Notes under the pieces: generated by a model
What the model saw: only the letters and a program-made list of their open reading frames with translations
Database searches by the model: none
Told to the model about the DNA's origin: nothing
Assembly: GCF_011758645.1 (NCBI RefSeq)
Contig: NZ_JAAMOZ010000001.1
Span: 558,001 to 622,000, forward strand
DNA length: 64,000 nucleotides
Direction of reading: 5' to 3'
Origin: Brooklawnia cerclae
Lineage (GTDB): Bacteria > Actinomycetota > Actinomycetes > Propionibacteriales > Propionibacteriaceae
In this document: piece by piece, positions 1 through 64,000 of the stretch
Numbering within the stretch: the stretch's first letter is position 1
Layout of the letters: the number at the start of each line of letters is the position of its first letter
Made by a program: the position numbers and the translations under genes

Positions 1-128
1 CGGTCGCCCCACGCGGAACCCGGGGCAGGCAGGCGCCGCCTCGGCAGACCACCGGTGCTTACACCAGGCCGGGGCGTCCCACCGGTGCCCACGTCCCGCC
101 CCGGCAGGCCGCGCCACCGCGGCCCCCC

Positions 129-1394
129 ATGCCTCCACAGCCACGGCCCCCGCTCTACCGGGATCGCGACGAGGCGTGGCTGGGCGGTGTGGCCAGCGGC
201 ATGGCGCGTCACCTCGGCTGGCCGATCTGGCTCGTCCGGCTCTGCTTCGTCGCGCTCACGCTGACGAGCTACCTGTCGATCGTGATCTACGGTGCGCTGT
301 GGCTGCTGATGGCGGCCGAGCCCACCCAGGAGGAGCCCCCTGGCCTGCGGGCCGCCAGTCACGACGACATGAGGCCTTCCCAGCCCAAGCAGGAGCGCCC
401 GGCCTCGAACGCCGGTCGCGTCACCGCAGTGGTCATGGTGGGCTTCGGGGTCATCATGCTGGCTCAGACCATGGGCCTGGGAGTGACCAACGCGTTCTTC
501 TGGCCGGCTCTGCTCGCGGGTATCGGCGTCGCCCTGTTCTGGCTTCAGGCCGACGAGTCCGACGACGCCGAAGGGGCAGCGGCGAAGAACGTGCCCGAAT
601 GGCTGGCCCCCTTCATCGGCAGTCACCGGCTCGCGGCGATGTTGCGGATCGTGCTCGGCATGGGCCTGCTGGGAACAGGCATGTCGATGGTGGCCGCGTC
701 CCGCATCGGCGTGGAGCAGTTGCCCATCGTCGCCTGGGTGGTCGCGTTGACCGTGGCGGGCAGCGTCGTCGTCGCCGCCCCCTGGATGCTGCGCTACCGC
801 CGCAAGCTCGACCGCGCCCGCGAGGAGAAACTCATCGCCGACACACGTGCCGACATGGCCGCGCATCTGCACGACTCGGTGCTGCAGACTCTCGCGCTCA
901 TCCAGCGGCAGGCCGACGACCCCAAGCAGGTCGCGAGTCTCGCACGCCGCCAGGAGCGGGAACTGCGAACGTGGCTGTATGCGGACGTGACCGGCCCCGT
1001 CACACTCAAGGCGGCACTCGTCCAGGCCGGGGGAGAGGTGGAGGACGAGCGGGGCGTCCCCGTCGAGGTGGTCTGCGTCGGAGACATCGATCTGACCGAT
1101 GACCTCCGGGCGATGGTGAAAGCCGCGCGCGAGGCGATGATGAACGCCGCCAAGCACTCGCAGGCCGACGCGATCGACGTCTATGCGGAGGTGGAGGAGG
1201 CCGACGGCGACAAGCACGTAGTCCAGGTCTTCGTCCGGGATCGTGGCCGCGGCTTCGACCTCGACGCCATCGCGGATGACAGGATGGGCGTACGCGGGTC
1301 GATCATCGGTCGCATGGAGCGCCATGGGGGCACCGCGCGAGTGCGGTCGGCGCCCGGAGAGGGCACCGAGATCCGATTGGAGATGAAGGCATGA
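129..1394 (+). CDS. PspC-domain sensor histidine kinase
   Basis: This is a membrane histidine kinase that would phosphorylate the response regulator encoded immediately downstream. Residues ~8-62 form a PspC domain (LGGVASGMARHLGWP and the first membrane segment). Hydrophobic stretches at ~98-118, ~122-139, ~172-190 and ~200-222 make a multi-pass sensor. A short dimerisation helix carries the likely phosphoacceptor His248 (HLHDSVLQ). The ATPase domain shows an N-box around Asn339 and a DRGRGF G1 box at 371-376, as in NarL/DesK-type kinases. The frame stays open to the window edge upstream of this ATG, coding for a Pro/Arg/Gly-rich stretch, and no clear Shine-Dalgarno precedes the ATG. The true start could therefore lie further upstream. 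The 3' end overlaps the regulator by ATGA. The stimulus is not known. Confidence 0.9.
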   Translation: MPPQPRPPLYRDRDEAWLGGVASGMARHLGWPIWLVRLCFVALTLTSYLSIVIYGALWLLMAAEPTQEEPPGLRAASHDDMRPSQPKQERPASNAGRVTAVVMVGFGVIMLAQTMGLGVTNAFFWPALLAGIGVALFWLQADESDDAEGAAAKNVPEWLAPFIGSHRLAAMLRIVLGMGLLGTGMSMVAASRIGVEQLPIVAWVVALTVAGSVVVAAPWMLRYRRKLDRAREEKLIADTRADMAAHLHDSVLQTLALIQRQADDPKQVASLARRQERELRTWLYADVTGPVTLKAALVQAGGEVEDERGVPVEVVCVGDIDLTDDLRAMVKAAREAMMNAAKHSQADAIDVYAEVEEADGDKHVVQVFVRDRGRGFDLDAIADDRMGVRGSIIGRMERHGGTARVRSAPGEGTEIRLEMKA

Positions 1395-2071
1395 GCAACG
1401 ACGCCGGGACAGTGACCACCCCGGGGCCCTGGCGGATCGTCCTCGTGGACGATCACGGCATCTTCCGCGCCGGCGTCCGCCACGAGCTCGGGCGATACGC
1501 CGACCAGGTCGAGGTCGTCGGTGAGGGTGAGGACGTGGACAGCTCCGTGAAGGCCATCGTCGCCACCCTGCCCGATGTGGTGCTGCTGGATGTGCACCTG
1601 CCCGGTGGTGGGGGAGCCGAGGTCGTCAAGCAGGTGCATGCGCGTCATCCCGAGATCAAGTTCCTCGCCCTGTCGGTCAGCGACGCCGCCGAGGACGTGA
1701 TCGGCGTCATCCGCGCCGGTGCACGCGGATATGTCACCAAGTCCATCGCGACCCCGGAACTGATCGAGGCGATCGGACGGGTGGCCACCAACGACGCGGT
1801 CTTCTCGCCGCGGCTCGCGGGCTTCGTCCTGGACGCCTTCTCGGGATCGATCGACGTCGCGTCCATCGACGAGGATCTCGACCGTCTCAGCCAGCGTGAG
1901 CGTGAAGTGCTCAAGTTGATCGCTCGCGGCTACTCCTACAAGGAGATCGCCCGCGAGCTGTTCATCTCCATCAAGACGGTCGAGACCCACGTGTCCAGCG
2001 TCCTGCGCAAGCTGCAGCTGTCGAACCGCTACCAGCTCACCAAGTGGGCGACGGACCGCAAGCTCGTGTGA
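1391..2071 (+). CDS. LuxR/NarL-family response regulator
   Basis: This is a two-component response regulator of 226 aa, the cognate partner of the PspC kinase, with which it shares a 4-bp ATGA overlap. The receiver domain has the acidic pair Asp20/Asp21, phosphoacceptor Asp67 (LLDVHLPG) and the conserved Thr/Lys region (YVTKS). A C-terminal LuxR helix-turn-helix at ~160-215 contains LSQREREVLKLIARGYSYKEIA and a KTVETHVSSVLRKL recognition segment. It would bind DNA as a phosphorylated dimer, but its target genes cannot be read from this window. The neighbouring GlsB and PspC content suggests an envelope-stress role, which is inference. Confidence 0.93.
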   Translation: MSNDAGTVTTPGPWRIVLVDDHGIFRAGVRHELGRYADQVEVVGEGEDVDSSVKAIVATLPDVVLLDVHLPGGGGAEVVKQVHARHPEIKFLALSVSDAAEDVIGVIRAGARGYVTKSIATPELIEAIGRVATNDAVFSPRLAGFVLDAFSGSIDVASIDEDLDRLSQREREVLKLIARGYSYKEIARELFISIKTVETHVSSVLRKLQLSNRYQLTKWATDRKLV

Positions 2072-2072
2072 C

Positions 2073-2330
2073 TCAGCTGCGCTTGGTCAGCTTGTTGTAG
2101 AGGAAGGTGACCAGGAAGCCCCCGAGGATCGCGATGACCCAGGTGACGGGGTTCCAGAAGCCCCGGAGAGAGACGCCGAGCAGCGCACCCGAGATCCAGC
2201 CACCGACGACGGCACCGAGTACCCCCAGCAGGATGGTGATCGGCCAGCCGCCACCGCCTCCGACGACCGCCTTGGCGATCGACCCCGCGATGAAACCCAG
2301 AATGATCCATGAGATGAACATCATGGTCAT
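2073..2330 (-). CDS. GlsB/YeaQ/YmgE-family small membrane protein
   Basis: This 85-aa hydrophobic protein has three glycine-rich membrane segments: near the N-terminus (IILGFIAGSIAKAVVGG), a central one (ITILLGVLGAVVGGWISGALLG) and a C-terminal one (VTWVIAILGGFLVTFLYN), followed by a basic tail. The pattern and length match the transglycosylase-associated/GlsB stress-response family found in many bacteria, whose biochemical role is unclear. It converges on the LuxR regulator with one base between the stop codons. The start chosen (ATG at 2330) is followed directly by the first membrane segment. A longer reading from 2441 would add a non-conserved tail and overlap pcrA. Confidence 0.85.
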   Translation of the reverse strand: MTMMFISWIILGFIAGSIAKAVVGGGGGWPITILLGVLGAVVGGWISGALLGVSLRGFWNPVTWVIAILGGFLVTFLYNKLTKRS

Positions 2331-2395
2331 GACGCTAGCCGCCGAGGGTGTCCGGTAGAAGCTTTCCGCGCATGACCGCGTATCGTGGAACGGCC

Positions 2396-4792
2396 ATGTC
2401 CGAGCATCCCGATCTCTTCCCGGCCCTCGAGTCGTCCGCACCCCGTCGTCACACCGATCCTGCCGATCTGCTGGCAGACCTCAACGAGCCGCAGCGCGAG
2501 GCTGTCGTGCACGCCGGGAGCCCGGTGCTCGTGGTCGCCGGTGCGGGCTCCGGCAAGACCCGCGTCCTCACGCGGCGTATCGCCTATCTGGTGGGGCAGC
2601 GCCGGGTGCACCCGGGATCGATCCTGGCCATCACGTTCACGAACAAGGCCGCCGCCGAGATGCGCGGACGCGTCGTCGACCTGGTGGGCAACCGGGCTCG
2701 TGTCATGTGGGTGTCGACGTTCCACTCGGCCTGCGTGCGCATCCTGCGTGCCGAGATCGACGCGATGGGCTACAAGAAGAACTTCTCCATCTACGACGAC
2801 ACCGACTCGAAGCGTCTCATGACGCTGGTGACCCGTGATCTGTCACTGGACCCGAAGAAGTTTCCGGTGCGGACCATCATGAACTGGGTCAGCAACTGCA
2901 AGAACGAACTCGTCACCGCCGAGCAGGCTGGCACGACGGCAAACGGCGCCGAGGAAGTGTTCGCCGAAGCCTATGCGGAATACGACAAGCGGCTGCGGGC
3001 CGCCAACGCGCTCGACTTCGATGATCTGATCATGACCACGGTGCAGCTGTTCCAGCAGCATCCCGAGGTGCGCGAGGCCTACCGGCGCAGGTTCCGCCAG
3101 GTGCTCGTGGACGAGTACCAGGACACCAACCATGCCCAGTACCTGCTCATCAAGGAACTGTGCGGCGACCTCGGCCCGGACGAGGACCCCGCGTCCGGGA
3201 CCCCTCGCATCGCGCCGGGCGAGCTGATGGTGGTGGGCGACTCCGATCAGTCGATCTACGCGTTCCGTGGCGCGACGATCCGCAACATCCTCGACTTCGA
3301 GAAGGACTTCCCGGGGGCGCGGACGATCCTGCTCGAACAGAACTACCGCTCCACGCAGACCGTCCTGTCGGCAGCCAACGCCGTCATCGGGCACAACACG
3401 AATCGTCCCGGCAAGCGGTTGTGGACCGATCAGGGCGACGGCGACAAGATCGTCGGTTACGTCGCCGACACCGAGCACGACGAGGCACGGTTCGTCGCCT
3501 CAGAGATCGACGACCTGTTCGACAAGGGCGTTCACAAATACTCCGACGTGGCGGTGTTCTATCGCACCAACGCCCAGTCGCGTGCGTTCGAGGAGGTGTT
3601 CATCCGGGTGGGGCTGCCCTACCGGGTGGTCGGCGGAGTCCGGTTCTACGAGCGGCGTGAGATCCGCGACGCCGTCGCCTACCTGAGGGCGATCGCGAAC
3701 CCCGCGGACGACGTGTCCGTGCGGCGCATCCTCAACGTGCCCAAGCGTGGCATCGGCGATCGGGCCGAGGCGGCCCTGGGCATGCTGGCGGCGTCCGAGG
3801 GGATCGCGTTCAGCGAGGCGATCGACCGCGCGTCGCAGGCGCCGGGCATCGCGACGCGGTCGCTCAACCAGATACGTGGGTTCGCCGACATGATGCGCGA
3901 CTTCCGGGCGATGGTGACCGCCGACCTGCCCGCCAGCGAGATCCTCACCGCCGTGCTCCAGCGCTCGGGCATGCTGGACGAACTGCGCGGCTCCACGGAT
4001 CCGCAGGACGAGACCCGTGTGGAGAACCTGCTCGAACTGGTCAAGGTGTCGCAGGAGTTCGTCGGGCAGGCGACCACTCAGGACCTGGCGGACGACTCGG
4101 ACGAGTACGAGCTGGCCTCCGAACTCGCCCTGGGCATGATCGAACCGGACGCGTCCCTGGGAGCGTTCCTCGAGCGGATCGCGCTCGTCGCCGACTCCGA
4201 CCAGATCCCCGACGCCACCGACGACGCCGGCGTCGTCACGCTGATGACGCTGCACACCGCGAAGGGGCTCGAGTTCGACACGGTCTTCCTCACCGGCATG
4301 GAGGACGGCGTCTTCCCGCACATGCGCGCCATGACGGACCCCTCGGAGCTGCAGGAGGAGCGCCGCCTGGCTTACGTGGGCATCACCCGGGCGCGTAAAC
4401 GCCTCTATCTGACGCGTGCCGGCGTCCGCTCCGCGTGGGGTTCACCGCAGTACAACCCGGCGAGCCGGTTCCTCGACGAGATCCCGCCCGAACTCATCGA
4501 CTGGCGCCGGCTGGCCCCGTCGGCCACCACCTGGCACTCCTCGTCCGCCGAACGGGAGTCGTCGACGAGAGCCGCCTTCGCGTCCGGCACGGTCTTCGGC
4601 CAGGGGCGCGGGCCTGTGGTCAAACAGGTGCCGGCGCTGAAGCCCGGCGACCGCGTCAATCACACCGCTTTCGGGCTCGGCAAGGTGATCGCCACCTCCG
4701 GCGCGGGCGACGGCCTGCGAGCCGACGTCGACTTCGGGTCCAACGGAGTGAAGCGCCTGGCCGTGAAGTATGCGCCGATAGAGAAACTGTAG
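2396..4792 (+). CDS. pcrA: ATP-dependent DNA helicase PcrA/UvrD
   Basis: This is an SF1A 3'-5' DNA helicase of 798 aa acting in repair and replication-fork maintenance. Visible motifs are the Q-motif region (LNEPQREAV), Walker A GAGSGKT at 49-55, Walker B LVDEYQDTN, motif III (GDSDQSIYAFRGA), motif IV (QNYRST), motif V (TLHTAKGLEFDTVFLTG) and motif VI (EERRLAYVGITRARKRL). The C-terminal segment (GDRVNHTAFGLGKV) matches the Tudor-like RNA-polymerase-binding domain of PcrA. The ATG at 2396 is preferred over one 48 bases upstream because a TATCGT hexamer ends 9 bases before it, which fits a leaderless or very short-leader transcript and normal family length. Confidence 0.96.
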   Translation: MSEHPDLFPALESSAPRRHTDPADLLADLNEPQREAVVHAGSPVLVVAGAGSGKTRVLTRRIAYLVGQRRVHPGSILAITFTNKAAAEMRGRVVDLVGNRARVMWVSTFHSACVRILRAEIDAMGYKKNFSIYDDTDSKRLMTLVTRDLSLDPKKFPVRTIMNWVSNCKNELVTAEQAGTTANGAEEVFAEAYAEYDKRLRAANALDFDDLIMTTVQLFQQHPEVREAYRRRFRQVLVDEYQDTNHAQYLLIKELCGDLGPDEDPASGTPRIAPGELMVVGDSDQSIYAFRGATIRNILDFEKDFPGARTILLEQNYRSTQTVLSAANAVIGHNTNRPGKRLWTDQGDGDKIVGYVADTEHDEARFVASEIDDLFDKGVHKYSDVAVFYRTNAQSRAFEEVFIRVGLPYRVVGGVRFYERREIRDAVAYLRAIANPADDVSVRRILNVPKRGIGDRAEAALGMLAASEGIAFSEAIDRASQAPGIATRSLNQIRGFADMMRDFRAMVTADLPASEILTAVLQRSGMLDELRGSTDPQDETRVENLLELVKVSQEFVGQATTQDLADDSDEYELASELALGMIEPDASLGAFLERIALVADSDQIPDATDDAGVVTLMTLHTAKGLEFDTVFLTGMEDGVFPHMRAMTDPSELQEERRLAYVGITRARKRLYLTRAGVRSAWGSPQYNPASRFLDEIPPELIDWRRLAPSATTWHSSSAERESSTRAAFASGTVFGQGRGPVVKQVPALKPGDRVNHTAFGLGKVIATSGAGDGLRADVDFGSNGVKRLAVKYAPIEKL

Positions 4793-4805
4793 AAGTTTGT
4801 AACAC

Positions 4806-4829
4806 CGGCGCGCTCGTTGGGCCGCGCCG
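4806..4829 (+). terminator. possible terminator hairpin after pcrA
   Basis: A perfect 7-bp stem (CGGCGCG / CGCGCCG) with a 10-base loop begins 14 bases after the pcrA stop. There is no U-tract, which is normal for high-GC actinobacteria. It is weak evidence on its own. Confidence 0.3.
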
Positions 4830-4889
4830 CGCCCGATCTTCCCATTAGTGTGGTCGTCATTCGTCCGACACACCCATGGGAGGGTCGCC

Positions 4890-6074
4890 GTGGACCTCTT
4901 CGAATATCAGGCGCGTGACGTGTTCGACAAGCATGCCGTTCCTGTTCCGCGGGGCATCGTCGCCCGCACACCGGACGAGGCAGCCGAGGCCTCACAACAA
5001 CTCGGCACGCCCGTCACCGTCGTCAAGGCCCAGGTCAAGACCGGGGGGCGCGGTAAGGCGGGCGGCGTCAAGGTGGTCCGATCACCACAAGCCGCGAAGG
5101 AGGCCGCAGAGGCGATCCTGGGCATGGACATCAAGGGGCACACCGTGCGGGCCGTGATGGTGGCCGAGGGCATCGACATCGCCGAGGAGTACTACTTCTC
5201 GCTGCTCGTCGATCGCGCCGAGCGGCGCTGGCTCGCGATGTGCAGCGTCCAGGGGGGAATGGACATCGAGACGCTCGCCACCGAACATCCTGAGGCGCTG
5301 GCAAGGATACCTGTGGATCCCCGGGCCGGGTTGGACGCCGCCAAGGCTGCCGAGGTCGTGGCGGCGGCCGGGTTCCGGGAGGCCGACCAGGCGGATATCG
5401 CCGAGGTACTCGTCCGGCTCGGTGAGGTGTTCGTCGCCGAGGATGCGACTCTCGTCGAGGTGAATCCGCTCGTCAAGACCGCTGACGGCCGATTCCTCGC
5501 CGCCGACGGCAAAGTGAGCCTGGACGACAACGCCGGCTTCCGTCACCCCGACCACGAGGCACTGCGAGACGTCGGGGCGACCGACCCCCTCGAACTCGCG
5601 GCGGCCGCCCGGGGCCTCAACTACGTGAAGCTCGACGGCTCGGTGGGCATCATCGGCAACGGTGCCGGTCTCGTGATGAGCACGCTCGACGTGGTGGCCT
5701 ACGCCGGGGCCGACCTGCCGGGGACGCCGAGACCCGCGAACTTCCTCGACATCGGTGGCGGCGCGTCCGCGCAGGTGATGGCCGACGGACTGTCGATCAT
5801 CTGTTCCGACCCACAGGTGACATCGGTGTTCGTCAACGTCTTCGGTGGCATCACGGCCTGCGACGAGGTCGCGAACGGCATCCGGCAGGCACTCGACATG
5901 CTGGGTGACCAGGCCACGCTCCCGATCATCGTCCGACTGGACGGCAACGCCGTGGAACAGGGCCGGGCGATCCTGGCCGAGTACGGGCATCCGATGATCC
6001 GGCTGGCCGAGACCATGGACGCAGGGGCGCGCCTCGCCGCGCTCGCGGCGGCCGAGACCGACGAGGAGGCCTGA
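4890..6074 (+). CDS. sucC: succinyl-CoA ligase (ADP/GDP-forming) beta subunit
   Basis: This is the beta chain of succinyl-CoA synthetase, which interconverts succinyl-CoA and succinate with nucleotide phosphorylation in the TCA cycle. The 394 aa have an N-terminal ATP-grasp fold ([30 protein letters not shown]) and a C-terminal CoA-ligase domain ([36 protein letters not shown]). The start is the GTG at 4890, with GGGAGGG 4-5 bases upstream and the canonical DLFEYQAR N-terminus. An upstream in-frame ATG would add 14 unconserved residues. A TAGTGT hexamer at 4846-4851 is a likely -10, giving a leader of about 30 bases. It is followed one base later by sucD. Confidence 0.97.
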
Positions 6075-6075
6075 G

Positions 6076-6954
6076 ATGTCCATCTGGCTGGGTAAGCAGT
6101 CGCGCATCGTCGTCCAGGGAATGACCGGGTCGGAGGGACGCAAGCACACGCAGAGAATGCTCGACTCGGGAACAGCGGTGGTGGCGGGCGTGACCCCCGG
6201 CAAGGGTGGTCAGTCGGTGGCGTTCGAGGGCGTCGAATTGCCGGTGTTCGACACGGTGGCCGAGGCGAGCGCCGCGACGGGCGCGGACACCTCGGTCGTC
6301 TTCGTGCCCCCGCCGTTCGCGGGAGCCGCCGTGACCGAGGCGGTGAGCGCCGCGCTCGACATGGTGGTCTGCATCACCGAGGGCATCCCGGTGGCCGACT
6401 CGGCGCGCTTCGTCAACCAGGCACTGGACGCGGGCGTGCGGCTGATCGGCCCGAACTGCCCGGGGATCATCTCGCCGGGGGAGTCGAACGCGGGCATCAT
6501 CCCCGCGTCCATCACCGGGCCCGGGCCGATCGGGCTGGTCAGCAAGTCGGGGACGCTCACGTACCAGATGATGTACGAACTGCGCGACCTCGGCTTCTCG
6601 ACGGCCATCGGCATCGGCGGCGACCCGATCGTGGGCACGACCCACATCGACGCGCTCCAGGCGTTCCAGGACGATCCCGCGACCGAGGCGATCGTGCTGA
6701 TCGGGGAGATCGGCGGAGACGCCGAGGAGCGCGCCGCGGCCTTCATCGCGGAGCATGTGACCAAGCCCGTGGTCGCTTACGTGGCCGGTTTCACCGCGCC
6801 CGAAGGACGGACGATGGGCCACGCCGGCGCGATCGTCTCGGGCTCTTCCGGCACCGCCGAGGCGAAGAAACGTGCCTTCGAGGCGGTCGGTGTCACCGTG
6901 GGACGCACACCGAGCGGTACCGCCGATCTCATGCGGGAGCTGTTGAAGGGCTGA
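6076..6954 (+). CDS. sucD: succinyl-CoA ligase alpha subunit
   Basis: This is the alpha chain of succinyl-CoA synthetase (292 aa), which carries the phosphohistidine intermediate: His249 in [11 protein letters not shown]. The CoA-binding Rossmann domain ([18 protein letters not shown]) and the [12 protein letters not shown] segment at ~125-136 are intact. It lies one base after sucC and is surely co-transcribed, with a GAGGAGG ribosome-binding site at the end of sucC. Its last 26 bp overlap the convergent Hyi-type isomerase gene, which marks the junction with the catabolic island. Confidence 0.97.
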
Positions 6955-7789
6955 GGGACCCGGACAGCCGGGGAATCCTCGATCGCTCGGGGAACGGGAG
7001 CCAGGCGAATGGGTCCTCGACCTGGCTGGGATCGTATTCCAGGCCGACGAATCCTTCGTATCCGAGTTCTGCCAACTCGCCTAGCACATTGCCGAAGTTG
7101 ATCTCGCCGGTGCCGGGTGCTGACCGCGTCGGCACATCGGCCAGTTGGACGTGCCCGATGCGTGGCAGGGACTGTCTCAGCGTGCCGATGAGGTTCCCCT
7201 CAGAACACTGTGCGTGGAAGAGGTCGTACTGCAGGGCGACGCCCGCGCGGTCGAGTTCGTCCAGGATGGCCAGCACATCGCTCGTCCGCTGGCACAGGTA
7301 GTGCGGGTGGGTGAGGTGGTTCAGCGGCTCGATGAGCAGAGTCACCCCGCGATCGGTTGCCCTGGGCGCGGCCCAGTCAAGATTCTCCAGGACGCAGTCC
7401 TGAGCCTCCGCGCGCGTCCGTCCGCGGGGGACGTCCCCTGTGAGCACATTGACGCGCCGGCACGACAAGTCCGTCGCCAGGTCGAGCGCCCTGTCCAAGG
7501 CCTCACGCCAGGTCTCTCGGCGCGCCGGGTCGCAGGCGAAGCCCCGGTCGCCTGCTGCGTAGTCGCCTTCGAACATGTTGACCAGGGCGACATCGACTCC
7601 CGATCGTCGTTGGGCTCGCCGGAGCTCTTCGGCGGGCTCGCCGGGCCAGAACATCTCGACCGCTCGGAAGCCGAGTTGTCTGGCTCGGTCGAACCTTGCG
7701 GGCACCGGTACGTCCGTACAGAACCATCCGATGCTCAGTGAGTAGCGGAAGTGGCGCTTTTCGAGCGCTCTCGTCGGCGTCATCGTCAC
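6929..7789 (-). CDS. Hyi/OtnI-type sugar isomerase (TIM barrel)
   Basis: This 286-aa protein of the hydroxypyruvate isomerase/2-oxo-tetronate isomerase branch of the xylose-isomerase-like TIM barrels catalyses metal-dependent aldose-ketose or keto-acid isomerisation. The expected metal and acid-base residues are visible: Glu154 (LIEPLNH), Asp189 and His192 (YDLFHAQ), Gln215 (HVQLAD), Glu229 (GTGEINF) and Glu251 (GLEYDP). The GTG at 7789 is chosen because AGGAGG lies exactly 8 bases upstream; the ATG 6 bases later is poorly spaced. It is divergent from the hydrolase-led operon across a shared promoter region. Family members process tetronate-derived intermediates or hydroxypyruvate. The exact substrate here is unknown, and glyoxylate/hydroxypyruvate metabolism is an alternative. 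Confidence 0.85.
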
Positions 7790-7826
7790 GGGGATCGCCT
7801 CCTGGATGCTGTGGGTGACGCAGTCG

Positions 7827-7855
7827 TTGACATCACCGAAACCTCACCATACACT
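7827..7855 (+). promoter_or_regulatory. consensus sigma70-type promoter of the catabolic operon
   Basis: TTGACA at 7827-7832 and TACACT at 7850-7855 are separated by exactly 17 bases, a near-perfect housekeeping promoter and the best one in the window. Transcription would start near 7862, inside the adjacent palindrome, and run into the hydrolase gene at 7923. Confidence 0.8.
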
Positions 7856-7860
7856 GGATG

Positions 7861-7884
7861 TTGGATGTTGTAGCCAATATCCAA
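7861..7884. promoter_or_regulatory. palindromic operator overlapping +1
   Basis: This is a 24-bp inverted repeat with 10-base arms TTGGATGTTG and CAATATCCAA around TAGC, with 9 of 10 positions pairing. A further direct copy of TGGATG (7855-7860) abuts it on the left. It lies immediately downstream of the -10 hexamer, so a bound protein would block initiation. The obvious candidate ligand is the GntR protein encoded at the end of the cluster, an inference from synteny. Confidence 0.65.
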
Positions 7885-7922
7885 TCTGCAAAGCCGCAGG
7901 TCACCAACCAAGGAGGAGACGC

Positions 7923-8768
7923 ATGGCTGCGTCAACGCTCACGATCCGGCCGCTGAACACGGGGTATATCCCGACTGTGCCGCTTCAGTACCATTTCCAC
8001 TTCTCGGCGGGTCCGTATCTGAAGGACGTCCCCAACGAGAAGATCCCGCTCCCCTGTTTCACCTTCCTCGTCGAGGGCGGCGACCAGCCCGTCCTGGTGG
8101 ACACGGGCATGGCGTGGACCGAGAGGGCCTCGGGGGTGCACCATCCTGGTTCATGGCAGGACGCCGGTCAGGACATCGAAAGCCAACTGAAGGCGTGCGG
8201 GTACTCGTGTGAGGACATCGGGACCGTGATCTTCACCCACCTCCACTGGGATCACACCTACTACGCCCAGAAGTTCGCGAACTCACGTGTGATCTGTCAT
8301 CGCCGGGAACTCGACTTCGCCCTGCATCCGATTCCCCTCTACTACAAGTCGTACGAAGATCCGGTCCTGGGGCTGGAGGCGCCTTTCAAGGGTGTCGAAC
8401 TGGAGCCGATCGAGGGGGAGACGGAGATCGTCCCCGGGATCCGTGCGTTCGAGACGTTCGGGCACTCACCGGGCCACATCTCGGTCGAGATCGACTGCGC
8501 GGACGGGGACAGCTACATCTGTGCGGGAGACTCGATGTTCTCACTGCGCAACCTTGACCCGATCCCGGAACTCCATTACGACGTGACCCCGCCCGGGCGG
8601 TTCTACAACATCGTCGAGTGCTGGCGGAGCGTGGAGCTCCAGAAGGAACGGGCGAAGTCGCCGAGCCATCTGCTGCTCGCGCACGACGCGACGCTGCCCG
8701 ATCGTGTGGCCGAAAATCCGATCATCGGCGGAGCCAGCGATGCGGTCGACAGCAGCGGTACTCGGTAG
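7923..8768 (+). CDS. metallo-beta-lactamase-fold hydrolase (AHL-lactonase-like)
   Basis: This 281-aa zinc hydrolase has a complete metal site: HLHWDH (the HxHxDH motif), then His in GHSPGHIS, Asp in CAGDSMF and His in LLLAHDAT. The overall arrangement resembles N-acyl-homoserine lactonases (AiiA/AttM group), which open five-membered lactone rings. The start at 7923 follows an AGGAGGAG ribosome-binding site; an earlier ATG at 7806 would lie upstream of the promoter's start point. As first gene of a sugar-acid-like operon, the most economical guess is hydrolysis of a sugar lactone rather than quorum quenching. Its 3' end overlaps the next gene by 29 bp, implying translational coupling. Confidence 0.85.
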   Translation: MAASTLTIRPLNTGYIPTVPLQYHFHFSAGPYLKDVPNEKIPLPCFTFLVEGGDQPVLVDTGMAWTERASGVHHPGSWQDAGQDIESQLKACGYSCEDIGTVIFTHLHWDHTYYAQKFANSRVICHRRELDFALHPIPLYYKSYEDPVLGLEAPFKGVELEPIEGETEIVPGIRAFETFGHSPGHISVEIDCADGDSYICAGDSMFSLRNLDPIPELHYDVTPPGRFYNIVECWRSVELQKERAKSPSHLLLAHDATLPDRVAENPIIGGASDAVDSSGTR

Positions 8769-10002
8769 CTGGGACACCAAACGGGACGAGATGCGGTACA
8801 TGCGGTCCCGTTTGGAGAACGCAGGGATAGCAGTCGTCCTCGTCGACGTGTCGACGGTTGTGACCGAGGCATTCGACGACGCGAACGGGTATTCGGCGCA
8901 GGACATCCGGCGGCCTCTGGAGAACGAGTGGCGAGAACTCGCCGGAGCCGGTAGAGGGGCGAAGATCGACTTCATGGCCAGGGCGACCCGCGACTTCGTC
9001 GTGCTGTTGCAGGAGCGCGGGCAGATCGACGGCGTGATCAGTGCCGGCGGGCTGCAGAACACGACACTGGCCACCGCCGCGATGAAAGCCCTGCCCATCG
9101 GGTTCCCCAAGGTGATGGCCACCACGGTCGCCACAGGCAGGCGCTCGTTCATGTCGGTCGTGGGTGATCGCGACGTGGTCGTGGTGCCGGCCCTGGCAGA
9201 CATGGCCGGGCTCAACTTCGCCACCAGATCGACCCTCAACACTGCCTGCGACTGTCTCATAGGCCTGATGTCGAACAGGACGGAACTCCAGCGCCCCGAC
9301 CGCCCCGTCGTCGGCCTGACCCTGATGGGCGTGACCAATGCCGGAGCCGCCGGGGCGATACACCAGTTGGAACGGCACGGTTTCGAGGCTGTCGGGTTCC
9401 ACGCGACAGGCGCAGGCGGCGGCGTCCTCGAAGAGTTCGTGCGGACCGGGCTCGTCGACGCGGTGCTCGACATGAACCTGCACGAGATCGTCAACGAGTG
9501 TTTTCAGGGCGGCTACTCGTTCGGTGTGCGCAACCGGCTGTCCGCCGCGATTGAACGAGGCATCCCTTTGGTGGTGACGCCGGGAGGCCTCGATTTCGTG
9601 GACTACATGGTCAACGAGTTCGAACCGGGCCTGGCGGGGCGCAAATACGTCCTGCACAACGGGACGCTTGCCCACATCAAGCTGACGGTTGACGAGGCGG
9701 CGATGGTCGGTGGGGTCGTGGGTGAGCGGCTGCGTGGGGCGAGGGTGCCGGTTCGCCTCGTGGTTCCGACAGCGGGGCTGCGAGCCGACACGGACCCCGG
9801 AGAGCCGATGCATGATCCGCCGGTGGACGAGGCCCTCGTCCAGGCCATCGTCGAGCACGCGGGCGATGGCGTGGAGGTCGAAAGGGTCGCCATGAATCTC
9901 AACACCGAGGAGTTCGGTGCCCTGGTCGCCGATCGCATGATCGAGGCGTTCGACCATGCCGGTGCCCGTCCCTCGACACGGCAGGAGGTGGGATCGTTGT
10001 GA
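8740..10002 (+). CDS. Tm-1-like ATP-binding protein (UPF0261)
   Basis: This 420-aa member of the UPF0261/Tm-1-like family is named after the tomato Tm-1 resistance protein, whose N-terminal domain binds ATP. The N-terminus has a Rossmann-like start (AAVLGSWDTKRDEM) and a glycine-rich GVISAGGLQNTTLAT segment. The second half starts VVGLTLMGVTNAGAAGAI and continues with FHATGAGGGVLEEFV. No enzymatic activity is established for bacterial members that I can name. The start at 8740 is favoured by family N-terminus and a GGCGGAG-like site; it gives a 29-bp overlap with the hydrolase. It overlaps the class II aldolase by GTGA, a position where tetronate clusters usually carry a kinase. Confidence 0.85.
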   Translation: MRSTAAVLGSWDTKRDEMRYMRSRLENAGIAVVLVDVSTVVTEAFDDANGYSAQDIRRPLENEWRELAGAGRGAKIDFMARATRDFVVLLQERGQIDGVISAGGLQNTTLATAAMKALPIGFPKVMATTVATGRRSFMSVVGDRDVVVVPALADMAGLNFATRSTLNTACDCLIGLMSNRTELQRPDRPVVGLTLMGVTNAGAAGAIHQLERHGFEAVGFHATGAGGGVLEEFVRTGLVDAVLDMNLHEIVNECFQGGYSFGVRNRLSAAIERGIPLVVTPGGLDFVDYMVNEFEPGLAGRKYVLHNGTLAHIKLTVDEAAMVGGVVGERLRGARVPVRLVVPTAGLRADTDPGEPMHDPPVDEALVQAIVEHAGDGVEVERVAMNLNTEEFGALVADRMIEAFDHAGARPSTRQEVGSL

Positions 10003-10595
10003 CCGACGTCGACGAACTTCGCGAGCAGTTGGCGGTTGCGTCCGGGCGCGCCTATACACGCGGCATCCAGACGGGCAATGGAGGCAACGTGAGCGCCCGT
10101 CTACCCGATGGCCGGTCGATGCTGGTGACAGCCAGCGGTGGTTCCTTCGGCGACTGCCGACCGGAATCCTTCTTGACCACCGATCTCGACGGCACGGTCA
10201 GGGAAGGGAAGGGGAAGCCGACTCGCGAGACCTACATGCACGGCCACATCTATCAGTGCAGGCCGGACGTGTCGGCCGTCGTCCACGTGCATGCGCCGTA
10301 TGCGATCGCCATGGCGCACGCAGTTTCGCAGTTGCCGCTCGTGACTTGGCACTCCCGTCTCAAGATCCCCGGGAGCATCCCGGTGCTCGACGTGCAGTCT
10401 CCGATGGTCCGGCCCTCGGACTGGCCGATCGTGGAACGATGTCTGCTCGCCGAGCCGCACGTCGACGCGTTCATCCTGCGTGACCACGGCATCGTCGCCA
10501 TGGCTCAGAGCCCGGACAACGCGGAGCACCTGGCCGAACTCGTCGAAGAGACGGCACAGATCGCATTCCTGACCCACATGGCGGGCAGGGGCTAG
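9999..10595 (+). CDS. class II aldolase/adducin-family protein (OtnC-like)
   Basis: This 198-aa zinc-dependent aldolase of the FucA/AraD/OtnC superfamily shows the catalytic and metal residues: Glu77 (TRETYMHGH), His96 and His98 (VVHVHAPYA) and His163 (RDHGIVAM). Family members cleave or decarboxylate phosphorylated sugar acids and deoxy sugars to triose phosphate plus an aldehyde or CO2; OtnC is the 3-oxo-tetronate-4-phosphate decarboxylase. Translation starts at a GTG overlapping the Tm-1-like stop (GTGA), so the two proteins are probably made in equal amounts. The exact substrate is not readable, and an epimerase role, as in AraD, is also possible. Confidence 0.88.
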   Translation: MTDVDELREQLAVASGRAYTRGIQTGNGGNVSARLPDGRSMLVTASGGSFGDCRPESFLTTDLDGTVREGKGKPTRETYMHGHIYQCRPDVSAVVHVHAPYAIAMAHAVSQLPLVTWHSRLKIPGSIPVLDVQSPMVRPSDWPIVERCLLAEPHVDAFILRDHGIVAMAQSPDNAEHLAELVEETAQIAFLTHMAGRG

Positions 10596-10699
10596 ACCCC
10601 GGTCAGCACACTCACACACCGGCGCGATCATCGCGTCCCTCGGCTCCCATGCGCATCGTCGCGCAGGGTAACCGTTCTTCCTAGCGATGGAGATGACCC

Positions 10700-12034
10700 A
10701 TGTCTTCCACAACCAGCATGTCCTCCACGGTCCGAACCTCTGCCGGGCCGACCCGATATCGAGTAGGGATTCTCGCACTACTTTTCTTGGCCACCTTCAC
10801 CAATTACCTGGACAGGGCCACACTCGCTGTGGTCGGCCCGACGCTCCAGGACGAGTTCGGGATGACCGACGTCCAGTACGGCTGGCTGTCATCCGCTTTC
10901 GTCTGGGGGATCGTGGCTGTCATCCTCGTCTTCGGGGCTCTTATGCAGCGGTTCGGCGAGCGTCTGATCGGCGGAATCGGCTTGGTCGGTTTCTCGCTGG
11001 CGACGCTGCTCAGCGGTACGACGGCGGGCTTCTGGCCGCTTCTCGGCTGCCGGCTGGGGCTGGGCGTCTTCGAGGCCCCGACTTTTCCCATGAACGCGAC
11101 CCTGGTACGTCGGTGGTTCCCTCGATCCGAACGAGGGAAGGCCGTGTCCACCTATCAGTTCGGCGCCACAGCCGGGACCGCCTTCGGGATACCCATCATC
11201 GGGCTCATCGCCCACCAGTGGGGATGGCGCGCGGGGTTCTTCGCGGCGGGAGCGTTCGGGCTCGTCATCGCGCTGCTGTGGTTCAGATTCGTTCACAACT
11301 CGCCTGGGTCGACCCCGCGCGTGAACAGTGCTGAACGCGCTCTCATCGACGCCGACAGGGAGCCCGAACAGGCGCGTCGGCGTATCACACGCGAAGACCT
11401 GCGCTACGTGTTGACTGATCGCCGCCTGCTGTCACTGTACGTGATCACCGGCGCGACCTCGACGGCGTTCTTCTTCTTCATGACCTGGCTGCCGAAGTAC
11501 ATGAGGGACAGCATGGGCATCGACGTCACCGGCGGTCTGTCGAGCGGAATGAAAGGCACGATCCCCTACATCTTCGCTCTGGCCGGCATCGTCTTCGGGG
11601 GGTGGCTCAGCGATCACCTCATCAAGCGCGGAATCCCGGCCAAGGTCGCACGCAAGTGGCCGATCAGCATCGGCCTGATCGGGACGAGCGTCGTGTTCCT
11701 CATGCCGCTCGCGCACAGCCAGACGGCGGGCCTGACAGTCATCTCGGTTGCGTACTTCTCTGCGTCGATGGCCAACTGCGCATGGGTGCTGCCCGCGGAG
11801 GTGTCGCGCAAGGAGGTATCGGCATTGGCCAACAGCACCTACGGGTTCTTCACCAACTTGTTCGGAGCTCTGTCGCCGGTGGTGGCCGGGTACCTGGTGT
11901 CGTCGAGCGGCTACAACGCCATGCTGGTATACATCGGTGCATGGGCCGTGGTCGGTCTCGCGGCGATCCTGTTCCTGCTGGACGATGTCGCCCCGACCCC
12001 CCACGGTGAGGACCTGGCCGACGCTCGAGCGTGA
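10700..12034 (+). CDS. MFS transporter, anion:cation symporter (ACS) type
   Basis: This 444-aa, twelve-segment major facilitator belongs to the ACS branch that includes hexuronate, galactonate and glucarate carriers. The N-terminal signature RVGILALLFLATFTNYLDR and the loop following WGWRAGFF are typical. Proton-coupled import of an organic anion such as a sugar acid is therefore the best prediction. It follows the aldolase after 104 bases without an obvious promoter, with a GGAG ribosome-binding site about 9 bases before ATG. Its presence supports a sugar-acid substrate for the surrounding enzymes. It could also import the lactone-derived product of the first enzyme. Confidence 0.9.
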   Translation: MSSTTSMSSTVRTSAGPTRYRVGILALLFLATFTNYLDRATLAVVGPTLQDEFGMTDVQYGWLSSAFVWGIVAVILVFGALMQRFGERLIGGIGLVGFSLATLLSGTTAGFWPLLGCRLGLGVFEAPTFPMNATLVRRWFPRSERGKAVSTYQFGATAGTAFGIPIIGLIAHQWGWRAGFFAAGAFGLVIALLWFRFVHNSPGSTPRVNSAERALIDADREPEQARRRITREDLRYVLTDRRLLSLYVITGATSTAFFFFMTWLPKYMRDSMGIDVTGGLSSGMKGTIPYIFALAGIVFGGWLSDHLIKRGIPAKVARKWPISIGLIGTSVVFLMPLAHSQTAGLTVISVAYFSASMANCAWVLPAEVSRKEVSALANSTYGFFTNLFGALSPVVAGYLVSSSGYNAMLVYIGAWAVVGLAAILFLLDDVAPTPHGEDLADARA

Positions 12035-12108
12035 GCGGTCAGGTTCGGCGAGGGTCTTTAGCGCCAAGGACATGTCGAGCACTGCCAACGACGAAGGGAA
12101 TCGACTTC

Positions 12109-12858
12109 ATGTATTGGGTTGGAACCAGCTGGAAGATGAACGGCGACGCAGCATCGGCCCGCGAGTACTGCGCGGCCCTGCTCGCGGCTGACCGGTCAGC
12201 CTGGGAGGGGTTGCAGCCGTTCGTGATCCCGCCCGCGACCCTCATATCGGCCGTGCGGGCAGCGCTGGGTCCTGCGGGCGTTCTGGTCGGTGCCCAGAAC
12301 GCGCATTGGGAGGACAAGGGCGCCTGGACCGGTGAACTGTCGGTTCCCCAGGTGGCCGACGCCGGAGCGCAGATCGTGGAGATCGGTCATTCCGAGCGCC
12401 GCGAGTACTTCAACGAGACCGACGAGACGGTCAACCTGAAGGTCAAGGCCATACTGGCCCACGACCTGAGGCCCCTGGTGTGTGTGGGGGAGGATCGTAG
12501 CGTCTTCGAGGCGGGCGGATCGGTCGAGCACGTCTGCGCCCAGGTGGATGCCGCCCTGCGCGGAGTCGACGACACGTCGACGATCCTGCTCGCCTACGAA
12601 CCCATCTGGGCCATCGGCGAAAAGGGGCGCGAGCCCATGCCGGGCGATCTCGAGAAGGTCTTCGACGCGTTGCAGGGCCGCTACGGCGATCGGGTGGAAG
12701 CAACGTTGTACGGGGGATCGGTGAACCCCGGGAACGCCGCTCGGCTGCTGGGGATCCCCGGGGTGTCGGGCCTGTTCGTGGGACGCTCCGCCTGGTCGGG
12801 TGAGGGATACGCCGAGATCCTCCGCCTGGCGGGTGGCGCGGTCGGCGCGTTCGCCTGA
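12109..12858 (+). CDS. triose-phosphate isomerase homologue, LerI/EryH (L-erythrulose-1-phosphate isomerase) type
   Basis: This 249-aa TIM-barrel isomerase keeps Lys9 (WKMN), His94 (IGHSERREYF) and Glu164 (AYEPIWAIGE). The N-terminus YWVGTSWKMN and the segment GAQNAHWEDKGAWTGELS are typical of the EryH/LerI branch that isomerises L-erythrulose 1-phosphate, rather than of glycolytic TpiA. The ATG at 12109 is preceded by GAAGGGA about 9 bases away. The assignment is by recalled sequence pattern, not alignment. A second genuine TpiA elsewhere in the genome would support it. In the cluster it would channel a tetrulose or triose phosphate made by the aldolase into central metabolism. Confidence 0.8.
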   Translation: MYWVGTSWKMNGDAASAREYCAALLAADRSAWEGLQPFVIPPATLISAVRAALGPAGVLVGAQNAHWEDKGAWTGELSVPQVADAGAQIVEIGHSERREYFNETDETVNLKVKAILAHDLRPLVCVGEDRSVFEAGGSVEHVCAQVDAALRGVDDTSTILLAYEPIWAIGEKGREPMPGDLEKVFDALQGRYGDRVEATLYGGSVNPGNAARLLGIPGVSGLFVGRSAWSGEGYAEILRLAGGAVGAFA

Positions 12859-12879
12859 CCCACAGCGGGGTGGATCGGT

Positions 12880-12885
12880 CATACT
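12880..12885 (+). promoter_or_regulatory. -10 element of the GntR gene
   Basis: The hexamer CATACT ends 6 bases before the GTG start at 12892, the same geometry as many other genes in the window. It implies a separate leaderless transcript for the regulator. Confidence 0.45.
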
Positions 12886-12891
12886 GAAGAG

Positions 12892-13587
12892 GTGGCTGTG
12901 GCTAAGGTGAAGCGCCAGACGATGGCGGATCAGATCAGTGATGCACTGATGGACGCCATCATGGACGGCACTATCCGCATGGGCGACAAGCTCCGCACGC
13001 AGGACCTGGCCGATCAGTTCGGCGTCAGCCGGATGCCCGTGCGCGAGGCGCTGATCAACCTGCAGGTCAGTGGCCTGGTGGATGCGACCCCCTACAGCGG
13101 TTACCGGGTCGTCTCGCTGGATCCGGAGCGGATACGCGAGGGGTACATCATCCGCCAGGCCCTGGAGCCGATCGTGGCCAGGACGGCTTGTGAACGCATC
13201 ACCGATGAGGGTGTGGCCGCCGTCGAGGACAAGCTCGGCGAGCTGGAGGCCGCAACTCTCGACGCATCTCCCAGCCCGAAGGAGATCTATCTGTGCAACC
13301 GTGAATTCCATTTCACGTGGTATGAGGCTGCGGGGATGCCGGTGGTGGTCGAGGCGATCCGCGCCGCGTGGGACAAGCTCGCTGTCTACAAACTGATCTA
13401 CGGACGCAAGTATCTTCGCGATCGTGAGGCGGGGGTCCGCATGGTGCAGGAGCACCGAGCTTATGTCGATGCTCTGCGAACCCGCGACGCCGAAGGAGTC
13501 GCTCGCCAACTGGAGCAGAGCATCGCCATGCACGAGGTCGACGTGCCCGACGAGTTCCGGCTCGACGAGTCCGCTGTGAGCGCCTGA
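12892..13587 (+). CDS. GntR-family regulator, FadR/FCD subfamily
   Basis: This 231-aa transcription factor closes the catabolic cluster. The N-terminal winged helix spans ~8-70 (QISDALMDAIMDGTIRMGDK, TQDLADQFGVSRMPVREALI, GLVDATPYSGYRV). The C-terminal all-helical FCD ligand domain carries His residues typical of the metal/ligand site (NREFHFTWYEAAG and EHRAYVDAL). FCD regulators usually sense sugar acids or other carboxylates and act as repressors released by substrate. The likely target is the palindrome at 7861-7884. Translation begins at GTG with no Shine-Dalgarno but with a -10-like hexamer 6 bases upstream. Confidence 0.9.
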   Translation: MAVAKVKRQTMADQISDALMDAIMDGTIRMGDKLRTQDLADQFGVSRMPVREALINLQVSGLVDATPYSGYRVVSLDPERIREGYIIRQALEPIVARTACERITDEGVAAVEDKLGELEAATLDASPSPKEIYLCNREFHFTWYEAAGMPVVVEAIRAAWDKLAVYKLIYGRKYLRDREAGVRMVQEHRAYVDALRTRDAEGVARQLEQSIAMHEVDVPDEFRLDESAVSA

Positions 13588-13628
13588 GACACGAGCCGGT
13601 CGTCCGCGACGCCTGGTGCTCATTCGGT

Positions 13629-13634
13629 TAGGGT
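13629..13634 (+). promoter_or_regulatory. -10 element upstream of DUF6350 gene
   Basis: TAGGGT lies 31 bases before the ATG at 13666. With an expected start near 13641 it gives a leader of about 25 bases carrying the GGAGGAG ribosome-binding site. It marks resumption of the conserved chromosome after the island. Confidence 0.5.
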
Positions 13635-13665
13635 CGGGGTTGCAACCGATGAGCGGAGGAGACCG

Positions 13666-15081
13666 ATGGCCGTGCTGGGCGGGCGGCGCCCATGGCGTCG
13701 TGGCAGGTCCGAGCCCAGCGTGCGTGTCCGGGAGTTGGCGGCCGCGAGCCCGGAGCGGCCCACGTGGCAGGCCCCCTGGCCGCTGGTGACGATCGCGGCG
13801 GCGCTCATCACGGCGATGGTCGGTTGGCTCCTGATGGTCGGCCTGTGCCTGCTCGGCTGGATCGTGGTTCCCGAGCTCGGCGGCGGAGAGGTCTTCCGCA
13901 TGGCCGCACAGGGCTGGCTTCTCGCACACGGGATCCCGATCTCGCTCCCGGGAGCCTGGCTGTCGATCCCACCGCTCGGGCTGACCCTCATCGCTATCGT
14001 CACGGGTCTGGGTGGATGCCGGTTCGCCGTCCTGCACGGGCACGCCCCTTCCGAGCCGGACGAAAGGCCGCGACGTGCGGTGCGGATGGGGTGCCTGTTC
14101 GCCCTCGCCTATGTGATCGCTCTGCTGGGAGTGCGGGCCTGGGTGGGGGCATCGGCCCCGTCGACCACGTTGGCACCGGTCGTGGTCATCGTCCTGTTCC
14201 TGGGCATCGGGGGCTGCGCGAGGTCGCTGCACTGGGACCCGTTCAGTCGTCTGGCCGAGCGCTGGGCCTGGACGCGGGCCATCGTGCCGGCCTTGGTGGC
14301 CGGCCTGTGCGTGATGATCGTCGCGGGTGCCCTGGTGTTGGCCGTCTCGCTCGTGTCGGGTCGCACCCGCATCGAGACCATCCACGACTCATTGTCGGCC
14401 GGGGTGATCGGCGGAGTGATGCTCATCCTCGTCCAGCTGGCGTGGCTGCCGAACTACATTCTGTGGTGCGGATCGTGGGCGCTGGGAGCCGGCGTCCAAC
14501 TCGGTCTCGACACCGTCATCTCACCCGCCCAGAGCTACGTGGGCATGCTGCCGGCCATCCCCGTCCTGGGTGCGGTGCCCCCGGCCGGGCCGGCGCCGCG
14601 GCTGGGCATGCTCTGCCTGCTGTCGGGTGTGGTCGCAGGCGCGGTGGCTGCGTTCGTGGTCGTCACATCGCAGGTGAGGGACGCAGCCTCGCGCGGCCGG
14701 TTGCTGGGCGCCGACGTCGGGGCGATCAGTGGTGCGCTGAGCGGAATCGTGACCGGGCTGGTGTTCGTCCTGCTCCAGGTGCCGGCGTCGGGCGACCTCG
14801 GCTCTGTGCGACTCGTCGATCTCGGCGCCCGGATGGGCGCTCTGGTGATCATGGCGCCGTCCTCGATGGGGGTCGCGGGCATGGTCACCGGATGGCTGAT
14901 CGCCTGGCGTGTGGCGCGTCGGCCCGATCGTCAGGCACTCGACACCGCCGCGATGAGCGAGGCCGTCACGGGCCGGATCCTGGTCACCCGCCAGCGGGTA
15001 CAACCCGGGGGAGCCGGCGAGGAGGAGCAATCCACAAGGGTCGTCGCGGACAAGAGGCCTCCGGCCGGCGGCTCCGGGTAG
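13666..15081 (+). CDS. DUF6350-family membrane protein
   Basis: This 471-aa integral membrane protein has about ten hydrophobic segments, beginning with WPLVTIAAALITAMVGWLLM and ending near GVAGMVTGWLIAW, and basic, partly disordered ends. It matches the actinobacterial DUF6350 family conserved just upstream of purN. Function is unknown. The ATG follows GGAGGAG with 6-base spacing. Its TAG stop (15079-15081) forms the first three bases of the TAGGCT -10 hexamer of purN, so the two genes are very tightly packed. Confidence 0.85.
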   Translation: MAVLGGRRPWRRGRSEPSVRVRELAAASPERPTWQAPWPLVTIAAALITAMVGWLLMVGLCLLGWIVVPELGGGEVFRMAAQGWLLAHGIPISLPGAWLSIPPLGLTLIAIVTGLGGCRFAVLHGHAPSEPDERPRRAVRMGCLFALAYVIALLGVRAWVGASAPSTTLAPVVVIVLFLGIGGCARSLHWDPFSRLAERWAWTRAIVPALVAGLCVMIVAGALVLAVSLVSGRTRIETIHDSLSAGVIGGVMLILVQLAWLPNYILWCGSWALGAGVQLGLDTVISPAQSYVGMLPAIPVLGAVPPAGPAPRLGMLCLLSGVVAGAVAAFVVVTSQVRDAASRGRLLGADVGAISGALSGIVTGLVFVLLQVPASGDLGSVRLVDLGARMGALVIMAPSSMGVAGMVTGWLIAWRVARRPDRQALDTAAMSEAVTGRILVTRQRVQPGGAGEEEQSTRVVADKRPPAGGSG

Positions 15082-15084
15082 GCT
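15079..15084 (+). promoter_or_regulatory. leaderless -10 of purN
   Basis: TAGGCT ends 6 bases before the GTG start at 15091 and reuses the stop codon of the upstream gene as its first three bases. Confidence 0.6.
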
Positions 15085-15090
15085 GCACCC

Positions 15091-15672
15091 GTGGCTTGCC
15101 GTGTCGTCGTGCTCGTGTCGGGATCCGGGACCCTTCTGCAGGCTCTGCTCGATGCCGAGCGGGACGGTCGCCTGGGTGCGCACCTGGTCGCGGTGGGAGC
15201 CGATCGTCCCGACGCGTTCGGGCTGACGAGGGCCCGGGATACCGGGCTACCGACGTTCGTCGAGCCCATGGGCCCCGACAGGGACCAGTGGGACGCTCGT
15301 CTCACCGATGCCGTCGCCGCGCACGACCCCGACCTTGTGGTGAGCGCGGGCTTCATGCGTCTGGTGGGGCCGCGGTTCCTCGCCCGGTTCGGTGGACGAT
15401 GCATCAACAGCCATCCCGCGCTGCTCCCGAGCTTCCCGGGCATGCACGGCGTCCGGGACGCGCTGGCCGCCGGGGTCAAGGTCACGGGGACGACGATCTT
15501 CATGATCGACGAGGGCGTCGACACAGGTAGGATCCTCGCGCAGCGTGCGGTCGATGTTGCGGCGGGCGACACGGAAGAGACGCTGCACGAGCGGATCAAG
15601 GTGGTCGAGCGTGAACTGCTCGTCCGCGTCATCAACGAGCTGGCACATGCAACCGAGGAGAGCGATGGCTGA
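15091..15672 (+). CDS. purN: phosphoribosylglycinamide formyltransferase
   Basis: This 193-aa GAR transformylase transfers the formyl group of 10-formyl-tetrahydrofolate to GAR, step 3 of purine synthesis. The phosphate-binding SGSGT loop is at the N-terminus and the catalytic triad is intact: Asn106, His108 ([13 protein letters not shown]) and Asp144 (EGVDTG). The GTG start has no Shine-Dalgarno but a TAGGCT hexamer 6 bases upstream. The 3' end overlaps purH by 8 bp. Confidence 0.96.
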
Positions 15673-17218
15673 GCTGCAACCGATCAAACGAGCCCTGGTT
15701 TCGGTCTATGACAAGACCGGGCTGATCGAGCTGGGACAGGCGCTCGCCGGCGCCGGCGTGGAGATCGTCTCCACCGGGTCGACGGCGCGCAGGCTCTCGG
15801 ATGCGGGAATCGGCGTCACACCGGTCGAACAGCTCACAGGTTTCCCCGAATGCCTGGACGGCCGGGTGAAGACGCTGCACCCGCGCGTCCACGCGGGCAT
15901 CCTGGCCGATCGGCGCCTGGCCTCGCATCGTGACCAACTCGTGGAACTGGGTATCGAGCCGTTCGACCTGGTCGTGGTGAACCTGTACCCGTTCACCGAG
16001 ACCGTCGCCTCGGGTGCCACGCCCGACGAGTGCATCGAGCAGATCGACATCGGCGGTCCCTCCATGGTGCGTGCGGCGGCGAAGAACCATCCCAGCGTCG
16101 CGGTCATCACCTCGCCCGCACAGTACGACCTGGTGCGTGACGCGCTGTCCGCCGGCGGGACCGACCTGCGGCAGCGCCAGGAGCTGGCCGCACGGGCATT
16201 CCGGCACACCGCCGCCTACGACGTCGCGGTGGCCACCTGGATGGGCGAGACCCTCGTCCCGGCCGACGACGGCTTCCCCGAGTGGGTCGGCGGCTCGTGG
16301 GACAAGCAGGGGACGCTGCGCTACGGCGAGAACTCCCACCAGGCGGCGGCGCTGTACGCGCAGCCCGCGGCACCGGCCGGGATCACGCAGGCCGAGCAAC
16401 TGCACGGCAAGCAGATGAGCTACAACAACTACACCGACGGTGACGCGGCCTTCCGCTCCGCCTACGATTTCGAGGCGCCGGCCGTGGCGATCATCAAGCA
16501 CGCGAACCCGTGCGGGATCGCCGTGGGCGCAGACATCGCCGAGGCCCATCGCAAGGCTCACGAATGCGACCCCGTGTCGGCCTACGGCGGAGTGATCGCG
16601 ACCAATCGTCCGGTGAGCCTGGAGATGGCCGAACAGGTCGCCAAGGTGTTCACCGAGGTCATCATCGCCCCCGAGTACGAGGACGGGGCGCTGGAGGTGC
16701 TGGAGGGCAAGAAGAACATCCGCATCCTCCGCGCGCCCGCCTACACCCACCGCCCCCACCAGCTCACGCTGATCTCGGGCGGCGCGCTGGTGCAGCAGCC
16801 CGATCGTATCGACGCCCCAGGCGACGACCCGGCGAACTGGACGCTGGTGGCCGGCCAACCCGCCGACCAGGACACCCTCACCGACCTGGCGTTCGCGTGG
16901 CGGGCCGTGCGGTCGGTCAAGTCGAACGCGATCCTGCTCGCCCACGACGGCGCCTCGGTCGGCGTCGGCATGGGGCAGGTCAACCGCGTCGACTCCTGCC
17001 GCCTCGCGGTGGAGCGGGCCGGTGATCGCGCGGCGGGGTCGGTGGCCGCGTCCGACGCGTTCTTCCCGTTCGACGACGGCCCCCGGATCCTGCTGGACGC
17101 CGGGGTGCGCGCGATCGTCCAGCCCGGTGGCTCGGTGCGTGACGACCAGACGATCAAGGCGGCTCAGGATGCGGGCGTGACGATGTACTTCACGGGCATC
17201 CGCCACTTCTTCCACTGA
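15665..17218 (+). CDS. purH: bifunctional AICAR transformylase/IMP cyclohydrolase
   Basis: This 517-aa enzyme performs the last two steps of IMP synthesis. The N-terminal cyclohydrolase (MGS-like) domain covers ~1-150 ([37 protein letters not shown]). The transformylase domain follows, with [13 protein letters not shown], the catalytic KHANPCG and the C-terminal PGGSVRD and GIRHFFH segments. The start at 15665 is supported by GAGGAGAG directly upstream; longer in-frame readings would lie inside purN. It overlaps purN by 8 bp and is followed 15 bases later by folD, consistent with one operon supplying and using folate one-carbon units. Confidence 0.97.
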
Positions 17219-17233
17219 CCGGAGGCCTCCGAG

Positions 17234-18085
17234 ATGACTGCGCAAAGACTCGACGGCAAGCAGTTGGCGTCCACGATCAAGGCCGAGCTCACCGCACGGG
17301 TGGCGGCGCTGCGCGCTCGCGGTGCCGTACCAGGGCTCGGCACCGTGCTCGTCGGCGACGATCCGGCCAGCCACAACTACGTCCGCATGAAGCACCGCGA
17401 CTGCGAGGCGGTCGGCATCGCGTCCATCCAGGTGGAGCTGCCCGCCGACGCGTCGGCCGAGCAACTGCGCGAGGAGATCGAACGACTCAACGCCGACCCG
17501 GCGTGCACCGGCTACATCGTCCAGCTGCCGCTGCCGAAGCAGTTGGACGAGTACGCGGCGCTGGAGCTCATCGATCCCGTCAAGGACGCCGACGGCCTGC
17601 ATCCGGTGAACCTGGGCCGTCTGGTGCTGGGGGAGCCCGGCCCGCTGCCGTGCACACCCAGGGGCATCGTCGAACTGCTGCGGCGCAACGAGATCCCCCT
17701 GGCGGGGGCCGAGGTGTGCGTCATCGGGCGGGGCATCACGGTGGGACGACCGCTCGGCCTGATCCTCACCCGGCGCAGCGAGAACTCGACGGTGACGCTG
17801 TGCCACACGGGCACCCGCGACCTGGTGGAGCACACGCGCCGCGCCGACATCGTGGTGGCTGCCGCGGGCGTGCCGCACATGGTCGACGCGGCCATGATCA
17901 AGCCCGGTGCGGTGCTCGTCGACGTCGGTGTGAGCCGCGTCGACGGCAAGACCACCGGTGACCTGGCACCCGACGTGTGGGACAAGGCGGCCTGGGTCAC
18001 CCCGAACCCCGGCGGGGTGGGGCCGATGACCCGCGCCATGCTGCTGTCCAATGTCGTGGACGCCGCCGAGCAGACCGCGGCATAG
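17234..18085 (+). CDS. folD: methylenetetrahydrofolate dehydrogenase/cyclohydrolase
   Basis: This 283-aa bifunctional FolD makes 10-formyl-tetrahydrofolate for PurN and PurH from methylene-tetrahydrofolate with NADP. Signatures include [17 protein letters not shown] with the catalytic lysine, [20 protein letters not shown], the nucleotide-binding [11 protein letters not shown] and the terminal [19 protein letters not shown] site precedes the ATG. It lies in the purH-folD-DUF3017 operon and its product serves the upstream enzymes directly. Confidence 0.97.
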
Positions 18086-18088
18086 CTC

Positions 18089-18385
18089 ATGTCGACCGCG
18101 GCCCCGCAACCCGATCCGCGCGGCAGCCTCAACCCCTGGCCGTTGCTGCTCGTCCTGGTCTTCTTCGCGGCCGGGATCGTCCTGGTGATCCTGCGGCACT
18201 GGCGTCGGGGTTCGGTGATGATGGGCGGATCGTTGGTGTTCGCCGCGCTGCTACGGCTGGTGCTTCCCAGCCGGATCGCGGGAATCCTCGCGGTGCGTCA
18301 CCGCGCGTTCGATGTGGCTCTCATGCTCGGCGCCGGCGTCGGCATGATGGTGCTGGGCATGGTCGTGCCCGGGACCTACGTGTGA
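18089..18385 (+). CDS. DUF3017-family small membrane protein
   Basis: This 98-aa protein has three hydrophobic segments (PLLLVLVFFAAGIVLVIL, VMMGGSLVFAALLRLVL and VALMLGAGVGMMVLGMVV). It matches DUF3017, which sits next to folD in many actinobacteria; function is unknown. It starts 3 bases after the folD stop and ends inside an inverted repeat that probably terminates the operon. Confidence 0.85.
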   Translation: MSTAAPQPDPRGSLNPWPLLLVLVFFAAGIVLVILRHWRRGSVMMGGSLVFAALLRLVLPSRIAGILAVRHRAFDVALMLGAGVGMMVLGMVVPGTYV

Positions 18386-18400
18386 GATCCCGGGCACGAC
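18362..18400. terminator. bidirectional terminator-like hairpin between DUF3017 gene and mdh
   Basis: Perfect 13-base arms GTCGTGCCCGGGA (18362-18374) and their complement (18388-18400) enclose a 13-base loop that contains the DUF3017 stop codon. It sits between convergent genes, 25 bases from the mdh stop, so it could end transcription from both sides. There is no U-tract. Confidence 0.6.
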
Positions 18401-18424
18401 GCGTCGGCTGAACGAGGGTTCGGG

Positions 18425-19402
18425 TCAGATGAGCCCGAGTTCGGTGACGGCCTGCTTCTCGTCGGCCATCTCGGCGATCGTGGCGTCGAGCTTCGCCTGG
18501 CTGAAGTCGTTGAGCTCCAGGCCCTGGACGATCTCGTAGGCACCATCCTTCGTGGTGACCGGGAACGAGCTGATCAGGCCCTCGGGCACACCGTAGGAGC
18601 CATCGCTGGGAACCGACATCGACACCCAGTCGCCCTCGGGGGTGCCGAGCACCCAGTCGTGCATGCACTCCACCGTGGCGTTCGCGGCCGAGGCCGCCGA
18701 ACTCGCGCCACGCGCGTTGATGATCGCCGCGCCGCGCTTGGCGACCGTCGGGATGAAGTCGTTCTCGATCCACTCCTCGTCCACCTGCGGGGCCGAGCCG
18801 TTCACCAGGGCGTGGAAGACGTCCGGGTACTGCGTGGACGAGTGGTTGCCCCAGATCGTCATGTGGGTGACCGCACCGACGCCGACGCCGAGCTTCTTGG
18901 CGAGCTGGGCCTTGGCGCGGTTGTGGTCGAGCCGGGTGAGGGCGGTGAAGCGCTCGTTCGGGATGTCGGGGGCGTTGTTCATCGCGATCAAGGCGTTGGT
19001 GTTGGCCGGGTTGCCGGTGACGAGCACCTTGATGTCGTCCGCCGCGACCTCGTTGAGGGCCTTGCCCTGGGCGGTGAAGATCTTGCCGTTGGCGCCGAGC
19101 AGGTCGCCACGCTCCATGCCCGCCTTGCGCGGCATTGCGCCGACGAGCATCGCCAGGTTTGCGCCCTCGAACACCTTCAGCGGGTCGTCGCCGACGACCA
19201 CGTTGGTCAGGTTCGGGAAGGCACCGTCCTCGAGTTCCATGACAACGCCCTCAAGGGCCTTGAGGGCCGGGGTGATTTCGAGCAGGCGCAACTCGACCGG
19301 ACGATCACCCAGCAGCGATCCGCTGGCGATCCGGAAGAGCAGGCTGTAACAGATCTGGCCGGCGGCACCGGTCACGGCCACCTTTACTGGGGTCTCGCTC
19401 AC
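18425..19402 (-). CDS. mdh: malate dehydrogenase
   Basis: This 325-aa NAD-dependent malate dehydrogenase oxidises malate to oxaloacetate. The Rossmann start ([12 protein letters not shown]), VGNPANTN-like region ([12 protein letters not shown]), Asp in LTRLDHNRA and catalytic His in [12 protein letters not shown] are intact, and the C-terminus AVTELGLI is typical. GTG at 19402 is chosen because GAAGAGGAA lies upstream at good spacing and the protein then begins [11 protein letters not shown] like its homologues. The third position of the GxxGxxG nucleotide loop is Cys (TGT) where most relatives have Gly and Corynebacterium has Ser. Confidence 0.95.
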
Positions 19403-19483
19403 GAGGATTCCTCTTCTCAACATCGGGATGTGATCCTGACAGCAGAGTAGTCCCGAGTGCTCGGTCGTGGTCCCCCGGGGCAT

Positions 19484-19635
19484 CCCTTCGACAGGCTCAG
19501 GGGCCCTTCGACAGGCTCAGGGGTCGTCCGCGCTCGTTGAACGAGCGAGCCCCGTCGAAAACGACAGGCTCGGGGGCCCTTCGACGGGCTCAGGGGTCGT
19601 CCGCGCTCGTTGAGCTTGTCGAAGCGAGCGAGCCC
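19484..19635. repeat. clustered TTCGACAGGCTCAG-type repeats
   Basis: Between purU and mdh the core CCCTTCGACAGGCTCAGGGG occurs at 19484-19503 and 19504-19523. Variants lie near 19558-19577 and 19577-19596. An inverted form (TTGAGCTTGTCGAAG) is at 19610-19624. A larger block including TCGTCCGCGCTCGTTGA is duplicated (~19503-19552 and ~19576-19635). The units can pair into stem-loops. This core is familiar as a dispersed intergenic repeat in high-GC genomes. Nothing in the stretch codes for protein. Confidence 0.8.
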
Positions 19636-19652
19636 GCCAAGAGCGAGCGCCC

Positions 19653-20495
19653 CTAGTGGAAGATGACCGTGCGTATCCCGTCGAGGAAGATCCGCTTCTC
19701 GGCGAACAGGCGCACCGCGCTGGTCAGCGTGTCGGACTCCAGCCCCTGGCCGATGCTGGTCAGCTCGGCGACGGTCGCGGAGTGGTCGACGCGATGGACG
19801 TTCTGCTCGATGATCGGGCCCTCGTCCAGGTTGGAGGTGACGAAGTGGGCGGTGGCCCCGATCAGCTTCACGCCGCGCTCGTGGGCCTGGCGATAGGGGT
19901 TGGCGCCCTTGAAGCCCGGCAGGAAGCTGTGGTGGATGTTGATGACCCGCCCGGCGAGGTCGGTGCACAGTTCGGGCGACAGGATCTGCATGTAGCGCGC
20001 GAGCACCACCAGATCGATGCCGAGTTCGTCGACGGCCTGGCGGATCCGGTTCTCGAACGCCGGTTTCGAGTCGGGCAGCACCGCGTGGTGCTCGAAGGGA
20101 ATGCCGTGGTAGTGCGCCAGGCGGCCGAGCTGCTCGTGATTGGACAGGATGAGGGGGATCTCGATGGGCAGGTCGCCGGCGCGGACGTGGAAGAGCAGGT
20201 CGTTGAGCGGGCCGGCCGCCTTGCTGACGAGAACCAGTGTGCGGGTGGGAACACCTGCCGGGACGACGGCCCACGTGGCGGCGAACCGGGTCGCGACCTG
20301 CGCGATCGCCGCCCGGAACTCCTCCGGGGCGGTGGGGACGTCGATCTCGACCCGCATGAAGAACCGCCCGGTGTCGGTCGAACTGAACTGCTGCAACTCG
20401 AGGATGTTGCCCTGACACGCGACGATGGCCCCGGTGACGGCGTGGACGATGCCGGCGGTGTCGTCACAACTGAACGTGAGGATCAACTGGTGCAC
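19653..20495 (-). CDS. purU: formyltetrahydrofolate deformylase
   Basis: This 280-aa enzyme hydrolyses 10-formyl-tetrahydrofolate to formate and tetrahydrofolate, balancing the one-carbon pool used by PurN and PurH. An N-terminal ACT domain (~1-85, LILTFSCDDTAGIVHAVTGAI) precedes a formyltransferase-like domain with NIHHSFLPGFKG and the Asp of SNLDEGPIIEQ. The GTG start is 6 bases from a TAGTCT hexamer. It lies divergent from icd. Confidence 0.95.
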   Translation of the reverse strand: MHQLILTFSCDDTAGIVHAVTGAIVACQGNILELQQFSSTDTGRFFMRVEIDVPTAPEEFRAAIAQVATRFAATWAVVPAGVPTRTLVLVSKAAGPLNDLLFHVRAGDLPIEIPLILSNHEQLGRLAHYHGIPFEHHAVLPDSKPAFENRIRQAVDELGIDLVVLARYMQILSPELCTDLAGRVINIHHSFLPGFKGANPYRQAHERGVKLIGATAHFVTSNLDEGPIIEQNVHRVDHSATVAELTSIGQGLESDTLTSAVRLFAEKRIFLDGIRTVIFH

Positions 20496-20501
20496 CCGAC
20501 G

Positions 20502-20507
20502 AGACTA
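20502..20507 (-). promoter_or_regulatory. leaderless -10 of purU
   Basis: TAGTCT on the minus strand ends exactly 6 bases before the purU GTG at 20495. No Shine-Dalgarno is possible in the remaining leader. Confidence 0.6.
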
Positions 20508-20546
20508 CCGGGATCGAGAAACGCACAGGTGATCGAGCCGTGCCGC

Positions 20547-20552
20547 TAGATT
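20547..20552 (+). promoter_or_regulatory. leaderless -10 of icd
   Basis: TAGATT ends 7 bases before the icd ATG at 20560; the intervening GGTCCGC offers no ribosome-binding site. Confidence 0.6.
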
Positions 20553-20559
20553 GGTCCGC

Positions 20560-21771
20560 ATGATCAAGGTGGCTGGCAAGGTCGTCGAACTCGACGGCGA
20601 CGAGATGACCCGGGTGATCTGGGCGTTCATCAAGCAGCGGCTCATCCTGCCGTACCTGGATGTCGATCTCGAGTACTACGACCTCGGCATCGAGAACCGC
20701 GATGCGACCGATGACCAGGTGACCGTCGACGCGGCCAACGCGATCAAGGAATACGGCGTCGGCGTCAAGTGCGCCACCATCACGCCGGACGAGGCCCGCG
20801 TCGCCGAGTTCGGTCTCAAGAAGATGTGGCGTTCGCCCAACGGGACGATCCGCAACATCCTCGGCGGCGTGATCTTCCGTGAGCCCATCGTCATCAGCAA
20901 CGTCCCGCGGCTCGTCCCCGGTTGGAAGAAGCCCATCGTCGTCGGCCGACACGCGTTCGGTGACCAGTACCGGGCCACGGACTTCAAGGTTCCCGGCGCG
21001 GGCACGGTCACGCTCACCTTCACTCCGGAGGACGGATCGGAGCCGATGGAGTTCGAGGTCGTGAAGGTGCCCGAGGGGGGCGGCGTCGCGCTCGGCATGT
21101 ACAACTTCCTCGACTCGATCCGTGACTTCGCGCGCGCGTCCCTGAGCTACGGGCTGCAGCGCGGCTACCCGGTGTACCTGTCGACGAAGAACACCATCCT
21201 CAAGGCCTACGACGGCGCCTTCAAGGACATCTTCGCGGCCGTCTACGAGCAGGAGTTCAAGGCCGACTTCGAGGCCGCCGGGATCACCTACGAGCACCGG
21301 CTGATCGACGACATGGTGGCGTCCGCTCTCAAGTGGGAGGGCGGCTACGTGTGGGCCTGCAAGAACTACGACGGCGACGTGCAGTCCGACACCGTCGCCC
21401 AGGGGTTCGGCTCGCTCGGGCTGATGACCTCGATCCTCATGACGCCGGACGGCCGGACCGTCGAGGCCGAGGCGGCTCATGGCACCGTCACCCGCCACTA
21501 CCGCCAGTACCAGCAGGGCAAGGCCACGTCCACGAACCCGATCGCGTCCATCTTCGCCTGGACCGGCGGACTCAAGCACCGTGGCCGACTCGACCAGACC
21601 CCCGAGGTGGTCGGCTTCGCCGAGACCCTCGAGGACGTCTGCATCAGGACCGTCGAATCGGGCCGGATGACCAAGGACCTCGCGTTGCTGGTGGGCCCCG
21701 ATCAGGGCTGGCTCACCACCGAGGAGTTCCTCGCGGCACTGGACGAAGGACTGTCGGCCCGCCTGGGTTAG
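20560..21771 (+). CDS. icd: NADP-dependent isocitrate dehydrogenase
   Basis: This 403-aa homodimeric-type isocitrate dehydrogenase is of the mitochondrial/cytosolic-like subfamily rather than the E. coli type, and converts isocitrate to 2-oxoglutarate with NADPH. Characteristic segments are [34 protein letters not shown], the [19 protein letters not shown] region, [19 protein letters not shown] and [17 protein letters not shown]. It appears to be monocistronic, with a leaderless promoter and purU divergent. Its TAG stop is again the beginning of a TAGGCT hexamer (21769-21774) that may serve larA. Confidence 0.96.
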
Positions 21772-21774
21772 GCT
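21769..21774 (+). promoter_or_regulatory. possible -10 for larA
   Basis: TAGGCT overlaps the icd stop codon and lies 58 bases before the larA ATG, which would give a leader of about 50 bases carrying GGGAGGAG. It could also be a coincidence of the stop codon. Confidence 0.35.
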
Positions 21775-21832
21775 CCATGTCGAACACTCGTGAAGGCCGC
21801 AAAGACGCGCAACCGGGAGGAGCCCAGCAGCC

Positions 21833-23104
21833 ATGCCCACAGTCACACTTCCCTACGGCAAGGATTCGATTCCCTACCAGATCCCCGATGACAGGTTCGC
21901 CGGGGAGCTCGTCTCCCATCTGAGGGAGTATCAGGCTCCCGCGTCGCAGGCCGACCTCGTAGCCGCCGCCCTCGCGAACCCGATCGGGAGCCCGCGGCTC
22001 TCCGAACTCGCGCGGGGCAAGAAGAACGTCGTGCTGATCGCCAGCGACCACACACGCCCGGTGCCGAGCAAGGTCATCGTCCCCCAGATGCTGGCCGAGA
22101 TCCGTAGCCAGAACCCCGACGCGGACATCACGATCCTGATCGCCACGGGCTGTCACCGCGGCACGACGCGTGACGAACTCGTGGGCAAGTTCGGGCCGCA
22201 GATCGTCCAGGACGAGAAGATCGTCGTGCACGATTGTGACGAGTCGGAGATGACCCACGTCGGCCAGTTGCCCTCCGGCGGCGATCTCGTCGTCAACCGG
22301 ATCGCTGTCGACGCCGACCTTCTCGTGGCCGAGGGATTCATCGAGCCGCACTTCTTCGCCGGCTACTCCGGCGGACGCAAGAGCGTCCTGCCCGGGGTTG
22401 CGTCCCGCACGACGGTGCTCTACAACCACAACGCGGCGTTCATCGCCAGCGACAAGGCCCGCACGGGGGTGCTCGACGGCAACCCGATTCATGCGGACAT
22501 GCTCTACGCGGCCCGCACCGTGGGTCTCGCGTTCATCTGCAACGTGGTCATCAACGAGGACAAGGAAGTGGTGTACGCCGTCGCAGGCGACGCCGACGAA
22601 GCGCATCGCACGGGCTGCCGCTTCCTGGCGAGCAAGTGCCAGGTCGACGCGGCCGAGGCCGACATCGTCATCTCGACCAACGGCGGGTACCCGCTCGACC
22701 AGAACATCTACCAGGCCGTCAAGGGGATGACGGCGGCCGAGGCGTGCGTCCGCCCGGGAGGCGTGGTCGTCATGCTGGCCAAGTCCAACGACGGGCATGG
22801 CGGCGAGGAGTTCTACCGTACCTTCCGGGACGAGAAGGATCTCGGGCGCCTGACGAGCACGTTCCTGTCGACCCCGAAGGACGAGACGCGTGTGGACCAG
22901 TGGGAGTCGCAGATCCTCGCGCGTGTCCTGACGAAGGCGAGCGTCGTCTACGTGTCCGACGCGCCTGCGGAGATGGTGACCGACATGCACATGACTCCCG
23001 CTCACAGTGTCGAGGAGGGCGTGACGAAAGCCGAGCAGATCCTTCGCGATCAGCGGGCATCGATCGTCGCCATCCCCGACGGTGTCGCGGTGATGGTCGT
23101 CTGA
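21833..23104 (+). CDS. larA: nickel-dependent lactate racemase-type protein (LarA family)
   Basis: This 423-aa protein of the LarA/DUF2088 family interconverts 2-hydroxy-acid enantiomers (lactate in the founding member) using a covalently tethered nickel-pincer nucleotide. Visible signatures are SDHTRPVPSKVIVPQML, ATGCHRGTTRDEL with a likely catalytic His, and GFIEPHFFAGYSGGRKSVLPGV with the second His and the lysine that should bind the cofactor. A GGAGGAG site lies ~12 bases before ATG. No larB, larC or larE maturation genes are in the window, so the cofactor must come from elsewhere. Other LarA homologues act on different 2-hydroxy acids, so the substrate is uncertain. Confidence 0.88.
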   Translation: MPTVTLPYGKDSIPYQIPDDRFAGELVSHLREYQAPASQADLVAAALANPIGSPRLSELARGKKNVVLIASDHTRPVPSKVIVPQMLAEIRSQNPDADITILIATGCHRGTTRDELVGKFGPQIVQDEKIVVHDCDESEMTHVGQLPSGGDLVVNRIAVDADLLVAEGFIEPHFFAGYSGGRKSVLPGVASRTTVLYNHNAAFIASDKARTGVLDGNPIHADMLYAARTVGLAFICNVVINEDKEVVYAVAGDADEAHRTGCRFLASKCQVDAAEADIVISTNGGYPLDQNIYQAVKGMTAAEACVRPGGVVVMLAKSNDGHGGEEFYRTFRDEKDLGRLTSTFLSTPKDETRVDQWESQILARVLTKASVVYVSDAPAEMVTDMHMTPAHSVEEGVTKAEQILRDQRASIVAIPDGVAVMVV

Positions 23105-23132
23105 GGCACGACTGGGGACGACCCGGATCAAG

Positions 23133-23177
23133 TAGAGTTACCCCGTGGCGGCGCAACTCGTGAGCACAGATGTCTGA
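23133..23177 (+). promoter_or_regulatory. promoter and 10-codon leader ORF before the CNNM/CorC gene
   Basis: TAGAGT (23133-23138) ends 6 bases before a GTG at 23145 that opens a 10-codon reading frame (MAAQLVSTDV) stopping at 23177. That stop is 5 bases inside the main gene, in another frame. The geometry equals the leaderless genes in the window, so the mini-ORF may be translated and coupled to the downstream start. Confidence 0.4.
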
Positions 23178-24603
23178 CCTACTGGTAAGCATTCTGGTCA
23201 TCCTGGCCCTCTTCTTCGTCGGGGCGCTGTTCTCGGCGGCCGAGATGGCGCTGGTCACGCTCCGCGATTCGCAGATCGCCAGGCTTCAGGGCAAGGGCAA
23301 GCGAGGACGCGCCATAGCGGCCCTGACCGAGAACCCCAACCGGTTCCTGTCGGCGGTGCAGATCGGTGTGACCCTCGCGGGATTCCTGTCGTCCGCTTTT
23401 GGTAGCGACTCGCTGGCCGGGCGTTTCCTGGCGCCGTGGCTGGTCGACCGGGGGCTGGGTCAGGGACTGGCGTCCGTGCTCGCCGTGGTCATCGTCACGG
23501 CCGTGATCTCGTTCTTCTCCATCGTCTTGTCCGAGCTCACGGCCAAGCGCCTGGCGATGCAGCGTCCCGAGGAGTTCTCCTTGGCGCTCGCCCCGATGGT
23601 CAGCGCCATCGCCAAGGTCGCGACGCCGTTGATCTGGCTGCTCGACAAGTGCACCAACGTCATGGTGCGCGTGCTGGGCGGCGACCCCGAGGCGGGCAAG
23701 GAGGCCGTTACGGAGGACGAGCTGAGGTCGATGGTCGCCAACGCCGACATGCTCACCGACGAGGAGCGGCGCATCGTGGACGACGTTTTCGACGCCGGCG
23801 ACCGTAGCCTGCGCGAGGTGATGGTGCCGCGCACCGAGGTGGAGTTCCTCGCTGGCGATATGCCTGTCTACAAGGCACTTCGCCTGGTGCAAGACAATCA
23901 GCACTCCCGGTACCCGGTCACCGACGGGTCTCCCGACCAGATCGTCGGGTTCCTGCACGTGCGCGACCTCATGGGCCTGGACACCGATGCCCGGCACGCG
24001 TTCGTCAAGCAGTTGGCTCGTCCCATCCTGAGCCTGCCCGAGACAGTCAAGGTGCTCCGGGCACTGGCCGAGATGCGCCGCAAGCATTCGCACATGGCGA
24101 TCGTCCTCGACGAGTACGGTGGGACGGCGGGCATCGTCACGCTGGAGGACCTGATCGAGGAACTCATCGGCGACATCACCGACGAGTACGACGTGATCGA
24201 CGACGATCAGCTCATGCATGAGGAACTGTCGGACGTCGAGGGGCTGATCAGCCTCGAGGACTTCGCCGACCGCACCGGGTATCAGGTGCCCGAGGGTCCC
24301 TACGACACTCTGGCGGGCTACTTCATGGCCCGCCTCGGCCGGGTGCCCGAGGTGGGGGACGTGGTCGAGGCGCATCTCGACCCGCCTGACCCCGACGACA
24401 CCAGGCCCGGGATCGACGTGCTGATGCGCGTCGCCGAGATGGACGGCCGCCGCATCGCCTGGATCGGTATCAATCGGCTCGACCGCGGCCAGGGCGGTGA
24501 ACCCCTGGACGACAATGATCGGGCCAGGCGTCAGGACCTGATGGTCCGCCGGCGTCTGGCGGAGGCCTCCCAGGCCGCGGACGAGGCAACGCCCGGCATC
24601 TGA
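23170..24603 (+). CDS. CNNM/CorC-family (hemolysin C-like) membrane protein
   Basis: This 477-aa protein has an N-terminal CNNM transmembrane domain (~1-190; start LLVSILVILALFFVGALFSAAEMAL, with the FSAAEMAL signature). Two CBS domains follow (~205-335; VMVPRTEVEFL, HSRYPVTDGSPDQIVGFLHVRDL, EYGGTAGIVTLEDLIEELIGDI). The C-terminal CorC/HlyC domain lies at ~345-440. Relatives transport or regulate magnesium and other cations. The ATG at 23170 has only a weak ribosome-binding site and sits within a possible leader ORF. A phosphotransferase gene follows 18 bases later. Confidence 0.92.
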   Translation: MSDLLVSILVILALFFVGALFSAAEMALVTLRDSQIARLQGKGKRGRAIAALTENPNRFLSAVQIGVTLAGFLSSAFGSDSLAGRFLAPWLVDRGLGQGLASVLAVVIVTAVISFFSIVLSELTAKRLAMQRPEEFSLALAPMVSAIAKVATPLIWLLDKCTNVMVRVLGGDPEAGKEAVTEDELRSMVANADMLTDEERRIVDDVFDAGDRSLREVMVPRTEVEFLAGDMPVYKALRLVQDNQHSRYPVTDGSPDQIVGFLHVRDLMGLDTDARHAFVKQLARPILSLPETVKVLRALAEMRRKHSHMAIVLDEYGGTAGIVTLEDLIEELIGDITDEYDVIDDDQLMHEELSDVEGLISLEDFADRTGYQVPEGPYDTLAGYFMARLGRVPEVGDVVEAHLDPPDPDDTRPGIDVLMRVAEMDGRRIAWIGINRLDRGQGGEPLDDNDRARRQDLMVRRRLAEASQAADEATPGI

Positions 24604-24621
24604 GAAGGCGGTGGACCCCTG

Positions 24622-25881
24622 ATGCGAGACGGCGGGGTGTGCGACGACGGCTGGGGTGTGCTCGGCTCCCCGAGCATGGGGCGCCTGCTGCAGGCCGTGC
24701 TCGCCGGCGACGGTGGACGCCTGGTCAGCTGGACGCTCGACCAGGTCGACCGGTTGCCGGGCGAGGCGACGACGGCGGCCTACCTCGTCCTCGCCGAGTG
24801 GCCGCTGCACGACGGGGGCACGCGAACCGACGAGGAACTCATCGGTGTGACGGCCCGCGCCGGTGGACCCGACGAGTCCGACCGGATCGCACGGGTCTTC
24901 ACCGAACAGGGACGCGAGGTGGTGGCGTGGCGCTACCCCCATGACCCCGAGTTGCCGGGGTTGAGGACCGCGGCCTTCGCTAGTGCCGTGGCGGGGTTGC
25001 TGGTCGAGCGGCAGCTGGCGCCTCCCGACCTGGGTCGTGACGATGTGGTCCTGCAGATGGTGACGTATCGTCCCAGGCGCCGGGCGGTCGTCAGGGCCGA
25101 CCTGCCGCGCTACGGCCTGACCTACTACCTCAAGGCGATGCGTCCCTCGCGGGTGACCATGACGCTGGAGCGGTACCGGATGCTGCGCGACCACGGCATC
25201 CCCGTGGCCGACATCGTCGCCACCACCTCCGACGCGGTCATCGTCATGCCGGCACTGCCTGGTAGGCCGCTCGCGTCCGCCCTGTTCGACCCGCAGCCGC
25301 CGGTGCACGGCCAGCAGATCGTCGACCTGCTGGACGCGCTCCCCGGGTCGATCCGCAGCCTTCCCAGGCGGCGGCCGTGGGCCGACCACGTGGCGCACTT
25401 CGCCGACGTCGCCGCTTCGGCCCTGCCCGGCGAGCGCCCGCGGCTGCAGTGGATGGTGCAGACGATCAGCAGTGGGCTCGCGGGCATCCCGCCGGGGGAC
25501 GAGGCGATCCACGGCGACTTCTACGAGGCCCAGGTGTTCGTCGGTGACGGACGCATCACCGGGCTGCTCGACATCGACACGATCGGCCCGGGGCGCCGGG
25601 CGGATGACCTGGGCTGCCTGCTCGCGCACCTGTCCACCGTGCAGGGAATGGACGCGACCCAGGCCGACCGGTTGCGTCGGCTCATCGACGCCTGGCTCCC
25701 CGTGTTCGACCACCGGGTCGACCCGATCGAGCTACGCCTGCGGGCGGCCGCGGTGTCGATCTCGCTGGCCACCGGCCCGTTCCGCGGGCAGGAACGCGAC
25801 TGGCCCGCCACCACCCGCCGGATCCTGGACGCCGCCGAGGGGTGGATCACCCAGGCGTCCAGGATGTCGCCGCTGAGGTAA
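24622..25881 (+). CDS. aminoglycoside phosphotransferase-family kinase of unknown substrate
   Basis: This 419-aa protein has a kinase-like C-terminal half. The catalytic loop AIHGDFYEAQVFV has His-Gly-Asp, but Gln occupies the position normally filled by the metal-binding Asn. The LLDIDTIGPGRRADDLG segment supplies the DxD-type metal site, and LKAMRPSRVTM may hold the ATP-binding lysine. The first ~125 residues form an alpha/beta cap resembling those of actinobacterial maltokinase-like enzymes, but I cannot name the substrate. It is likely co-transcribed with the CNNM gene. It converges on the NosL-like gene with 20 bases between stops. Confidence 0.75.
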   Translation: MRDGGVCDDGWGVLGSPSMGRLLQAVLAGDGGRLVSWTLDQVDRLPGEATTAAYLVLAEWPLHDGGTRTDEELIGVTARAGGPDESDRIARVFTEQGREVVAWRYPHDPELPGLRTAAFASAVAGLLVERQLAPPDLGRDDVVLQMVTYRPRRRAVVRADLPRYGLTYYLKAMRPSRVTMTLERYRMLRDHGIPVADIVATTSDAVIVMPALPGRPLASALFDPQPPVHGQQIVDLLDALPGSIRSLPRRRPWADHVAHFADVAASALPGERPRLQWMVQTISSGLAGIPPGDEAIHGDFYEAQVFVGDGRITGLLDIDTIGPGRRADDLGCLLAHLSTVQGMDATQADRLRRLIDAWLPVFDHRVDPIELRLRAAAVSISLATGPFRGQERDWPATTRRILDAAEGWITQASRMSPLR

Positions 25882-25901
25882 GCGGCGGGCATCTCACCCT
25901 G

Positions 25902-26393
25902 TCAGTCAGGCGGGTCGGCAAGCAGCTGATCGAAGGAACGGGCTTCGCCGTGGCCGGACGCGGTGTACTGCCCGACGGCATCGGAGTCGGCGAAAGCCGC
26001 CACATGGGTGCTCATCGGGGTGTCGATGTCGGGGCTGACGACGTAGCCCGCGGATTCGGCGGACAGCCACGCCTGGGTCTCGAAGTCGGCGACGAACATG
26101 GCCTCGACCTGGCCGGCGTCCAGGTGCTGCTCGGAGTAGAACATGAACATCTCGCCGGTGTCGTCGAACTTCCAGACTTCGTCGGTGCCGACGATCTCGG
26201 CGGCGGACCGCAGGTCGGAGATGGGCATGCCGCAGCGCGAGCAGGTGTCGGACGAGGTGAACTCCACCAGTCCGTCGGGAGCCTGTTGTTCGCTGCCGCA
26301 ACCGGACAGCATGCCCGCGGTGGCCACGGCCATCCCGAGCATGCCGCCCACGAATGTGCGGCGTCCGAGCTGGGCATTCAGGACGGCGGTCAT
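25902..26393 (-). CDS. NosL-like copper-binding lipoprotein
   Basis: This 163-aa exported protein has a twin-arginine-like RRTFV start, a hydrophobic core and a lipobox LSGC at about residues 29-32. The mature part contains CSRCGMPISD, the metal-binding motif of NosL-type nitrous oxide reductase accessory proteins, and a later MFMFYSEQH segment. No nosZ, nosDFY or other denitrification gene is present here, so a general copper or heavy-metal role is as likely. ATG at 26393 is chosen over 26420 because TATGCT ends exactly 6 bases upstream (26400-26405) and the signal peptide then has normal length. Confidence 0.8.
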   Translation of the reverse strand: MTAVLNAQLGRRTFVGGMLGMAVATAGMLSGCGSEQQAPDGLVEFTSSDTCSRCGMPISDLRSAAEIVGTDEVWKFDDTGEMFMFYSEQHLDAGQVEAMFVADFETQAWLSAESAGYVVSPDIDTPMSTHVAAFADSDAVGQYTASGHGEARSFDQLLADPPD

Positions 26394-26399
26394 GGGGTC

Positions 26400-26405
26400 A
26401 GCATA
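26400..26405 (-). promoter_or_regulatory. leaderless -10 of the NosL-like gene
   Basis: TATGCT on the minus strand ends 6 bases before the ATG at 26393 and decides the start against an upstream ATG that would overlap it. Confidence 0.55.
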
Positions 26406-26462
26406 GGACAGGCTTTCCATACCCGACCGGCGGGTCGTCCGTGCCCCGGCTCGCGCATCGCC

Positions 26463-27776
26463 TCAGGCGTCCAGCATGTCCCCGCTCAGGTAGTCGGCGT
26501 AGGCGGGCAGATCGAGTTGACCGTTGCCGGACACCCCGATCAGGACGACCTGGCCGTCCCCGTCGTCCTCCGCGGTCGCGAGATAGTCGAGGGCGCCGGC
26601 GATCGCGTGGTTCGACTCGGACGCAGGGATGATTCCCTCGGCCCGCGCGAACGTGATGCCAGCGGCGAACGCCGCCCGCTGACGGATGGCGACCGCGTCC
26701 AGCAGGCCCTGGTCATAGGCGGCGCTGACAAGCGGTGCCATGCCGTGGAAGCGCAGGCCGCCCGCATGCACGGGATCGGGGACGAAGTCGGCACCCAGTG
26801 TGTACATCTTCAGCAGCGGCGTCAGGCCGGCGGTGTCACCGAAGTCGTAGCGGTACTCGCCCTGCGTCAGCGAGGGGGCCGCCGCCGGCTCACAGGCCGT
26901 GACGTGCACCTGGCCGCGTCCCTCGAGGTTCTCGTGGATGAACGGGAACGCGATGCCGGCCAGGTTGGAGCCACCACCCGCGCAGGCGAACAGCCGATCG
27001 GGCAGACGCTCGCCGGCGGCCTCCAACTGCGCCAGAGCCTCCTGACCGATCACCGTCTGGTGCAGGGCGACATGGTTGAGCACGCTGCCCAGCGAATAGT
27101 TGGCGTGCGGATCCTTGGCCGCCTCCTCGATTGCCTCGCTGATAGCCATGCCCAGCGAACCGGTGGTGTCGGGGAAGCGTTCGCGCAGGGAGCGTCCGGC
27201 CTCGGTGCGCTCCGACGGGCTGGGTGTCACCTGGGCGCCGAAGGTCTCCATCTGGATGTGGCGGTACGGCTTGGTCTCGTAGCTGGTGCGCACCTGGAAG
27301 ACGTCGCAGGCCAGGCCGAAGACGCTGCAGGCGAACGACAGGGCCGCACCCCACTGCCCGGCCCCGGTCTCGGTGGTGAGGCGCTCGATGCCGGCCTGCT
27401 TGTTGTAGTACGCCTGAGCGACCGCCGAGTTGGTCTTGTGGCTGCCGACCGGGGACGCGCCCTCGTACTTGAAGTAGATGCGAGCCCGGGTGCCGACGGC
27501 CTGCTCGAGGCGGCGTGCGCGGTAAAGGGGAGAGGGACGCCACAGCTTGTAGATCTCGCGGACTGCCTCGGGGATGGGTACCCAGCGCTCCATGGTCATC
27601 TCCTGCTCGATCAGCGCGGGCGGGAAGATGGCGGCGAGGTCGGCGGGCTGGGCCGGCTGCTCGGTGGCCGGGTTCAGCGGCGGCGGAGGCGGGGTCGGCA
27701 GGTCGGGGGCCAGGTTGTACCAACGGGTCGGGATCTGGTCCTCCGACAACACGATCTTCGTGCGGTCATCACTCAT
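26463..27776 (-). CDS. trpB: TrpB2-type PLP-dependent tryptophan synthase beta-like enzyme
   Basis: This 437-aa fold-type II PLP enzyme is of the TrpB2 branch, longer than canonical TrpB and usually found without a TrpA partner. The Schiff-base lysine is in [14 protein letters not shown], the phosphate-binding glycine stretch is [10 protein letters not shown], and the N-terminal extension [24 protein letters not shown] is typical of the branch. It condenses indole (or phosphoserine-derived substrates) with serine; stand-alone forms may salvage indole. ATG at 27776 is 7 bases from TACCCT (27784-27789), favouring it over 27824. No other trp gene is nearby. Confidence 0.9.
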
Positions 27777-27783
27777 GGGATTG

Positions 27784-27789
27784 AGGGTA
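27784..27789 (-). promoter_or_regulatory. leaderless -10 of trpB2
   Basis: TACCCT on the minus strand ends 7 bases before the chosen ATG at 27776. Confidence 0.5.
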
Positions 27790-27847
27790 ACGGGTTCTGC
27801 GCGGGACTCGCCGGGGCGCATCAAGGACTGAGCAGGGGTGAATCACG

Positions 27848-27853
27848 TAGATT
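27848..27853 (+). promoter_or_regulatory. -10 of the BMP-family lipoprotein gene
   Basis: TAGATT ends 10 bases before the ATG at 27864, giving a leaderless or few-base-leader transcript. Confidence 0.5.
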
Positions 27854-27863
27854 TGACCGCGCC

Positions 27864-28943
27864 ATGAACAAGCCATTCGCCGTGTTTGCCGCCGGGCTGC
27901 TGGCGATCGCGCTCGCCGGCTGCGCCGAGCCGCCCGCGTCCGTCCGATCCTCCACGCCGACGCCCACATCGACCGCGTCCGCGTACTACAAGGCCTGCCT
28001 GGTCACCGACGCCGACACCGCCGAGGGATCGCCCGCACAGGAGGGTGTCGCGGGGCTCACCAGGGCCTCGTCCGAGTTGGGTGTCGACACCGATCAGGTG
28101 ACCGTGGCGACCTCGGCCGACTACGCGACAGCGATCCAGGGACTGGTCGACGAGTCGTGCACGCTGGTCGTCGGGGTCGGGTCGTCGGCGACGGAAGCCG
28201 TCCAGGCCGCTGCCAAGGCCAACACCGGGGTGCGGTTCGTGCTGGTCGACGCGACGCCCACGGAATCGCTGTCGAACCTTCGTCCCGTGCTGTTCAACAC
28301 CCAGGAGTCGGCGTTCCTCGCCGGCTACCTCGCGGCCTCGCAGTCGTCCACGGGCAAGGTAGGCACGTTCGGGGCTCTGAACGTGGCGACGGTGACGATA
28401 TACATGGACGGTTTCGTCCAGGGCGTCGACTACTACAACCAGACCAAGCAGGCGCAGGTCGAGGCCCTCGGCTGGGACGTGACCGATCAGAGCGGGACGT
28501 TCGTCCACTCGGCCACCTCGCCGTGGGACGACACCGCGGCCGGCCTGACCGCCGCGCAGTCCCTCACCGACGAGGGAGCGGACGTCGTCTTCGCGGTCGC
28601 CGGAGCGGCCGGGACGGGAGCGCTGGAACTGGCGGCGCAGACCGGGGGCGTTCGGGTGATCTGGTCGGACACCGACGGTTGCCAGACGCAGGCGGCCTCG
28701 TGTGCCCAGATCCTGACCTCGGTGGTCAAGGACCGTGAGGCGAGCGTGTTCGAGGCGATCAAGGCCGACCACGACGGCAGCGGCGCGTCCGGTGTGCTGG
28801 CGGGGACGCTGCGCAACGGCGGGACGCATCTGTCCGATCTGGCCGACGACGTGCCCGCCGAGACCCGCACCGAGTTGGACGCTGTCTCACAGGGCATCAT
28901 CGACGGCACGATCACGGTCACGTCACCCTCCGCGGTGAACTGA
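27864..28943 (+). CDS. BMP/PnrA-family nucleoside-binding lipoprotein
   Basis: This 359-aa exported lipoprotein starts with a signal peptide and lipobox LAGC at ~17-20, then a Ser/Thr-rich linker. The body is a periplasmic-binding fold of the basic membrane protein family (ACLVTDADTAEGSPAQEG, FRPVLFNTQESAFLAGYLAA-like segment, GKVGTFGALNV, DVVFAVAGAAGTGALELA, VIWSDTDGC). PnrA/BmpA relatives bind purine nucleosides for ABC import. No permease genes follow. The next gene, 12 bases downstream, is cytidine deaminase, supporting a nucleoside-salvage role. A very long upstream extension of the frame is antisense to other genes and not credible. Confidence 0.85.
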   Translation: MNKPFAVFAAGLLAIALAGCAEPPASVRSSTPTPTSTASAYYKACLVTDADTAEGSPAQEGVAGLTRASSELGVDTDQVTVATSADYATAIQGLVDESCTLVVGVGSSATEAVQAAAKANTGVRFVLVDATPTESLSNLRPVLFNTQESAFLAGYLAASQSSTGKVGTFGALNVATVTIYMDGFVQGVDYYNQTKQAQVEALGWDVTDQSGTFVHSATSPWDDTAAGLTAAQSLTDEGADVVFAVAGAAGTGALELAAQTGGVRVIWSDTDGCQTQAASCAQILTSVVKDREASVFEAIKADHDGSGASGVLAGTLRNGGTHLSDLADDVPAETRTELDAVSQGIIDGTITVTSPSAVN

Positions 28944-28955
28944 CACACTGTGTGC

Positions 28956-29354
28956 ATGGGGTCGATCGACTGGGACGAGTTGCGCCGTGTCGCGCTCGAG
29001 ATGACCGAGCGCGCCTATGTGCCGTACTCGAACTACGCGGTGGGGGCGGCGGGACTGGTCAGCGACGGGCGGATCGTCCGCGGCTGCAACGTGGAGAACG
29101 CGTCGTACGGGTTGACGCTATGTGCTGAATGCGGGCTGGTGAGCGACCTGATCGCCGGAGGTGGGGGTGAGCTTGTCGCGTTCTGCTGCGTCGACGGCGC
29201 GGGTCGGGTGATCATGCCGTGCGGCCGGTGCAGGCAGCTCCTGTGGGAGCACGGGGGACGCGAACTCCAGGTCGAGACACCCGGCGGCGTCCGGACGATG
29301 GAGGCCGTACTGCCCCAGGCATTCGACGCCGACGACCTGGCGGGGATGCGATGA
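28956..29354 (+). CDS. cdd: cytidine deaminase
   Basis: This 132-aa zinc-dependent deaminase converts cytidine and deoxycytidine to uridine forms. The motif (C)AE is in LTLCAECGLV and the two further zinc cysteines are in MPCGRCRQLLWEH. The substrate loop NVENASYG is present. The ATG at 28956 is 6 bases from CACACT, a weak -10, though read-through from the upstream lipoprotein gene is likely. It overlaps the RNase H gene by ATGA. Confidence 0.92.
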   Translation: MGSIDWDELRRVALEMTERAYVPYSNYAVGAAGLVSDGRIVRGCNVENASYGLTLCAECGLVSDLIAGGGGELVAFCCVDGAGRVIMPCGRCRQLLWEHGGRELQVETPGGVRTMEAVLPQAFDADDLAGMR

Positions 29355-30244
29355 TCCTCGCCGCGGCGGACGGGTCGTCCCTGTCGAACCCGGGGCCTGC
29401 CGGGTGGGCCTGGTACATCGACGACGATCGCTGGGCGGCCGGAGGATGGCCGAGCGGGACGAACAACATGGGCGAGCTGAAGGCCGTGCTCGACCTGCTG
29501 GAGCAGACCGCCGTGGCGGCCGACGAGCCGCTGAAGATCCTGTGTGACAGCCAGTACGTGATCAACTCGGTGACCAGGTGGATGCCGTCCTGGAAACGCA
29601 AGGGGTGGAAGAAGGCCGACGGGAAGCCGGTGCTGAACCAGGACCTCCTCAAGGCCATCGACGCGGCGCTCACAGGCCGCGACGTGAGCTTCGAATGGGT
29701 CAAGGGGCATGCTGGGCACCGCATGAACGAGGCCGCCGACGTGCGCGCCCGTGCCGTCGCCACCGCTTATCAGAAGGGGACGACGCCCGATCTGGGGCCA
29801 GGGTTCTCGCGGCGCCCCGGGGACGCGGCGGCGCCGCGGACCCCGGAGCCCGCCGCAACGGCGCAACCCGCCCCCGCGTCCGGCACGTCGCGGGTGGACG
29901 CGGACCTCGCGCTGGTCGTCGACCTGGAGAAGGCGCTGCTGACCGACGCGGTGCGAACCGATCCGGGTCGGCTGCGCCAACTGCTGCATCCCGAGTTCAC
30001 CGAGTTCGGCGCGTCCGGGCGCATCTGGACGCGCAACCGGCTGCTGGCCGAGACCGGCCCGCTGCCCGTCCGGCTGGCGTTCGAGCCGATCGGCACCGAG
30101 CGGCTCGCGGACGACGTCATCCTGCTTCGCTGGCGGGCCGTGGGCGCACACGGCACCTGGCTTCGCAGCTCGGTGTGGCAGCGCGTCGAGGGTTCCTGGC
30201 GCTGCCGCTTCGCCCAGGGGACGCCGGTTCCGCCGGAGCGGTAG
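29351..30244 (+). CDS. rnhA: ribonuclease HI fused to an NTF2-like (DUF4440-type) domain
   Basis: This is a 297-aa fusion. Residues ~1-140 are RNase HI: Asp7 (AAADGSS), Glu in NNMGELKAV, Asp in CDSQYVI and Asp in EAADVRARA form the DEDD site, with the WVKGHAGH loop. It would remove RNA from RNA-DNA hybrids. After a Pro/Ala linker (~150-175), residues ~180-290 match the NTF2-like DUF4440 family ([51 protein letters not shown]). That fold usually binds small ligands or dimerises. The join is in one frame with no sign of a lost stop codon. It is translationally coupled to cdd by ATGA. Confidence 0.88.
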
Positions 30245-30567
30245 TCCGCGTTCACAACTGGAGATAGAGTCGCAGCGCTGCGCTGAGTTGCGCCATCAGG
30301 TCTTGCGGAACGTGGCCGATCGTAGGCCCGATCCGTGCCAGGCCCGTCATCGCCGAGCCCATCGGCGGTGGCGGCCTCCCACGCACCGGCATCACTGGAC
30401 GCTTCCCATTCCTGCCAGGCAGAGGCGTAGGCGCTCTCCAGATCGGGATCGTCCAGCAGTCTGATCGCCTGCTGGATCGCGGCCGACCGCGACTCCAGAC
30501 CCGTTCTCCGGGCGTATCGGTCCAGGGCGGCGACGTCGCTTTCCGAGAGGCTCACACTCAGCTTCAT
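29770..30567 (-). CDS. ribbon-helix-helix (CopG-type) antitoxin with run-on C-terminus
   Basis: Residues 1-~74 are a convincing MazE/VapB-like antitoxin. The [18 protein letters not shown] strand-helix start, [13 protein letters not shown] recognition helix and acidic Trp-rich tail ([19 protein letters not shown]) are typical of partners of MazF toxins. The expected stop after about residue 74 is missing. The frame continues through the remnant of the toxin gene and then 475 bp antisense through the RNase HI gene, giving 265 aa of which only the start is meaningful. TAGCGT on the minus strand (30576-30581) ends 8 bases before the ATG. Expression and function of the run-on product are doubtful. 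Confidence 0.5.
30252..30350 (-). pseudogene. truncated MazF-type toxin C-terminus
   Basis: In the frame next to the antitoxin, 32 codons from ATG 30350 read [20 protein letters not shown] and end AALRLYLQL before a TGA. This closely resembles the last helix of MazF/PemK endoribonucleases, which end like RIG..IG.L..DLMA.LD.ALRLHLxL. The first ~80 codons, including the SH3-like catalytic core, are absent and the antitoxin's 3' end is joined directly to this stub. It is inactive as a toxin. Confidence 0.6.
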
Positions 30568-30608
30568 GGGGGATAACGCTACCCAGGTATTACCGAAGTA
30601 CGACCGCT

Positions 30609-32015
30609 TCAGGCGTAGGTGGCGCACCGCCCGGTGACGCGAATGTCGCCGACGCCGTCGGTGAACCCCACGTGGGCCAGGTCGATGGTTCCGCGATCGC
30701 CCCCGCCCGTGTACCACTCGCCGTGCATCTTGTCGGCGACGCCGGCGACCAGCCCGCTGGCGGTCCAGGCGTCCACGATCTGTTCGGCCACCTGCTCGTT
30801 CGCCTGGGTGATCTCCAGGAAATCGACGTTGTCGGTGGCTGTGTCGAGGTCACGGGTGGTGAACATGCCGGTCAGGGTGACCAGCGTCCCGCTGGTGCCG
30901 GAGGTGTCGGTGCACGGCGCCTCGGTGACTGCCAGCGGACTCGGCCACAGGAGTTCGGGGCCCCCGGTCTGTTCGGCGATGCGCTGCAGCCCGGACATGT
31001 CGTCGCGAACCGCGGCGGCGGGGACGGCCGGAGCCAGGGATGTGGGCGCGGAGGTGGCCGGGGTGGTCGGAATTTCGGTCCCCGAGGATCGCGATGACGG
31101 CTCGGTGGGCGATGACGATGGGCTGGTCAGCGCGTGGGCGCGTGCCACAGCGTCGGCGGGCGGCTTCGGGTCGGACACCAGGGCGGCCGCGACCAAGCCG
31201 AGGAGGAGGACGGCGGTGACGACGCCGGCGGCTTGCTGATGGGGAATGCGCACGTCATGGTCGCGTCCGTGCCAGTAGAGCGCCATCAACCCGAGCAGGA
31301 GCGTCAGCGTCAGCCCGCAGACCAGCGCCGGCCCGGTCCACAGGGGCACCCAGGGATCTGCGACATCCCCGCTCAAACACCAGGCTTGTGGGGGAAATGA
31401 CGTCTGGGCGTAGACGGCCTGCCATCCGGGATCGTCGGACTGGGATGCACATGTCGCGTCACCGTCGGAGATCAGGCCTGTGCTGACCCGCAGGACCACC
31501 GCGCCGATCCATGTGCAGATGGCCGCCAGCGCGAACCCCAGGCCCCACCATGCGGCGATCCGGCCCGCGGGCGACAGGCGTAGGTCGGTGCCGTCCCGGC
31601 GACGGGCCAGCAGCACGGCGCCCACCCCGACGACGGCCACCCATGCCGCAGATGCCAGCGTCCACCCGATACGATGCCACGCCAACGTGTACGTCAATGC
31701 GGCGACCGCGCCTGCCAGCCCGAAGCCACCGAGAACGGCCGCACAACGCGCAGGTCTGGTGGGTGCGCCCACGATCCCGCTCGCGGCGAGCCCTGCCAGG
31801 CCGGACAGCGCCACAACGAGCGGGAGCCAGACCGGCGCGGACACGAGGGTCACCCAGAAACCTCCGGCGAGCCCAGTACCGAAGTCGGGATCGTGGTCGG
31901 TCGCGCTGATCACCGTGCCGAGGATGATCAGGGAGACGCAGGCGAGCGCGGGGCCGAGCCAGAGTGCCTGACCGACGACTCGCAATGCTGGGGTGCGCGA
32001 ACTCACATGTCCCAT
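30609..32015 (-). CDS. multi-pass membrane protein of unknown function
   Basis: This ~468-aa protein is not recognised. The N-terminal ~290 residues contain about seven hydrophobic segments, for example [40 protein letters not shown] and [19 protein letters not shown]. An extracytoplasmic loop carries two cysteines ([23 protein letters not shown]). A Ser/Thr/Pro-rich linker follows (~310-345). The C-terminal ~120 residues form a soluble, probably extracellular domain with two cysteines ([18 protein letters not shown]) that could form a disulfide. The start is uncertain: ATG at 32018 or 32015, or GTG at 32024 or 32006. It is divergent from the acetyltransferase gene. Confidence 0.65.
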
Positions 32016-32099
32016 CATCGTCACCCACGGCGCATGACGGCATCCCTCCGCGGTCTCGTGGGAGGCACGACACGCGGGGACCGGGGGCGGAGCCGACGA

Positions 32100-32105
32100 T
32101 AGGAT
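32100..32105 (+). promoter_or_regulatory. leaderless -10 of the acetyltransferase gene
   Basis: TAGGAT ends exactly 6 bases before the GTG start at 32112. Confidence 0.55.
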
Positions 32106-32111
32106 GCCGAA

Positions 32112-32648
32112 GTGACCTCGCAAGCCTCCACCGAGCCGGAAGTGACTCTCGATGCGGGGCCCGAATGCGTCGACGAGGCGTGTGAGGTGATGCACAGGGC
32201 GTTCGCCGAGTACTCGCTGAAGGGAAGACCATCGGGGGCCCTCGTCGAGGACGCCCGCTCCCTGAGGGCCGAGATGGCCGACGGGACGCACCTGGCGGTC
32301 GTCCGCGTCGACGGACGCATGACGGCGATGGTCAAGTATCACCGGACGGCCGACGGAGCCTTGTACTTCGGGCGTCTGGGAGTGCTCCCCGAGGCGCGCG
32401 GGCAGGGACTGGCCGGTCTCCTCGTGCGTGAGCTGAGGGTGAGGTCGCGGGACGAGGGGACGCGCGGGCTGACCTGTTGCGTCCGCGCGAACGAGCCCGG
32501 CAACATCGCGCTCTACGAGCACCTCGGCATGCGGATCGTCGGCCGAACCGATCGTCCGAGCCTGACCGGCGCCGTCATCCCGGTCGTCCACATGAGCGAC
32601 CTCCCCATGACTGGCGTCGCACTCGCAGAGGTGCCGCCCCTAGACTGA
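32112..32648 (+). CDS. GNAT-family N-acetyltransferase
   Basis: This 178-aa GNAT enzyme transfers an acetyl group from acetyl-CoA to an unidentified amine. The fold is visible as [17 protein letters not shown] (alpha1/2), strands around [18 protein letters not shown], the acetyl-CoA pyrophosphate loop [18 protein letters not shown] (Q/RxxGxG/A) and [26 protein letters not shown] is used as start with a -10 hexamer 6 bases upstream. The 3' end contains the metG promoter hexamer. Confidence 0.88.
32641..32646 (+). promoter_or_regulatory. leaderless -10 of metG
   Basis: TAGACT, lying inside the last codons of the acetyltransferase gene, ends 7 bases before the metG ATG at 32654. Confidence 0.6.
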
Positions 32649-32653
32649 GCCAT

Positions 32654-34444
32654 ATGTGCGCTCACATCCTGGCTACCGCTGCCTGGCCGTACGCCAACGG
32701 CCCCCGTCACATCGGTCACGTCTCCGGTTTCGGCGTGCCCTCTGACGTCTTCGCGCGGTACATGCGAATGCGGGGGCACGAGGTGCTGCTGGTCAGCGGG
32801 TCGGACGAGCACGGCACCGCGATCCAGGTGAAGGCGGAGGCCGAGGGGCTCACGCCGCAGGAGGCCGCCGACAAGTACCACGGCATCATCGTCGAGGACC
32901 TCCAGGGCCTGGGGCTGTCGTACGACCTCTACACGCGGACGACGACCCGCAACCACGAGGCGGTCACCCAGGAACTGTTCAAGACCCTCTACGACAACGG
33001 GTACATCGTCCTCGAGACGCTCATGGGCGCGATCTCGCCGTCCACCGGTCGCACGCTGCCCGACCGCTACATCGAGGGCACCTGCCCGTTCTGCAAGTTC
33101 GAGTACGCCCGCGGTGACCAGTGCGACAACTGCGGACGCCAGCTCGACCCGATCGACCTGATCAACCCGCATTCGCGGATCAACGGCGAGGCCCCGGAGT
33201 TCCGCGAGACCCAGCACTTCTTCCTCGATCTGCCGGCCCTGGCCGACCAACTGATGGAATGGCTCAACACGCGGGTCGACTGGCGTCCCAACGTGCTGAA
33301 CTTCAGCTTCAACTACGCCAAGGAACTCAAGCCGCGCGCGATCACCCGCGACCTCGACTGGGGCATCCGCATCCCGCTCGAGGGCTGGCGCGACGAGGAC
33401 ATGAAGCGCATCTACGTGTGGTTCGATGCCGTCACCGGCTACCTGTCGGCGTCCATCGAGTGGGCGATCCGCTCCGGCGACCCCGATGCATGGCGGTCGT
33501 GGTGGAACGACGAGGACGCCCGCTGCTACATGTTCATGGGCAAGGACAACATCGTCTTCCACTCGGTGATCTGGCCCTCGATGCTGCTGGGCGCCAACGG
33601 GGAGGGCAGCCGCGGCGGTGAGCGGAGTTCCTGGTTCGGCAAGCTCGACCTGCCCACCGAGGTGGTGTCGTCCGAGTTCCTGACGATGAAGGGATCGAAG
33701 GTCGACACCTCGCACGGCCACGTCATCTACGTGCGCGACTTCCTGCGCGAGTTCGGCCCCGACGCCCTGCGCTACTACATCGCGGTGGCCGGCCCCGAGG
33801 CTCGCGACACCGACTTCACGTGGGACGAGTTCGTGCGCCGCAACAACACCGAGCTCGCCAACGAATGGGGCAACCTCGTGAACCGGTCGGTCTCGATGGC
33901 CAACCGGAACAACGGGGCCGTCCCGCCCGCCCACGAACTCAGCACGGCCGACGAGGAACTGCTCGCGTCCAGCCGCGCGGCGTTCGACACCGTCGGCGGA
34001 CTGCTGGAGCAGCGCAAGTTCAAGGCGGCCATCACCGAGGCGATGCGGGTGGTGAGTCTGGCCAACCAGTACCTGTCGCAGATGGAACCCTGGAAGCTCA
34101 AGGACGACACCGATCGCCGCGACACCGTGCTGCATGTGGCGCTCCAGGTCGTCTCGGACGCGAACACCCTGCTCACCCCGTTCCTGCCGCACTCGGCGCA
34201 GAAGGTGTACGAGCTGTTGGGTGGCGAGGGAACATGGGCTGCCCAGCCCGAGATCAAGGTCGTGGACGAGGGCGAGGGCACCGCGTCCTATCCGATCCTC
34301 ACCGGCGACTACGCCTCGGAGCACGCCCGCTGGGAATCGCGCCCGATCGCGGTCGGCACCCCGCTCGCCAAGCCGACACCTCTGTTCCGCAAGCTGGACG
34401 AGTCGCTGGGTGAGACCGGCCCCGAGTGGGCGCCGCTCGCCTGA
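32654..34444 (+). CDS. metG: methionyl-tRNA synthetase
   Basis: This 596-aa class I aminoacyl-tRNA synthetase charges tRNA-Met and initiator tRNA. It has the HIGH motif ([12 protein letters not shown]), a four-cysteine zinc knuckle ([19 protein letters not shown]) and the KMSKS-equivalent loop ([13 protein letters not shown]). The anticodon-binding domain follows ([16 protein letters not shown]). The start at 32654 gives the canonical N-terminus [17 protein letters not shown]. No C-terminal tRNA-binding EMAP-like domain is present. The last 136 bp overlap the convergent nhaA gene, which is unusually long. Confidence 0.96.
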
Positions 34445-35676
34445 GCCTGCGCACCGAGCTGGTGATAGTGGCGGTCACGGGGCACCAGGATCGCGGACGA
34501 GACCACCGCGGCCAGTAGGGACGCGGTGAGGATTCCCACCTTGCCGGCGTCGTCGGTCGGGCTGCCCTGGCCGAAGCTCAGTTCGGACACGAGCAGCGAG
34601 ACCGTGAAGCCGATGCCCCCGACCGCGCCGAGCCCGGCGATGTCGACCCATGCGAGTTGCGGGTCGATGTGCACGCCCCGGAACCTCGTGACGAGGAAGG
34701 TCGTGCCGGTGATGCCGATCAGCTTGCCCACGACGAGCCCCGCGACGATCCCGAGGGCGATGGGCGAGCCCAGGGTGGACGTCAGCCCTGACCAGCCGCC
34801 GATCGCGACCCCGGCCGAGAAGAACGCGAAGAGCGGCACGCACACCCCGGACGACAGCGGGCGCAGGTGGTGCTCCAGCAGATGCGCGAGGCCGTCCTCG
34901 CGGCTGTCGCGTCCTCGCGGGTGGACGGGCACGGTGAAGGCCAGCGCGACCCCGGCGATCGTGGCGTGGACGCCCGAGTTGAGCAGCAGCGCCCAGGCCA
35001 CGACCCCGATGGGCAGGAGCACCGCCCAGGGGGCCCAGCGGTGCCGGCGGAAGAACCGTTCGAACACGGTGACCACGATCCCGTACACCACGACGGGGAC
35101 CACGGTGGCCAGCAGGTGGCCGACATCGAGGTCCGAGGTGTAGAAGACGGCGATGATCGCGATGGCGATGAGGTCGTCCACGATCGCCAGCGTGAGCAGG
35201 AACGTGCGCATCGCGCCCGGCAGGTGCGAGCCGATGACCGCGAGCACGGCCAGCGCGAAGGCGATGTCCGTGGCCGTCGGGATCGCCCAGCCCCGCAACG
35301 CGTCCGGATCGGCGAGGTTGGTCAGCGCGAAGATGATCGCGGGCACTGTCACCCCGCCGAAAGCTGCGGCGACCGGGACGACGGCCCTGCCCGGGTGGCG
35401 CAGGTCGCCGGCGACGAACTCCTGCTTCAGTTCCAGCCCCGCAAGGAAGAAGAAGACCGCGAGCAGGCCGTCCGCCGCCCAATGGCCGATGGACAGGTCG
35501 AGATCGAGCCCCGCGACGGTGCCGCCGAGGTGATGCCCCCGAACGCCGAGGTAGGCCTCGGAAAGGGGAGAGTTCGCGCAGATCAGGGCCAGTGCGGTGG
35601 CGAGGAGCAGGAGGGCGCCGTCCACCCTGTCGGTGCGCAGGAATTCGAGGGGGCTTGTGCGGGCGGTAGCAGCCAT
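34309..35676 (-). CDS. nhaA: Na+/H+ antiporter NhaA
   Basis: This 455-aa electrogenic sodium/proton antiporter exports Na+ and controls cytoplasmic pH. It begins [20 protein letters not shown]; key segments are [36 protein letters not shown] and [20 protein letters not shown], with the paired transport aspartates (the equivalent of DD163/164). The later half contains [35 protein letters not shown] and [11 protein letters not shown]. The ATG at 35676 has GGAG 7 bases upstream. The final ~45 residues are a hydrophilic tail encoded antisense to the end of metG. The upstream leader has two perfect hairpins. Confidence 0.94.
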
Positions 35677-35771
35677 ACTGGTCTCCAACATCGACGAGAT
35701 GAACGCGGCGACCCCGCCGCGTGCTGACCAGACTTCCCAGCCCACCACACTGCTTGTGGGCAGACACTCTA
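35677..35771 (-). promoter_or_regulatory. nhaA promoter and structured 5' leader
   Basis: TAGAGT on the minus strand (35766-35771) is the likely -10, giving a leader of ~80 bases. It contains two perfect hairpins in order: GCCCAC/GTGGGC with a 10-base loop (35740-35761) and CGCGGCG/CGCCGCG with a 4-base loop (35704-35721). GGAG and the ATG follow. I recognise no known riboswitch class. Confidence 0.45.
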
Positions 35772-35809
35772 GGGGACGGTTGGCGTGACGCCTAATTCTC
35801 ACGTCCTGG

Positions 35810-36724
35810 TCAGGAGATCTGGACGCTTTGCGCGATCTCGACCAATCGGTTCGCTTCGAAACCCTGGTCGGCCAGAATGGTGAATCCCTTCCCGTTCGAT
35901 GTCGTCCCCGCGATGGTCCAGGCACCGCTCCCCATCGCGCTGCGACCCAACTCGGCAGGATTTCCCTGCACCGTGGTCTCCACGACATCGCTGAAGCTCG
36001 GGGCGTCCAGTTCGGATGTCTCGGCCATGACCGTGAGTTCTTCGCCACTGCTGGCGGCGTAGGTGGTGACGTCGGTCTTCCAGGTGATTGGCTGCCAGCC
36101 CTCGGGCAGAACAGTCAGCGCGGGACTGATCGCGACGGGGTTCTCGCTGGTGGAGGCTGCGATCGGCAACAACTCGTCGGGGCCAAATCCTTCGCGGCCG
36201 TTGAGGCTCGCGATCTTCCCGGTGGACAACGTCCAACGCACTACCGGTACCTGGTCGTAGCTGTTCTGGCCGATCACGAAGTCGCGGTCGCCGACGGTGA
36301 CGGTACGCGCGTCGATAAGTGGCTCGGCCGTAGTAGCCACGAAGAGTGCGAGGTCGCGGCCCTCGGCCCGGTAGAAGACAGCCTCCCAGTCACTGTCCTT
36401 GTTGAACGTCGGGTTCGGAAACTCGGCTGGCAGGGCTTCGATTGTGAGCGGGAATGTCGGAGCTTCAGCCTGTATCAGCGGGGCTGCGGTGGCGGGGATG
36501 CTCGTACCCATCTGGAAAGTCGCCAGTACGCAGGTGATCACGGTCAGGAAGGCCAGCATCGGCAGGGCGACACGCCAGGCCGGCCGCCGTCTGGCCGATG
36601 CCTGGGATGCTCCCGGTTGCCGCATCTCGTCGAGCAGTGCCGACAGGGCTGCATCCTCGACTGACTTGGTGAGGGCGGGGCCTTGTGGGCCGTATTCGCG
36701 GAGTATCTCGACGTCGTCGATCAT
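35810..36724 (-). CDS. single-pass membrane protein coupled to the ECF sigma factor
   Basis: This 304-aa protein is encoded with a 4-bp ATGA overlap after the ECF sigma gene, the usual place for an anti-sigma factor or sigma-dependent sensor. A cytoplasmic N-terminus of ~50 residues precedes one membrane helix (WRVALPMLAFLTVITCVLA, ~50-70). The large extracytoplasmic part has beta-rich sequence (FPLTIEALPAEFPNPTFN, VIGQNSYDQVPVVRWTLS, ILADQGFEANRLVEIAQS). No zinc-binding HxxxCxxC motif is visible, so a classical ZAS anti-sigma domain is not supported. The arrangement resembles CU044_5270-type actinobacterial proteins. The role is inferred from context only. Confidence 0.75.
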   Translation of the reverse strand: MIDDVEILREYGPQGPALTKSVEDAALSALLDEMRQPGASQASARRRPAWRVALPMLAFLTVITCVLATFQMGTSIPATAAPLIQAEAPTFPLTIEALPAEFPNPTFNKDSDWEAVFYRAEGRDLALFVATTAEPLIDARTVTVGDRDFVIGQNSYDQVPVVRWTLSTGKIASLNGREGFGPDELLPIAASTSENPVAISPALTVLPEGWQPITWKTDVTTYAASSGEELTVMAETSELDAPSFSDVVETTVQGNPAELGRSAMGSGAWTIAGTTSNGKGFTILADQGFEANRLVEIAQSVQIS

Positions 36725-37374
36725 GATTCGTCCTTTGTGGCAAAAGGGATCAGCCCCCGGCTCGGGGCGAGGGGTGATGGTTCGTCCGTTGGCATGGCAC
36801 CGGAAATCACGATGCCGGACAGGTGGCTTCGCATGAGGGTACGGGCACGATGAAGTCGTGAGCGGACGGTGCCGAGGGGAATGTCGAGAGCCTCGGCGAT
36901 ATCGGCGTAGGACATGTCCGCCCACGCTGTCATCAGCAGCACGTCACGATCGCGTGAATGCAGATCGGCCAACCCGGTCGCGATAGCTCGGCGTGCCGCA
37001 CTCGCATCGATCCGGGCGTCCGATCGTTCCAGAGCGTCGACGTCGTCAGCGGAAACGACGGCGAGGCGAGCCAGTGCTCGGTATCGCGCGGTCTCGGCAC
37101 GGGCGCGGCGCGCGAGAAGGTTGGAGGCGATTCCGAACAGCCATGGGCGTGCGGAACTCGCGTCCGGGTCGAAGGTGTGCCGCTTGCGGAAGGCAATCAG
37201 GAAGACCTCGCCCAACAGATCGTCGGCCACAGATCCCGCACGCCTGCCCAGGTAGCCATGGACGACCGACGAGTGGCGCTCGAAGATGATCGCGAATTGC
37301 TCGGGGTCGTCCAGTGAGTCCCGGATGACGGCCGCGTCGCTCGCTTCCGGGATATCTCGGTACGGGTTGGTCAT
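36721..37374 (-). CDS. ECF-type RNA polymerase sigma factor
   Basis: This 217-aa sigma-70 family ECF factor has region 2 at ~25-95 (FAIIFERHSSVVHGYLGRRA, ADDLLGEVFLIAFRKR, PWLFGIASNLLARRAR). Region 4 is at ~130-190 (LHSRDRDVLLMTAWADMSYADIAEAL, IPLGTVRSRLHRARTLMRSHL). It would direct RNA polymerase to a stress regulon. A possible autoregulatory promoter lies directly upstream. It is co-transcribed with the membrane protein that overlaps its stop. Confidence 0.93.
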   Translation of the reverse strand: MTNPYRDIPEASDAAVIRDSLDDPEQFAIIFERHSSVVHGYLGRRAGSVADDLLGEVFLIAFRKRHTFDPDASSARPWLFGIASNLLARRARAETARYRALARLAVVSADDVDALERSDARIDASAARRAIATGLADLHSRDRDVLLMTAWADMSYADIAEALDIPLGTVRSRLHRARTLMRSHLSGIVISGAMPTDEPSPLAPSRGLIPFATKDES

Positions 37375-37382
37375 ACCCCTGT

Positions 37383-37408
37383 TTCGCGTTCGACCTCAGT
37401 GTGGTTCA
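37383..37408 (-). promoter_or_regulatory. possible ECF autoregulatory promoter
   Basis: On the minus strand TGAACC (37403-37408) and CGAA (37383-37386) are 16 bases apart, resembling GAAC/CG-type ECF promoters. The second element ends 8 bases before the sigma gene's ATG. Confidence 0.35.
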
Positions 37409-37452
37409 CGGGTGAGCTCAAGACAATCAAGCGCTTCGGCGTGAGGTCAGCA

Positions 37453-37458
37453 TAATCT
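37453..37458 (+). promoter_or_regulatory. leaderless -10 of the Sir2 gene
   Basis: TAATCT ends 7 bases before the GTG start at 37466. Confidence 0.5.
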
Positions 37459-37465
37459 GGAAGCC

Positions 37466-38419
37466 GTGCCGACCACAGTCAGCCCTCATCCCTCCCTTCC
37501 CGGTGAACCTGTCTCGCAGGGGGCCACGCCATCGAACCCGCGCCACTCCAGCCACCGCGCGACGAGCCAGTGGCAGCCCAGCACCCATGTGAAGGGCACC
37601 GTGGACGACGCCCGGCGCGTCCTGGAACGGGCCGGCACGGCGGTGTTGCTGACGGGTGCGGGCATGTCGACCGACTCGGGGGTTCCCGACTACCGCGGCC
37701 CGTCGGCGGTGCGCGCCACCCCCATGCTGTATTCGGAGTTCGTCGGCGATCCGATGGCCCGCAAGCGGTACTGGGCGCGCAACTACCAGGGCTGGGCGCA
37801 TCTGCATCGCGCCGAACCGAACGCGGGGCATCTCGCGGTGGCCGCCTGGGAGCGTCTCGGTATACCCACGGCGCTCACTGGGGTGATCACCCAGAACGTC
37901 GACGGGTTGCACGAGGAGGCCGGCACCCGGCGCCTCATCACGCTGCACGGCCGGTCGGCCGATGTCGTCTGCCTGAGCTGCGGGCGACTTTTCTCGCGGA
38001 CTGCTCTGCAGACCAGGCTCGCGGAGGCCAACCCGGAGGTTCCGCTCGCCGAGTTCCTCGGGCACGCCGAGCTTCGTCCCGACGCGGACGCCGAGGTCAC
38101 CGACTGGCAGCAGTTCGTCGTCCCCGACTGCGAGGTGTGTGGGGGAGTGTTGAAGCCCGACGTGGTCTTCTTCGGCGAGACGGTGCCCAAGCATCGGGTC
38201 ACAGCCGCCATGAGCTGGTGTGATGCCGCTGATGCCCTTGTGGTGGCCGGATCGAGCCTGACGGTGATGTCGGGGTTGCGTTTCGTGCGGCACATCGCCA
38301 AGCGTGGACGGCCCGTCGTGATCGTCAATCATGGGGCGACGCGTGCGGACGATCTCGCCACCGTGCGGCTGGACGACTCGGTCGCCGACGTGCTGACGGC
38401 GCTGTCCGGCGTCGCCTGA
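37466..38419 (+). CDS. NAD-dependent protein deacylase, Sir2 family
   Basis: This 317-aa sirtuin removes acyl groups from lysines using NAD. The NAD-binding GAGMSTDSGVPDYRG, TQNVDGLHEEAG with active-site His in TLHGRS, four zinc cysteines (CLSCGRLF and CEVCGG), KPDVVFFGE and GSSLTVMSG are all present. The N-terminal ~45 residues are extra and probably disordered; an internal start is possible. The GTG start is supported by a -10 hexamer 7 bases upstream. Confidence 0.92.
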   Translation: MPTTVSPHPSLPGEPVSQGATPSNPRHSSHRATSQWQPSTHVKGTVDDARRVLERAGTAVLLTGAGMSTDSGVPDYRGPSAVRATPMLYSEFVGDPMARKRYWARNYQGWAHLHRAEPNAGHLAVAAWERLGIPTALTGVITQNVDGLHEEAGTRRLITLHGRSADVVCLSCGRLFSRTALQTRLAEANPEVPLAEFLGHAELRPDADAEVTDWQQFVVPDCEVCGGVLKPDVVFFGETVPKHRVTAAMSWCDAADALVVAGSSLTVMSGLRFVRHIAKRGRPVVIVNHGATRADDLATVRLDDSVADVLTALSGVA

Positions 38420-38426
38420 GGGCCGG

Positions 38427-38448
38427 GCCGGCCACCTCTACTCGGCCG
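38427..38448 (+). terminator. possible terminator after the Sir2 gene
   Basis: A 6-bp stem CCGGCC/GGCCGG with a 10-base loop follows the stop codon by 7 bases. It is GC-rich without a U-tract; weak evidence. Confidence 0.3.
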
Positions 38449-38489
38449 GGCGTGACACAGTTCCTTCAAATCTGTCGCACGTATCTCGA

Positions 38490-38630
38490 TAGGGTGCTCT
38501 GACAAGGAAAGATGTCTGGACGAGTGCGGCGCGCGGCGAATTTCGAGGAACTGAGTCACGCCGGCTCACGATGACTCGTCACCTGTGGGGTTGCCGCGCC
38601 GAGGTAACTGCTACTGTATTAAGCACTTAG
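38490..38630 (+). other. two overlapping small ORFs before the GntR-ABC operon
   Basis: A TAGGGT hexamer (38490-38495) and an AAGGAAAG site precede an ATG at 38512 opening a 20-codon ORF (MSGRVRRAANFEELSHAGSR). Its TGA overlaps, as ATGA, a second ATG at 38571 for a 19-codon ORF (MTRHLWGCRAEVTATVLST), whose TAG ends inside the operator palindrome. Coupling and ribosome site look gene-like, but no homology can be assigned and chance is possible. Confidence 0.3.
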
Positions 38631-38635
38631 TACAG
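38614..38635. promoter_or_regulatory. palindromic operator of the YtrA-like GntR operon
   Basis: This 22-bp inverted repeat (CTGTATTAAGC / ACTTAGTACAG, 9 of 11 positions pairing) is 22 bases before the GntR start and embedded in the AT-richest part of the region, which includes the -10-like TACTGT (38612-38617). Autoregulation by the adjacent GntR protein is the natural reading. Confidence 0.6.
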
Positions 38636-38656
38636 CAATACGGGGCGGGCAGGGTG

Positions 38657-39016
38657 ATGGACTTCGACGCATCGGTGCCGATCTGGCTTCAGCTGGTGGC
38701 CGAGTTCCGCCGACGCATCGCCGCCGGCGAGTGGGCACAGGACTCCCGGATCGCCGGCGTCCGGGAGCTCGCGGTCGATCTCGGGGTGAACCCGAACACC
38801 GTCCAGCGCGCGCTGGCCGAACTGGAACGCGACGGGTTGTGCCGTTCCGAGCGCACCAGCGGCCGGTTCGTCACCGCAGATCCCGCGTTGATCGACGATC
38901 TGCGCCGGGACATGGCTGCCCAGGCGGCCGATGCCTTCGTCCACGCCGGACGCGGCGTCGGCCTGACGCTGGCCCAGGCCCAGAACCTCCTCGAGGAAAG
39001 GTGGACCTCCGCATGA
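38657..39016 (+). CDS. GntR-family regulator, YtrA subfamily
   Basis: This 119-aa short GntR protein has a winged helix (PIWLQLVAEFRRRIAAGEWAQ, GVRELAVDLGVNPNTVQRALAELERDGL, SGRFV) and only a ~45-residue helical tail for dimerisation. That is the YtrA architecture, normally found upstream of ABC exporter genes that it represses. The ATG at 38657 has GGGCAGGG upstream. It overlaps the ATPase gene by ATGA, forming a regulator-ATPase-permease operon. Confidence 0.9.
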   Translation: MDFDASVPIWLQLVAEFRRRIAAGEWAQDSRIAGVRELAVDLGVNPNTVQRALAELERDGLCRSERTSGRFVTADPALIDDLRRDMAAQAADAFVHAGRGVGLTLAQAQNLLEERWTSA

Positions 39017-39768
39017 CCACGCCAATCGTCCAGCCCGCTCAAGGGCAACCGGAGGCGCGGCCCGGTCCCGCCGTCCGGGTCAGCGGGCTGACCAAGAACT
39101 ACGGCTCGATCCGCGCCCTCGACGGGCTCGACCTCGCCCTGGCCCCCGGCCAGGTCGTCGGCCTGCTCGGCGAGAACGGCTGCGGCAAGACGACCCTGCT
39201 GAAGATCCTGGCCGGGGTGATGGCCGACCACAAGGGGGAGGTGTGGATCGCGGGGCATCGTCCCGGGCCGGCTTCGAAGGCGCACGTCTCGTTTCTCCCG
39301 GACGCCGGCTTCCTGAACGACGACGACCGCATCAGCGACTGTGTCGAGTTGTTCGGCGACTTCTTCGCCGACTTCAACGAGCCGCGGGCCCGCGAACTCA
39401 TCGACTTCTTCGGCCTGAGCACCGACCGGAGACTGCGCGAGTTGAGCAAGGGGATGCGCGAGAAGGTGCAGATCGCGCTCGCGATGGGCCGTGACGCCCG
39501 GGTCTTCCTGCTGGACGAGCCGATCAGCGGAGTCGATCCGGCGGCCCGCCAGGTGATCCTGGACGGCATCGTCCGCGGTATCACCGAGGACTCGCTGGTG
39601 CTGATCTCCACTCACCTGATCCACGACCTCGAACCGATCCTCGATTCGATCGTGATGATGCGTCATGGACGCGTCCTGCTCGCCGGGCAGGTCGACGACC
39701 TGCGCGCCGAGCACCACTGCAGCATCGACGCACTCTTCCGGGAGGTCTACTCATGGTCGGCACACTGA
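39013..39768 (+). CDS. ABC transporter ATP-binding protein
   Basis: This 251-aa ATPase has Walker A GENGCGKTT, signature LSKGMREKVQIAL, Walker B VFLLDEPISGVDP and the switch His in ISTHLIHD. The first ~25 residues are a Pro/Gln-rich extension. It pairs with the membrane protein encoded next (16-bp overlap) as an exporter under control of the YtrA-like regulator. Substrates of such systems include peptides and antimicrobials, but none is evident here. Confidence 0.93.
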   Translation: MTTPIVQPAQGQPEARPGPAVRVSGLTKNYGSIRALDGLDLALAPGQVVGLLGENGCGKTTLLKILAGVMADHKGEVWIAGHRPGPASKAHVSFLPDAGFLNDDDRISDCVELFGDFFADFNEPRARELIDFFGLSTDRRLRELSKGMREKVQIALAMGRDARVFLLDEPISGVDPAARQVILDGIVRGITEDSLVLISTHLIHDLEPILDSIVMMRHGRVLLAGQVDDLRAEHHCSIDALFREVYSWSAH

Positions 39769-40574
39769 TCAAGCACGAATGGAAGCGCACCCGCAACATG
39801 CTCGCGGTCGTCTTCGGCGGCGTGACGGGCGTGGTGGGACTCGCAGGGCTGGCCACGTGGTTCTCGGTGCCCGTACTCAACCAGGTGAGCCTCCTGGTCA
39901 TGGTGGTGGCGATCGTCGGTCTCGTCCTGGGAACGCAGGCCCTCATGGTCACGGACTACTGGAGGTCGTCGTATGCGAAGACCGGTTACTTCACCCAGAC
40001 CCTGCCGATCAAGGGCTCGACGATCTATGCCGTGAAGATGGCCTGGGGCAGCCTCGTGGCGATCGTGGCGTTCCTGTGGGCCGGTGCGCTGGGGGCCGCG
40101 GCCGTCGTGATGACCGCACCCACACGGGGCCTGGACGCCGCCGATGCGTGGGGAACCGTCACCGATATGTGGTCGGCGCTCACCGGGGCCCTGGGCACCG
40201 GGCTGGCGGTCGCCGCCGTCGCCCTGGTCGTGCTGCAGCCCGCGCTGTACCTGGTCCAGTTCTTCTTCGCGGTGTCGTTCGGGCTCGAGGGGCGGTTCGG
40301 CCGGATGGGGGCCGGTGGCCCGGTGATCACCTACGCGGCGCTCTACATGGTGGCGCAGGTCGTGTACCTCATCGGGATGTTCGCCGTGCCCTTGGTGGTG
40401 CAGGTCGAGAACGGGCAGGTGCGCGTCATCCGGGAGAGCCTCCTGCGGCTGATGGCCGAGGGGCAGGACCCCAATGGCCTACCGCTGGGCCTGATCCCAC
40501 CGCTGCTGATCATTCCCGTCGCGCTGGTGTGGCGCACCGCGATCTCCTGGAGCTCCAAGATCTCGCTGCGCTGA
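39753..40574 (+). CDS. ABC transporter membrane subunit
   Basis: This 273-aa protein has about six hydrophobic segments (MLAVVFGGVTGVVGLAGLATWF, LLVMVVAIVGLVLGTQALMV, LVAIVAFLWAGALGAAAVVM, LGTGLAVAAVALVVLQPALYLVQFFFAV and two more). It begins within the last codons of the ATPase gene. It is the permease half of the GntR-ABC operon. Confidence 0.85.
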   Translation: MVGTLIKHEWKRTRNMLAVVFGGVTGVVGLAGLATWFSVPVLNQVSLLVMVVAIVGLVLGTQALMVTDYWRSSYAKTGYFTQTLPIKGSTIYAVKMAWGSLVAIVAFLWAGALGAAAVVMTAPTRGLDAADAWGTVTDMWSALTGALGTGLAVAAVALVVLQPALYLVQFFFAVSFGLEGRFGRMGAGGPVITYAALYMVAQVVYLIGMFAVPLVVQVENGQVRVIRESLLRLMAEGQDPNGLPLGLIPPLLIIPVALVWRTAISWSSKISLR

Positions 40575-40646
40575 GCGAGTTCCCGGCGCGCCGCGCCCGG
40601 GAAGAGCGAAAGGCATGCGTCGTGCGGTCTGCGGCACAATGAGCGC

Positions 40647-41888
40647 ATGATCAGCGCAGCCGACGTGGAGGCAGCCGCCGCCACTCTCGCCGGGGTGGCC
40701 CGGCGAACCGACCTTGTCACCAACGAACGGCTCAGCGCCCTGGTCGGCGCCAGCGTCCTGCTCAAACGGGAGGACCTGCAGCCGGTCCGTTCGTACAAGC
40801 TGCGCGGTGCGTACCACCTGATGAGCCATCTGTCGGACGCGGAGCGTGCCGCCGGGGTGGTCTGTGCCTCGGCCGGCAACCACGGTCAGGGCGTCGCCTA
40901 CGCGTGTGCGCACCTGGGCATCCGGGGACGCATCTTCTGCCCGACGACCACCCCGCGCCAGAAGCGCGACCGCATGCGGGCGCTCGGCGGCGAATGGGTC
41001 GAGCTGGTCTTCGTCGGCAACACCTACGACGAGGCGGCGACGGCGTCCCACCGCGAGGCGGAGCGCACGGGAGCGGTGCCGGTGCCGGCGTTCGACGACC
41101 TGCGGACGATCGCCGGTCAGGGAACCGTCGCGGCCGAGATCGTCGACCAGTTGGGCCGGGCGCCGGACGTGCTGCTGGTTCCGGTGGGTGGCGGCGGGCT
41201 GCTCGCCGGCTGCCTGACCTGGATGGCCGAACGGTATCCGCAGACCCGTGTGGTGGGGGTGGAGCCGGCGGGTGCCGCGAGCATGCAGGCCGCCCTGGCC
41301 GCGGGGCAGCCCGTGCCGCTGGATGAGTTCGACACCTTCGCCGACGGGGTGGCCGTGCGCACCGCCGGGTCGCTGACGTTCCCGATCATCCAGCGGATCG
41401 GTTGCGACTGGGCCACGGTTCCCGAGGGGCAGATCTGCACCGAGATGCTCGACCTCTACCAGGTGGACGGGGTGATCGCCGAACCGGCGGGCGCGCTGGC
41501 CTCGTCCGCGCTGCGCTCCCAGGTGCGGGTCGGCGCGGGCGACCTGGTCGTGGCGATCGTCTCGGGCGGCAACAACGACGTCTCGCGGTATTCGGAGATC
41601 ATCGAGCGGTCGCTGGTCTTCGAGGGACGCAAGCACTACTTCCTGGTCGCGTTCCCGCAGGAGCCCGGCGCGTTCCGGCGCTTCCTCAACGACATCCTCG
41701 GCCCCGACGACGACATCACGATGTTCGAGTACGTGAAGCGCAACAATCGTGAGACCGGTCCGGCGCTGGTCGGCATCGAGCTGGGTCACCCCGACGACCT
41801 GCCGGCACTGCTCGCGCGCATGGAGGCGTCCCCGCTGCAGATCGAGCCCATCGACCCGAACAGCCCCTTCTACCGTTACGTGGTATGA
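40647..41888 (+). CDS. ilvA: threonine dehydratase (biosynthetic)
   Basis: This 413-aa PLP enzyme deaminates threonine to 2-oxobutyrate, the first step to isoleucine and a possible source of propionyl-CoA. The PLP lysine is Lys51 in RSYKLRGAY; the glycine loop VGGGGLLAG and SAGNHGQG are intact. A single ACT-like regulatory domain (~325-413, FLVAFPQEPGAFRRFLNDIL) marks the short form. CACAAT ends 6 bases before the ATG, a weak leaderless -10. nifJ follows 37 bases later. Confidence 0.94.
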   Translation: MISAADVEAAAATLAGVARRTDLVTNERLSALVGASVLLKREDLQPVRSYKLRGAYHLMSHLSDAERAAGVVCASAGNHGQGVAYACAHLGIRGRIFCPTTTPRQKRDRMRALGGEWVELVFVGNTYDEAATASHREAERTGAVPVPAFDDLRTIAGQGTVAAEIVDQLGRAPDVLLVPVGGGGLLAGCLTWMAERYPQTRVVGVEPAGAASMQAALAAGQPVPLDEFDTFADGVAVRTAGSLTFPIIQRIGCDWATVPEGQICTEMLDLYQVDGVIAEPAGALASSALRSQVRVGAGDLVVAIVSGGNNDVSRYSEIIERSLVFEGRKHYFLVAFPQEPGAFRRFLNDILGPDDDITMFEYVKRNNRETGPALVGIELGHPDDLPALLARMEASPLQIEPIDPNSPFYRYVV

Positions 41889-41925
41889 AGTGACCATTTT
41901 CGCTCAGGTGTGCGACTCTTGGGGC

Positions 41926-44900
41926 GTGGAACACCAGTGGGCGACGATGGATGGGAACGAGGCGGCGGCCCGCGTGGCCCACAGCCTGTCGGAGGTCATA
42001 GCGATCTACCCGATCACGCCGAGTTCGGCGATGGCCGAGTCGTCGGACGCCTGGAGTGCTGCCGGACGCACCAACATCTGGGGCGAGGTGCCCGAGGTCG
42101 TCGAGATGCAGTCCGAGGCCGGGGCCGCGGGTGCGTTGCACGGAGCGGTGACCAAAGGGACGCTCGGGACGACGTTCACCGCTTCACAGGGCCTGTTGCT
42201 GATGATCCCCAACATGTACAAGATTGCCGGTGAACTCACCCCGGCGGTCATCCATGTCGCCGCGCGATCGGTCGCCACGCATGCGCTGAGCATCTTCGGT
42301 GACCATTCGGACGTCATGGCCTGCCGGATGACCGGCTGGGCGATGCTGGCGTCGTCCAGCGTGCAGGAGGCCCACGACTTCGCCCTGGTCGCCCACAGCG
42401 CCACCCTGCGCAGCCGGGTGCCGTTCCTGCACTTCTTCGACGGGTTCCGCACCAGCCACGAGGTCAACAAGATCCAGCTGCTCACCGACGACGACCTGCA
42501 CGCGCTCGTCAAGGACTCCGACGTGCTCGCGCACCAGGAGCGCGGGCTCACTCCGGATGCCCCGTCGATCAGGGGCACCGCGCAGAACCCCGACGTCTAC
42601 TTCCAGGCGCGCGAGGCGTCCAACGTGTTCTACGACGCTGTTCCCGGCGTTGTGGACGAGGTCTTCGACGAGCTCTTCGAGCGCACCGGCCGCCGGTATT
42701 CTCTCGTCGAGTACCACGGTGCCCCCGACGCCGAGCGCGTCGTGATCGTGCTCGGGTCGGCATGGGGCACCACCTGCCAGGCGGTCGATGCCCTGGTCGC
42801 CCGGGGTGAGAAGGTCGGCGCGGCGACGCTGCGGCTGTTCCGGCCCTTCCCGGCGGCGCGGCTCATCGAAGCGCTGCCGGCGTCCGTGCGACGTATCGCC
42901 GTGCTCGACCGCACCAAGGAGCCCGGCAGCGCGGGCGAGCCCCTGTTCGGCGACGTCGTGATCGCGGCTGCCGAGCATGCGGGCCACTTCGGCCGCGGGA
43001 TGCCCCGGGTGACCGGTGGGCGCTACGGGCTGTCGTCCAAGGAGTACACCCCGGCGATGGCCGCGGCGGTCTTCGCCGAACTGGCACGTGACGAGCCCAG
43101 GCCCCGGTTCACGGTGGGCATCAACGACGACGTCACGCACCTGTCGTTGCCGGTGCCGGACGACTTCGCGATCGGCAGCGACGCGCTCACCGCGGTCTTC
43201 TTCGGGCTCGGCTCCGACGGCACGGTCGGCGCCGCGAAGAACACCGTCAAGATCATCGGTGCCGACGAGGGTCGGTACGCGCAGGGCTACTTCGTCTACG
43301 ACTCGCGCAAGTCGGGAGCCACCACCGTCAGCCACCTGCGGTTCGGCGACCATCCGATCGACTCGGCGTACCTGATCGACGAGGCCGACTTCGTGGCCGT
43401 GCACCAGTTCGAGTTGCTCGGGCAGATGCGCACCCTCGACCTCGCCAAGCGGGGCGCCACCGTCCTCATCAACTCCCCGTACGGCGAGGAGACCTGGGAT
43501 CGGATCCCGGCCGAGGTGCAGCGGCTCGTCATCGACCGCGGGCTCCAGGTGTGGGTGATCGACGCGGCCGCGGTGGCCCACGAGGCGGGCCTCGGCAAGC
43601 GGATCAACACCGTGATGCAGCCGTGCTTCTTCTACCTGTCGGGGGTGGTGGCAAGGGACGACGCCGTCGCGCGGATAAAGAAGTCGGTAGAGCACACCTA
43701 CGGCAGGCGTGGGCGGACGATCGTCGAGCGCAACTTCGCGGCGATCGACGGTGCCCTGGCAGCCCTGAGGCACTTGGAGGTGCCGGACGACGCCACGGGG
43801 CTCGTCCACCGGATGCCGCCGTTGCCCGCGACCGCACCGGACTTCGTCTCGCGCGTCACCTCGGTCATGCTGCGCGGGGAGGGCGACCTGTTGCCCGTCA
43901 GCGCACTGCCCGTGGACGGCACCTGGCCCAGCGGCACCTCGAAGTACGAGAAGCGCGGTATAGCCGAACAGATCCCGATCTGGGACCCGAGTCTGTGCAT
44001 CGACTGCGGCAAGTGCGCGATCGTCTGCCCGCATGCGGCGATCCGCATCAAGGTCGCCCCCGAGGAACTGCTGGCGGACGCGCCGGAGGGCTTCGCGTCG
44101 AAGCCCTACCGTGACCGTTCGCTGGCCGGGCACCGGCTGATCGTCCAGGTCGCCCCCGACGATTGCACGGGCTGCGGGGTCTGCGTCGACGTCTGCCCGG
44201 CCCGCTCGAAGACCGAGGTCAAGCACAAGGCGATCAACCTCGAAACGCGCGTCGATCACCTCGACGTCGAGCGCCGCAACTTCGATCACTTCCTCGGCCT
44301 GCCCGAGGTCGACCGGACGAAGGTGCGCATCGACCAGGTGAAGGGCGCCGCACAGCTCCAGCCCCTCTTCGAGTTCTCGTTGGCCTGCTCGGGCTGCGGC
44401 GAGACGCCCTACGTGCGCACCCTCACCCAGCTGTTCGGCGACCGGCTCATCGTCGCGAACGCCACGGGGTGCTCGTCCATCTACGGCGGCAACCTTCCCA
44501 CCAGCCCGTTCACCACCAACCCGGACGGCCGGGGCCCGGCATGGAGCAACTCGCTGTTCGAGGACAACGCCGAGTTCGGGCTCGGTATCAGGCTCGCCTG
44601 GGAGAAGCAGAACGCCCACGCCCGCAGGCTGGTCGACGAACTCCGCGACAGGCTGGCTCCTTCGCTGGTCACAGGGCTGCTGGAGGCCGATCAATCGTCC
44701 GAGGAGGGCCTCGCCGCCCAGCGCCTGCGGGTCGTGGAACTGGAGGAGGCGCTGGCGGGCATCGACGACACCAGGGCCCGGCGGCTCGAGTCGCTCGCCG
44801 ACGAGCTGGTCGACAAGTCGGTGTGGATCGTCGGCGGGGACGGCTGGGCCTACGACATCGGCTACGGCGGCCTCGACCACGTGCTCGCCTCGGGACGCAA

Positions 44901-45492
44901 CGTCAACGTGCTCGTCCTCGACACCGAGGTCTACTCCAACACCGGTGGCCAGGCGTCCAAGGCGACGCCGCGCGGCGCGTCGGCGAAGTTCGCGACCGCG
45001 GGCAAGGGCTCGCCGAAGAAGGACCTCGGCATGATCGCGCAGGCCTACGGCGATGTCTATGTGGCCCAGGTGTCGATGGGTGCCAACCAGCAGCAGACCG
45101 TGCGGGCCCTGCTAGAGGCGCAGGCGTGGGACGGGCCGAGCATCGTCATCGCGTACGCCACCTGCATCGCGCACGGCATCGACATGGAGACGTCGATGAC
45201 CCACCAGGCCGACGCGGTGGCCACCGGGTACTGGCCGCTGTACCGGTTCCGCCCGAGTGCCGACGAGGCCAGCACGCCGCTGCACCTCGACTCGAAGGCG
45301 CCGGTGGGCTCGGTGAGCGACTTCATGACCGGGGAGGCGCGCTACGCCATGCTCAGACGCTCCGACCCGGAGCGTGCGGCCAGATTGTTCTCGCTGGCCC
45401 AACAGGACGCCGACGAACGCTGGCGCTACTACAGCCAGGTGGCCGGCGTGCAACGCGTCCTGCCCAGTGCCAAGGATGAGGAGGAGAAGTGA
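41926..45492 (+). CDS. nifJ: pyruvate:ferredoxin (flavodoxin) oxidoreductase
   Basis: This 1188-aa single-chain PFOR oxidises pyruvate to acetyl-CoA and CO2, reducing ferredoxin; it marks anaerobic or fermentative metabolism. The order of domains is the N-terminal TPP pyrimidine-binding domain (YPITPSSAMAE), CoA-binding domain II, gamma domain, two [4Fe-4S] clusters (CIDCGKCAIVCPHAA, CTGCGVCVDVCPA) and the TPP domain. The last contains CSGCGETPYV, ATGCSSIYGGN and GGDGWAYDIGYGGLDH, with NTGGQASKATP. GTG at 41926 gives the family N-terminus and is 6 bases from GACTCT. It overlaps the DHOD-like gene by GTGA. Confidence 0.96.
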   Translation: MEHQWATMDGNEAAARVAHSLSEVIAIYPITPSSAMAESSDAWSAAGRTNIWGEVPEVVEMQSEAGAAGALHGAVTKGTLGTTFTASQGLLLMIPNMYKIAGELTPAVIHVAARSVATHALSIFGDHSDVMACRMTGWAMLASSSVQEAHDFALVAHSATLRSRVPFLHFFDGFRTSHEVNKIQLLTDDDLHALVKDSDVLAHQERGLTPDAPSIRGTAQNPDVYFQAREASNVFYDAVPGVVDEVFDELFERTGRRYSLVEYHGAPDAERVVIVLGSAWGTTCQAVDALVARGEKVGAATLRLFRPFPAARLIEALPASVRRIAVLDRTKEPGSAGEPLFGDVVIAAAEHAGHFGRGMPRVTGGRYGLSSKEYTPAMAAAVFAELARDEPRPRFTVGINDDVTHLSLPVPDDFAIGSDALTAVFFGLGSDGTVGAAKNTVKIIGADEGRYAQGYFVYDSRKSGATTVSHLRFGDHPIDSAYLIDEADFVAVHQFELLGQMRTLDLAKRGATVLINSPYGEETWDRIPAEVQRLVIDRGLQVWVIDAAAVAHEAGLGKRINTVMQPCFFYLSGVVARDDAVARIKKSVEHTYGRRGRTIVERNFAAIDGALAALRHLEVPDDATGLVHRMPPLPATAPDFVSRVTSVMLRGEGDLLPVSALPVDGTWPSGTSKYEKRGIAEQIPIWDPSLCIDCGKCAIVCPHAAIRIKVAPEELLADAPEGFASKPYRDRSLAGHRLIVQVAPDDCTGCGVCVDVCPARSKTEVKHKAINLETRVDHLDVERRNFDHFLGLPEVDRTKVRIDQVKGAAQLQPLFEFSLACSGCGETPYVRTLTQLFGDRLIVANATGCSSIYGGNLPTSPFTTNPDGRGPAWSNSLFEDNAEFGLGIRLAWEKQNAHARRLVDELRDRLAPSLVTGLLEADQSSEEGLAAQRLRVVELEEALAGIDDTRARRLESLADELVDKSVWIVGGDGWAYDIGYGGLDHVLASGRNVNVLVLDTEVYSNTGGQASKATPRGASAKFATAGKGSPKKDLGMIAQAYGDVYVAQVSMGANQQQTVRALLEAQAWDGPSIVIAYATCIAHGIDMETSMTHQADAVATGYWPLYRFRPSADEASTPLHLDSKAPVGSVSDFMTGEARYAMLRRSDPERAARLFSLAQQDADERWRYYSQVAGVQRVLPSAKDEEEK

Positions 45493-46490
45493 GCGTCCCC
45501 GATCTGTCGACCACGTATCTGGGCCTGGAACTGAGCGGGCCCATCGTCGCGTCGTCGAGCCCCCTCACAGGGCGCATCGAGACCCTGCAGGAACTCGAAC
45601 GGGCCGGGGCCGCGGCCGTCGTCCTGCCCAGCTTGTTCCAGGAGGAGGTCGAGGCCGAGGAACTGGAGGCCAGCGACCTGCAGGAGACCGGTGACGACTT
45701 CGCCGAATACGCCTCGGCACCGCTGCCCGAGGTGCCGGCCGACGACATCGGCCCCAGCCGCTTCGTGAGGCTCGTCAGCCAGGCCCGCGACGCGCTGGGC
45801 ATCCCTGTCATCGCGAGTGTCAACGGCACCAGGCCCGGGGACTGGGCGCGCTATGCGCGTCTGCTCGCCGACGCCGGGGCGAACGCGATCGAGCTCAACC
45901 TGTACTCGGTCAACGCCGATCCCGACGAGTCCTCGGCGCAGGCCGAGGACCGCTATCTGACGATCATCGACGCGGTCCGGCATCACATCGAGGTGCCTCT
46001 CGCGGTCAAGCTGTCACAGCACATCACCGGCCTGTCCAATTTCGCCAAGCGGGCGCAGGACGCGGGCGCCGACGGGCTGGTGCTGTTCAACCGTTTCTAC
46101 GGTGCCGAGGTCGACCTCGACTCACTCAGCCTGCGCAGCCTCCTGTCGTTGTCCAGCTCCGACGAGTTGCGGTATCCGCTCCGGTGGATCGGCATCCTGC
46201 GGGCGCAGCGCCCGGGCCTGTCGCTGGCGGCGACCTCAGGGGTTCACAGCGGGTTGGACGCGGTGAAGGCCCTGCTCGTGGGCGCCGATGTGGCGTACAC
46301 GGCCTCGGCGGTGGTGCGCCAGAGCCCCCAGCACATCCGGACGATGGTGGGGGAGCTGACGAACTGGCTGACCGAGCACGAGTACGAGTCGGTTCGTCAG
46401 CTCACCAGTTCGATGAGCGCGGCCAACGTGGATGACCCGGGCGAGTTCGAGCGCGCCCAGTACATCAAGGTGATCACCTCGAGGCTGTGA
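45489..46490 (+). CDS. dihydroorotate dehydrogenase-like FMN protein
   Basis: This 333-aa TIM-barrel flavoprotein is related to class 1 dihydroorotate dehydrogenases (LGLELSGPIVASSSPLT, VIASVNGT, ANAIELNLY, LAVKLSQHI, GADGLVLFNRFY, ATSGVHSGLDAVKALLVGADV). Homologues are often encoded beside nifJ, which suggests a redox role linked to ferredoxin rather than pyrimidine synthesis. No partner electron-transfer subunit is present. The GTG start overlaps the nifJ stop and has GAGGAGGAG upstream. Its end overlaps ptsI by 17 bp, tail to tail. Confidence 0.88.
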   Translation: MSVPDLSTTYLGLELSGPIVASSSPLTGRIETLQELERAGAAAVVLPSLFQEEVEAEELEASDLQETGDDFAEYASAPLPEVPADDIGPSRFVRLVSQARDALGIPVIASVNGTRPGDWARYARLLADAGANAIELNLYSVNADPDESSAQAEDRYLTIIDAVRHHIEVPLAVKLSQHITGLSNFAKRAQDAGADGLVLFNRFYGAEVDLDSLSLRSLLSLSSSDELRYPLRWIGILRAQRPGLSLAATSGVHSGLDAVKALLVGADVAYTASAVVRQSPQHIRTMVGELTNWLTEHEYESVRQLTSSMSAANVDDPGEFERAQYIKVITSRL

Positions 46491-48159
46491 GCAGGCTTGC
46501 CGCAAGCCGCTTGGCATCCGGTGCGTTGCGCGCGGCGAGCACCTGCCGGGCCGCGTCCCGGCACCGGTCCATGGTCACGGACGCGAGCTGGACGCCCACG
46601 GCCGGGATGGCCGCCTCCGCCATCGACAGTGAGGTGATGCCCAGCCCGGCGAGGACGCAGGCGAGCAGCGGATCGGCCGCGGCCTCGCCGCAGACCCCGA
46701 CGGGCTTCCCGGCACGACGTCCGGCCTCGGCGGCCATGGAGACCATGCGCAGGACAGCGGGCTGCCACGGGGTGGTCAGAGCGGCGAGCGGGGACGACAG
46801 CCGGTCGGCCGCCATGACGTACTGGGTGAGATCGTTGGTGCCGATCGAGAAGAAGTCGACCTCGGCGATGAACTCGTCAGCCATCACTGCCACCGAGGGC
46901 ACCTCGACCATGATCCCGGGCTTCAGCCCCCTGCCGCGGCAGGCGCCCGCGAACTCGTAGGCCTCGTCGATCGTGGCCACCATGGGCGCCATCACCCAGG
47001 GGGTCGCGACGCCCGCCTGCCGTGCGGCCTCGGCGATGGCGTCGAGTTGCCGGTCCAGCAGCCCGGGGTTCGTCCAGTTGAGGCGTATGCCTCGCACCCC
47101 GAGCGCGGGGTTGTTCTCGTCCTCGTGGTTCGCGAACGGAACCGGCTTGTCCGAACCGGCGTCCAGGGTGCGGACGACCACCTTGCGGCCGGGAAACGCC
47201 GCGAACACCTCGCCGTAGATGCGGGCCTGCTCGTCCACGGACGGCTCGGTCTGCGCGGACAGGAAGCACAGCTCGGTGCGGAAGAGGCCGACCCCGTCGG
47301 CCTGGCCCTCGACCGCCTTCCGGGCGGTCGCACCGTCCTGCACGTTCGCCAGCAGTTGCACCTCGGTGCCGTCGGCGGTGCGCCCCGGGGCGCGCCACGC
47401 CCGTACGGCCTCGCGGCGTCGGCGGTCCGTCTCGATGATGCCCTCGGCCCGTTCGGACGACACCCCTGTCTGCACGGTGCCGAGCGTCCCGTCCACGAGC
47501 ACCTGCGTGCCCTCGGGAATGGAGGCCAGGTCGTGGGCGGCCACCACACAGGGCAACCCCAGTTGGCGGGCGATGATGGCGGTGTGGCTGGTGGGCCCGC
47601 CGAGCCGGGTGACCAGCGCGAGGACCACGGCCGGATCAAGGGCGGCGGTGTCGGCGGGCGCGAGGTCGTCGGCGAGCAGGACGATCGGTGTGTCGGGCCT
47701 GGGCACGCCGGGCTCGGGCTGATCGGTGAGCGCGGCGATCACGCGGTCGCGGATGTCGTGCAGGTCGGTGACACGCTGGGCCATCAACCCGCCCATCCCC
47801 GTGAACAGGTCGGCGAACTGCTTGGTCGCGGCGTCCGCGGCGGCTTCGGCCGAGCGGCCGGCCTTGATGAGCTTGGTGGCGGCTCGTAGCCAGCCGCGGT
47901 CGCGGGCGAGGGTCGCCGTGGCGCTCAGCACCTCGGAGGCGACCCCGCTGGAGTTGGACGCCAGTTGGGCATAGCGGTCGGCGACGTCGTTCGCGGCGCG
48001 GGTGAATCGCTCGATCTCGGCGTCCTGCTCCTCCGGGAGGACGACGCGACCCGCCGCGGGTTCCGGGATGACCGGGCGAGGCCTCGTCCATGCGGCTTGT
48101 CCGAAGGCATATCCGCTCACCACGCCTGTGCCCTGTACTGTGTGCGACTCCGCGGTCAT
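46474..48159 (-). CDS. ptsI: PTS enzyme I (phosphoenolpyruvate-protein phosphotransferase)
   Basis: This 561-aa general PTS component takes phosphate from PEP and passes it to HPr. The active-site His is in GGPTSHTAIIARQLG; the PEP-binding domain shows LFRTELCFL, VRTLDAGSDKPV, GVRGIRL, MVEVPSV, FFSIGTNDLTQY and GVCGEAAADP. GGAGG lies 5 bases before the ATG. Divergent from fruA across a 218-bp regulatory region; HPr lies at the end of the fruA operon, completing the phosphorelay. Confidence 0.95.
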   Translation of the reverse strand: MTAESHTVQGTGVVSGYAFGQAAWTRPRPVIPEPAAGRVVLPEEQDAEIERFTRAANDVADRYAQLASNSSGVASEVLSATATLARDRGWLRAATKLIKAGRSAEAAADAATKQFADLFTGMGGLMAQRVTDLHDIRDRVIAALTDQPEPGVPRPDTPIVLLADDLAPADTAALDPAVVLALVTRLGGPTSHTAIIARQLGLPCVVAAHDLASIPEGTQVLVDGTLGTVQTGVSSERAEGIIETDRRRREAVRAWRAPGRTADGTEVQLLANVQDGATARKAVEGQADGVGLFRTELCFLSAQTEPSVDEQARIYGEVFAAFPGRKVVVRTLDAGSDKPVPFANHEDENNPALGVRGIRLNWTNPGLLDRQLDAIAEAARQAGVATPWVMAPMVATIDEAYEFAGACRGRGLKPGIMVEVPSVAVMADEFIAEVDFFSIGTNDLTQYVMAADRLSSPLAALTTPWQPAVLRMVSMAAEAGRRAGKPVGVCGEAAADPLLACVLAGLGITSLSMAEAAIPAVGVQLASVTMDRCRDAARQVLAARNAPDAKRLAASLLTASR

Positions 48160-48377
48160 CTGTGCCTCCGCATCGAGGTGCAGCCGGGTCTCGGCTGTTG
48201 TGTCGCTCCAACATCTCACACGGGGGCTTGCGAAGTCAATATAAACGGGTGTAAAACAACTCATAACAACATTTGATTGTGTTGGTTTCTGGTGATACGT
48301 CGGACAGCGGGGCCCGATGCTCGTGCCCCGGAGTTCGGGAGTGTGCCCCGGGACCGCGACTGACAAGGAGTCGACAG
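48160..48377. promoter_or_regulatory. divergent ptsI/fruA control region
   Basis: This 218-bp stretch has no gene. Its centre (48230-48295) is strikingly AT-rich and contains TATAAA, TTTGATTG and an inverted repeat CAACA-TTTGATTG-TGTTG (48267-48284). AACAAC-type direct repeats flank it (GTAAAACAACTCATAACAAC). This looks like a DeoR/FruR-type operator serving both genes, but no such regulator is encoded here. I could not fix -35/-10 pairs with confidence. Confidence 0.55.
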
Positions 48378-50426
48378 ATGTCCGAACCGCTGATAACCAC
48401 ATCGCTGGTGGTTCTCGACAAAGACCTCGGCGCTACGAAAGCCGAGGTGATCGCATCGCTCGCCGGGCTCGTCGCCGACGCCGGGCGCGCCGATGCCGCC
48501 GGTCTGACCGCCTCCGCGATGGAACGGGAGGAGAAAGCCGCCACCGGTCTGCCGGGCGGGTTCGCGATCCCGCACTGCCGTTCGGAGGCCGTCACCACCG
48601 CCTCGCTCGCTTTCGCCCGCCTCGACCCCGCGGTGGACTTCGGGGCCAAGGACGGTCCCGCAGACCTCGTGTTCCTGATCGCCGCAGCGGCCGACGGCGA
48701 TGCGGACCACCTGGTCCTGCTCACGCGGCTGGCGCGGGCCCTCGTCCGCAAGGATTTCCTGGCGTCGTTGCGGGCGGCGAGCTCGCCCGAGGAGATCGTC
48801 GAACTGGTCGGGGAGGTCGTCGAGCCGGCCCCCGCGCCGGCGCAGAGCCCCGCCCCCGCCGCGACACCGGCTGCCGCGACCCCGGACGAGGCCGACAAGC
48901 CCCTCGTCGTCGCGGTCACGGCCTGCCCGACCGGCATCGCGCACACCTACATGGCAGCCGACTCGCTCGTCAACGCCGCTCGTGAGAAGGGCATCGAGGT
49001 ACGCGTCGAGACCCAGGGGTCCGGCGCCGTGGAGCCATTGCCCACCGACGTGATCGCCCACGCACAGGCCGCGATCTTTGCCACCGACGTCGGGGTCAAG
49101 GATCGCGAACGCTTCGCCGGCCTGCCGGTCATCGAGTCCGGCGTCAAACGCGCGATCAGCGAGCCCGGCACCATGCTCGACGAGGCGCTCGCGGCGGCGA
49201 AGAACCCCCACGCGCGCCGGGTCGCGGGCACCGCCGGCGCCGCCGCGGAGACGCCGGGAGAAGGCTCGACCATCGGCTGGGGCAAGCGCATCCAGCAGGC
49301 GCTCATGACCGGCGTGTCGTACATGATCCCGTTCGTCGCGGCGGGCGGTCTGCTGATCGCCCTCGGCTTCCTGTTCGGTGGGTACGACATCGCGCTGGCG
49401 CCCGACTGCTCGAGCCTGCCCGCCTGGGCCTCGGGCGTGGACACCGGCACCTGCGCCACCTACGGCACGACGGCCGACCTCGCGCTCGCCCAGGGGTGGT
49501 CGGCGGGCATCGTCTACCTCGGTGCCATCCTCTACGCGATCGGCAGTCACGCGTTCGGGTTCCTCGTCCCGGCGCTGTCCGGGTACATCGCCTACGCGCT
49601 GGCCGGTCGTCCCGGCATAGCCCCCGGGTTCGTCGGCGGAGCCATCTCCGTCGCGCTGGGGGCAGGGTTCATCGGCGGCCTGGTCACCGGCCTCATCGCC
49701 GGTCTGGTGGCGTCCTGGATCGGGTCGTTCAAGACCCCACGGTGGCTCACGGGCCTGATGCCGGTGGTGATCATCCCGCTTCTGGCAACGCTGATCACCG
49801 GTGGCCTGATGTACGTGTTGCTCGGCAAGCCGCTCGCCGCGATCACCACCGGGCTGACCAACGGCCTGAACAGCATGTCGGGCGGATCAGCGGTCGTCCT
49901 CGGCGTCGTCCTCGGCCTCATGATGTGCTTCGACCTCGGCGGCCCGGTCAACAAGGCCGCCTACCTGTTCGCGACCACGGGACTGTCGGCCAACACCGAG
50001 GCGTCCTTCCACGTCATGGCCGCGGTCATGGCGGCAGGCATGGTGCCCCCGCTGGCTCTCGCGCTCGCCACGACCGTCCGCAAGAAGCTGTTCACCGCCC
50101 CCGAGGTCGAGAACGGACGCGCTGCCTGGCTGCTGGGCCTGTCGTTCATCTCCGAGGGTGCGATTCCCTTCGCGGCCGCAGACCCGCTGCGCGTCATCCC
50201 GTCCATGATGCTCGGCGGGGCGGTCACCGGTGGGCTCTGCATGGCCCTCGAGGTCGGCAGCCGAGCCCCTCACGGCGGCATCTTCGTGCTCTTCGCGATC
50301 CAGAACGTGCCGGGCTTCGTGTTGTCGCTCGTGCTGGGCGTCGTCGTCGCTGCCGCCGCGGTGATCCTGGCGAAGAGCCTCGGCACCCGGAAGTCCGAGC
50401 CCGCGACCGTCGCGGTCACGGGATAG
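48378..50426 (+). CDS. fruA: PTS fructose transporter EIIABC
   Basis: This 682-aa fused fructose permease has EIIA at ~1-150 with phospho-His66 (FAIPHCRSE), an Ala/Pro linker and EIIB at ~173-275 with phospho-Cys183 (TACPTGIAHTYMA). The EIIC membrane domain runs from ~305 to the end (YMIPFVAAGGLLIALGFLFGGYDIA, CFDLGGPVNKAAYLFA, SEGAIPFAAADPLR). It imports fructose as fructose 1-phosphate. AAGGAG precedes the ATG by 8 bases. The usual 1-phosphofructokinase gene (fruK) and fruR are absent; ptsH follows 33 bases downstream. Confidence 0.94.
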   Translation: MSEPLITTSLVVLDKDLGATKAEVIASLAGLVADAGRADAAGLTASAMEREEKAATGLPGGFAIPHCRSEAVTTASLAFARLDPAVDFGAKDGPADLVFLIAAAADGDADHLVLLTRLARALVRKDFLASLRAASSPEEIVELVGEVVEPAPAPAQSPAPAATPAAATPDEADKPLVVAVTACPTGIAHTYMAADSLVNAAREKGIEVRVETQGSGAVEPLPTDVIAHAQAAIFATDVGVKDRERFAGLPVIESGVKRAISEPGTMLDEALAAAKNPHARRVAGTAGAAAETPGEGSTIGWGKRIQQALMTGVSYMIPFVAAGGLLIALGFLFGGYDIALAPDCSSLPAWASGVDTGTCATYGTTADLALAQGWSAGIVYLGAILYAIGSHAFGFLVPALSGYIAYALAGRPGIAPGFVGGAISVALGAGFIGGLVTGLIAGLVASWIGSFKTPRWLTGLMPVVIIPLLATLITGGLMYVLLGKPLAAITTGLTNGLNSMSGGSAVVLGVVLGLMMCFDLGGPVNKAAYLFATTGLSANTEASFHVMAAVMAAGMVPPLALALATTVRKKLFTAPEVENGRAAWLLGLSFISEGAIPFAAADPLRVIPSMMLGGAVTGGLCMALEVGSRAPHGGIFVLFAIQNVPGFVLSLVLGVVVAAAAVILAKSLGTRKSEPATVAVTG

Positions 50427-50459
50427 TGTGTGCCCACGAGCCCACTCATAGGAGGAGCA

Positions 50460-50720
50460 ATGGCCAGCAAGATCGTCATCGTCGGGTCCGCTGTGGGGCT
50501 GCATGCCCGGCCTGCGTCGGTCATCGCCGAGGCAGCCGGTCAGTACAGTGACGAGGTCACGTTGAGCGTGGCCGGCGGGGATCCGGTGGACGCGGCGTCC
50601 GCGCTGCTCATCATGACTCTCGGTGCGTCGAAGGGCACCGAGGTCACCGTGGAGTCCGACGACCCGGCCGCCGTCGACCGGATCGCCGGACTCATCCAGC
50701 AGGACCTCGACGCGAGCTAG
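50460..50720 (+). CDS. ptsH: PTS phosphocarrier protein HPr
   Basis: This 86-aa HPr carries phosphate from enzyme I to EIIA on His15 (VGLHARPASV). The region corresponding to regulatory Ser46 (ALLIMTLGASKG) lacks the usual SIMGVM motif, consistent with actinobacteria having no HPr kinase control. GGAGGAG lies 4 bases before the ATG. Confidence 0.96.
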   Translation: MASKIVIVGSAVGLHARPASVIAEAAGQYSDEVTLSVAGGDPVDAASALLIMTLGASKGTEVTVESDDPAAVDRIAGLIQQDLDAS

Positions 50721-50747
50721 CGGTTCGCGTTCACCGTGGCGTCGAGC

Positions 50748-51371
50748 CTAGGCCGAGCTGGCCTGGGCAGCCGCGATGACGCGTGCGACCGCGTCCACCT
50801 GCCAGATGCGCCTGCGCAGGGTGCGCTGGGCGGCCATGCGCTCGCCGAGCCGGGTGTGCGGCGCCACGGCGGCACCCAGCTGCATCGAGTACATGAACCC
50901 GCCCAGCGCGGCGGATTCCACGGGGGCGGTCGCGGGGGTCGTCAGGCCCTTGCGGGCCGAATCCCGGATCCTGCTCAGCAGCAGACGGTCCCGCACCGGG
51001 TAGCGCGAGGCTCTGAGCATGCGCCGGGGCGACCGCGCGATCGTCCCAGCGGCGACCAGCTCGTCCAGCAGGCGGGTGGCCAGACGGCCGCGTTCACGTA
51101 ACCGGGTGATCCAGCGGGCGGGCGTGCGAGGCTCGCTCGCCGCCATGAGCGCCAGGGTGATGTCCAGGGAGGCGTCGCCGGTGGGGGTCGCGTCGACCAC
51201 GTACACGCGGCGGTCACGCAGAGCGATGCGACCGGCCGTCTCGAGGTCGACCAGCAGCGCGCCTGCCGCTGCGAAGGCCGCCAGGCCCCGCCGCCGGCGC
51301 GCGCCGGAGTCGGGATCGAGAGTCAGGAGCACAACGTTGTGGGCCAGGTTCAGGGTGCCGGAGGTTCCCAT
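50748..51371 (-). CDS. GPP34-family phosphoprotein
   Basis: This 207-aa protein belongs to the GPP34 (Golgi phosphoprotein 3-like) family, common in actinobacteria with unknown role. Eukaryotic members bind phosphatidylinositol 4-phosphate. Helical segments such as GLAAFAAAGALLVDLETAGRI and the beta-hairpin DRRVYVVDATPTGD are typical. Convergent with ptsH. TAGGCT on the minus strand (51378-51383) ends 6 bases before the ATG. Confidence 0.82.
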   Translation of the reverse strand: MGTSGTLNLAHNVVLLTLDPDSGARRRRGLAAFAAAGALLVDLETAGRIALRDRRVYVVDATPTGDASLDITLALMAASEPRTPARWITRLRERGRLATRLLDELVAAGTIARSPRRMLRASRYPVRDRLLLSRIRDSARKGLTTPATAPVESAALGGFMYSMQLGAAVAPHTRLGERMAAQRTLRRRIWQVDAVARVIAAAQASSA

Positions 51372-51377
51372 GGCCGC

Positions 51378-51383
51378 AGCCTA
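51378..51383 (-). promoter_or_regulatory. leaderless -10 of the GPP34 gene
   Basis: TAGGCT on the minus strand, 6 bases from the ATG at 51371. The divergent gene at 51429 has CACAAT (51417-51422) in the same geometry. Confidence 0.6.
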
Positions 51384-51428
51384 GCGATCGCGGGCGCACC
51401 ACCTGCCGGAGCGGGGCACAATCGAACC

Positions 51429-51665
51429 ATGGGAGTCGCCGTCTTTCTCGTCGTCCTGTTGATCGGCGTCATCGGTCTCGGGCGGTGGCGCCGTGAACAG
51501 ATGCTCCACGCGAGCGAGCCGCCAGAGGACGAACCCTCCGAGCCGGGCGACGAGATCTCGCGCATCCTGGGCACCAAACCGACATGGTTCGCCCCCGACA
51601 TCCACTGGGGCTCACCCCGGCCGGTTCGCACGAAGCCCGAGGACGACGAGCACCCGCATGAGTGA
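51429..51665 (+). CDS. small single-pass membrane protein
   Basis: This 78-aa protein is unrecognised: an N-terminal membrane helix (VAVFLVVLLIGVIGLGRW) followed by an acidic, Pro-rich cytoplasmic tail (HASEPPEDEPSEPGDE). CACAAT ends 6 bases before the ATG. Its end overlaps the 2H phosphoesterase gene by 8 bp, so the two are co-translated. Confidence 0.7.
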   Translation: MGVAVFLVVLLIGVIGLGRWRREQMLHASEPPEDEPSEPGDEISRILGTKPTWFAPDIHWGSPRPVRTKPEDDEHPHE

Positions 51666-52185
51666 GGCGGACTGGCATGGTCACGCCGTCCTGCAGGTGG
51701 CTGTTCCCGAGCTCGAGGACTGGATCGTCGCGCGCACGCGACACTACGACGCGGGGTTCGTCAGTGGTGATCCGCGCTTCCACCATGCGCACATCACCGT
51801 GCTGGCACCCTTGCGGTCGTGGGACGCGAAGGCCTGCGCCCGGCTCGCCGCGGCGACCCGGCCTTTCGACTACCGCCTGGAGCGGATCGCGGTGTTCCCC
51901 GACGGATGCATCCACCTGCCCCCCGAGCCGGACGAGCCGTTCCGCGCGCTGACGGCGGCCGCCTGGCGGGCTCATCCCCGGGTGATCCCCAACGGGGCTC
52001 CCGATCCCGACCCGCATCTGACGCTCGATCGAATCGGACCGGGCGTCGACGTCGGCTCGACGCGCGTACTGCTCGGGAGCTCGATCCCCGTGGCCTGCCG
52101 GGCCGTCGGCCTCGAACTGGTCTGGTACGAGGCTGGCGACTGCCACCTGATCGACTCCTGGCCCTTCGGCGGGCGAGAGGCGTGA
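51658..52185 (+). CDS. 2'-5' RNA ligase-family (2H phosphoesterase) protein
   Basis: This 175-aa protein has the two HxT signatures of the 2H phosphoesterase fold (HHAHITVLAPL near residue 42 and PHLTLDRIG near 122). Such proteins hydrolyse cyclic phosphodiesters or ligate RNA ends in vitro; the biological substrate is unknown. It starts inside the preceding small gene. Its TGA stop lies within the left arm of a 21-bp inverted repeat. Confidence 0.82.
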   Translation: MSEADWHGHAVLQVAVPELEDWIVARTRHYDAGFVSGDPRFHHAHITVLAPLRSWDAKACARLAAATRPFDYRLERIAVFPDGCIHLPPEPDEPFRALTAAAWRAHPRVIPNGAPDPDPHLTLDRIGPGVDVGSTRVLLGSSIPVACRAVGLELVWYEAGDCHLIDSWPFGGREA

Positions 52186-52280
52186 CTGAACTTCCCCGAC
52201 AGGTGCCGCGCGGCGGACCACCCACGTATATTCCCTAGTGGGGACGCAGCTACAGGTCGGTCGGGGAAGTTCAGTCACGC
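52180..52280. repeat. 101-bp element with perfect 21-bp terminal inverted repeats
   Basis: The left arm (52180-52200, containing GTGACTGAACTTCCCCGAC) is exactly complementary to the right arm (52260-52280), with a 59-bp interior. It lies between convergent genes; the left arm carries the stop codon of one and the right arm ends 2 bases before the stop of the other. It could act as a bidirectional terminator or be a miniature inverted-repeat element. The interior contains TATATT (52227-52232). Confidence 0.75.
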
Positions 52281-52282
52281 GC

Positions 52283-54034
52283 TTACGCGTCGACGATGCG
52301 GCAGACCACCTCTCCGCTGGCGACCGCGGTGCCCACGGGCACGAGGTCGCGGACGATGCCGCTGCGATGTGCGCTGATGGGCTGCTCCATCTTCATGGCC
52401 TCCAGCACCACGACCAGGTCGCCCTCGGCGACCGAATCGCCCTCGGCGGCCGCCGCCTTGATGATCGTGCCCTGCATGGGCGAGGCCAGGTCGTCGCCCG
52501 AAGCCTCGACGCTCTTGGAGCGGGCGCGCCTCGTGGGACGCTTGGGCTTCGTGGGCCCATGGCCGGTGCCGAGTGCCGCAGGCACCTTCACCTCGACGCG
52601 CCGCCCGTTCACCTCGACGACGACCGTGCGCGAGGGCACCTGCTCGTCCGGCTCACCCAGTTCGCCCGAGTACGGCTCGATGCCGCCGGAGAACTGCGTC
52701 TCGATCCAGTTCGTGTTGATGCCGAACACCCCGTCGGGCGCCGTGAACGCGGGCTCGTCGACGAGGCGTTCGTGGAAGGGGAGCACGGTCGGCATGCCCT
52801 CGACGAGAAACTCTCCCAGGGCCCGCCGGGCACGGGCGATGGCCTCGTCCCGGTCGGCTCCTGTGATGATGAGCTTGCCCAGCAACGAGTCGAACGCGCC
52901 GGGCACGGTCATGCCGCGGCGGTAGCCCTCGTCCATGCGCACGCCCGGCCCGCACGGGGGACGCCAGCGTGTCAGCGTTCCCGGCGCCGGCATGAAGCCG
53001 CGGCCCGCGTCCTCGGCGTTGATCCGGAACTCGATCGAGTGGCCGGTCACGGGGGGATCGGAGTCGGGGAGGTCGGCTCCCTCGGCGATCGCGAACTGCC
53101 AGCGCACCAGGTCCCACCCGGTGACCTCCTCGCTGACCGGGTGCTCGACCTGTAGCCGGGTGTTGACCTCGAGGAAGCTGATCGTGCCGTCGAGACCGAC
53201 GAGGAACTCGCACGTCGCGGCGCCGACGTACCCGGCGGCCTGAAGGATCGCCCGGGACGCCTCGCGCAACCGGGTCTCCTGGGCATCGGTGAGGAACGGT
53301 GCGGGCGCCTCCTCGACGAGCTTCTGGTGGCGGCGTTGCAGCGAGCAGTCGCGCGTCGACACCACGACGACGCGTCCGTGCTGGTCGGCGAGGCATTGGG
53401 TCTCCACATGCCGCGGCCGGTCGAGGTAGCGCTCGACGAAACACTCACCGCGCCCGAAAGCCGTGAGCGCCTCGCGGGTGGCCGAGTCGAAGAGCTCGGC
53501 GATCTCGTCGGTCCGGTGGGCGACCTTGAGCCCGCGACCGCCCCCGCCGTAGGCAGCCTTGATGGCGATCGGCAGGCCGTGCTCGGTGGCGAACGCGATC
53601 ACCTCGTCGGCGCTCGACACCGGGTCGGGGGTGCCGGGTACGAGCGGGGCACCCACCTGCTGGGCGATGTGCCGCGCCTTCACCTTGTCGCCGAGCGTGT
53701 CGATGGCGCTCGGTGGGGGACCGATCCAGGTCAGCCCGGCGTCCAGCACGGCCTGTGCGAAGTCGGCGTTCTCGGACAGGAAACCGTAGCCGGGGTGCAC
53801 CGCGTCCGCGCCGGCGCGGCGGGCGATGTCGAGCAGTTTCGCCTGGTCGAGATAGGTCTCGGCGGGAGTGGCGCCGTTGAGGGCGAACGCCTCGTCCGCC
53901 ATCTCGACGAACAGGGATCCGGCATCAGAGTCGGCATAGGCGGCGACACTGGGGATTCCGCAATCCCGTGCCGCACGTATGATGCGGACTGCGATCTCGC
54001 CACGGTTGGCCACCAGCAGCTTGGTGATCGTCAT
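52283..54034 (-). CDS. acyl-CoA carboxylase alpha subunit (biotin carboxylase-BCCP)
   Basis: This 583-aa alpha chain of an acetyl-/propionyl-CoA carboxylase carboxylates its own biotin with bicarbonate and ATP. The biotin carboxylase domain covers ~1-450 ([73 protein letters not shown]). A basic linker precedes the biotinyl domain (~510-583) with biotinylated Lys548 (LEAMKMEQP). It should work with the pccB and epsilon products encoded 3.4 kb away and be biotinylated by birA. TAGACT on the minus strand is 6 bases from the ATG. Confidence 0.95.
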
Positions 54035-54040
54035 ACCCGG

Positions 54041-54069
54041 AGTCTAGGCACGTCGGCCGCACGTAGTCT
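54041..54069. promoter_or_regulatory. overlapping divergent leaderless promoters (carboxylase / NUDIX)
   Basis: Minus-strand TAGACT (54041-54046) ends 6 bases from the carboxylase ATG and plus-strand TAGTCT (54064-54069) ends 6 bases from the NUDIX ATG. They are exactly 17 bases apart, so each -10 occupies the position of the other's -35. Simultaneous occupancy by two polymerases is impossible. Confidence 0.55.
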
Positions 54070-54075
54070 GGCCCC

Positions 54076-54567
54076 ATGGCCACACCGGAGTTCATCCTCG
54101 CGCTGCGTTCCCGAATCGGACACGATCCCCTGTGGCTGTCAGGGGTGTGCGCCATCGTGCTGCGTCCCTGGGACGGCCCCGCCGAGGTGCTCCTGGTGCG
54201 CCGTTCGGACGACGGCACCTGGACGCCGGTCAAGGGGATCATGGAGCCCGGCGAGACCGTGCCGCAGGCCGCCGTTCGCGAGTGCCTGGAGGAGACCGGG
54301 GTACGCATCGAGGTCGATCGCCTGGTGAGCGTCGGGGTCGTCGGTCCGGTGCGGTACGACAACGGGGACGTGTCCACCTATCTCAATCTGACCGTGCGGG
54401 CCAGGTGGGTTGCGGGCGACGCCCACGTGGGCGACGACGAGTCCACCGAGGTCGGCTGGTTCGCGCTGGACGATCTGCCCGGCGGCATGCGGGCGGCCGA
54501 TCTCGCCCAGATCCGGATCGCGCTCGACAACCCCGCGGACGTCGTCCTGGAGGGGCTGCCGCGATGA
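54076..54567 (+). CDS. NUDIX hydrolase
   Basis: This 163-aa NUDIX enzyme carries the full box GIMEPGETVPQAAVRECLEETGV (G-x5-E-x7-RE-x2-EE-x-G). It hydrolyses a nucleoside diphosphate-linked substrate that is not identifiable. It overlaps the CorA gene by ATGA. Confidence 0.92.
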   Translation: MATPEFILALRSRIGHDPLWLSGVCAIVLRPWDGPAEVLLVRRSDDGTWTPVKGIMEPGETVPQAAVRECLEETGVRIEVDRLVSVGVVGPVRYDNGDVSTYLNLTVRARWVAGDAHVGDDESTEVGWFALDDLPGGMRAADLAQIRIALDNPADVVLEGLPR

Positions 54568-55553
54568 CCGCGACGTTCTCGTGCGTGTGGCGCGACGGAA
54601 AGGTGACCCACGAGGACTTCCCCCTCCGCGACCTGGACGGTCTGGTCGCCGACCCGCGCAACCTGGTCTGGTTCGACCTGCACGACCCGAGCCACGAGAC
54701 GGTCGACGACCTGGCCCGTGAGCTGTCGTTCGACTTCCACGTCGTCGAGGACGCGCTGGATCCCGGCGAGCGCCCCAAGGTGACACGGCACGACCACCAC
54801 ATCTTCCTGCAGGCCTACGCGCTGTCGCTCGCCGAGCCCTCGGGTTACGCGAGCCGTGTGCGCCACTCACGAGTGTCGGCCTTCGTCGTCCGCAACGCCC
54901 TGATCACCGTGCGTATGGGCGACGGCTTCGATCTCGCGGCCCTCGTGGAAACCTGGTCGCGTGACCCCACGCTCGTCGGCTACGGGGTCGGGGGGCTGTT
55001 GCACGCGCTGCTGGACCAGCTGGTCGACACGCACTACGACGTCATCCAGGACCTCGACGACGGCATGGAGAGCCTTGAGGACATGCTGTTCGACGACGAC
55101 CTCCAGACCTCGCGCATCTCACGGCTGGCCTACCGGCTGCGTCGTGAACTGGTCGAGGTCAGGCGCCTCACCAGGCCGACCCGGGAGGTGGTCGACGCCG
55201 TCATCCGGTACGCCCGCGAAGTGGGGTGGGACGAGGGCCTGCGCGGCTACTACGAGGACATTCTCGATCACGTGTTGCGCGAGGCCGAGTGGACCGAGTC
55301 GCTGCGTGACCTGGTGAGCAGCGTCTTCGAGACGAACCTGTCGCTGAACGACATGCGCCTCAACGTCGTGATGAAGAAACTGTCGGCCTGGGCGGCCATC
55401 GTCGCCGTCCCGACCCTGGTCACCGGCTGGTTCGGCATGAACGTGCCGTACCCGGGGTACGGGGTGAACGCCGGGATGCTGGCGGCCACCGGAGGCATCA
55501 TCGTGTCGGTCATCGTGCTGTTCGTCCTGTTCCGCCGCCACGACTGGCTGTAG
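54564..55553 (+). CDS. corA: CorA-family magnesium/cobalt transport protein
   Basis: This 329-aa CorA-like channel has a large cytoplasmic funnel domain (FDFHVVEDALDPGERPKV, HHIFLQAYAL) and two C-terminal membrane helices. The selectivity motif between them reads FGMN (GWFGMNVPYPG) instead of the classical YGMN, a tolerated variant. It is co-translated with the NUDIX gene through ATGA. Function is divalent cation uptake by family; the ion preference cannot be read. Confidence 0.9.
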   Translation: MTATFSCVWRDGKVTHEDFPLRDLDGLVADPRNLVWFDLHDPSHETVDDLARELSFDFHVVEDALDPGERPKVTRHDHHIFLQAYALSLAEPSGYASRVRHSRVSAFVVRNALITVRMGDGFDLAALVETWSRDPTLVGYGVGGLLHALLDQLVDTHYDVIQDLDDGMESLEDMLFDDDLQTSRISRLAYRLRRELVEVRRLTRPTREVVDAVIRYAREVGWDEGLRGYYEDILDHVLREAEWTESLRDLVSSVFETNLSLNDMRLNVVMKKLSAWAAIVAVPTLVTGWFGMNVPYPGYGVNAGMLAATGGIIVSVIVLFVLFRRHDWL

Positions 55554-55573
55554 GCCCGCCTCCGCTGCGCGGA

Positions 55574-55579
55574 TAGGCT
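55574..55579 (+). promoter_or_regulatory. leaderless -10 of the lipoprotein gene
   Basis: TAGGCT ends 7 bases before the ATG at 55587. Confidence 0.55.
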
Positions 55580-55586
55580 GGCCGGT

Positions 55587-56042
55587 ATGAAATCGTTCGG
55601 CCGCTGGCCCCATGCCGTGGCGCTGATCGTCCTGGTGGGCACGCTGGCCGGTTGCGGCACGGCGTCGGGTGCCGGGTCGTCGTCCGCCCCGTCGACGTCG
55701 GCGGCGGTCGCCTCAGCGAGCCTTCCTGCCGGTGGGACGTTGCTGGCGGACGCGGGCATCGAGCACGGCCCCGACGGGTTCAGCGTGCCCACAGGCCTGG
55801 TGACCGAGCAGGTGATCGATCAGTCGAACGTCGTCACGCTCGTGGTGGACGAGGAGCAGGGCGCGATCCTCGAGGCGTATCTGCGGCAGAACCTGACGGC
55901 CATGGGATTCGAGATCACCGGTGACGTGACGGGATCACTGCTGTTCGCGGCTCCCGGCTGGGAGGGCGCCTACACCAGCGGCGGCGGCGTGGCCGGCATG
56001 ACGTTGCGCCGAGACCCCGGCTCGTTCAGTTCGCCTGGCTGA
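55587..56042 (+). CDS. lipoprotein of unknown function
   Basis: This 151-aa protein has a signal peptide and lipobox LAGC (cysteine near residue 23), followed by a Ser/Ala-rich linker. A small alpha/beta domain follows (GFSVPTGLVTEQVID, VVTLVVDEEQGAILEAYLRQNLTAMGFEITG). No family is recognised. Its 3' end overlaps the convergent Maf gene by 17 bp. Confidence 0.72.
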   Translation: MKSFGRWPHAVALIVLVGTLAGCGTASGAGSSSAPSTSAAVASASLPAGGTLLADAGIEHGPDGFSVPTGLVTEQVIDQSNVVTLVVDEEQGAILEAYLRQNLTAMGFEITGDVTGSLLFAAPGWEGAYTSGGGVAGMTLRRDPGSFSSPG

Positions 56043-56664
56043 CGTTGTGCCACAGGGTGTGCCAGGCGACGCCGAGGTCGAGCAGCATCTGGCGCACCAG
56101 CGGCAGCGAGATTCCCACGACATTGTGCGGGTCGCCCGAGATACGGGTGACGAACGGGCCGCCGAACCCGTCGATGGTGAACCCGCCCGCAACCCGCTGC
56201 GGCTCCCCGGTCGCAGCATAGGCCGCGATCTCGGCGTCCGTGAGGTCGGCGAAGGTCACCCCGGTCTGGGCGACGCGCACCTGATGGCCGACCGTGCCGT
56301 CGCCCCGTACGACGGCGACGTAGTGCCCCGTGAACAGCAGGCCCTGCCTGCCCCGCATGCGGTACCAGCGGACGATCGCGGCCTCGGGGGTACCGGGCTT
56401 GCCGTGCACGCGTCCCTCGATCTCGAGCATCGAGTCGCAGCTGAACAAGACGAGCGGCTCGTCCGCCCGGCCGTCACGGCGCAACTGCTGAAGCACGGCC
56501 TCGCCCTTGATCCGTGCGAGTTCGGCGGTCAACTCGGGCGCACCAGCGAGGTGAACCGACTGCTCGTCCACATCGGGGACGACGACCTCGGGGTCGAGAC
56601 CCGCCTGCCGCAGGGTCTGGAGCCGGGCCGGAGAACTGGAACCGAGGACCACGCGCATCGTCAC
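56026..56664 (-). CDS. Maf-family nucleoside triphosphate pyrophosphatase
   Basis: This 212-aa Maf/YhdE-type protein hydrolyses non-canonical or pyrimidine NTPs to monophosphates and is linked to septum control and housecleaning. It shows LGSSSPARLQTLRQAG at the N-terminus, the VDE region (VVPDVDEQSV), SCDSMLEIEGRVHGKP and GGFTIDGFGGPFV. The GTG at 56664 is 6 bases from CATGCT; an ATG 6 bases later is an alternative start. Confidence 0.92.
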   Translation of the reverse strand: MTMRVVLGSSSPARLQTLRQAGLDPEVVVPDVDEQSVHLAGAPELTAELARIKGEAVLQQLRRDGRADEPLVLFSCDSMLEIEGRVHGKPGTPEAAIVRWYRMRGRQGLLFTGHYVAVVRGDGTVGHQVRVAQTGVTFADLTDAEIAAYAATGEPQRVAGGFTIDGFGGPFVTRISGDPHNVVGISLPLVRQMLLDLGVAWHTLWHNVSQAN

Positions 56665-56683
56665 GCGCCCAGCATGTCACAGG

Positions 56684-57331
56684 TCAGCCGAACAGCCCCC
56701 CGAGCAGGCCGCCGAGGCCGCTCGTGCTCTGCTGCTGCGTCTGGCCGCCACCCAGCATCCCACCGATGATGTCGCCCAGGTTCAGCCCCTGGTCCTGCTG
56801 GCCCTCCTGGCGAGCCGCGTTGTAGCCGTCCTGGTAGCCACGCTGGTAGTCCTCGCTGGGCTGGCTGCCGAGCTGTCCGCCCCGGCCCAGGATGGCGTCC
56901 AGGATGCCTCCGCCCTGCGTGGACTCGGTCTGCTTGTTGCCGAGCCTGCTGGCCAGATAGGCGAGTACGAGCGGGGCGACGATGGGCAGCAGGCGCTGGA
57001 TCAGACTCTGGTTGGCGCCGCCGCCGATCGCCTGGGCGGCGCGCGCCGGGTCGGCCCCGAGCGCGTGCTGGACGATCTTGGCCCCGTCGGTGGTGTCGAT
57101 GTCGCCGACGTCGACACTTGGCTTGCCGAGCAGGGAGCTCGACGTGTGGTCCTTGAGGGCCGAGGCCAGGGAGACCTGGCCGAGGGGATCGGACGCGTTG
57201 CGCGACAGGCCCCCGAGCAGGGATTCGATGGCTGTCGAGGCGGCTTGCCTCACCTCGCCGGGGTCGGAGCCCAGCTGGCCGGCGAGCTGGTCAACGGGCA
57301 GCTTGCCCAGGATGTCGTCGATCGCGCTCAT
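56684..57331 (-). CDS. DUF937-family protein
   Basis: This 215-aa protein matches the DUF937 family (IDDILGKLPVDQLAGQLG, ALKDHTSSSLLG, DGAKIVQHALG). Its C-terminus has low-complexity Gly/Gln (GGMLGGGQTQQQSTSGLGG), common in this family. No activity is established. AAGGAGG lies 6 bases before the ATG. Ends 19 bases from the Maf start on the same strand. Confidence 0.8.
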   Translation of the reverse strand: MSAIDDILGKLPVDQLAGQLGSDPGEVRQAASTAIESLLGGLSRNASDPLGQVSLASALKDHTSSSLLGKPSVDVGDIDTTDGAKIVQHALGADPARAAQAIGGGANQSLIQRLLPIVAPLVLAYLASRLGNKQTESTQGGGILDAILGRGGQLGSQPSEDYQRGYQDGYNAARQEGQQDQGLNLGDIIGGMLGGGQTQQQSTSGLGGLLGGLFG

Positions 57332-57430
57332 GAGAGCCTCCTTGGTCCATGGTCCTGCCGGACGGCAGGGGCCGATGCCTCCCATTCAAGTGCATGCGGA
57401 CGCCCACCGGCGGCGAAACCGATCACCGGG

Positions 57431-57649
57431 TCAGCGCAGGCTGCCCCGCCAGGCCTCGGGCCCGTGGACGAAGGGCTCGCGCACGCGGCGCCAGTAGGAG
57501 TTCCAGCCACCGGCCATCGGCCGGTCGGTGTTCTGCCTGGCAGGCTCCGGTTCGGCCAGCATCGCCGCGAGGACGACGGTCAGCGCCGCGAGCTCGTCGT
57601 CGTCCGGGTCTCCGCGGGTGACCCGCACGAGGCTGTCGTCCGTGCTCAC
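57431..57649 (-). CDS. acyl-CoA carboxylase epsilon subunit
   Basis: This 72-aa small subunit of actinobacterial acyl-CoA carboxylases stabilises the alpha-beta complex. Typical features are the N-terminal [20 protein letters not shown] helix and the [20 protein letters not shown] end. GTG start overlaps the pccB stop by GTGA, so the two are co-translated. Confidence 0.85.
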
Positions 57650-59223
57650 AGCGGGATGTTCCCGTGCTTCTTGGGCGGCAGCGACTCTCGTTTGGTGCGC
57701 AGCAGTCGCAGGAACCGGATGATCTGCGACCGGGTCTCGTGCGGGTAGATCACCTGGTCGATGAAACCCCGCTCGGCGGCCACATAGGGGTTGGCCAGGG
57801 TGCGGTTGTACTCGTCGGTGAGGCTGTCGGCGAGTTGGGTGGGGTCGTCCGCGGACGCCAGCTCGCGCCGGTACAGGACGCTCACCGCGCCGTCGGCGCC
57901 CATGACCGCGATCTGTGCCGTCGGCCAGGCGAGGTTGACGTCGGCTCCCAGGTGTTTGGAGCCCATGACGATGTAGGCGCCGCCGTAGGCCTTCCGGGTG
58001 ATGACGGTGAGCAGCGGGACGCTGGCCTCCGCATAGGCGTAGATGAGCTTGGCGCCCCGCCGGATGATCCCGTCGTGCTCCTGGGCGACGCCGGGCAGGA
58101 AACCGGGGACATCGACGAACGTGACCACGGGGATGTTGAACGCGTCACAGGTGCGGACGAAGCGTGCGGCCTTCTCGGAGGCCTTGATGTCGAGCGTGCC
58201 CGCCAGCACCATCGGCTGATTGGCGACCACACCGATGCTGCGGCCCTCGATGCGCCCGAAGCCGCAGATGATGTTGGGTGCGTACAGTTCCATGACCTCG
58301 CAGAACTCGTCGGTGTCGAGCACCGTGCGGATCACGTCGCGCATGTCGTAGGCGTGTGCCGGGTTGTCGGGGATCAAGGAGTCGAGCAGGCGATCGTGGT
58401 CGGTGAAGTCGAGGTCGGCCTCGTCGGCGAACTCGTAGATCGGCGCGTCCTCCAGGTTGTTCTGGGGCAGGTAGGTGATGAGCTCGCGCACGTATTCGAG
58501 CGCGTCGGCCTCGTCCGCCGCGAGATAGTGCGCGTTGCCCGCCACCACGTTGTGCGTGCGCCCGCCGCCGAGCACCTCCATCGAGACGTCCTCGCCGGTG
58601 ACCGCGCGGATGACGTCGGGGCCGGTGATGAACATCTGGCTGCTCTGGTCGACCATCACCACGAAGTCGGTGAGGGCGGGGGAGTACACATGGCCGCCCG
58701 CCGCCGCACCCATGATGAGGCTGATCTGGGGAATCACGCCGGAGGCCAGCACGTTGCGGTGGAAGATCTCCCCGTAAGCGCCCAGCGAGGCGACGCCCTC
58801 CTGTATGCGTGCACCGCCGCCCTCGTTGATGCCGATCAGCGGGCAGCCGGTCGAGGTGGCGATGTCGATGATCTTGGCGATCTTCTGCCCGTAGACCTCG
58901 CCGAGCGAGCCTCCGAACACACCGACGTCCTGGCTGAATACGCAGACCGGGCGTCCGTGGATCTGCCCCATGCCGATGATCACCCCGTCGCCGTAGGGAC
59001 GCTTGCGGTCGAGCCCGAAGGCGGTGCTGCGGTGGCGGGCGAACTCGTCCATCTCGGTGAAGGTGCCCTCGTCCAGCAGGGCGATGACGCGTTCCCTGGC
59101 GGTCATCTTGCCGCGCGCGTGCTGCTTCTCGACGGCCTGGTTGCCCGCGGCGTGGATCGCCTCGTCGATGCGCCGCCCGAGGTCGGCCAGCTTGTCGGCG
59201 GTGGTGTGCATCTCACCATCCAT
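57646..59223 (-). CDS. pccB: propionyl-/acyl-CoA carboxylase beta subunit (carboxyltransferase)
   Basis: This 525-aa carboxyltransferase moves CO2 from biotin to propionyl- or acetyl-CoA, giving methylmalonyl- or malonyl-CoA. The N- and C-terminal crotonase-like domains show [63 protein letters not shown] and [14 protein letters not shown], with the oxyanion glycine pairs intact. TACTCT on the minus strand (59230-59235) is 6 bases from the ATG. Acyl preference cannot be settled by eye; a methylmalonyl-CoA carboxyltransferase role is also conceivable. Confidence 0.94.
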
Positions 59224-59229
59224 GGGGTC

Positions 59230-59235
59230 AGAGTA
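59230..59235 (-). promoter_or_regulatory. leaderless -10 of pccB
   Basis: TACTCT on the minus strand ends 6 bases before the ATG at 59223. Confidence 0.6.
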
Positions 59236-59264
59236 GCCGTCTCAGCCAGGTGGCCCGGCATCTG

Positions 59265-59321
59265 CGGGCGGAATCTGTTGTTGCGGATGGAATCTCGCCC
59301 GCAACAACGGATTTCGTCCGC
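59265..59321. repeat. inverted repeat between pccB and birA
   Basis: The core arms TCTGTTGTTGCGG (59274-59286) and CCGCAACAACGGA (59299-59311) pair at 12 of 13 positions. The flanks GCGGGCGGAA and TTTCGTCCGC extend the symmetry imperfectly. It sits between two divergent promoters rather than after genes, so it is not a terminator. Its sequence looks like a dispersed intergenic repeat. Confidence 0.6.
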
Positions 59322-59358
59322 GCCTGTCCCGGCGGTGCGGCGATCAGGCGCCGCCTTC

Positions 59359-59364
59359 TAGGCT
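59359..59364 (+). promoter_or_regulatory. leaderless -10 of birA
   Basis: TAGGCT ends 6 bases before the ATG at 59371. Confidence 0.6.
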
Positions 59365-59370
59365 GAGGTC

Positions 59371-60174
59371 ATGCCTTCGTCGCCTGCCGCTGATCCACAA
59401 CGCATCGCCCGGTTGCTGGGGGACGCAGGCCTGGGCTGGCAGGTGACGTGGGTGGCGTCCACCGGGTCGACCAACGCCGACCTGGCCGGCTGGGCGCGCG
59501 AGGGGCGGGCCGAGGGGACGGTGCTCGTCTCGGAACACCAGGATTCGGGCCGGGGGCGGTTCGAGCGCCCCTGGATGGCCCCACCCGGCACCTCGGTGTC
59601 GATGTCGGTGCTGCTGCGGCCCCGGCGCCCGGTGGTCGACTGGGGCTGGTTGTCGCTGCTCGTCGGCCTCGCCGTGGCCGACGGTCTTCGTGCCGTGGGC
59701 GGCGGCGACCGGGTGGAACTCAAGTGGCCCAACGATGTGCTCATCACCGGACGTAAGGTCTGCGGCATCCTGTCGGAGCACGTGGCCACCCCGGCCGGGG
59801 ACGCCGCCGTGTGCGGATGGGGGCTCAACGTGACGATGGACGCCTCCGAGCTTCCCGTCCCCACCGCCACCAGTCTGTTGCTCGCAGGCCTGACCACCGA
59901 CAAGGACGAGGTGATCGCAGCGATCCTGCGTCGCCTCGGTGACCTCTACGCGAGCTGGGACGCGGGCGCCGACCTTGCGGACGAGTACGCCCGCGGTTGC
60001 ACGACGATCGGGCGCGAGGTTCGCGTCCACCTCGATCAGCAGGCACAGGAGCCCGCACACGTGGACGGTCATGCCGTGGGAATCGGGGTGAACGGGGAAC
60101 TCCTGGTCGACGTGGACGGACGAGTCGAGTCGTTCTCGGCCGGTGACGTCGTCCACCTTCGGCCGGCGGGGTGA
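59371..60174 (+). CDS. birA: biotin--[acetyl-CoA carboxylase] ligase
   Basis: This 267-aa biotin protein ligase makes biotinyl-AMP and attaches biotin to Lys548 of the carboxylase alpha subunit encoded nearby. Signatures are STGSTNADLAGW, the biotin-binding QDSGRGRFERPW (GRGRxGR-like), LKWPNDVLITGRKVCGIL and the C-terminal SH3-like domain (VHLDQQAQEP, GELLVDVDGRVESFSAGDV). There is no N-terminal helix-turn-helix, so it is a ligase without repressor function. A PH-domain gene follows 10 bases later. Confidence 0.95.
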   Translation: MPSSPAADPQRIARLLGDAGLGWQVTWVASTGSTNADLAGWAREGRAEGTVLVSEHQDSGRGRFERPWMAPPGTSVSMSVLLRPRRPVVDWGWLSLLVGLAVADGLRAVGGGDRVELKWPNDVLITGRKVCGILSEHVATPAGDAAVCGWGLNVTMDASELPVPTATSLLLAGLTTDKDEVIAAILRRLGDLYASWDAGADLADEYARGCTTIGREVRVHLDQQAQEPAHVDGHAVGIGVNGELLVDVDGRVESFSAGDVVHLRPAG

Positions 60175-60184
60175 CAATGGGCCC

Positions 60185-60691
60185 GTGGCCACGCGACTTT
60201 CCCCGGACGAGGACCTCGTCATCACGACCCGGCCGCATGCCCGCGTGCTGATCGGGCCGGTCGTGGCGCTACTGGTGGTCTCTGCGGTGGTGGGGTGGGG
60301 CCTCGCCGCCGTCCCGGAGGACTGGCGCCCGGTCGGCCAGTATGCGGTCGCGGGCGCGGGGGCCCTGGCAGCGGTGATGCTCGTGGTGCGTCCCTTGGTG
60401 CGGTGGGCGACCACCACCACGACGCTGACCACCCGGCGCATCGTCACCCGGTGGGGGCTCGTGCGGCGCGGCGGTCACGACCTGCCGCTCAACCGGGTGG
60501 TGGACGTCACCCACACCCGCGGCGCCGGCGACCTCGTGTTCGGCTCGGGGACGCTCGTGCTGACCACGATGGGCGGCGAGCGGGTGGCCCTGCGGAACCT
60601 GCCGCACATCCGCGACATGCGCCACGCGGTCAGCGAACTCGTGGCCGACGAGTCGCCGTGGGACGCGCCCGGGGAGTTGCCGTGGCACTGA
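60185..60691 (+). CDS. bacterial PH-domain (YdbS-like) membrane protein
   Basis: This 168-aa protein has two N-terminal membrane segments (ARVLIGPVVALLVVSAVVGWGL and YAVAGAGALAAVMLVVRPLV) followed by a bacterial PH domain (LTTRRIVTRWGLVRRGGHDLPLNRVVDV, GSGTLVLTTMGGERVALRNLPHI). Function is unknown. The GTG at 60185 is 6 bases from GACAAT. It overlaps the next gene by 10 bp. Confidence 0.8.
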   Translation: MATRLSPDEDLVITTRPHARVLIGPVVALLVVSAVVGWGLAAVPEDWRPVGQYAVAGAGALAAVMLVVRPLVRWATTTTTLTTRRIVTRWGLVRRGGHDLPLNRVVDVTHTRGAGDLVFGSGTLVLTTMGGERVALRNLPHIRDMRHAVSELVADESPWDAPGELPWH

Positions 60692-61197
60692 TCGCGATGG
60701 CCGGTCTGCCCGGGGTGGGGAAGACGACAGTCGCCCTGGGGCTCGCCGAGCGGATGCCGGCTGCGGTCGTCAACGTCGACCGTGTGGAGTCGTCGCTCGT
60801 CAAAGCCGAGTTCGAGCGATCGTTCGCGACCGGGCTGGCGTCCTACCTGGTCGCCGAGCAGGTGGCCCGTGACAATCTCGCGCTCGGGCATCACGTGATC
60901 GTGGACGCTGCCAACTACGTGACCTATGCCCGTGACATGTGGACGCGGCTCGCCCGCGAGCAGAGCACGCCGCTGCTGTTCGTCGAGGTGGTGTGTGCCG
61001 ATCTCGCCCTGCACCAGGCCAGGTTGGAGGCGCGTGAGGTGGTGCCCGGGCTGCCGAGGCTGACGTTCGACGACGTGGTCGCGCGCTACGCCGAGACCGA
61101 GCCCTGGGCGGGCGAGCCGCACTGGCTCGTCGACAACGCGCGTCCCCTCGACCACGACCGGGTGTTCGCCGAGGTCATGGCGGTGCTGGGGAAGTGA
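60682..61197 (+). CDS. P-loop kinase-like ATP-binding protein
   Basis: This 171-aa protein is a small P-loop phosphotransferase. Walker A is GLPGVGKTT near residues 8-16; VNVDRVESS resembles a substrate/DxD region, and HVIVDAANYVTYARDMWTRLAR is a Walker B-like strand and lid. Relatives are annotated as AAA-family or gluconate-kinase-like proteins with unknown substrate. GTG start with GGGGAG upstream, inside the end of the PH-domain gene. Confidence 0.75.
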   Translation: MALIAMAGLPGVGKTTVALGLAERMPAAVVNVDRVESSLVKAEFERSFATGLASYLVAEQVARDNLALGHHVIVDAANYVTYARDMWTRLAREQSTPLLFVEVVCADLALHQARLEAREVVPGLPRLTFDDVVARYAETEPWAGEPHWLVDNARPLDHDRVFAEVMAVLGK

Positions 61198-61539
61198 TGG
61201 CAGGCGGCCCGGCCGCGCTGCCTGGCTCAGCGGGTTCACGACCGGGTTCGTCGATCCTCCGGCCGAGCCGGGCCCGGAGGGCATCGTCGCCAGATCGAGT
61301 CGTTTCTCGACGCCGAGTCGGGCGAGGACCGATACAGCGTGGTCGGACCGCCTCGCGGCTCAGGGCGTCCGCCCTGTTTTCTGCGCACCAGTCGTCCGGG
61401 AACGCGACGGAAAGCGCTTGCTTGGGCGTGTCGATGTGCGCTGCGCAGGGTTTTGGTGTCAAGCGACGATGTGATCAGGGCTGAGGGCATCCACGGCACA
61501 TGCCTACGCGTTACATCGACCCGCGAAAAAGGCCGGACG
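61198..61539. other. 342-bp intergenic stretch without a credible gene
   Basis: Open frames exist on both strands but none shows a recognisable domain, start site or codon pattern like the neighbours. The only structured signal is GAAAGCGCTTGC (61410-61421), a near-palindrome with the AAGCGCTT core typical of LacI-family operators. A poly-A run (GAAAAAGG near 61526) lies close to the end of the downstream convergent gene. It may be a gene remnant. Confidence 0.5.
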
Positions 61540-62256
61540 CTACAGCAGGTCCACCGCGAGTTGCTCGGTGACGATGCCGCCGCTCGCGGGCTCGTCGCTC
61601 GCGGTGAGCCGCAGCACCCCGGCGCCCTCGCGCTCCGCCACGACGTCGGTGAGTCGTCCGTCCGCCCAGTGCAAGGCGGCGCCGTCGTCGGCTGCGTAGC
61701 CCGCGTCGAGTTCGCCCGAGGCGATGGCACCGGTGTAGACCGCGTGCCGTTCCGGTTCCCCGTTCCAGTGCGGGCAGAACGAGCCCGGCAGCATGCCCAG
61801 ACCGTGGGGCCAGGGCCGGTAGTCGCCGAAGGAGTCGGTCACGCAACCGGTGTACCAGCACGCCCCGCCCGCCGACAGCCCCGCGAGGACGAGGTCGCGC
61901 CCGGAAGCGGCCATGCGTCCGAGCATCTGGTCGACGCGGTGCGCCTTCCACAGGGCGAGCAGGTTCACGGTGTGGCCCCCGCCGACGACCACCAGGTCGG
62001 CCTGCTCCAGCCGGGCCACCGATGCGCCGGCGTCGGTCCACAAAGTGAGCACCATCGTCCGGACGCCGAGCGTGCCGTACGCGGTGAGGAACTTCCGTAC
62101 ATAGGTGGGGTCATCCGCCGAGGCCGTCGGGGCGAAGCACACGAGTGGACTGCGCCGTCCGGTGAGCTCGACGAGGTATCGGTCCAGGTTGGTGGGTGCG
62201 CCGTCGGGCGCCATGGAGAACCCGCCACCGCCCATGGTCACGATGTGCGTCGTCAT
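61540..62256 (-). CDS. peptidase E-like (S51 family) protein
   Basis: This 238-aa protein has a class I glutamine amidotransferase-like fold of the peptidase S51 family. The nucleophile serine lies in LAGLSAGGACW (GxSAG elbow). THIVTMGGGGFSM is at the N-terminus and LVVVGGGHTVNLLALWKAH before the elbow. Family members cleave Asp-X dipeptides or cyanophycin-derived peptides; the true substrate is unknown. It is divergent from purK. Confidence 0.85.
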   Translation of the reverse strand: MTTHIVTMGGGGFSMAPDGAPTNLDRYLVELTGRRSPLVCFAPTASADDPTYVRKFLTAYGTLGVRTMVLTLWTDAGASVARLEQADLVVVGGGHTVNLLALWKAHRVDQMLGRMAASGRDLVLAGLSAGGACWYTGCVTDSFGDYRPWPHGLGMLPGSFCPHWNGEPERHAVYTGAIASGELDAGYAADDGAALHWADGRLTDVVAEREGAGVLRLTASDEPASGGIVTEQLAVDLL

Positions 62257-62278
62257 GAGTTCATCATCCCACGCCGCC

Positions 62279-62284
62279 TATGCT
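62279..62284 (+). promoter_or_regulatory. leaderless -10 of purK
   Basis: TATGCT ends 6 bases before the purK GTG at 62291. Confidence 0.6.
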
Positions 62285-62290
62285 GGGCGG

Positions 62291-63466
62291 GTGAGTCGTT
62301 CCACCACCATCGGCGTGATCGGTGGCGGCCAGTTGGCGCGCATGATGTACGCCCCTGCGATCGCCCTCGATGTGAACCTGCGACTGCTGGCGGAGGGGCC
62401 GGACGTCGGCGCCGCACGTGTCTTCAAGGACGTCACGGTCGGCGACTACACCGATGAGGCCATCGTGCGCGAGTTCGCGGCGGGCTGTGACGTCATCACC
62501 TTCGACCATGAGCATGTGCCGACGAGGATCCTGCGGGGTCTCGTGGACGAGGGCCTGCTCGTCCGCCCGGGGCCCGAGGCACTGGAACACGCCCAGGACA
62601 AGCTGCTGATGCGCGAGCGTCTCACCCGCACACTCGACGCGCCCGCCCCGGCATGGCGGCGGTGCCCCGACGAGGCCGCCCTGCGTGCCTTCGGTGACGA
62701 GGTGGGCTGGCCGATCATCGCGAAGGCCAGTCGCGGCGGCTACGACGGCCACGGCGTCTGGAAGCTCGACGGCCCCCAGGACGCCGCGAAACCCTTCGCC
62801 GAATCGCTCGACGCGTCCGCGGGTGAGACGGTGCAGATCATCGGTGAGGAGTTCGTCGACTTCGCCCGCGAACTGTCGGTCATCGTCGTCCGCTCCCCGT
62901 CGGGCCAGGCCGTCGCCTACCCGGTCAGCGAGACCGTGCAGCGCGACGGGGTGTGCCGCGAGACGATCACCCCCGCCCCCGGGCTGCCGGACGAGCAGGC
63001 CGCTGCGATCACCAAACTCGGCCTCGACATCGCCGACGACCTGCGGGTGGTCGGCGTCCTGGCCGTTGAGCTCATGCAGCGCACAGACGGCTCGGTGGTG
63101 GTCAACGAGCTGGCGATGCGTCCCCACAACACCGGCCACTGGACGATCGACGGCGCCCGGACGAGTCAGTTCGAGAACCATCTGCGCGCTGTGCTCGACC
63201 TACCGCTGGGCGACCCGCGCCTGCGCGACGACTGGTGTGTCATGGTCAACGTGCTCGGCGGCACGGTCACCGACCTCACCAGCGAATTGCTGCACTGCTT
63301 CGCACGCGACCCCCGGCTGCGCGTCGAGTTCTACGGCAAGGGCGTGCGTCCGGGACGCAAGGTCGGTCACGTGGTGACCTACGGGGAGAATCTGGACGAT
63401 GTGCTCGGGCGTGCCCGGCACGCCGCGCGCTACTTGATGGGTGAGATCAGGGAGGGACAGTCATGA
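62291..63466 (+). CDS. purK: N5-carboxyaminoimidazole ribonucleotide synthase
   Basis: This 391-aa ATP-grasp enzyme makes N5-CAIR from AIR, bicarbonate and ATP in purine synthesis. It begins [18 protein letters not shown]; the ATP-grasp core includes [29 protein letters not shown] and the metal-binding [19 protein letters not shown]. The GTG start gives the family N-terminus. It overlaps purE by ATGA, forming the standard purK-purE pair. Confidence 0.96.
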
Positions 63467-63972
63467 CCAGGCCGCCACTGGTGGGGATCGTCATGGGATC
63501 GGACTCGGACTGGCCGACGATGGAGCCGGCCGGGACGGCCCTGCTGGAGTTCGGCATCGGGTACGAGGCCGACGTGGTGTCGGCGCACCGGATGCCCGAG
63601 GAGATGGTCACCTACGGCCGGCAGGCCCACCACCGTGGTCTGCGTGTGATCATCGCGGGCGCCGGGGGAGCCGCCCATCTGCCCGGCATGCTGGCCGCGC
63701 TCACCCCACTGCCGGTCATCGGCGTGCCCGTGCCGCTCAAGCACCTGGACGGCATGGACTCGCTGTTGTCCATCGTCCAGATGCCCGGCGGGGTGCCGGT
63801 GGCGACGGTGGGCGTCGGCAACGCGCGCAACGCCGGTCTGCTGGCGGTTCGCATCCTGGCCAGCGGCGATCAGCGGCTGACCGAGCGCATGATCGCATTC
63901 CAGTCCGAACTGCGTGACCAGGCTCTGGCGAAGGGCGAGCGGGTCCGCCAGAACTCGCCGGGGCACGTGTAG
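63463..63972 (+). CDS. purE: N5-carboxyaminoimidazole ribonucleotide mutase
   Basis: This 169-aa class I PurE rearranges N5-CAIR to CAIR. Key features are [13 protein letters not shown] (phosphate binding), SAHRMPEEM with the catalytic His, [16 protein letters not shown] and [35 protein letters not shown] lies ~7 bases before the ATG. It ends 28 bases before the window edge. Confidence 0.96.
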
Positions 63973-64000
63973 CCGCATACGTCCGCGCCGCGGCCGGTTC

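Follow-up and report, generated by a model that had tools for sequence, protein, structure and literature searches.

Brooklawnia cerclae has laterally gained an island of genes that is partly common to gut bacteria. We read it as a GntR-controlled cassette that would convert a sugar acid or its lactone to L-erythrulose 1-phosphate, with a UPF0261 (Tm-1-like) protein as the kinase, and we give this reading a probability of about 0.5. Gene content, insertion as a block, a gene order and an operator motif that recur across phyla, a single tandem operator, and the closeness of a triosephosphate isomerase (TPI) homologue to LerI are observed; from these we infer every enzymatic step, above all phosphorylation by UPF0261. 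Nearly all UPF0261/Tm-1-like proteins are without known activity, and the cassette provides a compact setting in which to test one, with a linked transporter, a lactonase-like enzyme, an aldolase, a regulator, a candidate operator and a likely product class, L-erythrulose 1-phosphate. Since a relative of Tm-1, which confers virus resistance in tomato, stands where a sugar-acid kinase is expected, the function of a widespread family becomes testable. If the reading is true, sugar-acid catabolism would have a new kinase family, which would also hint at the original role of plant Tm-1-like proteins.

The analysed window is a stretch of 64,000 nucleotides. The island (6955–13665, no strand assigned) is a single block inserted between sucD and a DUF6350-like gene. 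These neighbors are directly adjacent in all six same-genus loci (L231–L236), two of which, from G396 and G397, are numerically identical; for G398 the same-genus comparison returned no sucD match. The G+C content is 62–67% within the island and 68–72% outside, and the stop codon of the first island gene overlaps the final bases of sucD. Pfam families and open reading frames confirm the seven genes at 6929–13587 described in an earlier sequence-only reading, and the overlaps claimed there were reproduced: 29 bp between the stop of the MBL-fold hydrolase gene (8768) and the ATG of UPF0261 (8740), and 4 bp between the UPF0261 stop (10002) and the GTG of the aldolase gene (9999). Two start codons were corrected, that of the MBL gene to ATG 7923 from 7806 and that of the TPI gene to ATG 12109 from 12031. 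As that reading had also stated, the island contains no kinase or dehydrogenase gene.

The first gene (6929–7789, minus strand), divergent from the others, encodes a Hyi/OtnI-like sugar-acid isomerase (PF01261, AP_endonuc_2) with PDB matches to 3ngf and 1k77 (YgbM). Its NCBIfam scores stay below cut-off, at 247.9 bits of the required 353 for hydroxypyruvate isomerase and 219.5 of 325 for 2-oxo-tetronate isomerase. All remaining genes lie on the plus strand. The MBL-fold, lactonase-like hydrolase (7923–8768; PF00753, Lactamase_B) has 4-pyridoxolactonase and AiiA as its top NCBIfam models, both under cut-off. Behind UPF0261 follows a class II aldolase/decarboxylase-like protein (9999–10595; PF00596, Aldolase_II), whose HxH motif, third His and Glu are retained across nine aligned members and whose top NCBIfam model is 3-oxo-tetronate 4-phosphate decarboxylase (97.7 bits, cut-off 250). 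Next come an MFS carrier of the ACS/galactonate type (10700–12034; PF07690, MFS_1; 258.9 bits with TIGR00893, cut-off 395), the LerI-like TPI homologue (12109–12858; TIM) and a GntR/FCD regulator (12892–13587; PF00392 and PF07729). Among PDB entries the TPI homologue scores 218.4 bits with 11ef, an L-erythrulose-1-phosphate isomerase, and 69 bits less (149.3) with the best TPI; its loop 6 resembles that of the TPIs in related cassettes. This similarity favours L-erythrulose 1-phosphate over the C4 tetronate route considered earlier, but the protein also passes an ordinary TPI model.

The UPF0261 protein (8740–10002, plus strand) comprises PF06792 and PF23189, with 139.1 bits for the N-terminal and 185.2 bits for the UPF0261_C model (cut-off 27 each). 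In crystals of Tm-1, ATP is bound where the protein contacts the viral helicase, and the family name is therefore weak evidence for a kinase. The closest PDB entries are 3wry (161 bits) and 9mpy (136 bits); beyond the family, a PDB profile search gave only weak, chance-like matches. An AF2 model (pLDDT 90.9) matches the fold of Tm-1 and 9mpy. No known kinase fold occurs among the 50 fold-search matches listed, from which glycosyltransferase, epimerase and other folds were set aside at TM values of about 0.17–0.25; only Tm-1 and 9mpy align well. Across 44 sequences D12, K14, E17, K124, D154 and R301 are invariant, and E249 and H306 are kept at 90% or more. A single-protein scan of genome contigs found no relative. 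The UPF0261 tree was left out for placing the window protein because its branch is very long.

The structure 9mpy is a UPF0261 protein with bound acetovanillone. This protein (Saro_1862 of Novosphingobium aromaticivorans) is probably MarK, a published single-component acetovanillone kinase from the same species (PMC13101465). The earlier statement that the Tm-1 family has no assigned bacterial activity is thus probably wrong. If the two are the same protein, MarK belongs to the two-domain family of the window protein, but its substrate is a lignin-derived phenol instead of a sugar acid and carboxylation comes next. HpeHI/AcvAB was ruled out as a precedent, HpeHI being an ATP-grasp dikinase (PMC12167813).

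The island had been called an orphan, and a check for conserved co-occurrence in relatives had been proposed; the relatives show instead that its core recurs. The ten closest UPF0261 proteins found are from Bacillota (38–44% identity). The order MBL-UPF0261-aldolase-GntR is kept in nine of these ten loci as opposed to none of 70 more distant ones, which exceeds chance, supporting conservation of the core gene set across phyla. In nine of the ten cassettes the MBL protein is 44–66% and the regulator 37–44% identical to the window protein. Searched with phmmer (E 1e-6), the other 70 loci contain the aldolase in five cases, MBL in one, and TPI, RpiB or the window-type GntR in none. Some cassettes are extended by RpiB together with TPI, or by a RuBisCO-like protein (RLP): RLP occurs in five of the ten loci, as does RpiB, which is not found in the window island. 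In L114, RpiB and TPI are inserted within the core order. The transporters in relatives are either KdgT-like permeases or ABC importers of the Rbs type, and no counterparts of the window Hyi and MFS proteins were found in the ten cassettes. The cassette copies that were read, by eye and with family scans, showed no kinase.

A candidate operator with TTGGAT/ATCCAA half-sites lies at 7855–7884 (no strand assigned; inverted repeat at 7861–7884), and the island GntR protein is predicted to bind it. Its tandem form, ATCCAAYATCCA, occurs once in the genome, at the island, and therefore no kinase elsewhere is visibly co-regulated. The genome has three TTGGAT-N-ATCCAA sites; the two outside the island fall, by eye, within a flippase-like and an NRAMP-like gene, are near in number to the control count of 1, and were set aside. 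The TTGGAT/ATCCAA motif is also present at Bacillota cassettes. In counts made in relatives after the motif had been chosen on the window, ATCCAAYATCC appears in eight copies in four of the ten cassette loci (151 kb) and not in the 70 others (1.007 Mb), and paired half-sites occur in six of the ten (nine clusters) versus eight of the 70 (nine clusters). Two cassette clusters are intragenic (L108 at 9658, L110 at 1284) and another follows RLP in L109; L111 and L113 have a near-match, and no motif was found in L114 or L116. A shuffle control that preserved dinucleotide blocks only gave a mean of 1.54 and a largest value of 4. In L108, from a genome without DUF1537, the operator precedes both RpiB-TPI and KdgT-MBL-UPF0261-AldII-GntR.

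The sequence-only reading had regarded a co-regulated DUF1537 kinase elsewhere in the genome as evidence against its proposal. Three DUF1537 genes do exist in the window genome, all outside the island, and none carries the operator repeat. They make room for an alternative modelled on the tetronate pathway, OtnI-OtnK-OtnC: the Hyi/OtnI-like enzyme isomerises, an unlinked DUF1537 protein phosphorylates, the aldolase decarboxylates to DHAP like OtnC, the TPI is a plain one and UPF0261 is accessory. The window does encode OtnI-like and OtnC-like proteins, with scores that are best or near best for those models, its TPI exceeds the cut-off of the ordinary NCBIfam model NF000722, and the cassette of G663 is immediately preceded by a PdxA-DUF1537-GntP-DeoR operon. 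Yet both proteins miss the equivalog cut-offs, the TPI is closer to LerI, and no OtnK is linked or co-regulated. The DUF1537 gene at G000:C3 was rejected as the missing kinase because it sits in its own MFS-DUF1537-PdxA-DeoR operon (names partly by eye), and near the other two no sugar-acid partner was recognised in a weak inspection, by eye, of roughly called genes. Of the 14 genomes searched for DUF1537, ten have it, among them 8 of the 10 from Bacillota; it was not found in four, including a Blautia genome with a full cassette; cassettes or AldII-UPF0261 pairs thus occur without it, also in gut-bacterial relatives that lack this usual sugar-acid kinase family. We consider this tetronate route unlikely.

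About equally doubtful is that UPF0261 has a different task in the pathway, such as hydrolysis, isomerisation or lyase scaffolding, while an unlinked kinase of the FGGY, PfkB or DhaK type phosphorylates. Our genome-wide kinase search covered the DUF1537 family, which leaves space for these types, and UPF0261 shows no kinase-like fold among the 50 matches and is mostly paired with a TBST protein in the loci surveyed. Against this stand the conserved cassette and operator without another kinase, and the probable MarK precedent. Far less probable is a methylthio- or deoxy-pentose salvage, in which the aldolase would be an MtnB-like dehydratase or aldolase, and RLP, where present, an MtnW-like enolase. 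Three Bacillota RLPs scanned reach 334, 341 and 255 bits with MtnW (cut-off 409) and aldolases 72 and 80.5 bits with MtnB (cut-off 137), all below cut-off; no RLP (PF00016) was found in the window genome and no other Mtn gene was noticed in the loci read. The LerI-like TPI, DerI-like RpiB and KdgT/Rbs-type transport suit sugar acids better.

What survives of the proposal that the Tm-1-like protein supplies the ATP-dependent step is a conserved core, no cassette kinase and downstream enzymes in need of a phosphorylated substrate; the frequency of DUF1537 among the genomes tells against it. That the core set leads to L-erythrulose-phosphate enzymes requiring such a substrate is supported, and that UPF0261 may act as the cassette kinase is well supported but unproved. 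In favour of this reading, UPF0261 directly adjoins RLP in L217, L220 and L135, and a Chloroflexi contig (G672:C34), from a genome in which no DUF1537 was found, carries AldII and UPF0261 together with RpiB-RLP, MBL, dehydrogenases and an ABC importer in a single stretch. As a guess, the substrate is a sugar acid or its lactone. In the preferred reading, it would enter through the MFS carrier, the MBL hydrolase would open the ring and the Hyi-like enzyme might isomerise a keto-acid. ATP-dependent phosphorylation by UPF0261 would precede decarboxylation or C–C cleavage by the aldolase, alongside or instead of which RLP may act in some lineages; the LerI-like TPI and an RpiB would then lead towards D-erythrose 4-phosphate.

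Carter et al. 2018 reportedly described an oxidative D-apiose/D-apionate pathway with OiaK, the RuBisCO-like proteins OiaX/OiaT, LerI and DerI. The window resembles it in its LerI-like TPI and a lactonase-like protein, and relatives share the DerI-like RpiB and RLP. Unlike this pathway, the cassettes lack OiaK/DUF1537, with UPF0261 in its likely place, and the island has a class II aldolase. The RLP step of the oxidative route is treated in PMC6302742.

UPF0261/Tm-1-like proteins are found in bacteria, archaea, plants and fungi, with UPF0261-TBST pairs in bacteria and archaea and fused Tm-1-like proteins in plants (PMC5028733). The island shares the UPF0261 half with these systems; it differs in having an aldolase as neighbor (RLP in others), and TBST (PF09370) has no match in the window genome. 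Tentatively, the UPF0261 proteins of bacteria, archaea and plants could be small-molecule kinases with a fold class of their own, acting on acidic (enolic or phenolic) hydroxyls before C–C chemistry, with interchangeable partners: mostly TBST, and class II aldolase or RLP in sugar-acid cassettes. If so, plant Tm-1-like proteins would be fused two-step enzymes and Tm-1 virus resistance a side function.

Gene and domain checks confirmed the seven genes of the island and their order as proposed by the sequence-only reading, including the overlaps of 29 bp between the lactonase-like MBL gene and UPF0261 and of 4 bp between UPF0261 and the class II aldolase gene (AldII). Two starts had to be moved, that of MBL to 7923 and that of TPI to 12109. 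The right border is a DUF6350-like gene starting at 13666, which lies directly 3′ of sucD in six loci of the same genus (L231–L236, two with identical numbers); a search of an eighth genome (G398) returned no match to sucD. Among eight genomes of the genus, only that of the window and G402 contain UPF0261, and the two G402 copies, one with a TBST neighbor, share 30–31% identity with the window protein. Since sucD and the DUF6350-like gene adjoin in these relatives, UPF0261 is rare in the genus, and the G+C content is 62–67% inside the island vs 68–72% around it, the island, Hyi gene included, looks as if it was acquired as a single block.

A contig scan gave at least 554 confirmed UPF0261 relatives, of which the best 80 were analyzed. 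Their identity to the window protein drops in a step from 38–44% in ten loci (L108–L117; all carry Bacillota names but L109, a MAG labeled "bacterium") to 28–36% in the other 70. Nine of the ten preserve the order MBL-UPF0261-AldII-GntR, into which RpiB and TPI are inserted in L114; L116 contains only UPF0261-RLP. RpiB, TPI, and RLP (RuBisCO-like protein) each occur in five of the ten. Identities to the window proteins are 44–66% for MBL, 51–60% for the aldolase, 37–44% for GntR, and 36–37% for TPI. Counterparts of the window MFS and Hyi genes were found in none of these ten; transport genes, named by eye apart from those profile-scanned, are KdgT-like (L108, L112, L115) or of the Rbs ABC type (L109 in part, L110, L111, L113, L114, L117). 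The other 70 loci, some of them short, contain TBST in 45 cases, AldII in 5 (Chloroflexi or Chloroflexota by name), MBL in 1, and RLP in 1; TPI, RpiB, and window-type GntR occur in none, and 19 loci lack every tested gene (phmmer, E 1e-6). The island represents a conserved and probably GntR-regulated sugar-acid cassette.

The usual partner of UPF0261 is TBST (PF09370). Counting the window genome, 30 of 396 genomes in the phylum and 22 of 296 in the class have a UPF0261 gene, and all matches other than the window's own share at most 36% identity with it. TBST homologues lie near UPF0261 in 17 of the 20 larger actinobacterial loci fetched, and TBST is annotated in all eight plasmid regions opened, chosen from 342 records with a match. 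According to PMC5028733, 491 of 504 genomes with TBST also carry UPF0261, and the two families co-evolve. PF09370 has no match in the window genome. A further type of partner appears in three unrelated actinobacterial genomes, where UPF0261 without TBST adjoins a Hyi-like TIM barrel and GntR (L056 6115–8304, L086 8691–10902, L095 8078–10290). Three UPF0261 proteins of one genus, g4 (L061, L088, L096), cluster together in the tree and have no TBST homologue within the stretch fetched.

The proposal that UPF0261 supplies the missing kinase step could have been undermined by a DUF1537 gene under the island operator. The candidate operator repeat (TTGGAT/ATCCAA half-sites, 7855–7884) occurs once in the 3.79 Mb window genome, at the island, and at none of its three DUF1537 genes. 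One of these belongs to its own MFS-DUF1537-PdxA-DeoR operon (L004 6718–11819, G000:C3; names partly by eye), likely a separate four-carbon acid sugar pathway. When the 60 permutations of its letters are counted as paired sites in the ten cassette loci, TTGGAT comes first with 14, and no other exceeds 5; its tandem form does not occur in the other 70 loci, which span 1.007 Mb. Sites lie directly upstream of RpiB and KdgT in L108, of KdgT in L112 and L115, and of an ABC binding protein gene in L110 and L117. A sceptic may object that DUF1537 is present in 10 of the 14 genomes searched, 8 of 10 from Bacillota, and that a PdxA-DUF1537-GntP-DeoR operon (L216 8692–13282, G663:C6; names partly by eye) immediately precedes the L110 cassette. 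The four genomes without a match (L108, L116, and Chloroflexi L125 and L128) are provisional absences because genome completeness is not given. On G663:C6, two sugar-acid systems adjoin.

Structure comparison offers a probable precedent for the kinase reading. The AF2 model of the window protein (pLDDT 90.9) matches Tm-1 (3wrw, 3wrx, 3wry) and 9mpy, entitled "Saro_1862, a UPF0261 domain protein from Novosphingobium aromaticivorans with bound acetovanillone". We infer that Saro_1862 is MarK, the published acetovanillone kinase of this organism. Under that identification, kinase activity would already have been demonstrated for a bacterial UPF0261 protein, moving the kinase hypothesis from bold to likely; the novelty would be the sugar-acid substrate and the aldolase/RLP partnership. 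Among the open-access papers searched for UPF0261, Tm-1-like proteins, tetronate/DUF1537, and apiose, no title concerns such cassettes. We consider UPF0261 the most probable candidate for the cassette's kinase (probability about 0.6).

The downstream chemistry may involve L-erythrulose 1-phosphate. L-Erythrulose 1-phosphate is the product of RLP decarboxylation of 3-oxo-isoapionate 4-phosphate, in the pathway of OiaX and DerI. The nearest solved structure to the window TPI is the L-erythrulose-1-phosphate isomerase 11ef (218.4 bits vs 149.3 for the best ordinary TPI), and its loop-6 form is common to three cassette TPIs and absent from the genome's best TPI. Counting against a LerI assignment, it also exceeds the cut-off of the ordinary NCBIfam TPI model (307.3 vs 293). 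Three Bacillota RLPs score best with an MtnW-type model, below its cut-off; a Chloroflexi RLP prefers OiaX (230.5) slightly over rubisco III (225.2), both below cut-off. Decarboxylation of 3-oxo-isoapionate 4-phosphate by an RLP in D-apiose catabolism is described in PMC6302742. Our leading guess for the substrate is an apionate-related C5 acid that is branched or carries a 3-oxo group, and the pathway scheme outlined for the cassette has about even odds.

A further set of partners lies on Chloroflexi contig G672:C34, where L219 and L128 overlap: RpiB fused to RLP, a Hyi-like TIM barrel, MBL (E 7e-61 to the window MBL), ABC importer genes, Gfo/Idh, ADH, AldII, and UPF0261, with a SorC-type regulator and a long glycosidase-like gene named by eye. 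The apparent isomerase-RLP fusion is a single open frame (L219 8262–10232) scoring 193.6 bits as DerI-like (cut-off 240) and 230.5 with OiaX (cut-off 700). DUF1537, the kinase family searched, has no match in this genome, and UPF0261 is the only candidate seen for the kinase step. RLP lies directly 3′ of UPF0261 in L217, L220 (the L116 contig), and L135; zinc alcohol dehydrogenase precedes the pair in L135 and AldII-UPF0261 in five Chloroflexi loci. The L217 pair (6970–9488, G664:C12) includes a second UPF0261 of the L111 genome, apart from its cassette. AldII also directly precedes UPF0261 in L059 (5866–14081), a cluster with IolG-like, IolM-like, and creatininase/IolN-like genes, a KduD gene (above one model's cut-off), and a LacI regulator and TTT transporter named by eye, which may encode a cyclitol pathway.
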